Shown here: one piece after another, positions 1-64,000 of the stretch
Layout of the letters: each line of letters opens with the position of its first letter
How positions within the stretch are numbered: position 1 is the stretch's first letter
Assembly (NCBI GenBank): GCA_037176885.1
Contig: JAWWNJ010000001.1
Coordinates: 2,852,001 to 2,916,000, forward strand
Source of the DNA: Favolaschia claudopus
Lineage: Eukaryota; Basidiomycota; Agaricomycetes; Agaricales; Mycenaceae
Length of the DNA stretch: 64,000 bases
Direction of reading: 5' to 3'
Position numbers and translations under genes: made by a program
The notes under the pieces: generated by a model
What the model was told of the DNA's origin: nothing
Seen by the model: the letters and a program-made list of their open reading frames with translations, nothing else
Database searches by the model: none

Positions 1-1261
1 TGTTAGTGTTATTGGTGAACGCGGTCAGTTTCGTTTGTCTTCGGGGAACTATAACTCATAGTACACCTTAGTCGTTAACAACACTCTGATATACTTCATT
101 TCTCGGCCCCTCACACCTCCTTCCGATGTGCTGGGTACCATACTACCCCTTCAGGACTCGTCATTGTTCCTCGCGTCTGCGTTCTCGGCCGCCGTTGCAG
201 ACAAGCTGAATCTCACTGCAAGAACCTCGGTGTTTGTCCCTCACAACTCCGCTTTCCAGCGACTTGGGCAGCTCGTCAGCGCTCACCTGTTGGCGCCGTC
301 TTCGAAGAAAGACTTGGCGAGTGTTCTCCTACACCATACCCTCGATACTGTCGAGTACAGTCGTTCGTTCCAGAACGGCTCTCGTACTTTTGCCACATTG
401 GAAGGTTCTGATGTTCAGCTCGAATACAACAAGAATGGGAGCATATTCGTCGGGGCCAGTGGCGGTTGGGCCGGAATGAAAGCAGAACTTTTCCCACGCG
501 ACATCCTTACTCGTACAGGCGTCGTACACGAAGTATCAGACATCCTCATCCCGCGGACAGTCGACATTACAGTCGGTAAACTCATCAAAGCTGCTGATGC
601 GACGACCATGGCGACTTTGGTCACCAAAGCAGGGATGGATTGGGTACTGAACGGTACCACCCCGCCGTCCGATTCGATATGGGCGGGTCAAGGCTTCGAC
701 AATGTCGGCTGGACCCTGCTCTGCCCGAAAGACACTGCGTTCGAGAGCTACAATCTGACGGAGCTGTATGCTGACTCTGAGCGTCTACGGAATCTCGTCA
801 GCCAGCATCTTATCCCGACACCGAGAGGTACAGTTGATGCTGTGGACACAATCATTAATAACAACCGGCCTTTGGTGCTGGATGACTCGGCGACCTATAC
901 CACCCTCCGTTCGCCCGCGTCCGCGTACGGCGACATCATCTTCCGTAAAACGGATACGGGAGACTACATCGTCGGCATTAAGGGTGCACGGGGGTCGGAC
1001 GGAGACTCAGACTGGGCAAGAGTAGTTGGTTGGGGTCGCAGTACGACTGGCGGAGGTACAGGCGGGGTTATTCAGATCGACCAGCCGCTGGATCCGTATT
1101 ATCCATCATGGTGGATCGAGTACGGCGGACCTTTGATTGTTGGAGTAGGCGGGATAGTTTTGATCTGCCTTTTCTTCTATGGTGTCCGTGCTTTTTGGCG
1201 GAGGGATTTCACGCAGCCGACATATGAACCGGTTGGCGGGTTTGGAGCTGACGATGACTGA
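1..1261 (+). CDS. Fasciclin (FAS1) domain membrane protein, 5' partial
   Basis: The main exon is about 62-1261, and its stop is at 1259-1261. The reading frame stays open back to position 62, just after an in-frame TAG that forms the end of an intron (acceptor catag). The intron probably starts with gtgaac at 15, so bases 1-14 would belong to the previous exon and the N-terminus lies outside the window. The translation shows two FAS1-like repeats. The first has the FVPHNSAF motif near its start and an H-rich LLHHTLD segment. The second contains LLCPKDTAFESYN and VSQHLIPT. A hydrophobic segment near the C-terminus (PLIVGVGGIVLICLFFYGV) is followed by a short basic then acidic tail, which suggests a single-pass surface protein with the FAS1 repeats outside. 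FAS1 domains act in cell adhesion; the role here is inferred from the family only. Confidence 0.8.
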
Positions 1262-1547
1262 CGATGAACTGATTGACAAGTGGTACTCTTTTGACCAGTA
1301 ATTTAGAATGTATTTTTTGTACATGTATTATGTCGCGGAAACACGGTGAATATGTAAACTTGGTCTCGTGCTTCGGTACCGCCATGGCGCGTCAAGAACC
1401 CCAGAGAATTCGACGAAGACTGATAACTGAGAGGATTTCCCAAAATGGAAGTTTCCCAAATACGCAATCACATGAAAAACTCCGGCTTCCGGACTTTCGA
1501 ACTTCTTCAACGGCTCCTCAACTCAACTCTCGTCTGTCTCTGCGCCG

Positions 1548-2918
1548 ATGGTACAACAAGCTTGTGTCTCGATTCATTTTCGTCGTCCTCATTCATGGAT
1601 TACAGAGTGAAGTCTCCGCGGCGGAACAGATCAAGTCCTTCATTGCTGGCGGTTTCGGAGGTGCTGCAGCCGTTTTAGTTGGTGAGCCTGAATCGAAATT
1701 TGTGTGTTCTCGGGCAATCAACCCCTCGATTTCTCAAGGACACCCCTTCGATCTGACAAAAACGCGTCTGCAAACTGCGCCGGCCGGAGTATACACTGGA
1801 GCGATAGATGTGGTTAAGAAGACCGTGGCGAAGGATGGGATAATGGGGTAACTTACCATGTCTTTGCCTGTTTAAGCTAGGATTTACTGGCTTGCAGGAT
1901 GTACCGCGGGATGCTTCCCCCACTACTTGGAGTTACGCCAATATTTGCTGTTTCGTTCTGGGTCCGTCGCGTTCTCTACGCGTTCCGTTCTTTCCATATA
2001 CAATTCATCAGGCCTACGATGCGTCGAAACAACTTATCCTGGCCTGGACTCCGAACAGAACGTCGGACGTCCTGTCTATCCCTGAACTTGCGACCGCTGG
2101 TTTCCTGTCCGCTGTCCCAACGACCCTATTGACTGCGCCTGTGGAGAGAGCCAAGGTTCTTCTACAGGTATGTACGTCGCCGACGAATCATTGTGGAGCA
2201 GAGTATACTGAGAACGCAATTTAGGTGCAAGGTCAAGGCGGTTCGGAACAGAAATACAAGGGTGTATTTGATGTTATGAGACATCTTTACAAGGAGGGCG
2301 GTTTGAAAAGTATTTTCAGAGGCTCCGGGGCTACGCTTGCTCGAGACGGACCTGGCAGCGCTGCGTAATTTTCCCAGTTCCATACATAGTCCACGGTGGT
2401 AATACTGAAACTTTCTTTTTTTAGGTACTTCGCAGCGTACGAAATCACGAAGAAGGCTTTGACGCCTCCCGGGCAGTCGCCGTCACAATTAAATCTTAGT
2501 GCGATTATATTGGCTGGCGGGACTGCCGGTGTCGCGATGTGGGCTGTGGCTATCCCTCCCGATGTATGTATTTATTGTATCTTGAAGCCTGCTACAGTTC
2601 TAAATTTGAGTTCCAGGTTCTGAAGTCGCGGCTACAGTCAGCGCCCACAGGCACGTACTCTGGGCTGATAGACTGTGCTCGCAAAACAATCGCTCAAGAT
2701 GGTGTCGGCGCCTTATGGAAAGGTTTCGGACCTGCCATGGGTCGAGTATGTGTCCCACTTTTTGTTCATTGTCGGTCTTTCTCATCTTCGACTTCGCAGG
2801 CCTTCCCCGCCAATGCAGCCACTTTCGTGAGTCAATTTAACTGAAGATGATTTAGATGCTCATCAGTTTCTAGTTGGGAGTGGAGGCGTCCCGACATTTA
2901 ATGGATAAAATCTTTTGA
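1548..2918 (+). CDS. Mitochondrial carrier, carnitine/acylcarnitine type
   Basis: I resolve ten exons: 1548-1550, 1606-1681, 1739-1847, 1898-1961, 2012-2167, 2225-2364, 2425-2563, 2617-2745, 2800-2826 and 2874-2918, totalling 888 nt (295 residues), the normal size for a mitochondrial carrier. The three repeats each carry a carrier signature: [11 protein letters not shown] in repeat 1, [11 protein letters not shown] in repeat 2 and PPDVLKSRLQ in repeat 3, each with the matching GxxxxxxG half. The overall pattern (GGFGG near the start, [28 protein letters not shown] at the end) matches the CRC1/SLC25A20 group, which exchanges acylcarnitine for carnitine across the inner membrane. Substrate assignment is inference from resemblance. 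The first exon is just the ATG. The gene converges on the gene ending at 3073. Confidence 0.88.
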
Positions 2919-3072
2919 TATTCGCATTTAAATCCGTTGTAATTCCCGCTTTACGAAAGAGAAATAGAAATTCCTTGGGCTTTCGAAAGCGATACAATTC
3001 CACAAAATATCCCAGGAAAGAAAGAAGGTAACTGCCTCTGACAGTGTCAATGAATGAATACGGTGCCAATGA

Positions 3073-3922
3073 CTAAACAATCTTGGCCAGTGCTTGAACC
3101 TGAGCAATCTCGCTTGCCGATGCTCCTACAGCGTTCTGAATGCCTAATGAATAAGTTGGATCATGGCTGCATGTCACGATTTCTGACCTTGGTAACTTTT
3201 CCGAGTTGGTGTTCGACTGTGTCTGCTACTCCGAGCTTCACTCCTTTTGCCGTCTGGACTCGGGCGATCTGGTTCAATTTCAGCGATATAAAGACACGGC
3301 GCGGTGAAAGTACCAACTTGGAATTGCAAGAAGAATTTCGGGCCCTTGAGTTTGGCGAGCAGTGCTGATGAGTTGGGTTGTGATCGAACACCAGCCTCGA
3401 GAGCAAGATAATCATTCAATTGGCTTTGCAATTTCTGCAAATCTGTAGCAGCCGGATCCTGGGCTGTTTTGAACGTAGCCAAGGCGAATCCCAGAGGCGA
3501 AGCCGAGGACTTCTGGAAGTCAATACTGCTGTACGCAATTCCGCCGGAGGTGATGTCGGGGACACCGGGGGCGACTTGAATCTAGCGAAACAATTCAGCG
3601 AGGCACTCATAATCAGGATATTCGGGCGCACCTTCGCGTTGCACGTTACGGCTTGTTCAAGAGCCGTGATTCCTGCAGCAACCTCCGCAGGAAGGGCAAC
3701 ACTATAGAAAGTTGTCAGTATTGAGGTGCTTGTAAAGGAACTCCAGCGGTGTACCTCCCCGTAACGAAACATGGGTTGGCTCGCTTCAACAATGATGGCA
3801 AAGGAACTGTTGGAACGAAAAGTCAACGGGTTGTTACTGTATGATTGAAGAGAAAATGTATTCTCACTGGCACTAGCTGCTGCAACCAAGGAAACCACAA
3901 GAAGAGATGACCGGAAGAACAT
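3073..3922 (-). CDS. Small secreted protein, unknown function
   Basis: Start is ATG at 3922. The first exon encodes a signal peptide (MFFRSSLLVVSLVAAASA). After a first intron with donor gtgaga the mature part begins IPLPSLLKRANPC, with a Lys-Arg pair that could be a Kex2-type cleavage site. Further exons read TGSVALPAEVAAGITALEQAVTC, then IQVAPGVPDITSGG, and a final exon ends in AKIV at the stop 3073. My splice model gives about 197 residues with two cysteines and a helical, Ala/Gln/Leu-rich second half. One intron (about 3279-3321) is ambiguous: the donor may be gttggt or gtactt. I do not recognise a domain. A TATA-like ATTTAAAAGG element (minus strand, about 4041-4050) lies upstream. Confidence 0.65.
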
Positions 3923-4350
3923 CTTGAAAATACTAGTAGCAGGTCGAAGACAGTGCACAGCAAGAAAATTGAAGAAGCTGGGGAACCAGTCCGAGAAAAG
4001 GGAGGAAATGAAGGTTGATTTGACCGAGGCGTGGTGCTCGCCTTTTAAATCGGTGGATTTAGGCGGTTCCCATGGTAAATGAACATGTTCAACAGAGATT
4101 CCCCTAAAGCCATGTGGCTGCCGCCAAGCTCGACTTTTCGAGATTAGATAAGATAGTAAGAACTTTGACGTGTATAGCCACTGTACATCAGTTACGGCAT
4201 TATTGATCGGATGTAAATGGAAGTAAACACTTGGTTCGATTCTCGATTCTGCTTCCGCTTTCTTCGGTGACCGCCACTTACTTCCCTTGCAATCTTACGA
4301 CTCTTACGCCTATTGACGATATACCGCTCTGCATCTACGACTGACACTTA
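3923..4350. promoter_or_regulatory. Divergent intergenic region
   Basis: This 428-bp stretch separates two head-to-head genes (starts 3922 minus and 4351 plus). It contains the TATA-like element of the secreted-protein gene near 4041-4050 and a pyrimidine-rich run before 4351. I see no further gene in it. Confidence 0.4.
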
Positions 4351-6143
4351 ATGAGCTCTACCAGCAGCCCACCGAATCCGAGATCTAAACGAAGGAAAGG
4401 TGCTGCTAAAGCGACAAAACCACCGACTGCACGCAGACTGTCCGCGTCAGAGTGCGTGATAAAGTCATTTTTTTTCAAGGCTTTGGAGGCTTACTTTAAT
4501 TATCAGGATTGCTAGGAATCTCACGCATTTCGAGATATGGTCTTCTCACCAGAAATGCGAACAAGTGTCGTTCTCGTCCGATATACCGGAAGTCTTCGAG
4601 CAGTCCATACAAGAGTTGTTCGATTTCTCTTCCAGGCCAAAGGTTCCTGCTGTCTGGCTTGAAGATGTTTGTAACCTTTCCCAGTCGAAGATCTTGAATT
4701 TATCCTCTACAAGGGATCACCCGAGTTCAAATCGCTTTCAAACCTGGTTCCGCAAGATTTCTTGAGCTTCCTCCAAGAGATCCATGACAAGAATCCCAAA
4801 TTATTTGGTGAGGTTGCGGACGCGGACGTCCAAGCAATACTTTCAAAGATGATCATTGTTCACTCTGCCTGGCGGCGGCTGAACATTATGAAACAATCGA
4901 AGGAAAAATATTCCGAGGCTGATTATGCTGCCAATGTGTTAGTATGAACATTACTCTTCCTCGTGATTGAATCAACTACAGAGGCATCAGGTACAATGTG
5001 CTTCGCAGCCCTGCCATCAGAGGGAGCACGCTCCGGTCCGTATACTTCATCCTTCGTAAGAACCTTTCGGGATCTGATACGTCGGAATAGTGTTCAATGC
5101 AGCATATCGCTACCTCAACCCCTGGTGACTGCGAATGTGAGTCCAGAGACTACCCGCATACTGGGTAAGCGAGTGCCGGAAGAGACGAGTCATTCTGCTA
5201 TATTTCCTTTCAGGCGCAAAGGCAGCCTCGCCGGATGCGGTTGTGATGATACCTTCAGCAACAATCAGAGCGCTATCGCTTTCCAAAGACTCTCCTTATC
5301 AAGTCCTCAAACGGCACCCCAATGTGGTGAAGACTGGCAATGTGAGCAAAAGCTCTTCATTCCGGTTCCAAAGCACTCCCCTAGTCGTGCCGCCCGAGAC
5401 ACCAGCATTTCAATTTGTTAGCAGCGTTTGGGAGGATAAGAAACCTGTACATACAATGCTGGAAGACGCGTACCGGCAGAACAGAATGTCCACCGCAGCT
5501 GCTGCCCGACATCTCCATTGTCACCAAGTGAAAGCGCCGGTCATAGGCTTGGTTTGGGCCAGCGGTACTGTTAGGGCCCATGTCGACTGGTGCGGTACTC
5601 CATCAGAAGGAGGCAAATCTTTGGTGTGTCTTATCTGATATCTCTAATCACAATCCACATGCTCAGAAATTCCGAAGGTCGTCTATTCAGCCCCATATCG
5701 AATCGAGAGCATTGCTGGTGATGGAGCGGACATTTTTCACGAATGGCAGGTATGTCTTATTTACAACTGAAGTAATCCCTTTTGGCTCATTTGCTCCTCA
5801 CAGCTGGACAGAGCTGCAGATATCGCTGAGGCACGATGCTCTACCGCTTTCTGATTCAAGTTCTTATACTGATGATGTTGATGTCCAGGTCTTTTTCTTG
5901 ATTGAGAACATTGACCGATGGACAATGAACGGCTTCCGGAACCTGGTGCTCAAAGGTGTGGATGATTTGGTGGAAAGCGTTGTGAAGAAAAAGGAGGACT
6001 ACGTCCCATGGAAGAGAGTCGGCGACCTTCCCTCGTCTTCGGCACCAGCGAAAGAAAACGCCAACATCTCCGCCAGCACCGCGTCCTCAACGCAGCCGAG
6101 CCCTCCACGACCAGTCAAGGCACGGGTTCGCAATCATAGGTAG
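4351..6143 (+). CDS. Fungal protein of unknown function, apparent frameshift
   Basis: Start ATG at 4351 follows a pyrimidine-rich leader. The N-terminus is basic and low-complexity (MSSTSSPPNPRSKRRKGAA), then a folded-looking part begins (IARNLTHFEIWSSHQ). Several exons with clear GT-AG introns follow; the 3' exons read PAFQFVSSVWEDKKPVHTML, PVIGLVWASGTVRAHVDWCG, RALLVMERTFFTNG and VFFLIENIDRWTMNGFRNLV, ending in a Ser/Pro-rich tail at 6143. I do not recognise a catalytic motif. The domain mixture (an N-terminal helical part and a C-terminal alpha/beta part with conserved Trp) gives no confident family. The frame changes near 4680-4684 without a usable intron; see the findings. The gene converges on N-acetylglutamate synthase with 85 bp between the stops. 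Confidence 0.65.
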
Positions 6144-6228
6144 TTTTGGACTTCCAAATGTATAAGTGGAATAGCATGTACAAATACACACATTTAGTCT
6201 ATTGGATATTGGTATTCGGGTAACATGT

Positions 6229-8167
6229 CTACTTCCATGCGGATGGAATTGTTCCTACAACACTCCCCCATTGCGCGAGTCGTCCCTTCTCCCACCCCTC
6301 AACATAAGACAAACCAGCACCGGCCCGACGCGCCTGTTCAAGCTTCAAACGTTTCTCTGCATCACACCAAAACATGACCCAAGAACCCATCCGCATATGC
6401 CCAGAACTCCGCTCAAAGTACCATTTGTTGACTGGGTTATTGGCTCGGCTCCGCCATACGAGATCGCGACCCTCTCCCACACCACCTTTCCCTCCGTTGG
6501 GATTGGCAGAGAACGGATGACCGAGTCCGTAGGATTCGTCGTGAAGAGCGACCCACAAAAAGTCGACTGTGCCATCGCCTTGATGGCTGGGGAGAACCGC
6601 GAACTTGTCGAGATAAGAGATCGGCTCTGGTGAGCCCGGGCAGGGTTCATTGGTGACGATGGCCGTACCAACATAATCACCAGCGACAACAATGAAATCG
6701 AGGGTGCGCTCCAACCGCTGATAGAATGCCTCTTCGTCAAGGATCCGATTGAATGACTGCTCAAGGAGTGCATTCATTTTTGGCCGGTCGATCTCGCTGA
6801 CGGTACGCAAGACGCGGACTGGCAGACCGCGTCGCAGAAGCGTGGGTGTGTGAGCCGTCAGCCGACGATTTCCCTGCAACAACGCGTGTGGGAGACTTGA
6901 GCTTAACGCAGGTTTATTGGTGATCAGATTCGCAATGAGAGAGCTGGGAGAGCGGTGGGAAACCATGACAGCGGATGACGTTGGGGGCATGTAGGCCAGA
7001 CATGTTTTTGCCAGCGCCAGATTTGACAGAGCTGTGGGGTTGGTGGTGTGCCAAGGCTCGTGAAATGTTTCGTGGATATGCGAATATTCCGAGTCCAAGT
7101 TGATGAGAAGATGAGGATAGCCAGAACGTGCGTAGGAAGGCACACCGCCTTCGCGATTAATGATCATAAGTCGCAATGGAGTCAAATCCACCTCCTCAGA
7201 CAGGACGTCGGGGGAGGCGTTTGACTGAGCAGTGTCGCTCTCAGCTGCTTCCACCATTCCACGAGCGAGCGCACCAAGAACATCGTTGGAGTCGACGCGA
7301 ATAGACCGGCAAAAGGAATCGAGGGCGAAAGGAGGAATGACGGGGATCTCCCCCGCCCGAAGAGCTGAACGTATAGGGCCAAGGTCCGATGGCACTGTGT
7401 GGGCCTCCGGCGGGGAAAAGTCTGGGGATTCGGGGAACTCGTCGTCGCCAGGCTTAGGACCTAATTTTACGACAGCTCCGAGAACCGGGCGGGCTTTAGC
7501 GCCTTGCTTTTCCAGAACCGTCACAATTCGCATAGTCTCTTCGATCAGGGCCGCCCGTTCATCCTGTTCGCCCCTCTGCAGAGTATCGTTTTCGACGACG
7601 ATCACACTGACGAGTCCTAGCTTTTCCAGGTAGACCATGCCTCGAGCGATACTATCGAGTTGGACATCGGTAAACGGACCCTGAATCTTGACAAGCGCGG
7701 TGCGTTTTACGACAGGGTCCAATAGGGAAGAAAGGACCGGACTTGGCTTCGGATGTTCGAGGGCAACAGGGATCGATTGTGCGGTGGACAGATCTTTGGA
7801 AGCGGCGGGTACGCGATCGGCCGACGGGGCCGAAGGTGGTTTGGGACGAGGGCCAAACGAGGCGAGATAGGACCGCGTGTCGCGCAACGAGGGGTTGGCA
7901 CGAAGGATAGAAAGGATGAAATCCTAGGTCGCGTAGGTAAATGAGGACCACGTCGGTGTTGAACACCTCACATTATCAGGGGGAGGATCTTCTGGGTCGG
8001 GAGGGGGTTGACGAAGGCTGCGAATGGTCTGGAACATATCAGCAAGGGGAATATGAGATGGGGTCGTTAGATGGACGAACAGCATAAAAGGCCTTGAAGG
8101 TTTGGCTACGGGCGGAGGCGAGGGGAGGGGGGACGCGGGAACATGAGGCAGGTATGCGGGGGAGCAT
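6229..8167 (-). CDS. ARG2: N-acetylglutamate synthase, mitochondrial (arginine biosynthesis)
   Basis: My model is three exons: 8081-8167, 7972-8028 and 6229-7923, giving 612 residues. Exon 1 encodes a basic, hydroxylated leader (MLPRIPASCSRVPPPLASAR) typical of mitochondrial import. The middle exon is Pro/Asp-rich, and the large exon begins DFILSILRANPSLRDTRSYL, the usual fungal Arg2 N-terminus. An amino-acid-kinase-like region follows (TALVKIQGPFTDVQLDSIA), then the acetyltransferase part with YLDKFAVLPSHQGDGTVDFL and NPVNKWYFERSSGHMRMGSW. The enzyme makes N-acetylglutamate from glutamate and acetyl-CoA, the first step of ornithine/arginine synthesis in the mitochondrial matrix, and is normally inhibited by arginine (family knowledge). 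A start at 8085 is in frame but would lose the transit peptide. The donor of intron 1 is gttcgt. Confidence 0.9.
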
Positions 8168-8719
8168 AGCTGTTAGGACTATGAAAAGAGAGGGGAGAAT
8201 AGAAGATGGGAGAGAGGCGCGTTCATGGAAGTGGAGAAGAGAGTTTTATAGCACAAAAATTCCCAAAGAGGAAGGAAGTTGTGACTCGGCGTCAAACTGC
8301 AGCTGTTAGATGAAGTACGAGAATTGTGCCATCCAATCACACCAGTGAGCACCGGAAACAGCGAGGATTCCGCGCAGCCTTGGCCCTATAGCCCATACCG
8401 CGCATAGGCAAAAGCCTATCCACGACATAAGATGCGGCGTTTTCATTGGCTGGCTCGGCAGTACTTGGGAAACCTTGTCATGTAGAGGTTATGTGCACAG
8501 CAGAATCCGCGCGACTTTGGCGACAGCATAGAGTGCAGACAGCCGGTATTGACGCGAAAGACACGGGCTGGATGGAAGTTTGGAGAGAGTATTTATGGCG
8601 CGCGCTAATTTGGGCGCCAGTTTGGGCGCCAATTTGGTTTGTTCTTCTGAGACAAGTTACGTTGTGTGTGCTCTTGTTGTGTCCCTTCGGCAACTCCCAT
8701 CTGCTTAATTATCGCGCTC
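8168..8719. promoter_or_regulatory. Divergent promoter of ARG2 and UBE2O-like gene, with tandem GGGCGCC boxes
   Basis: This 552-bp gap lies between head-to-head genes. Its most striking content is a direct tandem repeat of 12 bp: AATTTGGGCGCC at 8607-8618 and AGTTTGGGCGCC at 8619-8630, immediately followed by AATTTGG, and preceded by GGCGCGCGC. The core resembles the E2F-type TTTGGCGC site (inference). I see no gene inside. Confidence 0.45.
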
Positions 8720-11700
8720 ATGGCTTCCCCAAGAATACTCACAAAGGTCCCATTCTTCCCTCTTATCTATCCCGAAACTAGCTGATACTCTCCCAGTTCT
8801 ATCACCAGGATGTAGTTCGCCGCGTCAATCCCTTGGCCACAACAGATTCCTCTGCACAAGACAATATCAACGGCATTGTAATGGTAAACCCAGCTCGCCA
8901 TCTTGCCATCTCATCTTCTGTATCTAAATTGCTGCTCAGAGATGCTGGCAAGACGCAGAGGAACCCGTCCCACCCACCGTCACAGATCCCCTCATGCGAC
9001 CGCTTACTCGGGGCGAAGTCGGAGTCTCCTTCTATCGACAAGACGCGGAAACAAACACCCGCCGAGAATTCGAACGCCAGATTCTCCCCGAGTCAGAACT
9101 CCTCCTTGTCGATCGCACCTTCCATCCCGGCGATGTTTGCAAGCGCAGTATTGACCATATGCAATCCGGCGTTATTGTACATGCAAGCGTCAACGGCCGC
9201 TGCGAACATGTCGTTAGTGGAGAGCGTCTCGAGGGTTGGACGACGTTGGATGAGCTCTCTGACCGCACCTACGCCGAGGTAGGCGATTTCGTCGCTTACG
9301 ACAACTGGATAGGTCAGGTCATAGAGGTTAGTTGACCTTATCCCTTCTTCAGAGCCCGAGATAAACGCGAAAAATACAGCTATTCGACGAAGTGCTGGTA
9401 GAAATTTCAAGTGGTCAAATTATCCGTATGCCAGAACTCGGCTCTCGCTTCTCCGTTGGCGAAAAGGGTCCGGTAGGTCCATTTCGCTATCTATCCCGCT
9501 CCATCCACCTTATTCGGGTTCTAGGACATCCTTCCACAACCCACTTCAACTGTTCATAGCCTTTTCGGATTTCTCCTGGGAAACAATCGACCAAGTCCAG
9601 GGGACACATGTGTCGACGTTGTGCATAGCGTTTACGCAATAAATTGGCTGGCACTTAGTCAAGCAGTAGGTGACAATCTCATGGCTCATTCGAACCAGTT
9701 CAATAACGACCATATAGCTTGATCCTGAAGACGCAGCGACACGCCGTCGTCCTCAGCAGTTCTGGACGGGTACCGACATGTCGAAACTCACTCTCATACG
9801 AAGCCTGTCGGATTTAGAAATGCGTGTCGGTGACCGGGTTACATTCAAGGACGAAAGCAAAGTTCCAGGCACCACTCATGGCACGGAACCAGGTCCTCGA
9901 GTTGTCATCAAGGTGTTTACTGTGACCGAAACCCAAACTTTCTGCCATGTATTATGGCAGGATGGCACGAAGGAGACCATCCGTTCCACTGACCTCATTC
10001 CTTATGTCAATCCAGACGAGTATGATTGCTGGTGCGCCGAACATTGCTCGTATGTTCCAAAAGCATTGACCCTCATCAATTGACAGGCCTGGTGACTGGG
10101 TCATTTGGAACGGCGAAGACGAAAAGCGAGCTGTTATAATACAGTCTGTTAACTCAGCACATCGTATTGCCTCGGTGCTTATTCCCGATACCGGGAAAAT
10201 AGAGCTAGTCCCCCTGCTAGAGCTTGACCCTCACGGTATCTCGGATACAGTCGCCGCGCTTGAGACTCGATCTGAGGGTCTTGGAGTTCGACGAGGCGAC
10301 TTTGTGTTTGTCCATCCAGAAGGCCAGACAAACGGCTCTCGTGTAATCGCTAGAGTACCTCGCATCGGTGAAGTTGAGCCCTGGGTGCGCGATGCTCCAT
10401 TCATAGACGGGCAGTTAGCTGGTTTCAGGAAAGAGATGTCGGAAATGGGAGCAGATATTGCTCGCCGTCGTGGTGCGGAGAACCTTGTCGAAGCGCGGAT
10501 TCTGAGACCGTCCGCGGATAGCGAAATGCTGTGGCTTGGAGAAGTCACCGACGTGAGTTGTTTTTCAGTACCGACTTACTTTTTTCTAATGATACACAGA
10601 TAAACCTCGATGGGACCGCTGAGCTGACACATCCAAACGGAACCGTCAAGTCGTATCCACTGCAACGCTTGACCAAACTGTATGATGGTCTCGATCAACT
10701 CGAGGATGACGTTTGGGAAGAGGAATCGGAGCATCCAGGTCTTCACGAAGAACATCCGATGTGGACTATACAAGAAAGCGGTGCATGGGATTCCCCTAGT
10801 GATTCGGGTGACGACTGGCCTTCCGACACCGACGAACAGCGAAGTCAATCTTCTGCTGCTGAGGCTCCGCTAGTCAATGGGAACGGGAATGGCTCAGTCT
10901 GGCCGGATGTCGCTTTGGCTCCTTTGGAGGTTGTCTCTGGATTACTATCAAGCACCCTGCTTTCCTCGATTCACGGTGGCCACGACGGTCCTGACACGCC
11001 AAAGCCCGCTCCTACTACAGATCTAATTATCCCTACTACCTCGGAAACGGAACGGCCTGTATCTCCCGATGTTCCTAAAGTCGTGGCAGACGACGTGCCG
11101 ACGGCGGAAAGCCCCGATAATGCTGGGGACGGCGACTCAGAATCGTCGCTGAAGCGTTTCGAAATTCAACCTTCTGCTCCGGTTGACCATGCCTACTACG
11201 ACACCATTCCTGCTCAGCCAAAGAACTCGTTCTTGGCAAGGCTCGCCAAAGAGTACAGGGCACTCAGCAGTAGTTTGCCAGGTTCGTTTGGTCTTTTACT
11301 TAGTATTGGCGATGCTCTGTTAACCCGGTCATCGTTGTTCAGATTCCATACTCATTCGGGCCTACGAAGACAGGACAGATCTCTTGCGGTCCCTGATCAT
11401 AGGCCCTGAAAATACACCTTATGAAGATTGTCCTTTCGTCATCGATTGGATGCTTGACTCGAATTTTCCACATACCCCGCCACAAGCACATTTCCTAAGC
11501 TGGACAAATGGAAATGGACGCGGTCAGTGATCGTTCAGCTATCCTTTCTTCGTCCCAGCTGACAGATGCTTTCTACACAGTCAATCCGTGAGTGGGCAAC
11601 TTTACGTGTATTTGTTCATATTCTCATATTGTTACAGTAACTTATACGAGGAGGGAAAAGTGTGCTTATCCATCTTGGGAACATGGCAGGGAGACCAGAA

Positions 11701-12239
11701 CGAGGTCTGGAATCCCGCAAGATCGTCATTGTTGCAGGCATTTGTGAGCATCCAGGGACTCGTTCTCGTTAAAGAGCCGTCAGTAGATTTGACTGGACGA
11801 CATGTATTCTGCTCACACTTCACCTTCCTAGCTGGTTTTGCGAGCCTGCGTACGAGAAGCTTCGAGGCACACCAGATGGCATCGTTAACAGGTGAAGTCT
11901 GGAAGTGCTGTACTAGATTCAATGTTGATCTTGCTATCCGACAGTCGATTGTACAACGAAAAGGCCTTTGTGTTATCTCGCGGATTTGTTCGCCGTGCTC
12001 TTGAGCTCCCGCCTGGTGGGCTTGAATCAGAAATCGATTGGCTGTATCGCCGGAATGGGCGCCTCGACAAACTGATCACGAACTCGCAGCGGCTCATCGA
12101 GAAGAGCAAGAGCGCATCAGACAGTTCTGAAGACTCTCAGGATGACCCTGAGCTGGCTGTGCCTCGTCTGAGCGAAGGGGGAATTTTAGCCCTGGATCGG
12201 ATATTGACGAAATTAATCAACCTACAAACGCAGTCTTGA
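8720..12239 (+). CDS. UBE2O-like large E2 ubiquitin-conjugating enzyme
   Basis: Start ATG at 8720 (MASPRILTK, then an intron with donor gtccca). About a dozen exons follow. The first two thirds hold repeated SH3-like beta segments (RYAEV-type [54 protein letters not shown]), as in the conserved regions of UBE2O. The C-terminal part holds the UBC core: [16 protein letters not shown], then [20 protein letters not shown] with the catalytic Cys in VCLSILGTW, and a C-terminal helical tail. UBE2O is a hybrid E2/E3 that binds and modifies its own substrates; that role is known for the animal and plant proteins and is inferred here. The core is assembled through a 7-nt exon at 11581-11587. Stop at 12237-12239. 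Confidence 0.88.
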
Positions 12240-12742
12240 CTCTTCTCATTTTCTTTCCTCATACGCGCTGGCACACTGTATCGATATACAATCTGTTGTA
12301 CTTGTACATAGGTATGGATCAGGGGACCATGGTTTTTTGGTTTACATTCTCGTTCACGAGTCGATTCGTGCTTTCAGGTTGCAGCCCTCATTAACGAGCT
12401 CATTGCTCAGATCACAGACGCTCCAATAACTTGTGGGCACTCAAATCTCAAATGAGCGGAGTTGTTGTGGGTCTCACAGCAGTGACGTCTGGGATCCGAG
12501 TAAATCAAACATAAGGTTACCTTGAATACTACGAATAGGTAGTATTGGACTTGAACGGCTGAATCAAGAGCGCTGAATGGCAATCTCTGTTATTCGCGAT
12601 CGTTTCTACGCGAGCGACGCGTTTCAACCGCGTATCAACTTGGAGTAATCACATGTCGGACGTATATATACCGCTTCTCTTCCTCCGTCCCGTACCAGTA
12701 CTATCACCTTGTACCACCACTTGCCACCACCAAGTCTTCACT
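12240..12742. promoter_or_regulatory. Intergenic region with TATA box and small hairpin
   Basis: The region contains an inverted repeat at 12525-12546 (AATACTAC, loop GAATAG, GTAGTATT) and a TATATATA box at 12663-12670, followed by a pyrimidine-rich leader up to the ATG at 12743. This looks like a strong core promoter for the downstream gene. No coding signal is seen. Confidence 0.45.
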
Positions 12743-13559
12743 ATGGCCGTACCTGAAAGCGTTTCCATCCGCGACCTCTCTGGCAAATTCGTCATGGTTC
12801 GTCGTTTTCGCACAATGAGTTCTGGCTCTGATTAATTGGCATATCAGAACAAGAGCCTGAGCGGCGAGACAGACAGGCTCCTTATGCTCCAAGGGATAGG
12901 CTGGATAAAGCGCAAGATCATCGCTACTGCTACTGTCACCTTGGCCATCAAGCACTACAAGGACGATGCAGGCGTTGAGAAGATTGACATCGACCAAGTA
13001 AGCCGCGGCGATCTCGTGAATCCAGGGGTACTCACGCCTTGAAGACTCTCACTGGAGGAATTCCTGCAACCAGAGAAGAAAGGACTCTGACTTGGACTGA
13101 TCGTAAGACCAAGGACAACCTCTTTGGTCCCGTCATCGGCAAGTCGAGGTATGTGGGTTGCCTTCCTGAATGACTTGGACCTGACTTTGTTTCCAGGCGC
13201 TGCCAGGTTGCGGAACTTGAGGAAGAGTTCCTCAAGAAGGATTGGACCCCCGACACTGTCGAGGCCGGAGTTGTCCACTCTTACGTGGAAAGCGACACCG
13301 CAGAGAGCGGCGCCACCTGGAATGCTACCCAGGTGCGGTCGCTTTTCTGTAGTTGATTTTTGACTCACAAGATTTGCGAATCTCTAGACCTGGGGTATCC
13401 AGGTCATCAACGGGGAAAGACGCCACGCCAGGAATGTGAGATTTGTAGCTTCGGACGGCGAAGTTATCGAAACCCTGCTTGTGTACGATTACCGTGAGTT
13501 GGAGACAGAAAGCCAGATCGTATACAAGTACTCATCGGTTTACAGTGGGTTCGCTCTAA
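12743..13559 (+). CDS. Small conserved fungal protein, lipocalin-like pattern
   Basis: Start ATG at 12743 (MAVPESVSIRDLSGKFVM), then an intron with donor gttcgt and NKSLSGETDRLLMLQGIGW. Six exons follow through DIDQTLTGGIPATREERTL, GPVIGKSRR, WTPDTVEAGVVHSYVE, TWGIQVINGERRHARNVRF and a short last exon ending in YDYLGSL at the TAA 13557-13559. The pattern (SLSxxTDxxLxLQGIGW, HYKDDAGVEKIDIDQ, WGxxxINGERR) recurs in a fungal family of about 180-190 residues that I recall as unnamed; alternating short strands suggest a lipocalin/FABP-like barrel, but this is inference. A TATATATA box 73 bp upstream suggests high expression. It converges on the RecQ gene with 61 bp between the stops. Confidence 0.75.
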
Positions 13560-13620
13560 GACGAAATTGTATGTGTAGCAAATGTACCCAATACCTTGCA
13601 TCTAGGATATGCGTGCTAGT

Positions 13621-16471
13621 TCAGTCCGAGTCTGACAGTTCAATAATCTCACTATTCGTATTCGTTACTATCGGCTTGGGGTCGGTCCGCCTCTTTTTGA
13701 GAGGCGGATCTCGCATTGTGTACGTCCATTCGGGAAGTTCTAACTCCGGATCTGAGTCATCGATCGCTTCGGGCAGTGGTTTCTGGTTATGGGGTGTAAT
13801 GGGCGGCTGCATAGGCTCATCGTCTTCGATGATAAAATCATCCAGATCGTCCTCCTCTTCTTCTTCGTCTGAACTTGGGGCTTGACGCTTCCGTTTTCCA
13901 GATGAAGTTTCGCCTTTGCTGGAGCCCGCCTTCGCGGTCTTGGCTCTAGTTTTGCGTACCGCTATCTGGAAATCACATTCAATTCTTGGGTCTTGCAGGG
14001 TCTTGACACGGTCCCGAGGTATGCGCGTAAGCCGCATAGCAAGCGGACCCGTTTTCAAGTATACGATCGTGGAGTACGCCGTCGAGTGATATTCTTCCAC
14101 CAAATATCTTCGAACAAGCAGTTCAATGAGCAGAATCTCCGCTTCCTATGTTCCCCTCATGAGTAACGCGTGCACCAATCTGGAAAACCAGTAGCCGACT
14201 TACATCCTTCTTCAGGTTGACCTTCCCGCCGCACACAACGTCCAAATCTAAATCGAGCTTGTTCTTCTCTCGGCCTTTGCCCTTGCGCCCGCCAGTCGAC
14301 GAGGCGGCACCGCCGTTTCCGCGAGCGAGATCCGCCAGCATGGTGAGTGTCAACTGACGGTCTGCGTGGGCAAAGTCTGCAACCTTCAGTAGTTGCCACG
14401 CCTCGAATGTTACATCCCGGCGAGCAAAACTGTCCGCCTTGCGTGTGCAGTTGTCGCAGTGCCCGCACGGCGCAAGCGCATTGGAATCCTCCGTCGCCCA
14501 TGATGACATCGAAAGTTGGGAGGAGTGCGAAAAATACCTGTCGAGTCGCGTAAAGGTTTGTGTTCTTGAATGGACTAGGAACGTACTTTGCAAAGCCTAT
14601 CTTCCGGCACTCTACCATATTCTGGGCAAAACTCAGCATTCCTTGCACTACGTAAAAGAATGAACTTTGTCAACAGGTGAGGGTCAAGAGAAGAGAAATA
14701 CGTTTGGAAGATCCGTCCCTCTCTGTTGCCATCATCGACGCGATATGGGAAAAGTCAGCGGGACGATAGTACAGAACACAATCCGAATCTTTGCCATCGC
14801 GTCCCGCTCGCCCAGACTCTTGATAATAACCATCCATTGATTTCTGAAGCGGATTAATACTTTGATCTTTGATATAAACCGAAGGCAACCACGCACAGAA
14901 AGAGAGTGATGGAGAACGAAGCGCACGTCACCTTTGTCGATACCGAGTCCGAAAGCTGCGATTGAGAGTATCAGCGGCGGGATCTTTGGTGAAAGCCAAC
15001 ATAAAAGCTACCAATAGTGGCACAGACAACCTGAATCGCTCCTTTCCTCCATTGACGGTGTAACGACTCCTTTTCTTCGTCCTTTCTCTCCGCGTGATAT
15101 ACACCTGTCTTGATCTTGCCACCGCTCTCTTGTCTGAGGCCATCCGCTACACGCTCAGCGTCCTTCCTTGTGGCGCAATATATGATCCCAGTTTGGTTTG
15201 GATGGTGTTTCAGGATGTAGTCTTTCATTGTGGTGATCTGGGCGGCTGCAGCAGAGGGTTTGAGGAGGACCTTGTAGTGGAGATTCTTGCGATATAACGG
15301 GGCAGAAAAGTAGACTGTGGCACCGGACTTTGCATTCGTGCCATCAACTACGGCTTTCATTCCTAGCGTCTTGAGTAGATCCTGCAGAACTTTGGGCGGA
15401 CAGGTGGCAGATAGCGCCATGATGGGAACGCGGGGGAAATTTTGACGGAGGATGTGCAGCTTTTGGTAATCGGGTCTGCTATGTAGATGAGCAGGATACA
15501 TACAGTGTGAAATGAACCCGACCGAAAGTCATGCCCAAGCTGGGAAACGCAATGAGCCTCATCTATCACTATACGAGCTAGAATTTAGTCAGAGGTTGGT
15601 AGTTATCACACGAGGACGTTCAAACCAAGCTGAGCACCGTCGGAAAGCTTTTGTAACATAGCTAGAAACGATTTGCTCTTTGCTATTTTCTCGGGCTATT
15701 TGTTAAACGAAAATCGAGGTGAGAAACAGACACATATATCCACAACAGCACAGACCGTTACATAGCACAGTTTGATTTCTTTACCGCCTGAAAGTCGTCT
15801 GTTGCCCATTGCCACCAGCCGATCATGGATTTCGCGAGCCTCTGCCTTTGGGGTTCCGCCAGTCAATTTCACTGCTTCCACGCCAGCTTCTCGCAAGTGG
15901 AGAATCTGATCCGTTATGAGAGCGATTAACGGCGACACAACCAAAGTGCAACCCGGGCTCAGTAGGGCAGGAAGTTGATAAGTCAGACTCTTTCCGCCAC
16001 CAGTGGGCATGACCACTACAATGTCACGCCGATCCATGTTCGCGTTGCAAACGCTGGCGACTAGTTGGTTAGCAGCGAGTATGAGCATAGCCGGAAACAG
16101 CACCCTTGCTGGCAGAGTCGAAAGTTATCAATTTTGAACACTTTTTTCATCTGAAACTTGAGTTCGCCGGACCATTCGAAATCCTCCGACATGTAATCAA
16201 CGCCACCGACGGCCTTTCCTTTCCCTTTGGCATTGGGAGGGGCAGCGGCTTGCTCATATTCATCGAAGAGTTTCTGCCGCTCCTCGTGACGCAGCTTGCG
16301 GAGCTCTTTAAGCTTGGAGATTTCGTCGTCGATATTGCTGAGTTCTGCATCTAATTTGGCAATCTCCTGGTCTAGCAGCTGTTTGCGTTGATAGGTAGGT
16401 CCGCCATGGTAGCCGTTGGTAGTAGTAGTTCGGGAGCTTGAGCCCGCGGCATTATACGATGCTGCAGACAT
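13621..16471 (-). CDS. RecQ-family DNA helicase, RECQ1-like
   Basis: Start ATG at 16471 ([10 protein letters not shown]); an in-frame ATG lies 12 nt upstream. A coiled-coil segment rich in E/K/L (about residues 30-80) precedes the helicase. Motifs in order: [17 protein letters not shown] (Walker A), [14 protein letters not shown] (Ia), [10 protein letters not shown] (II), [10 protein letters not shown] (III), [13 protein letters not shown] (IV), then [13 protein letters not shown] (VI) and the RQC zinc ligands CGHCDNC. The layout, with an N-terminal coiled coil and an RQC but no HRDC, is that of RECQ1. The tail is acidic then basic and ends [10 protein letters not shown]. Such 3'-5' helicases unwind forks and recombination intermediates in the nucleus. 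The aromatic-rich loop after motif II reads QLGHDF rather than QWGHDF; see findings. Confidence 0.9.
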
Positions 16472-16803
16472 CTCTAGTATCATGGGCAACTTTCGGGAGT
16501 CAGAAGCGAAGCAGACAGATCTCAATAGGTAGCGTACATCGTCGGATCCAACATGGTCGGAATTCCAGACCATGGGCAAAGGGTTGAGCGAGATGAACGC
16601 GTGTCTAGACGCGTCGATGTAAGAGACGATATCGGAGCAACGTCGAAAGTCGAGGAAAAGTCGGAGACTTGGCTGAATTCGAAGCCCCGAATTCGAAACA
16701 GCGCGTAAAGAGCGAGTGTCACAGTGTGACGAATGTGACATGTAACACGGGATCGCGGTAAGTCGCGGCTATAATGTCCGCAGTCTGCTTGAACGCTCCC
16801 ACC
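16472..16803. promoter_or_regulatory. Divergent promoter with GTCACA-G-TGTGAC palindrome
   Basis: This 332-bp gap separates the head-to-head RecQ and LCCL genes. At 16718-16730 it holds GTCACA, G, TGTGAC, a near-perfect palindrome, and a further TGTGACA at 16734-16740. The same arms recur at 34938-34950 and 32802-32815. Confidence 0.45.
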
Positions 16804-18952
16804 ATGCAGTCGACCGACTCGGAGGCGAGCTCGTCGTCCAGCTCCACCCACACACCCCATCTCGCTTCAAATCAGCCGTCTAACTCGAAAGCCCCTCTTG
16901 AGAATTTTGATATCGAATACGCAGGCGTACCAGAAACTCTTGCACCTCGACGGAACTGGCTATCTACCCGACTTCGTCAACAATCATCCAGCCACCCCCG
17001 CATATCCAGGGTTTTCCGATGGTTGAAAGGACCTAGGCCAAAAGTCGACCTCCCAGGTCTGTAGTCGACCCCATGCGCAAAACTGCGTTAATCCATGCCT
17101 TTGGACTCTCAGATCCCAAACCCTTCCTTGATGTTGACCTCAAACTCCGCAAGTTTCGCGTCGTAATGCCTATAGAATCAACATGGCTCCGTGTAACACG
17201 ATTCTTCCCCAATTACTGGGTCTACGCCATCTTGTCTGCAGCCTATATCATTGCTTTCGCCTTCTTTGCGCGTGCGCAATGGTTTCAAACGCCCGCGGAC
17301 TCCTTCATCGGGTGCACTTCCACTTACTGGTTGGCCGAAAATGGGTGCGGCCTTGATGGTCAAAACTGTGCCCCCTTTGATGGGTCCCTCGAGTGAGCAT
17401 GTTTCCAATTCGTGTACTCTGTTGTTGAGTCAAATAAAATCACAGCTTCCGATGTCCTGCACAGTGCTCTACCACGATTTTGGCCAATCCCCGGGCCGTT
17501 GGCGCCCAAAAACCTGCCTTTGTTCCTCTAATCGTAGGAGGTGGCGACTCGAACAGAACTTACCGGGGAGACAGCTTCATTTGCGCAGCTGCCATCCAAG
17601 CGTGAGTTTTTAACAATTTCGTTTCAACCTTGTGTTGCTCACCGATTCTATGTTCCTAGCGGTGTCATTAGCAATTCTCGAGGTGGTTGCGGAACGCTCG
17701 ATCTGACTGGAAATTTTACCAATTTCCTTTCTACATCCGGACACGGTCTAAACTCCATAGGTTTCCCGACAGTTTTCCCCCTCTCATTCCGGTTTCGTGA
17801 CAGAACGACACTGCACGATTGTGCTGACAACCGAGACTATGCTCTGGCGTTCAACGCTATAATCACCGCCTCTCTGTTCCTGATTCTTCGACCCAAACCC
17901 ATCATCTTGTTTTGGAGTCTGGTATGTATCGGCTACTGGCACATCGTTCTCTTCTCGCAACCTCGTGGCCCTCCTCCTCCTCTCGATACCGCGTTCGGCA
18001 CTTTCCTCCCCGCACTATTCATAGCTTACGCCTTTTGGCGGTTGGCGTTCCGTTTCTGTCTCCCAGCATTCCGAAAAATGCCTATCGAGGCCATGGTCTT
18101 GTATCTTCTGCCTTTCTGGGTCGGAATTTTAGCTGGGCAAACGACCGACAGGCTGCCCCTACAGCGGCTGACTGCCTCAGACCTCACCAAAAGATCTGGG
18201 GCCATAACCACGCTCGTGGTAATTGTCCTCATCATTGCGGCCGTCGCTGTGAACCAGCTTCGAGTATTCCGAAAGACTGGGTGGCTCCCGTACTATCTTG
18301 GGTGGTACCTAATTGGCGGCCTTGTTGTCCTTGTTCTCTCGCAACTCCCTGGACTCAGCTTGCGCATCCATCATTACTTCCTCGCGATCATTCTCATGCC
18401 AGGGACTGGACTTCCGACCAGGGTGTCAGCCATCGCTCAGGGATATCTCCTTGGGCTCTTCCTCAATGGTGCGGCAGCGTATGGTTTCGATCCTATACTG
18501 CAGACGGCGGCAGATGTAAGTATATCGTGTGTGATACGCCGAAAATATCTCATATATTCTTGCATCCGCAGCTTCAACAGGACGCTGTAATTGGAACCGA
18601 GATACCAACATTCCTTACTAATTCCTCGACCTACAATACCACCATCCCATTCGTCGATCAGACACTTTTCTGGGGTGCTTTGCCACCTAACTGGGACGGG
18701 TTTTCCCTGCTTGTGGATGACGTAGAGCGATATGTCGGCTCTGCCCTCAACTTCTCACTCGCGGCATTCGATCCAAATGTACAACATTTCTTCAGACTTG
18801 CTGTACGTCTTCTATCATCTCTATCCCTGTTGCTCAGCTCATGACTCTGTGTTCAATAGCTTACATCAGGTGGGAGCACGGGTGACTTTACGAACGCCGC
18901 CACACTATATCCTAACGGAACCTGGGTCAATCCAAGACCAGGACGTAGTTGA
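16804..18952 (+). CDS. LCCL-domain multispanning membrane protein
   Basis: ATG 16804 has the better context (cccaccATGc); an in-frame ATG at 16774 would add 10 residues. After a Ser-rich cytosolic segment an intron joins KVDL to PKPFLDVDLKLRKF. A transmembrane helix (YWVYAILSAAYIIAFAFFA) precedes the LCCL domain: WLAENGCGLDGQNC, FRCPAQC, GDSFICAAAIQAGVISNSRG and GGCGTLDLTG, with the paired cysteines. The second half holds about seven hydrophobic helices (LFLILRPKPIILFWSLV, FLPALFIAYAFW, AITTLVVIVLIIAAV and others). The last exon reads LTSGGSTGDFTNAATL and ends at TGA 18950-18952. Fungal LCCL proteins of this shape are conserved but not well understood; the LCCL domain is thought to be luminal or extracellular. 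Confidence 0.88.
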
Positions 18953-19154
18953 ACTTGTCGATTCTGGGTTGGGTACGATTATGGACGTTGTAAATACATA
19001 TATAGATATAATTTGATATAAAACGGTATAACACCACATTATAGCGTGGCCTGCAGCAGGATTTCGAATTTCTGCTGCGAAACAATGTTTGTTTTTGTGT
19101 ACCATATCCCTTTGATCACCTTCACCACCGCGTCCAAGCGTCTTACCGTCACTC

Positions 19155-22100
19155 ATGGCCCGCCGGAAGCGCATCCTCGATGATGGAGACGACTCGGACG
19201 CTTCTTACGACTCAGAAAACGATGACTTGGACCCTAGTGAAAGCGCCGACGCCCGAGCCGAGCGCCATCTTTTCCAAAACCCGTATCAACGCAAAAGAAG
19301 ACGGGTCAGTGAGGACGAGGAAGATGGGCTTGAGGCTAATCTCGTGCCTCGAAGACAATCTGCACGGCGTAACAATTGGACCAAGGCGCCGGCATTTGTC
19401 TCCGGCGACGCGTCTAAACCATCTACCTCAAAAATGGACGTCGACGACCCACAAGAAGAAGAAGAAGAGAGCGAGGATGGCGAGTCTGACAATGACAATG
19501 AGGGCGACTCAGACGATTCTGATCAGTCTGAACCTTCCAGGCCCCCGTCTCCTCGCGTCCGGGAAGAAGATGAGGAAAACGAGCCTCCTCAGTTTGGCGG
19601 TTTAGGCTCTGGATCCCGCCAGCCGCAGGATGAAGTTGACTCTCCCATGCCCATGCTCGGCCAGTCTAAGGCTGGGATAGGCATCGGCTCGAAAGGCGGG
19701 ATCGGTTCGAAAGGAGGGATCGGTTCGTCGCATAGTGGTTCCTCCGGGACGTTCTCCAAGGGCGGACTAGGCTCCGCATTTGCCGCGTCCGGAATGGCGG
19801 CATTCTCTAAAGCTGGAGACAACACAGACGGTCCTACTTCTGCCCCCACCCATGCCAAAGCTGGACTCGGTTCTGCCTCACGCGCGCCTCCTCCTCCTAC
19901 GCCAGATGATGTCCCCTCAGCTTTTGGTAGCCGCAGCAGGGCGTCATTCGTCCGAGATAACTCGTCTTCCCGACCAGCGACGCCCCTCAATGCGGCTGAG
20001 CAAGCCCATTTCAACAAAATCCAGGGCTCGGTTGGTGCTCGACTTCTTGCAAAGATGGGCTGGCAGAGCGGCACGGGTCTCGGAGCTTCCGGGGAAGGTA
20101 TCGTAACGCCTGTGGAAAGCAAACTCAGACCGCAGAAGATGGGTATGGGTTTTCGTGGGTTTAAGGAAAAAACGGAGCAGTCCAAGGCAGAGGCGCGGCG
20201 TCGGGGTGAGGTGGTCAGTGATGATGAGGCTCCTCCCGAGGTGCGGCGAGCAAGGAGGAAGGATAAAGAGGCGAAGGAGAAACGGTCCGATGTGTGGAAA
20301 CGACCGAAGAAAGTCAAGACGAAGGTGGAGCACAAGACGTACGAGCAAATCGTTGCGGAGGCGGGGCAAGATACCCCAGTATCGTCTGGGATTGGTCAGA
20401 TCATCGATGCGACCGGGGCTGTCGTACGTGATTCCTTGTACAAAGTGTGCATCGACTGCTAACGCTGTGTGTTTAGCCTCGGGAGGTTTCCTCGTTGGCG
20501 GATATCTCGCTAAACACCTGGTCACCATCGAACGACCCAACACGCATCCCCGAAGTCCGACATAACATACGACTCATAGCTGATGCTTGCAAGACCGACC
20601 TTGATGGTCTTGCTCGTGAGGCGAAGGCGTTGGACGAGCGCAAAAAATGGATTGTTCACGAAGACGCTCGTCTTCGAAAGAAAGTCCAGGACGAAGCAGA
20701 TTGTCCGTCCTATCTCTCTCAGTTTGCACCTGTATCTTCATTCTCATGGTATTATAGTGATTGCTCGATTGCAGCAAGTGCAAATCGTTGCTAACGAGAT
20801 AGATACAAAGTCGAAGGAGCTTGCGTCTGTGTATGAAGTCTCTCTCGAGGAATTCTCGCCTCTATTTTACAAGCTCGTCGACCAATTTTCACGAGAATTT
20901 GAGCGGTATAGGCTTGATGAGATCGTTGTTGCTGCTATTGCGCCTTTGGTAACAAGTCTGGCTAACCCCCCGCTTTTGAGATACTGACTATGCCCCCAGG
21001 TCCGTCGAATGGTCGCCTCGTGGGATCCGCTGGACGCGCCGATGGTCTTCCTCACCACTTTTCGAAGTTGGAGGCGAGCCCTCAGAGTCAGTACGGTCGA
21101 GGACAAGCCAGCACAGACTCAAGTTGACGTCTACGGATCCAAAACTACTACTGTTGCGCATCTTGACCTGTAAGTTGCCAATTCTCTGACTATCAAAAAT
21201 CATTGCTCATGGTCAGCGCAGGGAGAAGCCCATGACACCCTTCGAAAGCCTGCTTTGGAATGTATGGCTTCCGAAAGTACGAACGTCAATCAACAATGAC
21301 TGGAACCCGCAAACTCCTCAATCGGCCGTGAAACTCTATGAAGCATGGTCCTCGTTCTTACCGCCGTTCATACGCGATAATCTACTGGATCAGCTAATAC
21401 TTCCCAAAGTCAAGAAAGCTGTAGCAGATTGGAGTCCGAGGCGGGCGGCAGTATCTCTAAGGAGCATTGTCTTTCCTTGGCTTCCTCACTTGGGTTTGAG
21501 GATAGAAGACGTGCTCGGCGATGCCCAGCGGAAGGTGAAGGGTCTACTCCGAAGTTGGAGCGTTGGCGATGATTTCCCGGACGACTTGGGCAATTGGCGG
21601 GAGGTTTTCGACGCTGGTGAATGGGACGCAATGCTCCTGAAATACATCGTCCCCAAGCTTGGCGCTTCGCTCCGCGAAGACTTCCGCGTCAATCCCAGGG
21701 ACCAAGTCATGACGCCGCTGACGAATGTCCTTCAATGGGCAGACTCAATCCGGTCCTCCATCTTCTCCCAAATCTTGGAAACTGAGTTCTTCCCCAAGTG
21801 GCTTGATGTCCTGCACATCTGGCTAATTCAACCCAGAGTTAGTTTTGAGGAGGTAGCGCAGTGGTACTCCTTCTGGAAAGGCTCGTTTCCCGAAAAAGTG
21901 CAGAATATGGGTGGTGTCGCACGGGGCTTCACGCGTGGGCTGCAGCTCATGAACAAGGCTATTGAGCTGGGTCCTGATGCCCCGACGCGGCTACCGCGAC
22001 CGGACTTCCGCGCAGAGCAGGCAGTTTCCGCGCCGAGTACGCCTGGGCGGAATGGGACGCCTCGTGCGCCGCCACGTCCGTCGGCGAGGACGCAGGAGAT

Positions 22101-22335
22101 TACATTTCGGTCGATTGTGGAGGACTTTGCGGCGTCGCACAATCTGCTGTTTGTACCTACGGGACGTGCGCACGAGATCTCTCGTATGCCATTGTTCCGA
22201 GTCAGTCTCACTGCTGACGGGAAGGGCGGAATTCTTGTGTATATTCTCGACGACGCGGTCTGGGCACCAGTTGGGGATGACGGGACTTATCGAGCCATCT
22301 CCCTAGAGGACATGGTTTCAAGAGCAATTATGTAG
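19155..22335 (+). CDS. TFIP11/Ntr1-like G-patch spliceosome disassembly factor
   Basis: Start ATG at 19155 (MARRKRILDDGDDSDAS). The N-terminus is acidic with a Gly/Ser repeat (three GIGSKGG-like units near 19675-19730), then a G-patch (GARLLAKMGWQSGTGLGASG) that in this family activates the DEAH helicase Prp43. A helical GCFC/TIP domain follows: NTWSPSNDPTRIPEVRHNIR, KPMTPFESLLWNVWLPKVR and LYEAWSSFLPPFIRDNLLDQ. The C-terminal exon ends at 22335. Architecture and motifs match tuftelin-interacting protein 11, yeast Ntr1, which releases the lariat intron from the spliceosome in the nucleus. It is unusually relevant in a genome with so many introns. Tail-to-tail with the GH16 gene, 136 bp apart. 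Confidence 0.92.
19675..19730 (+). repeat. In-frame Gly-Ser-Lys repeat in the TFIP11-like gene
   Basis: Three adjacent in-frame units of about 15 bp encode GIGSKGG-like peptides (GIGIGSKGG, IGSKGG, IGSSHSG). The unit is close to GGGATCGGTTCGAAA. Such runs are prone to length change. Confidence 0.5.
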
Positions 22336-22471
22336 AACACTGTACAGCCAAAGCGACTGTGATGGAGATTTCCATGAATTAGTTCAACAAACTTACAAGT
22401 ACAACAAATGTATACAAAAAGGAAGGAGGGTCGGTCGTCACGACAAGTGTCCACGAGAGTCGATACAGGGA

Positions 22472-25452
22472 TTAACATTGTCCAAGTCGTTTATTCTTGG
22501 GGAAAGGCTGCTTGAAATCGTCCCTCCATGTCGTGAGGTTGGCATTCGTATAAGCCTATCAAGTCTCAGTGAGTCTCAAACCCAAGTATGTGCACCGAAG
22601 AAGCCAAACCTCAATGTATTCGTTGACATAGGCCTGAGTAGGGAAGTTCGACGGATCGCATCCGATATTGATTGCGTCTTTCGGTTGATATACTCGAATA
22701 TAATCCACCCTCATCACGGCCGGGAATGTCAGATGCTCGAAATCAACCTATCCATAGCGTCAACGACATCCCGAGTTTTTCAGAGCGAGATCAAACGTAC
22801 CTCTCCAAAGTTTTCAGACATTCCGAGATTCGCGATAATATATAGTGGCTCCTGTGGTATCGGCCTCTGGTCAATCTCCACAGCATTGTCAGCTGCCATT
22901 CCAGCCTGGTTCAACGTCCAGCTTAATTTGTCTTCAGCTATCCACGAGATGTACTATATATTTCGCGCCAAATGAATGACCTGATACAATTTGACGGAAG
23001 ATGTTGACGTACGGCGTCGCCAAACCCTGGTTTGTATTCGAAACCGAATACCGAGAAACACTGCTCAAGCAATTGGTAGCAGGTTTGGCCTGCAAAGATA
23101 GCCGAATGTTGTGGATAGAACACGACAGAAAGCAAGAAGAAAACTAACCTGTCTGTGTCACCACGGATGTTGCCTGCTGGAAAGCACCACCGATGTAAGA
23201 ATTCAGCACCGAGTTGGTTGGGTCCGGGATAATTAGGTTTTCGGTAGTGTTGAACCAGATGTATTCATTGTTAAACGGCTGATAGAAATGCGTAAGGTAG
23301 CGTTACATATTCGGCATGGAAACTTACACCCCACTGTGCAGACTGCGATACTTGTCCCTGTGCATTAGAAATCTGGGCCTCGAAGATATCTGCAGATTTG
23401 GAACAGGAAGATCAGAGATTATACACTGCCTGAAGCTATACCAACCAATCTCTGGAGCGCTTCGTCCGACATACGAGCCATCTTCGTGAACAGGACCGGG
23501 ATGAGACTCTCCCTCGCAAGTGCAACGAGACAAACGCTGTCCAGGCAGAAAAGACAACGCGCCGCCGACACCCGGGTCGCCGTTAATGGTGGCAGCTTGA
23601 GGGAGTCCATCAACCGTCTTTCGACCAGGATGTTAGTCTGAGGTTAGATGGACAGTGAAAGAGATCACTACATACCTGATTGGGTGCAGTGCCAACATCA
23701 CAAGCATCATAAGTGTAAGGCTGTGGTTAGGGTTTAGTTCAATCAATCAAGTAGTATCCCGCTCTCTCACTCACCCACATGCCCTCCAACGAGGCTCCGA
23801 ATCCTGCGCGTCCTGCCCAAGAAAATGACTATCATTGGAGGTCCCGCTCAAGACCAAGGATATACTGTACCTAGATTGCCCCTAAAAGTTATGTCAGTAT
23901 CGAAACAACTCGAATGAAATCAAACCGCACATAGTCCAAACCGCAGGCCAGAGACCATGCACATTATTGGTGCCAGGTAATGTAACCGATGTAACAATCA
24001 AACCACCTTGCAATCGCAATCAATTTAGCAGTATTCTTCGATGCTTTGGTCATGCAAACTACCTGTGAAACAAAATTTGTTCCAAGTGGAGACTGTGGAA
24101 GAGAGCCACCGTCAAGAGTCTTGAAGCGAAGGGTACGCGTAAAAACCCACTCAATGCACCCTGATAGTTCAGATCGTGGGTCTCCTTCTGCGACAATGTG
24201 ATCTCCAGAGAACCGTTCCTAGTGGTAGCGCCTGCAGGGTCGTACCATTCCAAATTGTTGGTCTACGAGACAGTTAACGCGCCCCACCGAACGCAAGAAT
24301 ACAAGCTCTGACCTGCCAGTAGTGAAGATCGACAGCTTCCCTGGGATGTGTTAACCTTTTTTTCGCGTCAGGAATACCGTACTAACCAGTATGGATCGTC
24401 GCCTGTTCCCCGCGGTAAGCAAGGCATTGATCTATTGTTTGCGGAGCAGTATACTCACCCGGATAGAAGGTGCGACCCTCGGTTTCAAACTCGTCACTAA
24501 AAACTAGCTGGACGTCTGTCAAAATTTAGTCTACTGCACAAACTGGGTGTCGCACCTGCAGCTGTGTACCAGGTGAATGGTACGAGTCGATCGTGTATGC
24601 GTCTTTCGGGGTGTCCGCATCAATAAGGCCGAAATTTCCAGAAATCAGAGGAACCTGGGTAATGATTGGCTACCCTAATATTAGGTCAACAAATCTGCGA
24701 GTCGTACCTGTCCGGTTGCATTGATCCCGCCAACATTGAAGCCACCAAAGAAATCAAGCCGATGCGCAGTAAAATGACTGATGAGAGGATAGCCGGCAAA
24801 AAGGCCAAGCAGCCCCAAGCCGAGAACGAGCAAGCAACCGAGGTTGAGGATGCCACGCCCAGTGAATACGCTCCCACCACGATCTATCGTTCTATCACGC
24901 CGAGGGTCTACGGCGTGAAGCGCATCATCAGGCTCCGGGTGGTTTGGGGAGATGTCTGTTCCCCACAAAGCGGGGTCGGGGGATAAGGAAAACTAGGACA
25001 ACGCGAGTTGGAGTGGCGCGACAGCGAGGGAATCTGGCAAAAGCACCCACCTTTTCTGAGATGGAAGGAACTATGAGAGGACCACGATTTCCATTACCCA
25101 CGCTGCTGTATGGCGATTCGTTCTGACAAAATTCTAGCTGCAGAACACCAAGTCAAAGAATACGATATAAACTGACGAACGAGTGACCGCTTCTGTTACT
25201 TGTTACAGAGGGACCGCGTTGAGGGCCGCGGGCAAGACTGGGATAAACAGCGCGGCTGTTGTTATTGAAGGAGGATTCGTCGCTGCTTGCAGAGGGACGT
25301 TCGTGTTGTATGAGGTTGGCTGTTGACGGTGGAGCCGACGGTTGGTCGAAGTAACGGCGCTGGGTATTCGGACGCGAGGGAGCACGCCGAGGTGCAGGGG
25401 AGGAGGAGGAGAAGGGAGCAGCGAACGGATATGGCTGGCCCGCTGAAGCCAT
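22472..25452 (-). CDS. GH16 beta-glucan synthesis-associated protein (KRE6/SKN1 type)
   Basis: Start ATG at 25452 (MASAGQPYPFAAPF); a cytosolic Ser/Pro-rich tail of over 100 residues precedes a single signal-anchor helix (LLVLGLGLLGLFAGYPLI, around 24780-24830). The lumenal part is a SKN1-type GH16 domain: DSYHSPGTQ, FSDEFETEGRTFYPGDDPYW, GTNNVHGLWPAVWTMGNLG, AGFGASLEGMWPYTYD, then the catalytic signature EIDIFE with its two glutamates, and GPFNNEY. The C-terminus reads RVDYIRVYQPKDAINIGCDP and ends at 22472 (RLGQC). At least a dozen short introns split it. In yeast, KRE6 and SKN1 are type II proteins of the secretory path needed for beta-1,6-glucan of the wall; that role is inferred here. 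Confidence 0.92.
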
Positions 25453-25919
25453 GGTACAATAAAGTAATAAACAAGAGGGAAAGTGCTTATTGTGCGTGGA
25501 TGCGGTTAATTGTTCACTCGAGTATATAAATAGCTTGCCTGCTATTTTTGCGTTCTTCAATCTGCTGCGCAATTTTCAGACCAAAATAAAACGGGAATAT
25601 CGAGCGCTGATCGGACGAGGAGCTTGAGCGCTTGAGCGTTCAATCTTTCAATGAGCACACTGGTCGTAGTCTGGTACTGGTGTTGACCCACAGCTACTTT
25701 TCTGGGACATACAGATAACCATAAGGAGCAAATACTGATGCTAAGCGACGGAGGCTAATTCGTATCAAAAAGGGACAGTCGATGGGCCAACTCGACGAGC
25801 ATAAGTGTAGACGCGCGACCAGCCATTCAAAGCAGCTGTATTAATCAACAATTCAAGCTGTATGTTTGAATTGATGGATCCAAAATACTATCAACAGTAT
25901 GAATGTAAACTTCGGACAT
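25453..25919 (-). promoter_or_regulatory. Promoter region of the GH16 gene, TATA box
   Basis: On the minus strand a CTATTTATATA box (plus coordinates 25523-25533) lies 70 bp upstream of the ATG at 25452. The rest of this 467-bp gap, up to the stop of the next gene, shows no coding signal. Confidence 0.5.
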
Positions 25920-26934
25920 TCACTGGAGAAGACGAAGCATTCCCCCCGAGTCGCACGCAGACTGCAAGCGTTCCAGTCCAGGCCAGACGTCCACCTCCTC
26001 TTCCATTGTTTCTTGCGCTTCCCGTAGACGTTCCACGACACCCTGACTAGCTTCGCGCAGGGCTGCAGAATTGAGACCTATGGCCTGCAGTAGCTGTGTC
26101 CTTTGCGTACGGTATTCAGTTAGGGTCTGCCGAGGACTCGACGAAGGCGGTTCTTCGAGCCACCGGCTGACGGCGTCTAGAGCGGCCCTCGCCTTGATCA
26201 CCTTGTCTCGTTTTGTCTGGTGTCCCTTTCGTTGCGGTTGGTTGGTATCAACAAGTCCCTCTTCCACATAGATCTCCCGCGGCAAGTCGCGTGGATTCAT
26301 GGAACCGAGCTCAGAGCTCGGGAGCAGATGGAACGCCTGCATATTCACGAGCGTCGAAACGACATAAGACACAAACGGCTGCAGAGGGGCCAAGTAGGGC
26401 GTGGTGAGGGTGCTCGGCAGGGAGAAAAGGGATGTGTATTGATCTATAATAATTCATTCATGTCCATTGCTCAAGTGTCAACGAAGACAACTGCGTGCCT
26501 ATTGGAATGGGAATGTGCGATATACTGCATAGTGGTGGCGCTGATCCAGAGGGTTGTGTGTTGAAGAAGGTGTACAGAGCAAATAACGCGACAGTCCGCG
26601 TGAATGGGGCCTCCGTTTTCACCATTCGTTCTACTCATGGCATCAGCCGTGCTTGGAATATGGTTGCGGTTTTCGTACCAAGAAACAGCCTGACGGTGAC
26701 ATTCAAGAATGTGTCTCGTGTCCTGCTGTCAAAGACCTTGAAATGCATCCATTTCCATCCTTGAGCGTCCCAGAGGGTCTTGAAGAGGGTAAAAGGCTGG
26801 GTATTGTCTTGCTGATACCGTTCATGGAAGTTGTGAATGAGGGAGGTGATGTCGTCGCGAAGAGCCTTGACGTAGATGGAAGAGGTGAAATACGAGGGTT
26901 GTAACACCACATTGCCGCGCAGCACAGAGGCCAT
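25920..26934 (-). CDS. SNAP43-like subunit of the snRNA-activating complex (tentative)
   Basis: Start ATG at 26934 (MASVLRGNVVLQPSYF), then ALRDDITSLIHNFHERYQQD, FTLFKTLWDAQGWKWMHFKV and, after an intron, TRTVALFALYTFFNTQP. The next exon gives YVVSTLVNMQAFHLLPSSEL, and the C-terminus is a charged helical region (EYRTQRTQLLQAIGLNSAAL) ending at 25920. The order of short helices, the Trp/Phe-rich segment, and the GYxxxTxxxLxxMQAFxLLP pattern resemble SNAP43/SNAPC1, a subunit that helps recruit RNA polymerase II or III to snRNA promoters. This is a weak-motif assignment. It shares a 119-bp divergent promoter with the Ima1-like gene. Confidence 0.55.
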
Positions 26935-27053
26935 TGTATAGGAAGCAGTCAAGTGTAAAAGCCGATAAAGCCGACGTAAGCGCAAACTTGAACTTCCAAG
27001 CACTCGCAAACAACCGCGACTTGACCGCGACCACTACTCGTCTATCACACCCA

Positions 27054-28840
27054 ATGCTGCGCCGACGCTCGAATCTAAGCTGCTACTTCTGCAACTCATC
27101 TGTTCCTCTCCCCAAAGACCCCGCCCATTTTCGATGTCCTCATTGCAACTGCCTAAACCGCTGGGTCAACGGCCACATCGTCTCCGACGAGCCCGCCATG
27201 CACGACGAGAAACTCAATTCTCGCGCCTTTTCCAAGCGCGCTACACAGCGCAATGACCGAATTCCTTCCATGTATGGGCGGCCCGGGGTCTTCTGTCACA
27301 CCTGCCAAACCAACCAAATGCTGATAGTAAATTTATTGGCCAACTACCTTGATGTGCGTCCCCTAACCACTTTGCGGTAGAATCATTCTCTGACGCAGCG
27401 GAAAGAGCGATGATGCCGACCAGGGAACGCAGACCCTCGATGGATATCGCGAGTCGTTACACTTGCGATACCCACCTGTCTGCGACTCGTGTCAGCCTGC
27501 AGTGGAGGAGGAAATTCGCCGCAAAGACGCGATGGCGCGTTCTCACGCTCTCGGAGGCTACTTGAATCAGACTAAAGGCAAGGCAAGGCAGCGACAAGTC
27601 TCCCTAACCAGAGAGGAGACACAGAAGCTGGGCACAGAAATGTTGATTTGGCGTATCCGTGGCTGTTTATGGGCTGCCACCGTAGCTGCCTCTATTCTCG
27701 GCAGCGCCTCAGGTGCGCCTTTCTTGCATACTGTTTCTTCAATATTCATCTAATTCGTCACAGCTGCTCTGGGTTATCGTCCCTTCAGTTGGTTGTCCGT
27801 TCTGCTTCCTGCACTCCCGCTTTTTGCCACAATATCCATATTCTGGGCTGTGTGGGACCCAACATACTCGTCCTTTCGCTCTGCCCGAATACAAGGTCGT
27901 GATGTCCGGGTACGAGGCAAGACACGTTATATTGTACGCATCGCGGTTTTCTTCCTCCCTGAATAATCTAAACAATTATATAGAAACTTCAGATGGTGAC
28001 TTGGGCCACGCGGCTCACTACGTCCATCATACTAGCAACGTATCGGTTAAATCGTGCGGACCCCCTTCACCTATCTCTGTTTCCGTCCTACCCAAGTCGG
28101 ATATACTTTTCCGCGGCCCTCGTTATAGAACTTAGTGTTGAGTGCGGTTCTCTGCGTTCAACGAATCAATGGCTCAACGCTCTTTTCTACAGGCTGCGCT
28201 GATCTCGTACTTCACTCTGCAACTGCAGCAGCCCCCTACGATTCGCCTCATCGACACGGCGAAGCACATGCCCGACCTCTCTCGTTCACGTTCTCAAACA
28301 CCCATCCCTTCTGCGCCGCAGAACTCTTCTCCGGAACCCGAGAATCTGTTCGCGGGGCTGACCTTCTCTTCGAAACCAATGACCAGCCCGGAGAAAGCTG
28401 CACCTGTATTCGGATTGCCCTCCATGCTTTCGGCTCTCACCACTTCCACAGAGCCTGTTGGGGACGATAGCATGGATGTGGACATGCCACCCAACGCTCC
28501 GAAAGCGAAAACTGGGGAGTCCTCTGCCGTCTGGTTGCGACCGCAACGATTCTTCGCGCCTGAGGCGCCGACAGGCCTGGAGGGTCTCTTCGAAAGAACC
28601 AAGATTATCGACGACATCACCATGAGTGACGCCACGTCCAGCTTGGCTTCCCGTTCACCCTCCGGTCGATCACAATGGTTGAACTGGGGTTGGGTCTACG
28701 CTGCGGCATTCCTCACCCTACTAGTCGGCGTAACATGGAAGGTCTGGTCTATGTCCATGTCTCTGAGTACGGCCAGCTCCCAGGAACCTCTGCCCACTCC
28801 TTCGCTTTGGCCACTCGATCCAGATTATATGCCACGATGA
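27054..28840 (+). CDS. Ima1/Samp1-like inner nuclear membrane protein
   Basis: Start ATG at 27054. The N-terminal zinc-binding region shows the Ima1 pattern: LSCYFCNSS, FRCPHCNCLNRW, GVFCHTCQTNQ, and YPPVCDSCQPAVEEEIRRKD, that is four Cys-x2-Cys pairs. Membrane helices follow (LWAATVAASILGSAS, LPLFATISIFWAVW, and further ones around 27990-28200 and 28690-28760). The C-terminal part is Ser/Pro-rich. In fission yeast, Ima1 sits in the inner nuclear membrane and links chromatin or the centromere region to the envelope; this is family knowledge. The last exon ends at 28838-28840, convergent with the CDC7 gene 100 bp away. Confidence 0.85.
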
Positions 28841-28940
28841 TTTATTCCTAATTAATGTTATTGCCGTTTGTATTACATTGCAGCCAATACATGTACAGAA
28901 GTGGTTAGTAATGCAGAGATCGTAGAAACCGCCAAAAGGC

Positions 28941-31139
28941 CTAAAGGTACAGAATATCCCCGTGATACTCGCAGGGCTGTCTCCCGATTGCCACCCCCTG
29001 CCCCGGTGCCAGCACCCTTGTCAACAGTCGCCGTTCTGTTTGTCCAGGCCGCTGAGGCGCAAACACCAGAACACCCAGCTCGTCCGTTACCTCGTCGATG
29101 AAATGATATTTCTTGCACACGCCTTGCCCGAATGGATGCGGAAACATCTCCTCGTCAGCCGGTTCGTCCGCTTCGAGCAGAAATTCATGTGCAAGAGCTT
29201 CCCTGGGCGTCAGGCGTTTATAAGCCTCGGGCTCGAGAAGACCCTGCAGTAGACTGAACGCAAGTTCAACATCGCGCTTGTGCGCCTCGCGCTCTGCTTG
29301 GTCCTTCAAATTAGTGACAGATGGAGGGACAGAAGCGGAGGATGGAGAGGAGCCGCGGACGGGGAAGAAGAGGATGCAGGGGGTAAGCAATCGCTTATCA
29401 CGGTATCATCCGCCGCATAATTTGTTTGGTTATGAGGATAATGTTCGGGGTTTGGTTTGGGAGGAGTGTAGAGGTCAGGATTTTGTTTCGTGACGAAAGA
29501 ATGCCATGACATGCCACCATCGGTCACGGAAGGGACATTGGTCGCAAATGTTCGACCTGCATACGGCAATGAGTGGCTTTGAATAGACATTCTCAATAAA
29601 CAGCCTACTGTGAAGTGTTGCAACAATTTCCATCTTCTTCTTGCCGAGGATGCAAGCGATCTCCATCAATGCTTCATTATCATCCGAACATTGAAAGAGA
29701 GGAAATTTCCCTGTCAGGAAAAACAATAGAATGGTTCCGGCCGCCCCACACATCGATGGCTAAGATGTTCATAAGTCCGGGAACAGCAAATGCGAGCCAC
29801 AGAGAAGGATGTACATACCCCCTGTTTGCTCAGAGCATTTGAGAAGTACTTCGGGAGCTCTGAATCCACGCGTGCCGGCTCGATTGGCCTTGGAAATCGG
29901 ACTCGAATCATGGATGAGCATGGCTTGATGAAAGGGAAAAATTCTGACATACCGATTGTCATTAGCGAGATAACCCACTTTGTCCGAGTTTGAGTTGGAA
30001 TTTGCTCTTGCACTTTTCTGCTTTTCCTTGATCCTTGGCGCAGAGTCATAATCTTTGCGGGAAAATAAACGACCATGCGGGTATTCGAGACTGGCAGCGG
30101 TATGAAAGCAGGCACCCTGTATTTGTTTTGGAGACGACGTAATCCGCTGGGGGCAGAAATCAGCAATAGGATAGCAGTGAGATATACATGATCCTCACGC
30201 AAGCGAGACCGAAATCACAGAGAATGCCTTGACCCGTTCGTGGATCGAAAAGAAAATTGGCGGGCTTAACATCTCTGTGTATGATTTGTCGGGCATGGAT
30301 GTCGCATAAAGCTCGAAACATGCTACGAAGATACGCCTTGATGCCGGGCATCGTCAGGGTGCGATAAAATTCCTGAAGCAGTGAATACTTCATTCCAAGT
30401 CATCTGATAGAACACTCACTCGAAAATCCTCATTACGATGATAAGGCATGATGGCCACAACTTGGTCTTCATGTCGGAAAGCGGTAATTAACTGGGAAAC
30501 ATGACGGCATCCCCTGCAGTCCGCCAGGATCGAAATTTCATTCCGTATTCGTTCAGGATTACTCGTCACGTAGATTCGCTTGATGGCGACAAAGATTTTG
30601 GTGCCTTCTGGTTGTGGCACGGATTGGTAGTGTGCAGACGAAGATGGCGGGTGGCGTCCAAGCCAAGGAGCGTTGTCCCACTTATCTTGATAGCCCAAGT
30701 CGAGAGCTTTGTATACGGATGAGAACGTTCCAGTGCCCAACCTATCCACGAGTTTGTAGTCTTCTGTGAGCTGGGGCACAGCTGCCTCGAGCTCAGCAAT
30801 CTCTTCTTCGATTTCATGCCGTTCTTCCGGGCTCTTTTTCAAGATGGTAAACTCCTCATCGCTGTCCTCCTGAAAATCCATGTCCTCCTCGTGGTCTTGC
30901 TCATCCTCGTTCATAGGTTCCGGTAGGTCATCGTCGCTGTCCATCGCCTCCTCGTCTGTTGTGGCGCGCAGGCTGGGGATATTGTAGTCGGGAATAATGT
31001 TCGTTAAGTGGGTATGGTAATTTTCGACCTCTGCCACTTGATATCCGTCCAGAGGATCGTCCGACGACGCGGGATTGTCTCTTTGAGCGTTGTGGTAGTT
31101 CTTCAGATGCAGTTTGCTCCGTTCGTCAGAGGATCCACG
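28941..31139 (-). CDS. CDC7: CDC7/Hsk1 kinase, exon 1 interrupted by a mobile element
   Basis: Kinase motifs in order: [16 protein letters not shown] (P-loop), VAIKRI (Lys), [14 protein letters not shown] (catalytic loop), LCDFGLAC (DFG) and [13 protein letters not shown] (APE), with the long inserts between DFG and APE and near the C-lobe that mark CDC7. It phosphorylates MCM helicase to fire replication origins, with Dbf4. The frame in the N-terminal exon runs to 31139, where a 1,927-bp element begins; no ATG occurs in frame at that edge, and a start at 31157 would be TTG. The original start exon lies at 33067-33114. Without splicing the next in-frame ATG is at 30944, upstream of the kinase domain. 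ATG 31309 inside the element could feed the frame by splicing, but I found no clean donor. Whether a functional protein is made is not clear. Confidence 0.88.
31137..31139 (+). other. Target site duplication, left copy (ACG)
   Basis: ACG immediately before the left end CACCGG. The second copy is at 33067-33069. Reading on the minus strand each is the codon CGT of CDC7. Confidence 0.75.
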
Positions 31140-31218
31140 CACCGGAGTTTGAAGCAAATGATTCGCCGTGAGAATGCTGCGAGAATGAGATGTTTTCGCA
31201 GGATATCTGCGGGATAAT
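31140..31218 (+). repeat. Left terminal inverted repeat
   Basis: It starts CACCGGAGTTTGAAGC. Positions 1-37 match the right end exactly, then TGCG, ATGTTTTCGC and TGCGGNATAAT match at the same offsets (66 of 79). It includes the last in-frame codons between the element end and 31157. Confidence 0.85.
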
Positions 31219-31420
31219 AGCAGAAAAGCATCCCCCGAGAATCCCGCAACGATACGCCGTTTTCACGAGATATTTGAGTAATATTCACGACATTATCGCA
31301 CGATTCCATCTCGCCACTGTTTTCCCTTCCACTTCAAAATTGATATGGGTCGACGAATTGAATTTATATTGCAATTACATACTACAAAGGCAATACCTAC
31401 TAGACGATTAAATGCAAGTG

Positions 31421-32072
31421 CTATCCACGCGACCTAGTGCACCCCGCACCTCTTGCTAGCCATGACGGCCGAACAGTGGCCCGTAGTGATTCAACGCGGG
31501 CTCGTTTGACCTGAGAGTGACGACGATGTTATATATCAGCCGTCCGCTTGCAAAGAGCAGGATGGTATAGCAATCCATGACTTACCGACTTTCGGAGCTC
31601 GAGCCGCACCCGGTGCCGGATACACCCCAAGACGAGACTTTCTACTTCAGCTTATGAACGTCTTTAGTTGAGGCACATTTCAATGTGGAAGAATACGCAC
31701 CTGTGGTGCCGCCAATCGCTAAACGATCCGTACAGTCGCCATATGACGCCCCGCAACGCTCAGAACGAGTCAGATCGTACGCGGCAAGGAGAGAGGCACA
31801 CATGTACATACACTCATTAATGGACAGCGTCAGTTCCCACTGATCTGAGACACCGCCTACGCGGACGGAAGCTTCCGTCCGCTTGAGGGAACTCGTGAAT
31901 GGTGCGAAGAACTTGGAACAAGCAAAATTGACGCACCTGTACTTGATTTCTATAACAGACGCGTCTATTGAATCGAGCAGGGACTACAAGGTGCAGGGAA
32001 ACAATGTCATCAACTGAAAAGTCGAAATCCCAAAGTACAGCAAGTGCTTACCGGCATTGAGATCCCAAACAT
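31421..32072 (-). CDS. Unknown gene within the mobile element, four exons
   Basis: Model: exons 32052-32072, 31701-31983, 31586-31644 and 31421-31510, with introns of 68, 56 and 75 nt and strong donors (gtaagc, gtgcgt, gtaagt). The start is ATG at 32072 (MFGISMP), then SLLDSIDASVIEIKYRC, KFFAPFTSSLKRTEASVRV, WELTLSINECMYMCASLLAA and RSERCGASYGDCTDRLAIGG, followed by a basic C-terminus ending with TAG 31421-31423; about 150 residues. I do not recognise a family; it does not look like a transposase. All exons stay open across about 450 nt, which supports a real gene. An alternative first exon in another frame (VLGAGDGDTIGRR) could extend it upstream. Confidence 0.4.
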
Positions 32073-32092
32073 GAGTTCTCCGTCCTATTGTA

Positions 32093-32560
32093 TCACCGTC
32101 GCCCGCCCCGAGCACCTGCCGTAAGGAAAGGGGGTAAAAACCTCGCAAGCCGTGTTAAGAGACACCGGAATGAAACAGAAGACAGGCGGGCAGTGGACAT
32201 GAGGATGAGTATGGGTAGAGGGAGCGCAATCAGCGTAATACATACGCACATATATGGCGCGACGGAACCCTGTACCGAGCCAGCTGTAGGCCTCGCGCCA
32301 ACGCTATTCAGCGATGATATATACGTGGAGGTAGGGGAACGTGCTGGGCTACATGAATGCGTCAGATCTGCTATGGACATCCAACGGCAAAGACTACATA
32401 CCCTCAGATCGACCCAGAGTCGAAGGGATACCTGGACCTCGCTCTGATTGGAAGCACCGCGTCCCAAACCCGCTGGGACATTCCGCGCGCTCTAGGATAC
32501 AAGGAAGAGAGTTTTGAGTCTCCAGTGAGCTCATATACATTTTTTCCACGCGCCGCGCCG
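32093..32560 (-). CDS. Possible second gene in the element, uncertain
   Basis: On the minus strand an open stretch reads GRGASNQSEVQVSLRLWVDL, then a hydrophobic segment YMCVCITLIALPLPILILM, ending at 32093. Further upstream, about 32700-32560, a hydrophobic stretch (WAFLSAITLSLALALVS) could be joined by an intron with donor gtgagc. The start is not clear. Both the opposite strand and other frames are also open here, so coding status is weak. If real, it would be a small membrane protein. Confidence 0.2.
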
Positions 32561-32787
32561 ATGCTCACTGTCCCAAAGGCCTCCAGAATGCACGAGGGTC
32601 GGATGTCGTGGAAACTAATGCAAGCGCCAGACTGAGAGTAATTGCGGATAAGAATGCCCAAGAACGCAGCGGCGGGTGCAGATGAGCTATAGAATAGCAT
32701 GTCCCAAGTTTCAGGTGCCCGGCGGCAGGACTCAAGGAGAGCTGGCCGTTCTGTCGAGGGTGATGATGGGAGATGAGAAGCAAGTCG

Positions 32788-32870
32788 ACGCGTGACGTGA
32801 CGTCACAACTGTGACCGCAGTGACAAGACGCGTCCTGACGCGTCCTCAGGTCCAGCTGTCGACGCGCGTC
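32788..32870. promoter_or_regulatory. Cluster of ACGCGT and TGACGTCA sites within the element
   Basis: In 83 bp: ACGCGT at 32788-32793, 32828-32833 and 32838-32843; the CRE palindrome TGACGTCA at 32798-32805; GTCACA-AC-TGTGAC at 32802-32815; and the palindrome GACGCGCGTC at 32861-32870. ACGCGT is the yeast MCB motif bound by the MBF factor in G1/S genes. Binding here is inference. Confidence 0.45.
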
Positions 32871-32987
32871 ATGATCAGCAGTGGAGCAAGAAACCAAAAG
32901 AATGGACAAGTCTCGGGTTGGAATGCTGCTAAAATTTTGTTTATACATGGTGTACTCGTGAAATAATTGCTGGCTAATATTTGTGTG

Positions 32988-33066
32988 ATTATTCCGCAAA
33001 CATTTGGCGAAAACATGCTGTTTCCGCAACATTCTCACGGCGAATCATTTGCTTCAAACTCCGGTG
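32988..33066 (-). repeat. Right terminal inverted repeat
   Basis: Reverse-complement partner of 31140-31218; see there. It contains three related short motifs, GTTGCGGAAAC, TGTTTTCGCC and TGTTTGCGGAAT, which look like repeated protein-binding sites. Confidence 0.85.
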
Positions 33067-33069
33067 ACG
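33067..33069 (+). other. Target site duplication, right copy (ACG)
   Basis: ACG immediately after the right end CCGGTG, matching the left copy at 31137-31139. Confidence 0.75.
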
Positions 33070-33114
33070 CGCCTCTAAGGGATTGGACGAATGCTGCGAG
33101 AAAAGTGGGGCCAT
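33067..33114 (-). CDS. CDC7: CDC7 first exon segment, separated by the element
   Basis: ATG at 33114 (context GTTTATGGCC) opens a 16-codon run, MAPLFSQHSSNPLEAR, ending exactly at 33067 at the right end of the element. The last codon, CGT, is the target duplication (ACG on the plus strand), also present at 31137-31139. If one copy is removed with the element, these 16 codons continue in frame into [11 protein letters not shown] of CDC7. The upstream sequence has a TGTTCGCGAACA palindrome (33172-33183) and a CACGTG box (33188-33193), in keeping with a promoter. Confidence 0.75.
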
Positions 33115-33530
33115 AAACCGCTGGCGTAAGTTGACCCAAGTGGGACGCGAGTCGCTCAGTCGATCGTGTTTTGTTCGCGAACACGGTCACGTGATAATTC
33201 GGCTTATTCCGGCTTCATGATCTGTTGTTGCACGTGGTTGATCTATGTACATGGCAATTTGCACAATCTATTTGAGAATTAAGATCAACTTCCAAATCAT
33301 ACTTGCGCATAGTGAACTCGTATGTGGTAAGTATGGCAGATGGGTATGAAGGGAACAAGCCCGATGAGCGAAATAAAGGTATGGTAGAGGAGGGGAAGCA
33401 AGTTGAAAACGTCCAGCGGTGCGTAACTGAGTTTATGGAAATCAAAACCAAACCAACAAGCAACGGAGTGGAGATTGAGCCGCTCTAACGCATGTTAGAG
33501 GTAAGCCCAGTGTGCGCCTCAAATGGCCAT
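33115..33530 (-). promoter_or_regulatory. CDC7 promoter region
   Basis: Upstream of ATG 33114 lie TGTTCGCGAACA (33172-33183, 12-bp perfect palindrome) and CACGTG (33188-33193). No gene is seen in the stretch up to the stop of the next gene at 33531. Confidence 0.4.
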
Positions 33531-34637
33531 TTAGAATCTGATTGCGTCGCCGTTGTAATCGTACGCCTCGGCCTTGCCATGTCCAGCCTGATGATGGAGG
33601 GGCAAGCCGGCGTCATAACCGGGTCGGGTCGTGCTGGGTCCGCGCGTGAGGCCTTGGCTGTCATAAGCTTCCTGCATCTGCGGCTGCGGGCTAGGGCCAC
33701 GGGCGAGATCAGCGTAGCCGCCGACCGGAGCAAGGTGCGACGCCGCAGCGGTAAAGTCGTGGTCAAGACGGTCGCTGTATCCCGCGCCATGACCGTGAGC
33801 CGAAGAGGTAAAGGAAGAAGCTCTGGAGGGGGAACGGCGATGGGCCGGGACGATACCGTCATCGTTCGTAGGCTGCCAGTCGATCGGAGCCATGCGCTCG
33901 TCGAACTTCTTCGAGTGGCCGAGCTTCCACTTGCGGAAAACGGTCCACAGGATGGCCACACCTCCAACAGAGGCAGCGATGGCAATGATGACGGTGGTGA
34001 TGGTGCTTTTTGTTTCAGAGGTGGCAGATTGTTGACCAGGAGGGGGTGGGCTGGTCTCGACAGCGCCAACGACGGAGTTCACTTTGGTCACAGTGGATAG
34101 AGGACGGCTGGACGACGACTCGGGGTCGGATTCAGGGGTCGAGGGTTCTTTAGGCGGGGTCGGCGCCGAGGGCGAGGGAGTGCTCGCGGCGGATGCAGAT
34201 GACGAGGAGGCGGAGGCCGACCTCGAATCTGAGGCAGCAGACGATTGACTTGACGCTGAGCTCTGGAAGAAACTCTCAATTCAAACTAGAGGGGCAGCAA
34301 ACGAAGGAGGTCATACCGACGAAACCGCTGAAGCCGAATCCGAAGCGGATTGCGAAACAGCACTGTCCGAAGCCGAGGCGGAGGCAGAGGCAGAGGATGC
34401 AGATGCCGAGGCACTGAGCCCATCGCCCAATCCGCCGGGGTTGGCGTTGGGGTCATTGGGGTCAGGAGCGAGGTTTAATAGGCCCAAAGCGGGGGACCGC
34501 TTTCGCACCAAACGCTTGAGATTGTCATGACGGCGATTGGGTTGGGCAAAGTCGTGAGCGTCAACCGAGGAGACGGTGAGGGAGACGAGGACGAAAACAA
34601 AGAGCGTGAGGGAAAGGTTTTTGGGGGCGATAAACAT
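33531..34637 (-). CDS. Ser-rich single-pass cell-surface protein (stress-sensor-like)
   Basis: Two exons, 34317-34637 and 33531-34262, with an intron at 34263-34316. The N-terminus is a signal peptide (MFIAPKNLSLTLFVFVLVSL). A Ser/Ala-rich lumenal segment (SASASASSASASASASDS and more, both sides of the intron) is followed by a Pro/Ser-rich stalk and a transmembrane helix (TTVIIAIAASVGGVAILWTV), then a charged cytosolic tail with KKFDERMAPIDWQP, ending DAIRF. The layout (signal, STP-rich mucin-like part, one helix, short tail) is that of the Mid2/Wsc class of wall-stress sensors, but there is no WSC domain, so only the architecture matches. Confidence 0.75.
34340..34410 (-). repeat. Ser-Ala dipeptide coding microsatellite
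   Basis: A run of TCT/GCC-like codons that encodes alternating Ser and Ala in the surface protein 33531-34637, continuing in part to 34250. Length may vary between strains. Confidence 0.5.
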
Positions 34638-35137
34638 GGCGTATATAGATTCTCGGCGAAGCTGGTGTGGTCAATGATAGAGCGAGCAATCAAGAGCAGG
34701 CGCAGCCGGTGAGAAGATGGACGAAACGAACAAGAGGGAGAGTCAATATCAGAAAACACAGAACCTTGACAACGCCGTGACAAGTGCTTACGGGTTACGA
34801 GGGCGTTTGTATGTATGAGGCCCTGTGCGGACGACGGTGAGAGCGATGCTAGGCGCTGCTAACAGACACCCAGGACGGTGATAAACGAATGTGGAGGAGC
34901 CGGACAGAGAGACAGCCAGCGAAGGACGGAAGATAATGTCACACTGTGACATTTTGTGACATCTGCCAGTTTCCTGTCACACTTTATCACGCCAACTGTT
35001 TCATCCGCAAAGACGGGCATCTTATGCCTAGTTACAATGTACACTCGCAAGTAAGCTAAAAAAAAGTCCATCTCTAGTCGTGACTCCTCAATGACCAATT
35101 ATCCAGATTCACAGACGGCGGCGTCACAAAGTCCGTC
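34638..35137. promoter_or_regulatory. Intergenic region with GTCACA-C-TGTGAC palindrome
   Basis: 500 bp upstream of the surface protein. At 34938-34950 it holds GTCACA, C, TGTGAC, inside a perfect 15-bp palindrome at 34937-34951. TGTGACA at 34955-34961 and TGTCACA at 34974-34980 follow. No gene is seen. Confidence 0.4.
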
Positions 35138-38100
35138 TTATCTTTCCATTGCGGATTGAAGAGGACTTGTAGGTTGTATGTCCCTAGGTCGTAGATCATC
35201 AGTCACCACGCATTCAAAACATGCATATAGTTTCTCACCTGCAGGGAGAGAGATTATCAGGACAGTCACGCCAGGATTCTCTTGGTCTGGGGTGGGCGGC
35301 GTCACGTCCGAGTCAAGTCGTTTGGCGTCCGCGGTCGTGAATTGAGCACCATCAGGTGGGTTTAACATTGACACCTCCATCGTTTGACCGTCCAACTTCA
35401 GAGTCGCGCTGGTGCCAGAAAGCGAAACCGTGGCATTGGTGTGCATCCTCCACATAACCGGTGCGCTGGCATTGATCTCATCTTGGAGGAGCACCTGTTT
35501 GCGACCGTTCAAGAGACGAATTCCACGCTTAACGGATGTGCTACAACGAGTTGAAAGACGTAAGAAAAAAAAACAGTGGATTAAAAGCATACGCGTTGAA
35601 ATAGGCGCTGGTCATATCTGTTGTGAAGAAGGCCGTCGAGTCTTTAGGAATGTCTGCAACGGTGCTGGAACCTTGAAGAGTGCCCGAAGAGTCGTGCTTG
35701 ATAGTCGGCGCTGCGTCGACGTTCTGGTTCGCTGCCGCAATAAGAATGGTGTTCTGACCCTCGGTCATCTTCCTATACCACTTCCAGCGATCGGAACCCT
35801 GGGCTATGTTCCAATGAATCGACTGCTTCCGCAAAATTCTCTAATCTCACGCACCATCGGAACTGAAGTAAGTGGGCGCTGTGTAATCGGCACTGCCTAT
35901 GGTGTGTTGATAATAAGGCAAGGTCTCTCGAAGGGTACCGCCGACTCATACCTAGCTCCCCAGCCCACCGCGTGCCCATGGCATCGAGAACAAAGTCACC
36001 GCAATCAAGGTCATTGTGCGTCTGGTGACCAAGATTCTTTCCCGCCTTGATGGCCACGTAGAGCGCGTTGATGTCAGTCCAGCTAGTCCTCATTGCCCCC
36101 CATTGATCGAGGCCGTTGTCGAAGAAATGATCCAATTCTTTGCCATTCCAGAAAGCACCCTGCAGCGAGTTGAAATTCGAGAACACGATGCCCAAAATAC
36201 TCGCATCGCACCTTCATTGTAGCATCGTACCAGAACATACTCCAGGGTTCAGCAGCGTCCCTCTGGTCGCGCTGGAATAATGCATACTGAGGTTGATTGT
36301 ACTGTTGACCATAGAAAATCATGCTGTTGGCCGTGGTCGAGAATTTGCCGGGTCCTAAGTGGATACTCCTTTGAATTCATGTTCTACTCGTCAGCAGAAA
36401 GTAGCAACTGACCGTGGTCGCCCCAATTGAAAAGAGATGTAGGCCCCTGACATTATTAATCGAGATACAAAGCTATGATATCGTATGCCTTACCGTTACA
36501 TGCATATGGAAGTCGCCGGTCTTCTCAAAGTTGGGATTCGCGTCGAGTAAGCCGTAGTGAGAGCCCGTGGCTGTCATCAGCGAGGATGTCATTTCCGCGT
36601 GTCCTGCCGCAAGCATTAGCTTCAGGAAAGAAGGAACTCAAGAATCGCACCTGTGGTACCGAAGTACCAATAGTTGGCCGTCTTGCGAGAACAGTGAGAG
36701 GCTGAACTGTGTTTAATGGAAAGACTGACCTCGGCCCAGGTACCGTCGTCCGATGGAGCCATGGCGCAATTTTCTTTGGCGTTGTCGATCGTCAAACCAA
36801 GAAGCTGCTTTGCCAGGCCACTCTGATCATCTCCGAGGATAGCGAGTGCCGCCATGGTAAGTCCTGAGTTGCATACACAATTCCAATTGCCAAGCGTTCC
36901 CTTGCTCTTCCACCATCCAATGAAAACGGTGTCTGAGGGAGTGTAGGCGGTGATACCAGGCTGCAGACCATATTTGATAAGAGTACTGATAATCTTGCTC
37001 TTCTGGTCATCAGTCCAGATATCGTATAGCCAGTCGTATGCGATACCGAACGCAGCAGAGAACTCCGCAACATCCAAGAAATGGTTCTATCAACACATGA
37101 TCAGTGAATGAGCAAGTGCAGGTAAGATGAGCACGAACGGAGTTCCATTTGTCGTCATCAGGACCGAAGGGGGTCGTACCGTTTCCGGCGGCGTTCTAGG
37201 GTAGAGTGATGAATGGTGAAGGAGATTTGCTTCGTTGAATCCCACCTGTAACTCTGCCCATGTGCGGTCCGCCCATTTCGTGTCGTTGGTCATGCGGTAA
37301 ACATACGAAAATGCCTTGATTCGCATTTTGACCTCACGAGCATTGTCCAAGATTCCGCTGGGCCCGCTGCAACAGACACGTCAGGATAAGATACGACAAT
37401 GAACTAGATCAGCTTTACTCCATGACATAGCGCACGGGCGGAAGGGGGTAGTATTGAGAAGCATTGAGGAAAATCGTGTCGTTCCAGGCTATACTGCTTG
37501 GTCAACAGAGGTACACCAAAGGCAAGCAAGACTTGCAGTGAAGATAAGGGTCTTGCGCAATTAAATTGGGCAGAGCGGCCCATTTGTGAGCGGGTGCTAT
37601 GAGACGAGGTCGGTCCGGGCTGCACGAATTATCAGCCAAGATGTGAGGAAATAGCGGTGCATCATAAATGATACATACCGTGTAGTAAGCGGATCCGGTG
37701 AAGAGGGAGAGAAAGGATCGCTAGGCCAAGCGAGAGCGTTGTTGGGCGCAAAAGTGGGAGATGAGAAACGAGCAGTATCAGTGGTGGAGGGGTATATGGG
37801 CATCATGAATTCGCTATTCGTTGCAGTGGCGAAGCGTCCAGAACCTATTTTGTCGCTGGAGTCGGAGTTGGAGTCGCCAGATGAGCCGGAGGAGGAGGAG
37901 GAAGAGGAGTCGCTCGATTTCTTGCGTGTGGCAAGAATGGCCCCTACAACACCCCCAGCAATGACGAGGAGCAGAATAGGGATCCCGAACTACAACGCGG
38001 TCAATCACTGGATAGCAATGAGCAAGTACGAATGTACTTTAATCCAGTTGCTGGTTCGCTTTTTATCATGCCTTGCAGGTGTTATAAAGCCTTGTGAGGA

Positions 38101-38172
38101 TTCATTGTAATACTGGCCACCAGAGCCGTATACTTGGTGTCCTTGGTTTAAATTATCGTATTGCGTGGCCAT
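35138..38172 (-). CDS. Membrane-anchored heparinase II/III-like protein
   Basis: Start ATG at 38172 (MATQYDNLNQGHQVYG). A cytosolic tail with DKKRTSNWIK precedes a signal-anchor helix (GIPILLLVIAGGVVGAILA), then a Ser/Asp linker. The large lumenal part shows an alpha/alpha-barrel segment (DVAEFSAAFGIAYDWLYDIW) and the typical lyase region: DHGPGKFSTTANSMIFYGQQ, then GHQTHNDLDCGDFVLDAMG and TRWAGELGSADY, followed by a beta domain (GIRLLNGRKQVLLQDEIN). The GHQTHxDxDxGxFxxxxxG pattern is that of heparinase II/III-type polysaccharide lyases. The natural substrate is not deducible. Many introns; the C-terminus ends at 35138. Confidence 0.85.
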
Positions 38173-38487
38173 GGGCCGCAAGTGGGGGTGAAAGAGAGTG
38201 GGGGTTCAACCGAGCAACAGTCGCGTCGAAGGACAGTCGTGATGAGCAGAGGGAAATTGTTTGTTGCCTCGGTGTCACATCAGCGATTGATGATTGGACG
38301 GTCGATTCAAGCCGTCGATTCGCCCATTTTCTCAGAAATTCTCCTGACAATGCACATTACCTTCGAGCCAACGAGGTGTTTACCTGAGCTATTTGCGTAG
38401 CGTTCTTGATACGATGATACGATTGATACAACCAACTACCAAAACATAAATAGCATGTTTATGGTAAATTACAGTCAGGTAGTAAAA
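38173..38487 (-). promoter_or_regulatory. Intergenic region upstream of heparinase-like gene
   Basis: 315 bp between the thiolase stop and the heparinase start, both minus strand. I see no strong motif and no gene. Confidence 0.3.
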
Positions 38488-40431
38488 TTAGTCTCTCACA
38501 AAAACAGCAGCGGCGCCCATACCAGTCCCTACAGTACTTTTAGCCAAGAAAAGAAAACAAGCAAAAAGAACAATCAACGCTCTACCTATGCACATTGAGG
38601 TTACCAGGACCTGTAACTGCATAAATTGGGGAGGATGTAGGATGGTCGAGGTCTCACCTTGCCCTTCCTCCGCTCCAGCTCATTCAATCCAGTCGCGATC
38701 TGTCGAGCACCCGTGCAACCTGAGTCGGGGAACATCAGTGAGTCGAATCGCTATCTGGCATGCGCCAGTACCCAAAGGATGCCCAAACGCTATCGCCCCT
38801 CCATTGACGTTGACCTTGTCCCTGAGAAAATGAGAGCTTTATCAGTACCGATACAGACACCAAGTACGGAAGCCCTACATCGACAGATTAAGCTTGCGAA
38901 CAGTGTACAGGCATTGAGAAGCAAACGCCTCGTTGATCTCGAACAAGTCTACGTCGTCCTGTGAGATACCAGCTTGTCTCAGTACCATGGGTATGGCAAA
39001 TGCAGGTCCCACCCCCATGATACGGGGAGGAACACCTATTTTATCATTATTGGGGCGTAGGGTATCGATAGTTGTGCGATCGACATACCGGCCACAGACG
39101 TCGTGATATATTTTGCAAGAATAGGAAGACCGAGGCTTTCAGCTTTCTTTCTAGTCATCAGCAGAACTGAGGCTGCCCCGTCCGTGATTTGACTGGCATT
39201 TCCGCCTGTGGTTGTGGCATTACCCCACTGAGGGAACGCCGAGCGAATCTTGGATAAACTTTCCGCCGTCGTCCCATATCTTATTCCGTCGTCCTTTGTG
39301 ACCGTAATTTGTGTGCGCTCTCCTGTTTTAGAATCCTTATTGAAAACAGCGAATGGGACTATTTCTTGTTCAAAATATCCGGCCTTTTGAGCAGCTTCGG
39401 CACGCTGAAAAGAAATGGCGGCAAACTCGTCCTGCTCTTTGCGCGAAACTTGGAAATCTGCAGCTACATTTTCACTTCAAGCAACCACGTATGAGCACAA
39501 TCTGGGGGAAATTTTAGTGTCAATTATTCAATCACCTCGTCCATCCCATGCGTTCAGTGCAATCGCGCGCGGCCGCGTTGCAAGAAATCAATTCACTGAG
39601 AGAGGGTCCTCCAGTGTCTGGACTATGCGAAGCATGAAATTAGAATTGAGACTCCCGTTATATTCCCGGATGAACCTTACTTTTGCGACATACTCTCCAC
39701 TCCTATGGCCAATCCAACCTCGATTTGACCTGCGCGGATTTGATTTGCAATAGTCGTTACCTGCGAGCCATGATCAAAGAAACGGCGAGGTAGAAAAGTG
39801 AGAAACGTTACCGCCATGAGACCTAACGAAAGACAAGATGAGCTCGTGAATGTGAGAAGATATCGGGAGGGGAATACCGCTCGAGCAAAATCGATTTATG
39901 GTTTGAATTGGAACAGATTCGGGATACCCAGCTGCCAAGGCCGCAGCCCGAGCGTGATAATTGGCATCTGGAGTCAGCACCGTTCCAACACAGATATCTC
40001 CGACCATGGCAGGATCTATGTTGGCTGAGAAGTCCACCGAGTTAGCAGGAAAGTGCAAGATTCCCCAAATACTTTACCCCCAGTAATGGTATGCTGAGAA
40101 ACGTCAAGTCGTGCTCAAACTGATGCTTTCTCTGTAAGCTACCTTGAACATCTCCAGCATTAACTCGTCGACCCTAGATGGGGATTAAGACAATATTCGA
40201 GCGATATAAGGTGTATGCAGACCTAGCGTCCTTGAGGCCGCCTTTCTTGGCCTTAGTAAGAGGCGAACGTTTGGCAAAAGTGATTCTAAACAATGTTTAT
40301 TGCTGGGGTCGGATCTAATCTAAGTGTGTTCGAAACGCGTACACGACGTCGTCCGGACTCTTGCGTTCGAGAGCAGCGAGACCATTAGAGTAAGACGTGA
40401 AGTGAGCTGCAATTTGTTTGACGCGTTCCAT
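38488..40431 (-). CDS. POT1: Peroxisomal 3-ketoacyl-CoA thiolase
   Basis: Start ATG at 40431 ([16 protein letters not shown]). RVKQIAAHF fits the PTS2 consensus (R, V, two any, I, A, any, H, F). Motifs in order: [30 protein letters not shown] with the nucleophile Cys, CIGVESMS-type [40 protein letters not shown] with His, and the C-terminus [19 protein letters not shown] with the second Cys. Thiolase cleaves 3-ketoacyl-CoA in the last step of beta-oxidation. The last exons are joined over two introns, 38546-38606 region; the stop is TAA 38488-38490. Cysteine and histidine catalytic residues are present. Divergent from the TatD gene, 321 bp apart. Confidence 0.92.
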
Positions 40432-40752
40432 GACAAGGACTGAACCAGAAGACTTGAAGATGCTGAAGACGTTGGTGTGAGGGACAATGGAGCAGTAGGA
40501 CTTTAAGGTGGGGGTTAAATAAGCATTTGGTGAGCAAAGCCCGAAGCTGGACCCGGATTTGATGGCTCGGGATTCGGCCCAAACCAGAACCGAGAAGAAG
40601 ACATGGTCTTGCGGTTTACATCACACCTTACCGCAAATAAACGAGTCGTGCTCAGAGATAGCTATCGATCCACTTCCTTGGGATTTTCAACACTCTTCAG
40701 AGCCAACGCGAGCCCCTACGGAAGATCCAACCTTGAATTTTCCCCAAATTCA
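40432..40752. promoter_or_regulatory. Divergent region between thiolase and TatD
   Basis: 321 bp between the two ATGs (40431 minus, 40753 plus). No strong motif was found and no further gene. Confidence 0.35.
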
Positions 40753-42146
40753 ATGCACAAGCCGAGCTCCATTCCGGACAAAGTGCCCCACTACAGATTC
40801 ATTGACATCGCCGGTCTGTGAAAGAGATGCTTGAGGGTGTACAGCGCACCAATGTACGCCAGTCAACTTAACAGATCCAGTTTTTCGAGGAACATACCGG
40901 GGCAAGCAAAAACATGAAGGCAAATGACCACAGTTCGCGTCGCGATACTGTTCGCTGACTTGGTCGATCAACCTCCAGACGACATGTCCTCAATGCTAGA
41001 GCGCGCTCGTCATGCGGGAGTCAGATCTTTGATCATAACGGGCACCAGTCTCGAAGAATCTCGCGAGGCTGTATTGCTTGCTGAACAATTGGGTAAAGAA
41101 AATCGATTTATCTCATATCTTGTTCATTCATGTCAGTTAGGATTTTATTGCACCGTCGGATGCCATCCTACACGAGTAACGGAATTCGACGAATACAAGG
41201 GGGGTTCAGAATCCTATTTGCTGGCATTGGAAGAAATGATAGCAAACCATCGACATGGTAAAGGTCGAGCTGTGGCCATCGGTGAATGCGGGCTAGGTAA
41301 TATTGTGCGCTCAAGTTCACGAATTGGCCCTGATGAAGCTATAGATTACGATCGCCTCCATTTTGCACCTCAGGATGTCCAAAAGAAATATTTTCGTTCA
41401 CAATTATCACTCGCGAAGAAATATCATCTACCGCTCTTCCTTCATTCTAGAGCCGCTCATAGCGATTTTGTCGCAATACTGCGCGAAGAAGGTTTTGGGA
41501 GTGATGGGGGCAGCGCAGTCGGCGGCCAAGGCGGGGTCGTTCACAGCTTCACGGGCTCCCCTGAGGAGGCCCTGGAACTTGTAAGCCACCCCATTCATCT
41601 GCATTCGTACTTCAATAAACATATGTACTTTAGATGGACATGGGGTTTTATATCGGGCATGCCTCATCGTACGATGCTATACGATTCACTGAATATAATG
41701 TGCAGTATCAATGGTTGCTCCCTCAAAACCGAAGAAAACATTAGGACTGCCAAAGTCATACGACCCGACAGATTATTGTTTGAAACAGGTAGAGGAATTG
41801 GCCCCTTGTCTCTCTCTCATTTTTCTCTTGGTATACGTTGACAGATGCACCTTGGTGTTCTATGACCGGCGGGCATAGTTCCAAGCAATACCTTTCATCG
41901 CTTTCGCCTGCACTCAAGGATTCGTATTTCCCTCCGTCCACGAAATCTGAAAATTTTGTGTTGGGTAAAGCGGTGAAGGGTAGGAACGAACCTTGCTCTG
42001 TGGGATCCGTAGCATGGGTCCTGTCTATATTACAAGACATGCCTCTGGAAACGGTGACGGAAACGGCTTTCAAAAACACCGTGGATCTATTTGCATTAGA
42101 TTTAGACGAGGAGCAACAGAGTTACAGTTCAATAGACGACTCGTAG
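40753..42146 (+). CDS. TatD-type 3'-5' DNase (TATDN1-like)
   Basis: Start ATG 40753 (MHKPSSIPDKVPHYRFIDIA), then an intron with donor gtctgt, then VNLTDPVFRGTYRGKQKHE. The next junction uses GCAAAT as donor (GC-AG). Metal-dependent hydrolase motifs follow: FYCTVGCHPTRV, AIGECGL joined to DYDRLHF, LPLFLHSRAAHSDF, GGVVHSFTGSPEEALEL, FYIGINGCSLKTEENI, and LLFETDAPWC with the Asp. These are metal ligands of TatD nucleases. The eukaryotic group (TATDN1) acts in DNA turnover, for instance in apoptosis in yeast. A second GC-AG intron is likely before INGCSLK. The gene ends at 42146 and converges on ceramide glucosyltransferase 61 bp away. Confidence 0.9.
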
Positions 42147-42207
42147 TACCAATAGAGAATACACGTTGGATTATTTGCTACACTCCACACTCTATGGGCT
42201 CATAATA

Positions 42208-43701
42208 TCAGAGGTCTGCATCAAGTGGTTCGTAAGTTTTTGGCTGCCTGATGCGCCGAAACCAGGAATGAGATGGTTCGCTTCGAGCCACCTAGTATTG
42301 TAATGCAATCGATTAATTTGGGTAGATAAATTGTGAAGATTTCACCTCTCCATTGCGCAGAACCGTATAGGCACGTCCTCTCCACGATACCTCACTCCCA
42401 AATATAGCAAAGAGGAAGATTGGCAGTGCCAACAACTCTCTAGCAGCCCACGCAGTCATGAATTCGCTGCGTACATCGGAAGGTAGTGGATGACCAGCGA
42501 GAGAAGCGTAGACGTCCAGATCTACAAATATCCACAACACAAAGTGGACGAGAACGGATGCCCAAGGAGGTATAGTAAACAGATAATAGAGACTGGCGGC
42601 GCCTATCATCGAAAGGACGACGGACTCCGTAAACGGTTCCACGAGAGTAGCTGCTAGGACCATGTGCTTTCTCACTCGGATCCAGCGTACGCGGCGATAG
42701 ATATAGTCCGAGAGAGACATGTTTCCAACAACATTCCTCGCCACATCGCAGGAGAGGTCGTGTCTGTCGCCAAGTTCGTGCCACAACGCGCCTGCAATCA
42801 TATTGTCTTCAGCCAGGAACCGACCAAACGCAGGGAGACCACATGGCTGAGTCGCCGTCGTATTTGGTGGTAAGATTGGCTTCAACGAGCCATTGATGCG
42901 CTCCAGGTCGGAACGTCGGTACAGATTAGACTTGCCCATCACACAGGAATCCACGGCCGTTGCGTTGATGGCGATGTACATTTTGGCGTGATTCGTATTG
43001 AGGAATGCTTCCTCTATTCGCGAGCCAATCCTGGATTCCGTCACGACGGCAAAGGGGACGTGATGAACCAGCGCGATGCGTCGTCTGCCAGGAGTGGGGG
43101 TCGGTGGCCCGACCAGGGCATCGACAGAGCGGGCAAGTGTACCAGAGTGAACTGTGACATTCGAGTCAATCACCCAAAGAATGTCGTGCGCGGCTTGACG
43201 ATAGGAACGCATAAGATTGTTCACTTTAGGGTTTACTCCCACAACTTCTTCGCCTAGAATTTGTGGGTCAACGACGCTGGAGGCCAAAAAATATCAACCG
43301 ACCGATAATAATTTTGCAGTCGACATTGGGATATTTAGTCATAAGCTCTCGGGCAATTGGGAGCGCTTGGTCGCGCTCGTCTGCGACCGACAGCAACAGT
43401 TCGTAATTTGGATATTCTTGAGTGAACGTAGATTCCAAGTTTTCATAAAGATTCGTGTCCAAGCCCTTGAGAGGTCGTAGTATTGATACACCAGGAACGG
43501 ATGAACGCGGGGCGACTGCCAAAGGTGAACGTGGACGAAGCCTGTATCTTTTACGTCTGGAACGCGAACAAATGAATGCAAAGGCGCGCGAAAGCTCGAT
43601 GTCACTTACGCCGTCGCACATCCCAGCAGTCCAATGGCCCACAATCCAACGTACCACACCAAGCCGATACAAGCCAAGACAGGACGAAGCTCGACTGGCA
43701 T
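42208..43701 (-). CDS. Ceramide glucosyltransferase (GT21)
   Basis: Start ATG at 43701 (MPVELRPVLACIGLVWYVGL), a membrane anchor helix, an intron (donor gtaagt), and then RKRYRLRPR and VSILRPLKGLDTNLYENLES. The active-site series: ILWVIDSNVTVH (D-x-D-like), FLAEDNMIAGALW, and RRVRWIRVRKHM, which is the (Q/R)XXRW motif. Three C-terminal helices follow (VLSMIGAASLYYLFTI, WASVLVHFVLWIFVDLD). The last exon gives VARSEPSHSWFRRIRQP, stop 42208-42210. The enzyme adds glucose from UDP-glucose to ceramide on the cytosolic face of the Golgi or ER, giving glucosylceramide. The first exon is separated by a 124-bp gap from the stop of the homeodomain gene. Confidence 0.9.
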
Positions 43702-43825
43702 TCGCGAAGTTTGAAAGCAAAACGGTGGTACAGTCAGATGGCATTATGCTACACGGAAATTACGTACACAAATCCTACGCTATCATTAGAACTAGGGTTA
43801 AGGTTTTCGATATGTCGTGTGTTCG

Positions 43826-44657
43826 TTAAAATTCGTGCAGGTCGTCACTGCCGTCTTCCCCAAGGGAGCTGTCCGACCCGCTCTCGTCTACTATTATCTT
43901 GCATCGATCCCATCGCTGGTGTCGAATAGTGCGAAAATTTATGATCATCAACACCTCTTCAAAGAAAGAATCTGACCACAGCTCGCACAACTCGATGGCA
44001 GCTGGACGCAGGCGGAGACGCTCTCCGACATCAGTGAATGTGGATACGACGTCACCCCAGCGGTTCTTCTGCCTGTTGGTAGATATGAGTGAAAATAAAG
44101 AGTCGGATGATTAAAACACACCTTTCGTTGGAAAACCAATTTTTAATTTGACGAAGAGATCGACGCAGAATGACCGCCATCAGTGCTAGCCACGGCTCAG
44201 TGGGATACATTGTGATCTGTCCTGCATTTAGCTCAATCTGAACGATGCAGGGTCTGAATCATACCTCGTCGAAAACAGTGCGCAAAACATGCAGCTGGCA
44301 ATCATTCGCGGGCGAATTGCTCAAGCTGTCGATTCCAGAAGCGCGGTCCATTAATTCCTTCCGTCGCATTTTCATTTCAGGACTCGGCTTTAGCTGCACA
44401 CGGGGATGTTTGGGAGATTTGTGTGCCTTTTTTCTCGGTCTGAGTTGATGAGCACCATTGGTGTTCGAACCACTTTCCGAGCTCTGATGAGAGCAAGAGG
44501 ATGCGGAAGGTGAGGCGTCACGATAGTTATAGTGTGGGGAGCGTCTGAGCAAGACGGGGGATGGCGTGGGGGAGGAAGAGGAATTGTAGTCGTGAGAGTC
44601 GTAAGATGCGAGAGGAGAAGTCGCGGCATCAGCGAGCAGGTCAAGAGAGGATTTCAT
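43826..44657 (-). CDS. Homeodomain transcription factor
   Basis: Start ATG at 44657 (MKSSLDLLADAATSPLASYD). A Ser/Pro-rich N-terminal part leads to RPRKKAHKSPKHPR (basic), and an intron (donor gtatga) joins TVFDE to ITMYPTEPWLALMAV. The homeodomain recognition helix reads RQIKNWFSNERQKNRW, with the invariant W-F-x-N-x-R pattern, split by an intron (gtgtgt...acag) within the arginine codon. The stop is 43826-43828. The upstream helices are short and divergent, so this is not a canonical mating-type HD1/HD2 by eye; basidiomycetes use homeodomain factors in mating and in fruiting-body development. The C-terminus is acidic and Ser-rich. Confidence 0.8.
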
Positions 44658-45068
44658 CGTGAAGGGAAGGAAATACAGGCGGCGTCCGGCGCAGGGGGGA
44701 AGGAATTTGGCAAGGTTCTTGTGGTATGCATTACTTATATGCAAAGGCTGAGAAGTCAACAAAGGTGTTTATTGTATCTATTCCCGTTTGAGACAACGGC
44801 CTTGTTCTGTCGCTTGAAGACGTTTGGAAAAGACAAAAGATTGGAACCATCAATTGATCCCGTATGCAAGAAGCAAAGCAACGCCGCGAAAGTACAAGAG
44901 CAAGTTGTCAGTGGAAAGCATTGAAGCAAAAGCAAGCAAAGGGTTTAAAGCAAGTGTGACGCCGCGGCTAATGAGTTGAGATCAAAGTCGTGGGATCGCG
45001 CCTGCTGGTAACCGCCATCGCGCGACACAGCGTCCTATTGCTGCTCGTGTCGCGTCCTGGCATTGAAC
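44658..45068. promoter_or_regulatory. Divergent region between homeodomain and Sec3 genes
   Basis: 411 bp between ATG 44657 (minus) and ATG 45069 (plus). It is A/T-moderate with A-rich runs (about 44880-44950). No recognised motif stands out and no gene is seen. Confidence 0.3.
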
Positions 45069-48000
45069 ATGAGCGTGGCGGACAAAATCATCGCCTCAGT
45101 TTTCTCAAGACGAAATGCTTCTGGTGTCTTGGAAGAAACCTACAAATCTCATGTAAAGATCTGGGAGGATGCTGGTGCAGAAGGCGGAGGTAGGAAGCCT
45201 CGGTACATCCTTCTATCTCGTATGTTTCTCCGGAACTAGGTGAAATCGCCGTATTCACCAGTCCCAGAGGCTGCAAATGGGAATGGTTTCATCCACAAAT
45301 CAAAGCTCAACACCAACGGATCGTTCTCAGTAGGCAAGACATGGCGGTTACAAGAGCTTCGTGGTTTGCAGGTCCTCAATGTGCGACCTACTCTTATTGC
45401 ATTCGTTCTTCGACTTATCATACATAGGCTCTTTCTTTCAATATAACCCTCTCAAGAACATATAAATGGCAGACTGAAAATGCCTCAGACCAAGCACAGT
45501 TTCTGGAAGCTACAATACGATTATTCCGCGCCGTAGTTCCGGACGCCTCCTTACAGTTGGAAGGGGTCGAAGATTATTCAGCGGCTGCTCCACGAGAAAC
45601 CTTGCAAAATGGCGGTCCCAGACGAGCACCTGTTCAGCGTTCTGCAACTCCTTCGCGCCCTGAAATTGACGAGCAACGCATGCCTTCACCTCCACCTCGT
45701 GCCCCTTCACGCAATGGGCTGCCTTCTCGACCCGCTTCTCCCGCTAACTCTACCCGGAGTTATGGCACAGGTCGTACTACCCCGCGCCCAGCACCTGCCT
45801 CCCCCCAACCACCATCACGGTTGCGACCGACTGGTCGTCGCCCTTCAAATGCTTCTTCAACACCACCCTCAGTACCTCTTTCTGCCCCAATACCCCGCCC
45901 TCCTCCATCCGAAGACCGTAATGGTACTCCAGATAGTCCTCCAGTGAAACGGCCACCGAAAGAACCTGCCGTACCTTCCAGGGCCCCTTCACCCTCACCT
46001 TCAGCACGAGCTCCCTCCCCTTCAGTACCTAGGACATCAAGACGCAATGGAACAGTGGGAGCACCGTCTGAAAATGCTGCTTCACGGCCTGACCCAAATG
46101 CTCGTATATCCTTCTTTGACCCCGGGAATCAAGCGGTGCTGGACCGATTAATCACCAGTGTACCCAATGAAGCTGATGGCGAGGATGAGTCCGCTCAGGC
46201 AACAATGTCGAATCTGGAGGAGATGATAGAAGGATACGAATGGGCTATTGATGACGTTATTGGACGCAAATCTGCCAGGGGAGCGGCAGATCTCATTGAA
46301 GCTAGACTATTGGATGAACTGCTAGCTTTGGACAAGGTTCGCTCATGTTCTCATTCGTCAATCAGCAGACTCAGTCTTCCGTAGGCTAATATTCATTCAT
46401 TCCTTGAATCCGATGACCTGATAGATGTTGTCCTGAAATTCATGGATGACGCTATGCTGGAATTGGACAATATGGATAGTCTTGTGTCATCGTATAAGAT
46501 TCACTTGAATGTCGGTATTTGTATTTTCGTGCAAAACATCTGCACGATCAACTTGTACTCATACCATTTCAGGCTGTTGGCGACGACATTTCATTCATTC
46601 AGGGTCAAAACAGAGGTCTGCAAGTGCAAACTCAGAATCAACGGGCGCTTCTCGGAGAGCTAGAAAATCTTCTGGCATGTCTATCACCTTGACGGGAGCT
46701 TTCTCACTCACTCACCAGATGAACAGCAAACAGTGCAAGTCGACAAAGACTCATTGGCAGTTCTTACGCAAGAATCGCTTGAGAAGTCTTCCGGCATACA
46801 AAGGCTTGAAGAGGCCGCAACAGAACTGTACAAAGCTTTGCAGGCCGGTCAAGATACAGGTAAAGCGTCGATTTATCTGACTTGATTCGCCGCTAATTCT
46901 ACTGCAGACATGGCTGCTACTATGGAGCGGTTACAGGAGTATCGGACCTACAATGCTCAATTCTGCAAGCGGATATTCGACTTCCTGTCCATCATGTTCA
47001 CCGCACAGGTGCGTTCAGAATTGGACCCTTCCCCAAGGCTCAACCTCACCGCTGTTCTAGTCTCAAATGCTCCTTGGCAGCACCGATGGACTGAAAAAGG
47101 AGGGTCGAGGGAGACCGAAGATGATTCCACATCAGGATCTCGAACAGTATCTTGGTCGATATGCGGGACTGATGTTATATTTGAAAGAGATGGATGAAAA
47201 GTGGTATGCTAAGCTGTGCGCGGTACGTGTGTTTGGTGTACTCTAGGCTCTACAGAATTGACGTGAGGGTTCAGGCATATTTTTCTGCTGCCAGCGAGCT
47301 CCACAACAGCCAGATCAAAGCCCTTTTGTCCGCGTATATTAGTTTGGTCCGCAAAGGAACAGAGGAAGACCAAGATCAGGGTAGGAATCATAGAATCACC
47401 ACTGCTATACTGCTATATTTACTCAGGTTTTTTCTTCGTTAGGTTTCGGACCTACCCCCACGGTTGGAACGTATAGTAAAGGAGTCACCGGAATGCGTCG
47501 CGCGGGGACTGTGATACGGTCACCGTTAGAGTCTCGCAACAGGGACAAAGACAAAGGCTCGGAAGGAAATCTCAAGGCCTCTGAGGTCAAAATAACGCTC
47601 TCACTCTCATGCAACCTAGTCTGACGTGAGTGTGCAGGTCCTTTTGCTCATTCTGGAGCAGATCTCGCCCTTGATTTATCGGGAAGACGAATTCATCGCT
47701 GACTTTTTGCAAATCAACGACGCCGCACTGACATTTGCTGACTACATGAATCTCGATAATTACTTTCGGAGGCAAGCGTCACGGAGCGTTGGACTTAGTC
47801 AATCCACTATGAAGCTCGTTCGCGGGGCCATGGATCTTATTTTTGGTTTCTTGCCAGAAGAGCTCAAGATGTTCTTAGACAATGCGTTGGCCAAAGACAG
47901 CATGTATGGTGTTCGTATGAAGTTCCACTGCTGTACTAACGTCCTTTCAGGCAAATCGTGGGTCTTCTCGCGTCCGTAGAACGCTTCATGGCGGACGCAG

Positions 48001-49025
48001 ACGAGAAAGGCAACGCTTTTTTGCTCAGTGTGCTTGGGAAGCAGCATACCCGGCTCAAAGGACTTTTCGACCGCCACATTGTAAGAGTTTCAACTACCTC
48101 TCGACCGCGTCACTGATGAATGACAGAATGAGCAAATTAAAGGCGTCGAACAGACAAAGCTGACCAGCAAGAAACGGAAGGGTGTCGTCCATTTCGTCAA
48201 ACACTTCCCGGTCTATATTGGTCTCGTTGAAAGCCAGCTCATTGGAGCGGATGCGCTTGAGATACGCTCCACCGTGGACGCAGCTTATGACCGGATTGTT
48301 CAATCAATGTTTGAATCTCTCAAACAAATGGCCAAGATGGACGGAGAGGGCGAGGACAAGGGCCAATTAAACTTCCATGTTATTCTCATTGGTACGGCCT
48401 TTGTCCTTTACCACGTTCTATAATCTCACCATAACCGATAGAAAATATGCACCACTTCGTCGCCGAGACATCTCAAATCGAGATTGGCTCGGTTACTGCG
48501 TTCTTACGGCGGGCCGAAGGCATATACGATGAAAATTTGAGTGCATACGTCAAAATTGTCCTTCGGCGACCCTTTGGAAAACTCATGGTGCGGGATATTT
48601 ACTCCATCTCATTCGCGCCAAACTTACTTGGCCGCTAGGATTATTTTGATGGCGTAGAGCGCCTATTGAAAAACACCGCTCCGTCGGAGGTGTCGACTAA
48701 TTCCAACTATAACAAGTCCGCCTTGAAAAAGGTTGTCAAGGAATACAACTCGAAGGACATTCGGAAACACGTTGATGCCCTGTTCAAGCGGGTGGAAAAG
48801 CACTTCACCGAAGCTTCCGAAAAGACAACAACTGAAGACAACGGGGGTATTGCCTCCGGGACGGTCATGGTAGGGGTGTGGAAGGCTTGCGAGGAAGAGT
48901 TGCTGAGGTTGACGGACCAGACGACGAAGAGGATTTCGCAGTGTTATGCGGATAGCGGTGTCAGCCTCGAATACACCGCAGCAGATGTAGAAGGGGCATT
49001 CCGTCGTCAACGAGTCGGAGGCTAA
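45069..49025 (+). CDS. SEC3: Exocyst subunit Sec3
   Basis: Start ATG at 45069 (MSVADKIIASVFSRRN). The N-terminal exons form the PIP2/Rho-binding PH-like region (KTWRLQELRGLQ, and after an intron AFNITLSRTYKW). A long Pro/Ser/Arg-rich linker follows (about 45600-46080). Then a coiled-coil region (NLEEMIEGYEWAIDDVIGRK, LLDELLALDK) and the C-terminal exocyst helical repeat domain (FAETS-type QINDAALTFADYMNLDNYF, HLRKAEGIYDEN-like RAEGIYDENLSAYVKIV, ALKKVVKEYNSKDIRKHVDA). Sec3 marks the plasma-membrane site where the exocyst tethers secretory vesicles, which in fungi means the hyphal tip. Stop at 49023-49025, 86 bp from the stop of YOP1-like gene. Confidence 0.9.
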
Positions 49026-49111
49026 TATGTCTATTTAGAAACTAGAAGGATGTATGTATTGGTACCATTTGTACAACAATAATCCCGTCAATTGGATACA
49101 AGGCAAATGAT

Positions 49112-49953
49112 CTAAGCGGGTTGAGGCTCGGGGAAGGAGGGGGCAGAACGATGGTCTGCAGCGGGGGTGTTCACTGAGCTGGCGTACGCGCTCGGAACTG
49201 GGCTTGGTACGGGACTGGGTACGGGACTGGGCGCGGGCTGGTTAGACGCGGCTGGTTGGAAGGCGTTCATGACGGAGGGGCCGAAGGTGCGAAGCATGCT
49301 CATCGCCGACTCCAGGTTAAGCCCAGCCCCTGCGGGGTTGGCTTGGCCGGGTGCACCAGTGGCTTGTGGTGCAGCAGCAGCATTCTTGTTTATGGCGTTC
49401 GAGATAAACTGCCAGAGAGCGGCCAAGCGAGCTTGGAGGAAAGCAAAGGTCTTAGCATTGATTGAGGCGACGTCTGCGTCCAAGTCGGCTTCGTGAGTCT
49501 GCAGGTAAGGCAGCATATACGTGTCATAAACGTATGTCGAAGCCTTTGGTACCGGATTAGGTGCGTTCTACGACGAGGAACACAGTGTGTGCATACCTGG
49601 GTTTGGGGTAAAGCCAAGACGATGAGAGCCAGAGTCTTTATCTCCCAGTAGAATGGAATCCTAGCGCGTCGACGAATCAAAGTCAGCTCTGTGAGACGAA
49701 AGACAAGATACGAACCAGGAGATCAAAAATTCGGCGAGGTACTCGAACGCGACAATAATTCCGAGGAGAGACCAGTATTTAGTCAGTCTTTCGAGCTCTG
49801 AGACGAATGAAAATGAGGCGTTATTGGCTAGAATAAAGAAAATATACCAGGCTCAGAAACAGGACGGTGTGACAGCGCTTTATAGGTGGCGAAGACAGGT
49901 AAAAGGAAAGCGAACCAGGCGGCGAGTACATGGCTGAGGAATGAGAGTATCAT
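49112..49953 (-). CDS. HVA22/TB2/DP1 family ER-shaping protein (Yop1-like)
   Basis: Start ATG at 49953 (MILSFLSHVLAAWFAFLLPV). The family pattern is present: FATYKALSHRP, LTKYWSLLGIIVAFEYLAEF, WIPFYWEIKTLALIVLALPQ, then YDTYMLPYLQTHEADLD. Two hydrophobic hairpins insert into the ER membrane and curve it. Beyond the core, a C-terminal extension of Ala/Pro-rich sequence ends with a PVPS repeat (49195-49245). Introns are at about 49517-49570 and 49690-49860. Convergent with Sec3 with an 86-bp spacer. Confidence 0.87.
49195..49245 (-). repeat. 12-bp tandem repeat encoding PVPS units
   Basis: Close to four copies of GGGACTGGGTAC (with variants) give Pro-Val-Pro-Ser units in the C-terminal tail of the HVA22-type protein. 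It is in frame and may vary in number. Confidence 0.6.
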
Positions 49954-50293
49954 GGTGGTAGTTGGTCAAGGGTGGCTTGAGTGGAAGATGGAAGTAAAAA
50001 CAAAGACAGATTGGATGGTCTGGGCGCTGATGCCTATTCGGCCACGATACCCGCTTCCGCAGTCATTCCATTACTTTTGCCTCTACAAAAAATTGGATTA
50101 GATGTTCGTACTGCTATAGCTGCTGTCTTGTGCCGCTATCTGAATTTATTAGAGTTGCGGATAGAGCAGTCGCGCAATCATGAACTCGCGATCTGTGCTT
50201 ACGTAAGCACTTGTGCTCATCAACATCAGCACTCTCAGTCTCTCACCAGCTGTTTGCTCTCCTTCTCCCTCCGTGGCCTCGCTGCCAGCCTCC
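49954..50293. promoter_or_regulatory. Divergent region upstream of YOP1-like gene and Zn2Cys6 gene
   Basis: 340 bp between ATG 49953 (minus) and ATG 50294 (plus). I see no clear motif and no gene. Confidence 0.3.
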
Positions 50294-53200
50294 ATGGACT
50301 CGCCTTTGAATCTTCCTGCTATCCACAATCATCACGACGAGCCAAAAGATGAAAAGCGCGATGTAAAGCCAGTTGTTAAGACCCTCAACAGAGTCCCCAG
50401 TTTGTCACAATTATTTCTCCGTTCTCCGTGTTCCTTACCATTTATTGTAATCCAGGAGCTTGCGTGCGCCTCCCCGACTATCTCGTTCACTACATCTCTC
50501 TTATTTATCTCATCAGAATGCTTGCCGGAAGCAGAAGATGCGCTGTGAGGGTGCGGATAACCCACCATGTAGGCGCTGCCGCAATACCGGCCTCGAGTGC
50601 CTCTTCGAGAAACCTTCCCGAGAGGCCACCTTGACTGGAGAAGCCGGCCTTGAGTAAGCGCTTGCCATGGGCTGCAGATTTTTGTCTTGACTTTTGTCCA
50701 AGGCGTATCCGAAGTCTGGAAGCTCACGTCGCGGAAATCCGACACACGCAAACCTCAATTCAAAATTCTGTGGCTGAAATTCTGGCTCATCTCCGCGCAG
50801 GAGCGACGCGTTCCCCTTCGTATCCCCAGTCTTCGTACCATCAATCTCCCAGTCTGCACTCTCCATCGATCTCGACACCTCCAACCGTTCATCAACACGT
50901 CGGTGACGTGCAGCCGCCTACTCCCACTGGCGCTTTTCCTCACAGCCCTCTCAACGCACCCCCGCGGCCGCCTCAAGTGCAGGGGCCCCTTCCCCCCGGA
51001 TACGCGGGACCTTCGTCTCAAACACGGTCAGCCTCGTACCCTCACTACCCTCCACAAGGACAGGGCTACTCCGGTCCGAACCCCCCAGGTCAAGGCCCTG
51101 TTCTCCCTCCATTTTCCAGTATACAGACAATGGGTCCCCCATCAGCTCAACAGGGCAACGTCTCTTCAATACGGTACGACAATGGTCATTCTCAAGGAAG
51201 GCAGCACAATCACTCTGGCAAGAGACATGCTCCGGGATCGGCTAATGTCACCAGCGCAGACTCATCCGATATCGATGAAGAGGACAGTGGAGAATTGCCA
51301 GATTCTGGACTGGTGGCTCCGTTGGAAGTTCTTCGTGGTCTTGCTGATGTCGCGACCGAACGGGCTGCAAAGGTTCTCCGATCTTCCTCTACTCTACCCT
51401 CGCACTCACAGAGTGATAGGAAAATGGGGATAGTAGCGGACCTCAGAGTCGAGGACGGACACCGTCCCCCGATCGACAGAGTCGAGCGACGAAACGAAGA
51501 AAGATTCGACACCGAGGCAGACCTACTCTGATTTTCCCCGACGGTAATTGATCTGAGTTGAGACTATCTCACCACTTAGACTCTCGACAGTTGTTACTAA
51601 AAATATTGTCTCCGAAGCTGAGGCCCGGGAGCTATTCAGAATGTACGTATCCTCCATTCCTTCGACTACATCTTGAGCTTCGCCAGATTCTATCATGGAT
51701 GTTCCACTTTCCTGTATGTCTTCTATCATTGACTTGTTGCCTCGCTAATTCATCTCGTTAGCCCTGTCTTCGATTCCAACTCCGACACCTTCGATGCATT
51801 ACATGACAGGTCTCCGTTCGCCGTCGACTGCATATGTATGGTTGCCGCTCGTGTTCGTGATGGCGGAGGTGAGTCAATATCCAAACAAATTTCTTGCCCT
51901 CTGATCTTGTTCCAGGGAAACCAAGCGATATTTACCTCAAGACTCTCGAGGAAGTCCAAACAATCTCTAGGGCCACCTTATTCTCGCCTGTGACGCGGCA
52001 TGAGGCGGTACAAGCAATGAGTCAGTGTCATCCGTGTAATATCTTCACAATAGTGACCTGAACATGTTTTCAGTCCTCGTTGCCGGCTGGTCGGATAATG
52101 GATGGCTTAGTGGTGGCCATGCCGTTCGCATGGCAATGGAATTATGCATGTTATTTTTTCCACCCTCTTTGCTGTGACGTTAACTTCATTTACCACAGCT
52201 ATGCACAAAGCTTGGCCGGCGTTGCTGAAGCGCATGAATGCCAACCAGGTCGACTTGAATGCAGACCGAGAATTGGTCATCGCGTCACGTATCTGGTTCT
52301 GCCTGTATCTGTTCGAACATCAGTAGGTTCTGGGCATTTTCACTCGATAAATTTTCTGATTTCACAAAGATTGTCGTACGGTACTGGGCGTCCGGCTGTG
52401 CTCAAGGACGATGAGAGCATCAAGCACTGCCGTCTTTTACTACAGCACCCTCTAGCCATTGAGGATGATATGCGTCTGGTCTCAACAGTCGAGCTCATGG
52501 CACTGCGCGAGCGGGTCCACAATGCTCTCTCTCCCTTCGAAGGGCCGGTGAAAGATGAACACTTTGAAGAACTTCGCCGTGCGGATCTCAATTTCCGCAG
52601 TTGGTATGCGACTTGGGATCAAGCCTTTTCGCAAAAGTATGAAGATGCTGGTGAGTCTGATGGTTCGTGTTAGCGTTAATTTACCAATTTCCCTGTACAG
52701 CCTTCTACCGGCAGTCGTTGCAGATTCAACATTTACACGCTGAATTGTTCCACAATGCAACCGCGCTGAGGGGTATCAAAGGTCCTGAGGACGTGCAAAA
52801 CATGCCGCCTCAACAAAAGGACCTGGCTCTGCGCTCCATCCAAATTGCTCGTCAAGGTTTAGACATCACAGTAAACTCTCCGGCGTATAGAGAGGGCATG
52901 AAATACGGTTTGTTGATCTTTGTATTGGTGTTGCCCTTCTTCTGATATCGTACAGCGGTGCATTACACCCATGCAACCGCAACGTTTGCAGCTTCATTTT
53001 TGTTACGTTTGTCTCGTCTCTTGTACGCCGGCCTTTCATGTCATACGGGTTTTGATTGACGGAACCCCGCAGCCCAAGCGACAGCGAGATGTCGGAGATA
53101 CGGACACAAGTGGAGCGCTTAGCTACACTCATGGCGGAAAGTAAGATGCCTATTTTTGTCTAGTTGATTATTTCTCAAATGTACACCCAGTTCCCGGAAA

Positions 53201-53606
53201 ACGCTATGCTTTGACCCTGCAAGTCATGTTGAAGCGGTCCAGAAAACGCAAATCCGCCTCCACCTCGCGTTCGCCCAAGACTTCTCGGGACCCGCATCGC
53301 CCCATGATCATGACGGTCGACCCCAGTCATTCCGGGGGTATCCAGCACCACCACTCCGAACCTCCCTTCTCTCCCGCATACGAGTCGTTTCCAAGTGCGA
53401 GCGGCACCCATGCACCGAGCCAGCAACCTCACCTACACGCCACAGATGCAGACAATATCTGGCGCGGCTTCGAGATGACCGCCAGCGAGCAACTCCCTGT
53501 GTGGATTTCAGATCAGACTCTAGGCGGAAACTCGTTCTCTCAGAACGGAATGAACGCGTTCCTGCTGCCACAAGATTATTTACCTCCAACTCCCCAAATC
53601 TGGTGA
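50294..53606 (+). CDS. Zn(II)2Cys6 fungal transcription factor
   Basis: Start ATG at 50294 (MDSPLNLPAIHNHHDEPKDE). An intron with donor gtttgt joins KTLNRVP to RAC, and another splits RAC from NACRKQKMRC. The zinc cluster is CNACRKQKMRCEG then CRRCRNTGLECLFEK, six cysteines with the usual spacing. A coiled-coil linker (SLEAHVAEIRHTQTSIQ) follows. A long Pro/Ser-rich segment occupies 50800-51250. The middle homology region (fungal-specific domain) includes PFAVDCICMVAARVRDGG and LSYGTGRPAVLKDDESI, and a C-terminal tail ends PQDYLPPTPQIW at 53606. Such factors regulate metabolism or secondary processes; the target is unknown. Fourteen or so exons. Confidence 0.88.
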
Positions 53607-53927
53607 TCTTTTCTCGCTGCTCCATTTACCGTCCACAATCTGTGTTTTGGATATGTTGTTCATTTTATGATGCTATGTCTTGGAACACCGTCGTTGTTGT
53701 TGTTGTTCTGTATACCGTTGTGTGTAATGTACCTTTGTATGCGTACGTCTGTGGTCTAAATAAGGAGTATCTATTGGTCTGGCATTCCCTCTTGGTGGAT
53801 CCACCTTCCTAAGTTTGGAGGTTTGGAGCCAGAGAGATATGGTGACTCATAAGTTCCCACGCATCCATTGCCATAAACGAACTTGAACTTGCTTGTCATC
53901 GAGACCCTCCCGCTCCGTCAATACTCC
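53607..53927 (+). promoter_or_regulatory. Intergenic region upstream of PRM10-like gene
   Basis: 321 bp between stop 53606 and ATG 53928, T-rich including a GTT/TTG run at 53690-53710. A weak reading frame open to 53883 has no ATG. No clear promoter box is seen. Confidence 0.3.
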
Positions 53928-56326
53928 ATGGACGACCTGAAAGCTCAAGATATAAGCAGCTCTCCACACTCAAACCATCGAATGAACAATCCCTTTCTCG
54001 ACAATGCTGCTGCAGACCAGCAACTCCCAACCTTGGATACTAGTAGTACGACGCACTCGACCTCAAATGCTGCAGACCGGACAGACACCGAAATTTCATC
54101 TCGCACTTCAAATCATGCACCGCGCAAGAGCTCGAGCTCTTCCAAAGCCAGGCCCAGTCTTATCTCTACGTTTCTCAACTTTGGCTTGACTCCCACCGTC
54201 CCGGAACAACCCATCCACGGCGAGATGACTTCAAAGTCTGATGGTCCTTCGACATCGCGAACTCCTCCCCAATCCAAGAACTTTATCACAATACCTATCC
54301 CCTCAATCCCTATTCCAATAGTCAGCATGAAGGCTCGAAGACCGTCTGAGATCATTCGCAACGTTACTGGTATTTGCATCCATTTTCTGGGCATCAGTTC
54401 GCTGAGACTCACCCCGCCATAGAGGTTGACACTCGTCGGAAATTCATTTGCAAACTTGCTAAAGCTCTCATGGCATTCGGGGCCCCATCGCATAGGATCG
54501 AATCTCAGTTGACCGCCGCCTCAAAAATTCTGGATGCTCAAGCAGGTCGGACCAGAGTCTTCTACCGACATTACAACTCTCAATCCGGTTCCTTTAGAAT
54601 TTGTTCAGCTCCCGAATCTTGTGATAGTGACAATACGAAACGGCGGCAGCACTGCCTCCACTAGAATCTATTTCATTCGTGCAAGAGGTCGTATCTCACT
54701 CTCGCGTCTCAACGCAGTTCATCATGTTTACCGCAAAGTACTACATGACAAGCTGAGTGCAGAAGAAGGAACCGATGAACTGAGAAAAATTCTCAAAACA
54801 CCGCCTCCGTATAATCTGTGGTTGCGCTGCTTTTTCTCCTTCATATGCGCGTCTATTCTCTGCGTGCTTTCTTTCGGAGGGTCTCTGGTGGACATGTGGG
54901 TGAGCGGGTGTTGTGCTGCCACTTTGCAGTATCTCGGTCTCAATGCTGGTTAGTCTCCGAGTTGTTCATCCATACAGTACGTTCACGTGTATCTTCAGCC
55001 AACAAAAGCGCAATGTATGCCAATGTATACGAGTGAGAATTCTTGTTTCCGCTCCTTCAATCTAACTCAACGCTCTCAGGGTATCGGCCACCATAATTGT
55101 GGCATTTATAGCACGCGGCCTGAGCAACATACCTGTATGTTGTTGAATCGTTACCCACGACTCGACCCCATCATTGAACCGCTTCGCTTCCAGGGCGGTC
55201 TTTTTTGCTACAGTGCGATTTCGTCTGCAGGTAAAGAATCGATGGCAAACTATGCTCATCGAGAGTCTTACATGTTTACAGGAGTGATAGTAATTCTACC
55301 GGGATTCACAGTCCTTCTGTCTGCACTGGAACTGATGTCAAAAAACGTGTTCTGTGGTTCGGTCAGGATTGTTTATGCCATCATCTATACTTTATTTCTC
55401 GTAGGTGCCTTCAACCACCTTGAACAATTTGCATTGAAACGGTGACCAGGGGTTTGGCTTGACAATCGGCTCCGACCTGTACTTTGTAGTAGACCGTCGT
55501 GCTCGCCGTACCTATTATGAAGGGCCCGCCGCCGTAGAGGCTCCAACATACACGCACGGGGTCTTTATGATGACCAATGGTACTCAACCCGGTGTCTCAA
55601 TTAGCGGGGTACTCAGTCAGACCGGAGCATTGCCGAAATTTTTCAAGGGTAAGATCGTCGAGGAACAAATGAACTGCAGGTATTTACTTGCTTCCAAGGC
55701 TGTGTTCGCGACCCGCACTGGCACTGGACCAGACAACCGTTTCCCTGGTGGACAATGCTCTTTCTCGTCCCTTTGTACTCGTTCTCCTCATCGCTGTCGA
55801 ATCTGCAAAGTCTGGTGGGATGGAATTCGCGCAAACAATTAGCGATCATGATCATGTTTTCCTGCTGCTCGTATGCAGCCAACAGGGTAATCACTCGCAT
55901 TCTCCCCGGTAGACCTGACATAGTGTCTGCGAGCGGAGCGTTCGTCATTGGGTGTCTGGGAAACTTATACTCGCGTCTCTTCCGTGGTACCGCCTTTACG
56001 TCGATGGTAACCGGTGTCTTGTTTCTCGTACCTGTAAGTTGAAATCGGTCGCATAAGCTTGTAGCCTTTGAAAGCTTTTCCAGTCAGGGATCGCTCAGGG
56101 CGGAGGTCTGGCACAGACATACAAAAACTCCGCTGATCAGTATTCCAGCGGCTTTGCATTAGGGCTTCGCATGATATCTGTCGCATGTGGGGTTACAATC
56201 GGCCTATTCGTCAGTCAATCCTTTGGTCAGTGTGTTTCGCGAGATTGCCTCAACCTCGATTGACGGTTTCGCCCGACAGTGTACGTATTTGGAACTCGCA
56301 AGAACGCAGCACACTTCGCCTTCTGA
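53928..56326 (+). CDS. PRM10/ThrE-family transporter-like membrane protein
   Basis: ATG 53928 (MDDLKAQDISSSPHSNHRMN). A Ser/Thr-rich tail (about 54000-54300) leads to the conserved domain: VDTRRKFICKLAKALMAFGA, PSHRIESQLTAASKIL, LPNLVIVTIRNGGSTAST, then KVLHDKLSAEEGTDELRKIL and PYNLWLRCFFSFICASILCV. About ten helices follow, including LSNIPGGLFCYSAISSAGVI, PGFTVLLSALELMSKN and ASGAFVIGCLGNLYSRLF, ending TRKNAAHFAF at the TGA 56324-56326. The first exon ends at an intron with donor gtattt. The domain is DUF1212/ThrE, the family of yeast pheromone-regulated PRM10. Transport substrate is not known. Confidence 0.87.
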
Positions 56327-56458
56327 CCCCAGATTCATTATCTCGCGCTCAAGAAACTAGACAATAGAGGTCGTACAGTAGAGAACAGTAGATCGATGTG
56401 GCAACACCGAAGAAGTGTAATAGACAAGATAATAAAAATCTACAATACTTGCTCAGTA

Positions 56459-59400
56459 TCAACCGAACAACTCGGTCAGCTCTTCCATGCGACGAGCCAT
56501 CATCTCGGCCTTGCTGAAGTTCTGGCCCAGAGTCATATTTGCGAGAGCGGTCTTTTTCTTCTGCACCTCCAACAAACGTGCTTCGATGGTGTTCTCAATG
56601 ATCAGCTTGATTGTCGTCACTGGTCGAGTCTGCCCCAGACGATGCTAATTTTCGAGTTAGAGTAAATGTGTGACTGGACGACGACCCACTTACGATACGA
56701 TCTACGGCCTGATTCTCTACGGCTGGATTCCTGCGAAGAAGCCAAGTGATAAGTCAAGAAACACAACGAATTTCAAAGCGAGCAAACAAACCAATAAGGG
56801 TCCATGAGATAAACGCGTTGAGCAGCGGTTAGGTTGAGACCCACGCCACCAGCTTTCAGACTGACGAGAAGTACTTCGCATCCAGGGTCGTACTTCAGAG
56901 CATCCATGGCCCGAGTGCGATCGTCTCTTTTCATGGTGCCGTCTAACCTATCGTAGCGAATCCCTGCGGCCTCCAAAGCATCCTCGATCCTGGAGGGCGT
57001 CAGAACCAGACAATTCCGCCAAGACAGAACTGTACGCACTTGTCAAGCATGCTAGTCCATTGAGAGCTACTCTTGGTCAGATTCAAGTTGGAATTTTGGG
57101 AAGACGACATACAACACAACAGTCTTGGTAACTCCATCGTCCAGCTGATTTCCCTGGTTGTCTACCATCTGGAGTTCAATTGAATCAGAGTCGTAGTTTC
57201 CGGAGTATGGGTTCGCTTTGGAGAATTGCACCAAGTCGCCTAGAAGTGCTTTGACCTTCGTCGAAGGATGGAAGTTCTCAAGATTAAGGGCACCCTTTGC
57301 GCGTTTCTCCTTCTTGTGAAGCTTCTTTTTCGCACCAAGATCGCTGGCTGCCTCTGGTTTGACTTCAACGGCGTCCAGGGGAGAGAGCCCGGTCTGGCAA
57401 GTAGAACAAGAGCGTCGAGTATCTGGTGCTACGTTCGGCCATCCTGGACATATGCAACTTCGGTAACACTCGAGGCAAAATAGGTGTTGACATCGCGTCA
57501 GAACTGGCCGAGGTGTACATGGGCTGTTGGCCCGAGTCGGCCCGCGTGATGAAGAGGCGCCACCCTTCGCCTTACGGGAACGTTTGGCAGGCGGCGGTCC
57601 GTCAATATCGAGAGCATCGGTGGTCAGCTCAGGCGTAGTGCAGAGCTCGCACCCACACTCTACACATTGAGTGGTCGCCGATTCTCGCAAAATCGCAAAT
57701 ATCGCCGCCGCACGGGTGGGATTGATACCGTCACGACAAATGTCTGCAACGATGTTCTCGTAGGATACTGGCACATCCGACTGTTGTTCAAGACTCTTGC
57801 CTTCCACCAGTTCATAGTGATCGCAGATCTGCCGTAGTCGCAAGATCTTCTGCAGAATGCCGACATAGTTCTTCATCACCTCATTCTTGTCTGTGAGGTC
57901 CTCGAATTCGGCTTTGGACTCGTTGAAGAACTGATTATAGATGGACTGCTCCTGTTCGTCGAATTTCAAATAACGAAGCTCGTCCCGCCGCGGAGGGAGG
58001 TCCAGGATTTTCGTCCCTTCCTGCGTCTTCGACTCCTTCGTTCGCCGGAGCGTAATGCACTTCATGATCGTCTGCAACCTAGCAACACCAAGCGGCTGCC
58101 CAAACTTGACTGGGCTACCAATGTACTCTGTCCATATGTTCTTATCGTCGAGGGGATCCAACCGAAGAAACTTGATCAATGCAAATACGTCGTCGAGCTT
58201 GTTTTGTACGGGTGTGCCGGTCAAGCATAAACGACGATCAGCCATTAAATCACAGCAGGCGCGGCTTCCAACTGTACTCGTCTCCTTGATACAGCTACAG
58301 GTGAAAGCAGATCAATGACTCTTGGTCTTCCGCAAGATGAAACAACAGCTTACTGGGCTTCATCAAGTACTACACGAAACCAGTGGATGCTCTGTAGAGC
58401 GCTAACAGATTCCGCGGCGCCGTTGAGGAATCCGCTCTTCTTGCGTTTCATGCCGCCTTTCTTGGTCTTGGGCAGCTTCAACACTTGATTCCCGCGTTCA
58501 TCAATGTCCACACCGCCCCCGTCACTGCTACCATCGTCGTCGTCATCATCATCTAGGGCCACATCTGCGCTCACAACGCTCCGGTTTTGCTTCGAAAACT
58601 CCGACGCGAGCGTCGCGTATGTCGTGATGACCGCGTCAAAATCAGCGAGGTATGCTGGGTCCGGTTTCCGAGCGTTTCCGTGATAAATGTAAACCCGCAA
58701 CGACGCGCCGTCCCGTGGGCGTGACGGCTTGGCATCATCCGTGAACATAGAAGGCTGACTCAATGCCTGAGCCATTGCCTGCGAAGGTGTAACAGGCACG
58801 CAACCGCCGGCACCGCCAACGACAATGACTTCACCCCGCCAATGCTCCCGGAATTGGTCTTCCCAATTGGACACCGTGGACAGAGGACAGATGATCAGGC
58901 TGGCGCGACTTTTCGTCTTGATGCGCGATGCGCGAGTGAACTCGGCGTCGAGCTTGTCCTGAACACGTTGTGCTTTCGCCTGGGCTTTTTTCGACATTGA
59001 AGCTGAGTCATCCGGCATGCCCCAAACGCTACCCGCGAAATGCGACGCGCTGAGAGGCGGCTCCGATCCATTGGGCGAAGAGGGGATTTCGGATGAACCG
59101 CCTGCGAATTCTCTTGCTGCGGAAAGGGTTGCAGCGATTAGGGATACGCAGGTGATAGTTTTCCCGAGACCCATCTGCGAGCGTAGTCAAATTTTTCAAG
59201 TCAAGCAACTTGATATGAACACATACATCGTCAGCAAGGATCGCGCCTTTGGTCTCCTTGGGTTCTTGAAATACTTCTTTGGTCGTTATGGCGTGGACCC
59301 AAACTGGCCGGTTGGACAAATTGTTTGTGCGCATCTGCCACAAAGAGGAGAATTTGCCGTCGGCTCCGGTTTTTTCGCGTTCGCGCTCCAATAAGAAAGT

Positions 59401-60497
59401 AAGGGCTTTCTTTTGATGAGGATAGAGCTTTGTTGCAACGTTGGTACCTATAGAGCGTCAGAATACAGCCATCGAGTCAACGATATAGGTTACGCACTAG
59501 GCTCAGTCTCATCCAGTTCGTCTCCGCTCTGCAAACTTTTGAACAACTCATCGACTTGACTTCGCTGCACCTCAACACTCTTGCCCGCCACTTGTGGTGT
59601 GCTCCAGCGATTGGCACTGACTTGGGGCTGAAATCTTGCACGATGGCCGCCGGGTGGCGGGTTATGAGGGTTATGATAATGCTGATTCTGACTCAAAAGT
59701 TGTCGCATGTCATAAGGCGGTGATGGATGGTCCAGTAACAGGCCACATTGGCTCAGGTAATTGCCGACCACAGGTATGTTCCCCTTTGGAGTGTAGACGA
59801 GCATTTGTAAGGGAAGTATGGGAAGTTGCTTAGAATGAACGCGGTCAAGACCGAGGCCGGCGATATGTCAGAGCGTACTCACCGTGGGTGCGCTCTTGCG
59901 AACCTTTGCGTCAAGACGAATGAGACCTTTTCCCAGCATTGGCCCAAGTGCCGATGCGACCTTTTGTTCTACAACCCCGAATGCCTCGCCAAGAAGCTGT
60001 TCACCATTAGACGCCCGACCCTGAGGCGCCTTGATGTGAATTGTGTCGGGGCCAGAAGTGCCGGTCTTGTTAGGATTATGTTCGTACTGAAGACGAACGG
60101 CAACCCATTCATCGTGAGAGATTGAGGTGGGAAGCAGATATGGGATGGGATAAAGGATAAGAGCTGTAACGCCGAGCTGACCGATGCAGACGGGAGTCTT
60201 CGGTGGAAGGTCGGCGGATAGCTGAGGAAGACTGTGGATGGGGGTGGACGATGCGGGTGGGGGGGAAGGCGAGCCTGTAAGATCTATGACAGGACCGCCA
60301 GGGGACAAGCGGGGCGGGGCGGGTTGTTGGGGAAGGGGCGCGTATGGGCGTGGCGGGACAAAAGCGGATTGCTGAGGGACAAAGGGGGGTCTGTATGCAG
60401 ATGGGTTGAGATTTGACGGCGCGTAAGGTTGGAAATTAGGGCGCATGTTTACGGCTGGGACCGTGACTGCCATCGGGTAGTGGTTTGGAGGCTGCAT
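56459..60497 (-). CDS. SNF2-family helicase with RING (HLTF/Rad5-like), 5' end uncertain
   Basis: The DNA-dependent ATPase motifs in order: [20 protein letters not shown] (I, split by an intron), [35 protein letters not shown] (II), [20 protein letters not shown] (III), then a RING in the helicase: [15 protein letters not shown] [14 protein letters not shown] with CVECGC before it, and the second lobe [32 protein letters not shown] and [10 protein letters not shown]. The N-terminal part ([19 protein letters not shown], and [20 protein letters not shown]) resembles a HIRAN domain loosely, so HLTF/Rad5 is the best match; these act in post-replication repair. ATG 60497 (MQPPNHYPM) is usable, but coding-like frame continues upstream (DDDDDEIND and FAKRPRVEAPK), so the real start may be near 61139. 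Confidence 0.85.
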
Positions 60498-61660
60498 TTT
60501 GGGGGCCTCGACGCGAGGCCGCTTTGCAAATCTAGAGTAGTCATTTATCTCATCGTCGTCGTCGTCGCTAGTGACTTGAGCAGCGATTATGAGATAAAGC
60601 GGAGAGAAAGAATTGGGTCAAGGCGTACGGTCAATATGGTTGTGCTGGTACGACAAAGGAGTTGTATTGGGGGGTTTGACGGAAGCGTGGGTGGCCATCG
60701 TATGGCGCTGTCGCCGTCGTGGCCGTCGATGGGAGTCTCGTCGTCGTCGCCGCGACCGATGACAGAGGTCGAGTCGCTAAGAGGTTTCGACTCACGTGTT
60801 TTGCAGCTTTGACCTTGACCTCTTTCCTTTTCCCGATCCGTTTGTAATCGCTGCTTATCCTGCGGGCTACCGGCGTAGTACCGCTGCAAGTCATTGCAAG
60901 TCAGCGTGAACCTTCGGGATATACCTCCTGCTGCACATTTCCTCTCTTCGGAATACCGCCGGAAATTTGCCTCGTCTCGAATAATCAAATCAAATCTGAA
61001 TCATCTTGACGTCCTGCTCATTCTTTCCAACGGGGTGCAACTATTTCTATCGAACCTCAAGCTGCTCGTCGCTCTGCTGTCTCAATAATGCTTCCTGTCG
61101 CCTGTATTTGTTCTCTCGAAATGCACGCAAGACGACCATCCATCATCCATGACTCGGTTGCTGTTTAAACAATCCTTCCATCCTCCCGGGTGCTCTGCTT
61201 TGTTCATAGATTAGCATCTAACTATCTTCAACGCACCCTTCTACGTCGGGCTATGCACGTTACAATAAACAATTTCCTGCTCCTTCTTCGCTCAAAATAG
61301 CACAAATCCTCGACCAGGTGTTCATTGCGGCTGCTGATCTATTCCTTGGAGCTTCCCAGAGTACTTTTCACCCTGGAAACCTCTTCAACCGCGACGTCTG
61401 TCAATATTCACTCGACGGTCTACTTTTAGCCAGTCCGAGAAGCCCCACAGCGTCCTCTCCTGCTATAAAACGGCCATGTTCAACACCCAACCCTCCTCAA
61501 CCACCTCTCTTCACTCCCATCGGGCCAGACCCTTCTTAATAATCTTCTTTGTCGAGTTCGTCCCTCCTTTGACCACTCTGTCGATCATACTCTTACTATT
61601 GTCTTTTCAGGCAGGCACCTCTTCCCCGCATTTTTGGCCTTTCTTCTCGTGCTAGTCACC
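60498..61660. other. Upstream region of SNF2 gene and GEgh16 promoter; unresolved exons
   Basis: Minus-strand frame remains open above 60497: an acidic run (60555-60575) and RFAKRPRVEAPK just before ATG. Further open stretches with coding look (YYAGSPQDKQRLQTDREKER around 60830-60890, and FRENKYRRQEALLRQQSDEQ around 61070-61130) would form N-terminal exons with ATG at 61139. I could not find a fully consistent chain of splice sites. On the plus strand a TATAAAA box is at 61464-61470, 191 bp before ATG 61661. Confidence 0.4.
61464..61470 (+). promoter_or_regulatory. TATA box of the GEgh16-like gene
   Basis: TATAAAA at 61464-61470 in the context CTGCTATAAAACGG, followed by a pyrimidine-rich leader (61480-61600) and ATG 61661. 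Confidence 0.5.
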
Positions 61661-62975
61661 ATGTTCTTCAACACTTTTGTCGTGTTCGTTGCTATCTCCT
61701 TCTCATCGCTCCTCAATGTGCATGCACACGGTAAGTCTTTGTCTCTATCCACCTGAGTGTGCGGTAGGTCACCCCATCCCGTGCAGGTACAATCACTGGC
61801 GTCACTGGCGCCAACGGCGTCAAGGCTGCTGGCTTTGGTACGATTATTCACTTTCTTTTGATGCAATAACTGAAATGCATTCAGGAATCATTGCGTCAAC
61901 ACCCCGAGATGGTTCCCGTCCCAATCCTTTTGAGCAAGACACAAGTGTAATCCGCAATAATGAGATCGCTTCCGGCAAGACTGGCGTCTGCGGTCGCACC
62001 AAAGCTGGCGGGAACAACGACGTTGCAACTCAACTTGCTGGTTAGTCATTTTGATTTTGATTCACCACTTTCATGATTCTCACGTCTGCATGACTCGCAG
62101 CCGCGTCTCAAGCTGGTTTGCCCACCGCTGGCGCGGATGGTTCTGTCACCATGACCCTCCACCAGGTCAACCAGGACGGCGCAGGGTTCGATGATTCATA
62201 GTCCCACCCGTTCACTTCAACTCTGACGCCATTCTAGACCTTATACCTGCGAGGTTTCTGGAGACGGTGGTAACACATTCCAAGCCGCGACTGTCACTCA
62301 ACAAGTACCTGGGAAGTTCGGGTTGTCACTCGCCACTGCTACCGACTTCCCGCTCACCGCTCAAATGCCTGCGTAAGTGATTGTAGATCGACTTCTTATT
62401 TCTGTATCTAACTCATTTGTTCATGCAGCGGCATGGCTTGCACTGCTGCAAGTTTACTCTGGTTTTTGTCTTTGTCTTCTCCCATTGATTGCGCTTTCAA
62501 AATCTAGGGTCCTGATGGAAATGCTTGCATTATGAGATGTAGGAATCCGGCGCTCGCAGGGCCATTCGGCTCTTGCGTCGCTGTCGCCCAGGGGGGTGCC
62601 GCTACTGCTGCAAGCAATGCCACTGCGTAAGCTGTAGATACTAAAACTCCGCATTCTACACCCCCTGACCTTGGTTACAGGGCTGCCGGCGATGCATCTG
62701 CTGCTGATGCAGAGGTCGCTTCTGGCACTGTTGGAACTGGACAGGCCGTCACTAATGGGGCCGCAGGAAGTGCAGCCACTGCTACGGGCGCCGCTGGAGC
62801 AGGAAAAGGTGGCATCCTAGGCGGGGTTGGTGCCGGTGGACAAGGCGCTCTCGGTGGTCTTTTGTCCGGGCTCATAGGTGCTGGAAAGGCTGCAAGGGAG
62901 GAGTCCGCAAAGAAGCGCTACATCGATTCCCGTGTCGCGGGGAAGAGGTCTGGTTACTGGCTCGACAACCAGTAA
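61661..62975 (+). CDS. Secreted GEgh16/MAS3-type protein
   Basis: Start ATG 61661 with a signal peptide (MFFNTFVVFVAISFSSLLNV, AHAHG-like VHAHG). Exons then give TITGVTGANGVKAAGFGI, TPRDGSRPNPFEQDTSVIRN, GVCGRTKAGGNN, VTMTLHQVNQDGAG, and PYTCEVSGDGGNTF. Then ATATDFPLTAQMPAGMACTA, GPDGNACIMRCRNPALAGPF. The C-terminus is Gly/Ala-rich and ends SGYWLDNQ at TAA 62973-62975. Motifs match the gEgh16 family (DUF3129), secreted proteins expressed in pathogens during host penetration, and also common in saprotrophs. A GC-AG intron is needed between ACTA and GPDG. The Ala/Gly-rich tail is atypical and may be an extension of this lineage. Confidence 0.85.
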
Positions 62976-63220
62976 ATTTGCCCATAGTACATACAGTATA
63001 TAGTCTTTCCTCATCGAACATTTGAATGAAGTGGTTTCCGGAATCTTGATGTTTCAACTTGAAGGGTCGTCAACGCCGTATGACGTATGGCGGGCTCGGC
63101 GCTATATTCAGCCTCGAGTGACTTCCAATTAGGGTTATTCAGAACAACGCGCCTTTTCCACATTGCATCGGCTGCGCAGAGGTTGTGCGGCCTGGCCAGT
63201 GGCTGTCGCTGTACTCTCCC

Positions 63221-64000
63221 ATGAGCGCTCTTGACTCCTCATCCCCCACCGAACAAACCCGCCACAAACCTCGTAGACGCTCCCGCCACCCATCTACAGC
63301 ATCCATCCGTTCTACCGCGTCAACGAGGTCCCCACGACCCGGCGTCTGGCGGCCTCCAAATCCGCTAAGAAATCGTACCGATAGTTTAAGCTCCGGCACG
63401 TCCGACCCCAGAATATCTCGCGTTGTGGCTGGTGCTGAAATCTCCACGAGCGCCGAGAGTGTTCGGGATAGGATGGAAGCATTCAATGTTACTACTGCTC
63501 CGGTCGCTGGACCCTCCTCCAGTCCTTCCCCGTCTACGACGAGTGATCTCCCCCCCATAACCGACTCTCCGTCGCCCTTACTTTCTGAGGACGAGTCCGA
63601 TGACATGTCCGCGACTGTCACCCTCGCCACTCCAGGAGACAGCAATGTTAATCCAATGGATTCTACCGCATCAGTAGCATTCCCAGTATCCGCTTCACCG
63701 CGCGCTTCATCTTGGTTTGGGTCGCTTTCTCGTGCCAAAGGGAAAGAAAGGCTCGTGGAAGTACAAGCTACGGCATCCGCGCCTAACCTTCTCTCCTCCT
63801 CTTCGACTTCGAGTGCCAGTATTCCCATACCGGCTCCGAATCTAGAGCCCTCCGTGTCCGAACCCACCACTTCATCCAATCCTTCCGCGCCCGAGCGGAC
63901 AGACCCGTTATTGACTGCGGCCGAAGGAGCGCAGTCGGTGTCGCAATCCCCGGCTTCCCAGAAAGCTGCATTGGCTAAACGCTCATGGTTTTCCTCGTCT
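63221..64000 (+). CDS. Ser/Pro-rich protein, 3' partial
   Basis: ATG 63221 (MSALDSSSPTEQTRHKPRRR) opens a frame with no stop up to the end of the window (260 codons). The sequence is low-complexity and Ser/Pro/Thr-rich with basic patches (PRRRSRHPSTASIRSTAS). It contains RASSWFGSLSRAKGKERL, SASPNLLSSSS-like stretches and, at the end, LAKRSWFSSS. I do not recognise a domain; it is likely an N-terminal disordered part of a larger protein. The opposite strand also carries a long open frame here (63139-63879), but amino acid composition and an ATG in good context favour the plus strand. Confidence 0.6.
   Translation, partial: MSALDSSSPTEQTRHKPRRRSRHPSTASIRSTASTRSPRPGVWRPPNPLRNRTDSLSSGTSDPRISRVVAGAEISTSAESVRDRMEAFNVTTAPVAGPSSSPSPSTTSDLPPITDSPSPLLSEDESDDMSATVTLATPGDSNVNPMDSTASVAFPVSASPRASSWFGSLSRAKGKERLVEVQATASAPNLLSSSSTSSASIPIPAPNLEPSVSEPTTSSNPSAPERTDPLLTAAEGAQSVSQSPASQKAALAKRSWFSSS

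Follow-up and report, generated by a model that had tools for sequence, protein, structure and literature searches.

Results

The window analyzed here, a 64,000-nucleotide stretch of the Favolaschia claudopus genome, carries on its reverse strand a CDC7 kinase gene whose first exon is split by a transposable element. The first part of exon 1 (33067 to 33114) holds codons 1 to 16 (MAPLFSQHSSNPLEAR) and is identical in the two other copies of the locus, on contigs C142 and C15; the second part (30420 to 31136), placed by its reading frame and the three-copy gene model, starts with codon 17. Exon 2 (30199 to 30372) is defined by homology and splice sites, and exons 3 (29953 to 30146) and 4 (29819 to 29901) by homology and a splice-site model. 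Relative to C142 and C15 the split copy, on contig C1, has one base more in exon 5 (29609 to 29759), near 29747, and one base fewer in exon 6 (28941 to 29556, including the stop codon), near 29359. The five native introns are 47 to 59 nt long. When the C142 product was searched against the PDB the best match was yeast Cdc7 (E 5e-68, residues 123-460), followed by human CDC7 (E 9e-45), with other kinases at E 4e-21 or weaker; of the kinases with solved structures, Cdc7 is the nearest to this product, and a Pfam search returned Pkinase (E 4e-39).

The interrupting element is 1,927 bp long (31140 to 33066) and lies after codon 16. Its terminal inverted repeats, the left one (31140 to 31226, forward strand) starting CACCGGAGTTTGAAGC and the right one occupying 32980 to 33066 on the reverse strand, are 87 nt long and 82% complementary. 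ACG stands on either side (31137 to 31139 and 33067 to 33069), and rejoining the flanks through one ACG gives a 27-residue in-frame reading over the junction. The assembly contains exactly three copies of the CDC7 locus, and at both C142 and C15 the site is free of the element, has a single ACG and lies within an uninterrupted CDC7 gene of 660 codons. Both empty sites read through with a single ACG within this one assembly, which excludes a chance junction. It is thus confirmed that one CDC7 copy has been cut by a transposon, with intact copies alongside. The initial annotation had proposed that the element splits the first coding exon, and the inverted ends, flanking ACG and gene model agree; its further proposals, that removing the element plus one ACG restores the frame and that this fixes both the ends and the target duplication, hold at the junctions and single ACGs of C142 and C15. 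The two ATGs that it placed at 33114 and 30944 are at those positions.

The N-terminal comparison with related species that it had suggested also upholds the start. An M-A/G-...-SQHSSNPLE beginning is shared by 8 of the 10 CDC7 relatives fetched; the other two begin downstream, and both are labelled 'partial' in their source names. Among the matches listed (the best 120 of 334), 96 carry SSNPLE, which in 83 cases falls among the first 25 residues; of the 24 listed matches that lack it, some have close variants and others begin downstream. Since the start is common to relatives, MAPLFSQHSS is ruled out as a chance open stretch. The good start context claimed for ATG 33114 is not upheld by the rule that asks for a purine at -3, as the base there is T (CGGTTTATGG).

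The element has relatives elsewhere in the assembly. All six complete copies of the family start with CACCGG and end with CCGGTG, conforming to a CAC..GTG pattern, and five of the six have a 3-bp target-site duplication; no exact 3-bp duplication was found around the remaining copy, on C157. Set beside 8-kb copies, the CDC7 element retains 1,695 bp from the start and 180 bp from the end and lacks around 6.1 kb of interior; around 52 bp between the matching blocks (1696-1747) have no match in the 8-kb copies compared. These 8-kb relatives encode a Tnp2-like transposase. The motifs C(2)C, H(3-4)H and YERxNG are each present in 9 of 10 relatives of the transposase, one of which bears the name 'Transposase family Tnp2', and the first two motifs also occur in the 8-kb copies L036 and L037; the catalytic residues of these relatives, including the last catalytic E, are presumptive assignments of ours. 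No Pfam transposase domain was detected in the open reading frames and five relatives scanned, the relatives and five of the reading frames being taken to E up to 10; the domain to be expected in EnSpm/CACTA transposases is, we presume, Transposase_21 (PF02992). We assign the family to EnSpm/CACTA because of its ends, duplication and motifs rather than a recognized Pfam domain, these features (CAC..GTG ends, 3-bp duplications, and C(2)C, H(3-4)H and a late E in the transposase) being those given for the group in PMC12730594. Judged by its sequence, then, the CDC7 element is an internal-deletion, non-autonomous copy of an EnSpm/CACTA-type transposon, without a transposase gene. The next-closest full-length copies in the assembly are only 88% identical to it, and the donor of the CDC7 insertion was therefore not found. 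A 14-bp match between the terminal repeat (31172-31185) and CDC7 exon 1 (33089-33102) was considered as a trace of local copying, an idea rejected because the C19 copy has the same 87-bp left end.

Could the split allele still be expressed as a kinase? If the element were removed from the transcript like an intron, the gene might survive the insertion, and the stretch scanned does offer 29 GT/AG pairs that keep the frame through exon 1, including a donor GTGAGA at 33038. All 29, however, miss the original junction and alter or delete residues, and the introns would be 1,795-2,116 nt long, against 47-59 nt for the native ones; we regard rescue by splicing as highly improbable. A second route would be transcription from a point within or ahead of the element, with translation from the ATG at 30942 to 30944 (reverse strand), giving a kinase minus its N-terminus. 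By the exon reading, no in-frame ATG lies nearer to the insertion on its downstream side, and this one is positioned ahead of the kinase domain; no methionine precedes it in the exon's own reading. Towards the element, the frame is open for 42 codons from the exon back to the nearest stop (31263, within the element), and none of these codons is ATG. The conservation of the N-terminus in relatives speaks against a working truncated kinase, as would the two single-base differences in exons 5 and 6. Both are private to the C1 allele, and together they predict that the reading ends after codon 431, in the kinase domain and inside the yeast Cdc7 alignment, wherever translation begins. The ATG 30944 and element-transcript routes are disfavoured by these indels only if the indels are real.

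Sequencing error is possible for both, because each changes the length of a base run and the published assembly is an Arrow-polished PacBio assembly of 20.47x depth; the transposon alone would then break the allele. The substitutions bear on the same point. Those private to the C1 CDC7 comprise 8 non-synonymous and 26 synonymous changes, where random change would give 3.4:1, and the allele has therefore spent most of its history under selection. Such a ratio leaves scant time for two neutral indels, and suggests either that the break is recent or that some function remains; as a sign of continuing selection it also lends the truncated kinase some credit. Against error, five other open reading frames, 5,331 bp in all, contain no frame-shifting indel on any of the three haplotypes, and outside these frames and CDC7 1-bp indels are no commoner on the C1 contig, relative to private substitutions, than on the others (11/467, compared with 6/184 on C142 and 3/152 on C15). 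In a post hoc test, two random shifts on 3 x 7,314 coding bases would both fall in this allele with P ~0.008. We see the chances of artefact and of genuine mutation as evenly balanced, and consider it unlikely that the C1 allele still works.

The three copies of CDC7 are matched elsewhere in the 264.6-Mb assembly. Three copies were present at all four unlinked places usable for the comparison, on the contig triplets C1/C15/C142, C2/C31/C197, C5/C57/C104 and C10/C45/C107, and the published 265-Mb genome therefore looks like three haplotypes of around 88 Mb. Four further queries were made with the flanks of element copies; three matched repeats, and the C19 flank had a single main partner rather than two, namely C149, matched in three pieces at 86-89%. 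At two unlinked places the pattern is of two similar haplotypes and one divergent.

Discussion

CDC7 is essential for S phase in yeasts, and the puzzle of a broken copy would be solved most simply by shelter from the two intact alleles. We propose that a cut-and-paste transposon of EnSpm/CACTA type, a 1.9-kb deletion copy whose transposase was probably supplied in trans by a longer relative, landed after codon 16 on one of three haplotypes and in doing so duplicated 3 bp of its target. In the C1 allele the conserved N-terminus would then no longer be read in frame with the kinase, and most likely this allele is null or near-null, the break being tolerated because the uninterrupted genes of the other two haplotypes presumably provide the kinase. 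We consider this account, from insertion through loss of function to shelter, very probably correct. The initial annotation had suggested tolerance through an intact second nucleus of a dikaryon; intact CDC7 is indeed present, but as two copies rather than one, and the dikaryon is better replaced by three haplotypes, however these are distributed over nuclei.

If there are three haplotypes, arguments built on the published genome would change, namely the gene count (49,883 models) and the link from genome size to invasiveness; the 265 Mb has been called large, like the genomes of other Mycenaceae. More speculatively, F. claudopus CIRM-BRFM 2984 might be a hybrid-type triploid and the CDC7 break an early loss of the divergent subgenome's redundant copy, possible only after the merger. 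We hold this to be doubtful; if true, this invasive fungus would have kept its merged state since the insertion, with no haploid stage carrying that haplotype alone. Open-licence literature on triploid Agaricomycetes or mushrooms, Favolaschia ploidy and F. calocera clonality yielded nothing on Favolaschia ploidy, and the listings for CDC7 and transposable elements showed no such insertion. The event is ordinary in kind, and its proof unusually clean, a single assembly showing the insertion alongside two empty alleles and two genes without interruption. The broken allele could serve as a ready marker for sheltered lethal mutations in a multi-haplotype mycelium.

Among known transposons, the basidiomycete Plavaka elements belong to the same wider transposase group, and PlavakaB is described as making duplications of 2 or 3 bp; the ends recorded for Plavaka, TGT..ACA or CATCA..TGATG, differ from the CACCGG..CCGGTG of the present family. 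The closer likeness is to fungal Tnp2-type EnSpm/CACTA elements of the CMC group, with which the family shares the ends, duplications and transposase motifs set out in PMC12730594. It differs from them in that its ends read CACCGG rather than CACTA, in the lack of a detected Pfam transposase domain, and, for the CDC7 copy, in the lack of a transposase gene. In this last respect the copy resembles maize dSpm, an internal-deletion, non-autonomous CACTA element: it too keeps both ends and has lost the interior with the transposase, although it has an unmatched middle of around 52 bp and is putatively mobile. At the level of the gene, it is common in diploids and dikaryons for an essential gene to have a heterozygous null allele made by transposon insertion, and the locus described here is like such cases in having one broken CDC7 allele beside intact ones, but unlike them in having three haplotypes rather than two and possibly two more lesions in the broken allele.

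A transposon insertion in one CDC7 allele, with two uninterrupted alleles in the same assembly

The CDC7 gene, encoded on the minus strand of the window, which covers 2852001-2916000 of contig C1, is interrupted there by a 1,927-bp element (31140-33066) that lies between codon 16 and codon 17, has ACG on either side, and ends in inverted sequences of 87 nt that are 82% complementary. Searching the assembly with the flank at 28900-31139 finds C1 itself, C142 (96%) and C15 (95%), three copies in all. These contigs also align to the flank at 33067-37000, at 97-99%, with other contigs contributing just short or weak pieces. Both C142 and C15 run uninterrupted across the insertion site, where ACG (on the coding strand, CGT) occurs once. 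These two empty sites confirm the exact ends and 3-bp duplication proposed in the initial annotation, and are more direct proof of them than the reading frame by itself; the joined flanks also read into the 27 residues that it had given. Its observation on CDC7 is right and well supported, and the mechanism is classical transposon insertion, the inserted copy having probably been moved in trans by the transposase of a longer relative.

Placement of the CDC7 start at the ATG upstream of the element is borne out by 8 of the 10 relatives fetched, which open with M-A/G-...-SQHSSNPLE. SSNPLE is present in 96 of the 120 matches listed (of 334), lies no more than 25 residues from the start in 83, and is missing from 24, the relatives counted being proteins 0.55 to 1.75 times the length of the 233-aa query. 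The 'good context' claimed for this start does not hold at -3, where the base is T. On C142 and on C15 the gene runs for 660 codons to the same stop, in six exons separated by five introns (of 47-59 nt across the three alleles), on a model built from homology and splice sites rather than RNA. The best match of the C142 product is yeast Cdc7 (E 5e-68).

Between 31263, where the element has its last stop ahead of the exon, and the exon itself no in-frame ATG is present, and the next CDC7 start is therefore at 30944. Removal of the element by splicing is unlikely: among the GT/AG pairs scanned, 29 preserve the frame, but the original junction is recovered by none of them and each would imply an intron of ~1.8-2.1 kb. 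Taken with the position of the next start, this suggests that the C1 allele is most likely null. The two intact alleles, which would shelter the C1 null, offer the simplest answer to the puzzle, raised earlier, of a disrupted essential gene.

Possible further lesions in the C1 allele

Compared with both other haplotypes, C1 CDC7 has one additional base near 29747 and one base fewer near 29359, and when read through the joined flanks it reaches a stop after 431 codons, within the part of the protein alignable to yeast Cdc7. The chances are about even that these indels are sequencing errors. Both fall in base runs in a 20x PacBio assembly, and the private CDC7 substitutions on C1 number 8 non-synonymous to 26 synonymous, against 1:12 on C142, 7:32 on C15 and a random expectation of 3.4:1; these counts exclude one three-way site and one gapped codon. 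Against error, frame-shifting indels are absent from five other ORFs compared across the three haplotypes (5,331 bp, with just three 3-bp indels), of which one was checked by homology and two are without a Pfam match, so that not all five are proven genes. Nor is C1 generally error-rich: in the 15,636 bp beyond these ORFs and CDC7, part of which is probably coding, its ratio of 1-bp indels to private substitutions is 11/467, as compared with 6/184 for C142 and 3/152 for C15. Judged by the substitution counts, selection has acted on the C1 allele for most of its history, and the lesions would be either recent or, one or both of them, sequencing errors.

An apparent three-haplotype genome

The more surprising part of these results, which goes beyond the initial annotation, is a genome that looks like three haplotypes. 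The assembly (264.6 Mb, 460 contigs) may be set beside the published CIRM-BRFM 2984 genome, which comprises 461 contigs totalling 264.58 Mb, built from PacBio data at 20.47x depth with Falcon and Arrow, and has 49,883 gene models and 86.8% of BUSCO genes duplicated (PMC10905254). That text is silent on ploidy, haplotypes and dikaryon; a term search turned up nothing there but the sentence on duplicated BUSCO genes and the titles of two references. C1, C15 and C142 recur together at four stretches across ~53 kb of the window region. We also queried 2.5-kb pieces picked by coordinate on C2, C5 and C10, each of which is matched over nearly its whole length by two other contigs: C31 and C197 (both 95%) for C2; C57 and C104 (both 90%) for C5, with partial matches of 71-72% on the same three contigs; and, in pieces, C45 and C107 (83-89% for one and 77-91% for the other) for C10. 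Three copies are thus found at all four usable unlinked places (C1/C15/C142, C2/C31/C197, C5/C57/C104 and C10/C45/C107), a count that leaves out four further queries in repeat-rich DNA.

All three pairs were compared at two unlinked places, and at both a close pair stands apart from a third, divergent copy. C142 and C15 are 97.9% identical, versus 95.6-95.9% to C1, over 8.9 kb, and two other stretches give the same order (98.4 versus 97.2-97.3%; 97.7 versus 95.3-95.9%); C31 and C197 are 99.2% identical, versus 93.6-94.0% to C2, over 1 kb. At CDC7 itself this pattern is absent (96.7, 95.8 and 96.8%). The three haplotypes could reflect a triploid, a diploid-plus-haploid or a three-nucleus mycelium. 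Separately, at window position 35061 the C15 haplotype is 2,158 bp longer than C1 and C142 (2090-4249 of the extracted stretch L033); a simple check of this extra stretch found no clear inverted ends.

The element family

The element has at least 38 matches in the genome, including copies of 1.9 kb on C19 and C157 (88%), of 8 kb on C48 and C16, and of 11.2 kb on C46. Inside the last, an ORF with reverse transcriptase and RNase H (1585-4644 of the extracted stretch L038; Pfam RVT_1, E 2e-19) represents a non-LTR-like element lying within the transposon. Relative to the 8-kb copies, the CDC7 element retains 1,695 bp from the start and 180 bp from the end and lacks ~6.1 kb of interior. A gene in one 8-kb copy has relatives in Mycena, Schizophyllum, Armillaria and others, one bearing the name 'Transposase family Tnp2'. 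The motifs C(2)C, H(3-4)H and YERxNG each occur in 9 of 10 aligned relatives, and all three are present in the 8-kb copies L036 and L037; Pfam detected no transposase domain in the ORFs and relatives scanned.

These two copies also contain a second long ORF (L036 5995-7086, minus; L037 2613-3683, plus) that includes a segment resembling a coiled coil, has Pfam matches below threshold only, and could encode a helper protein. The helper protein of CACTA elements binds repeats of a GACGCG-like sort, and several such repeats lie at 32784-32880, immediately internal to the CDC7 element's right end. Three contig pairs (extracted stretches L043/L044, L045/L046 and L041/L042) share one end of a family member together with its flank, so that some insertions are either older and common to two haplotypes or situated in duplicated DNA. 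An exact direct repeat of 14 bp links the left terminal repeat of the element (31172-31185) with CDC7 codons near the start (33089-33102); the 87-bp end of the C19 copy is the same, which makes chance the probable explanation.

PMC1636069 describes fungal elements of the CACTA type. In PMC12730594, fungal families are classed as EnSpm by CAC..GTG ends and 3-bp duplications, and the present family resembles them in sharing both features.
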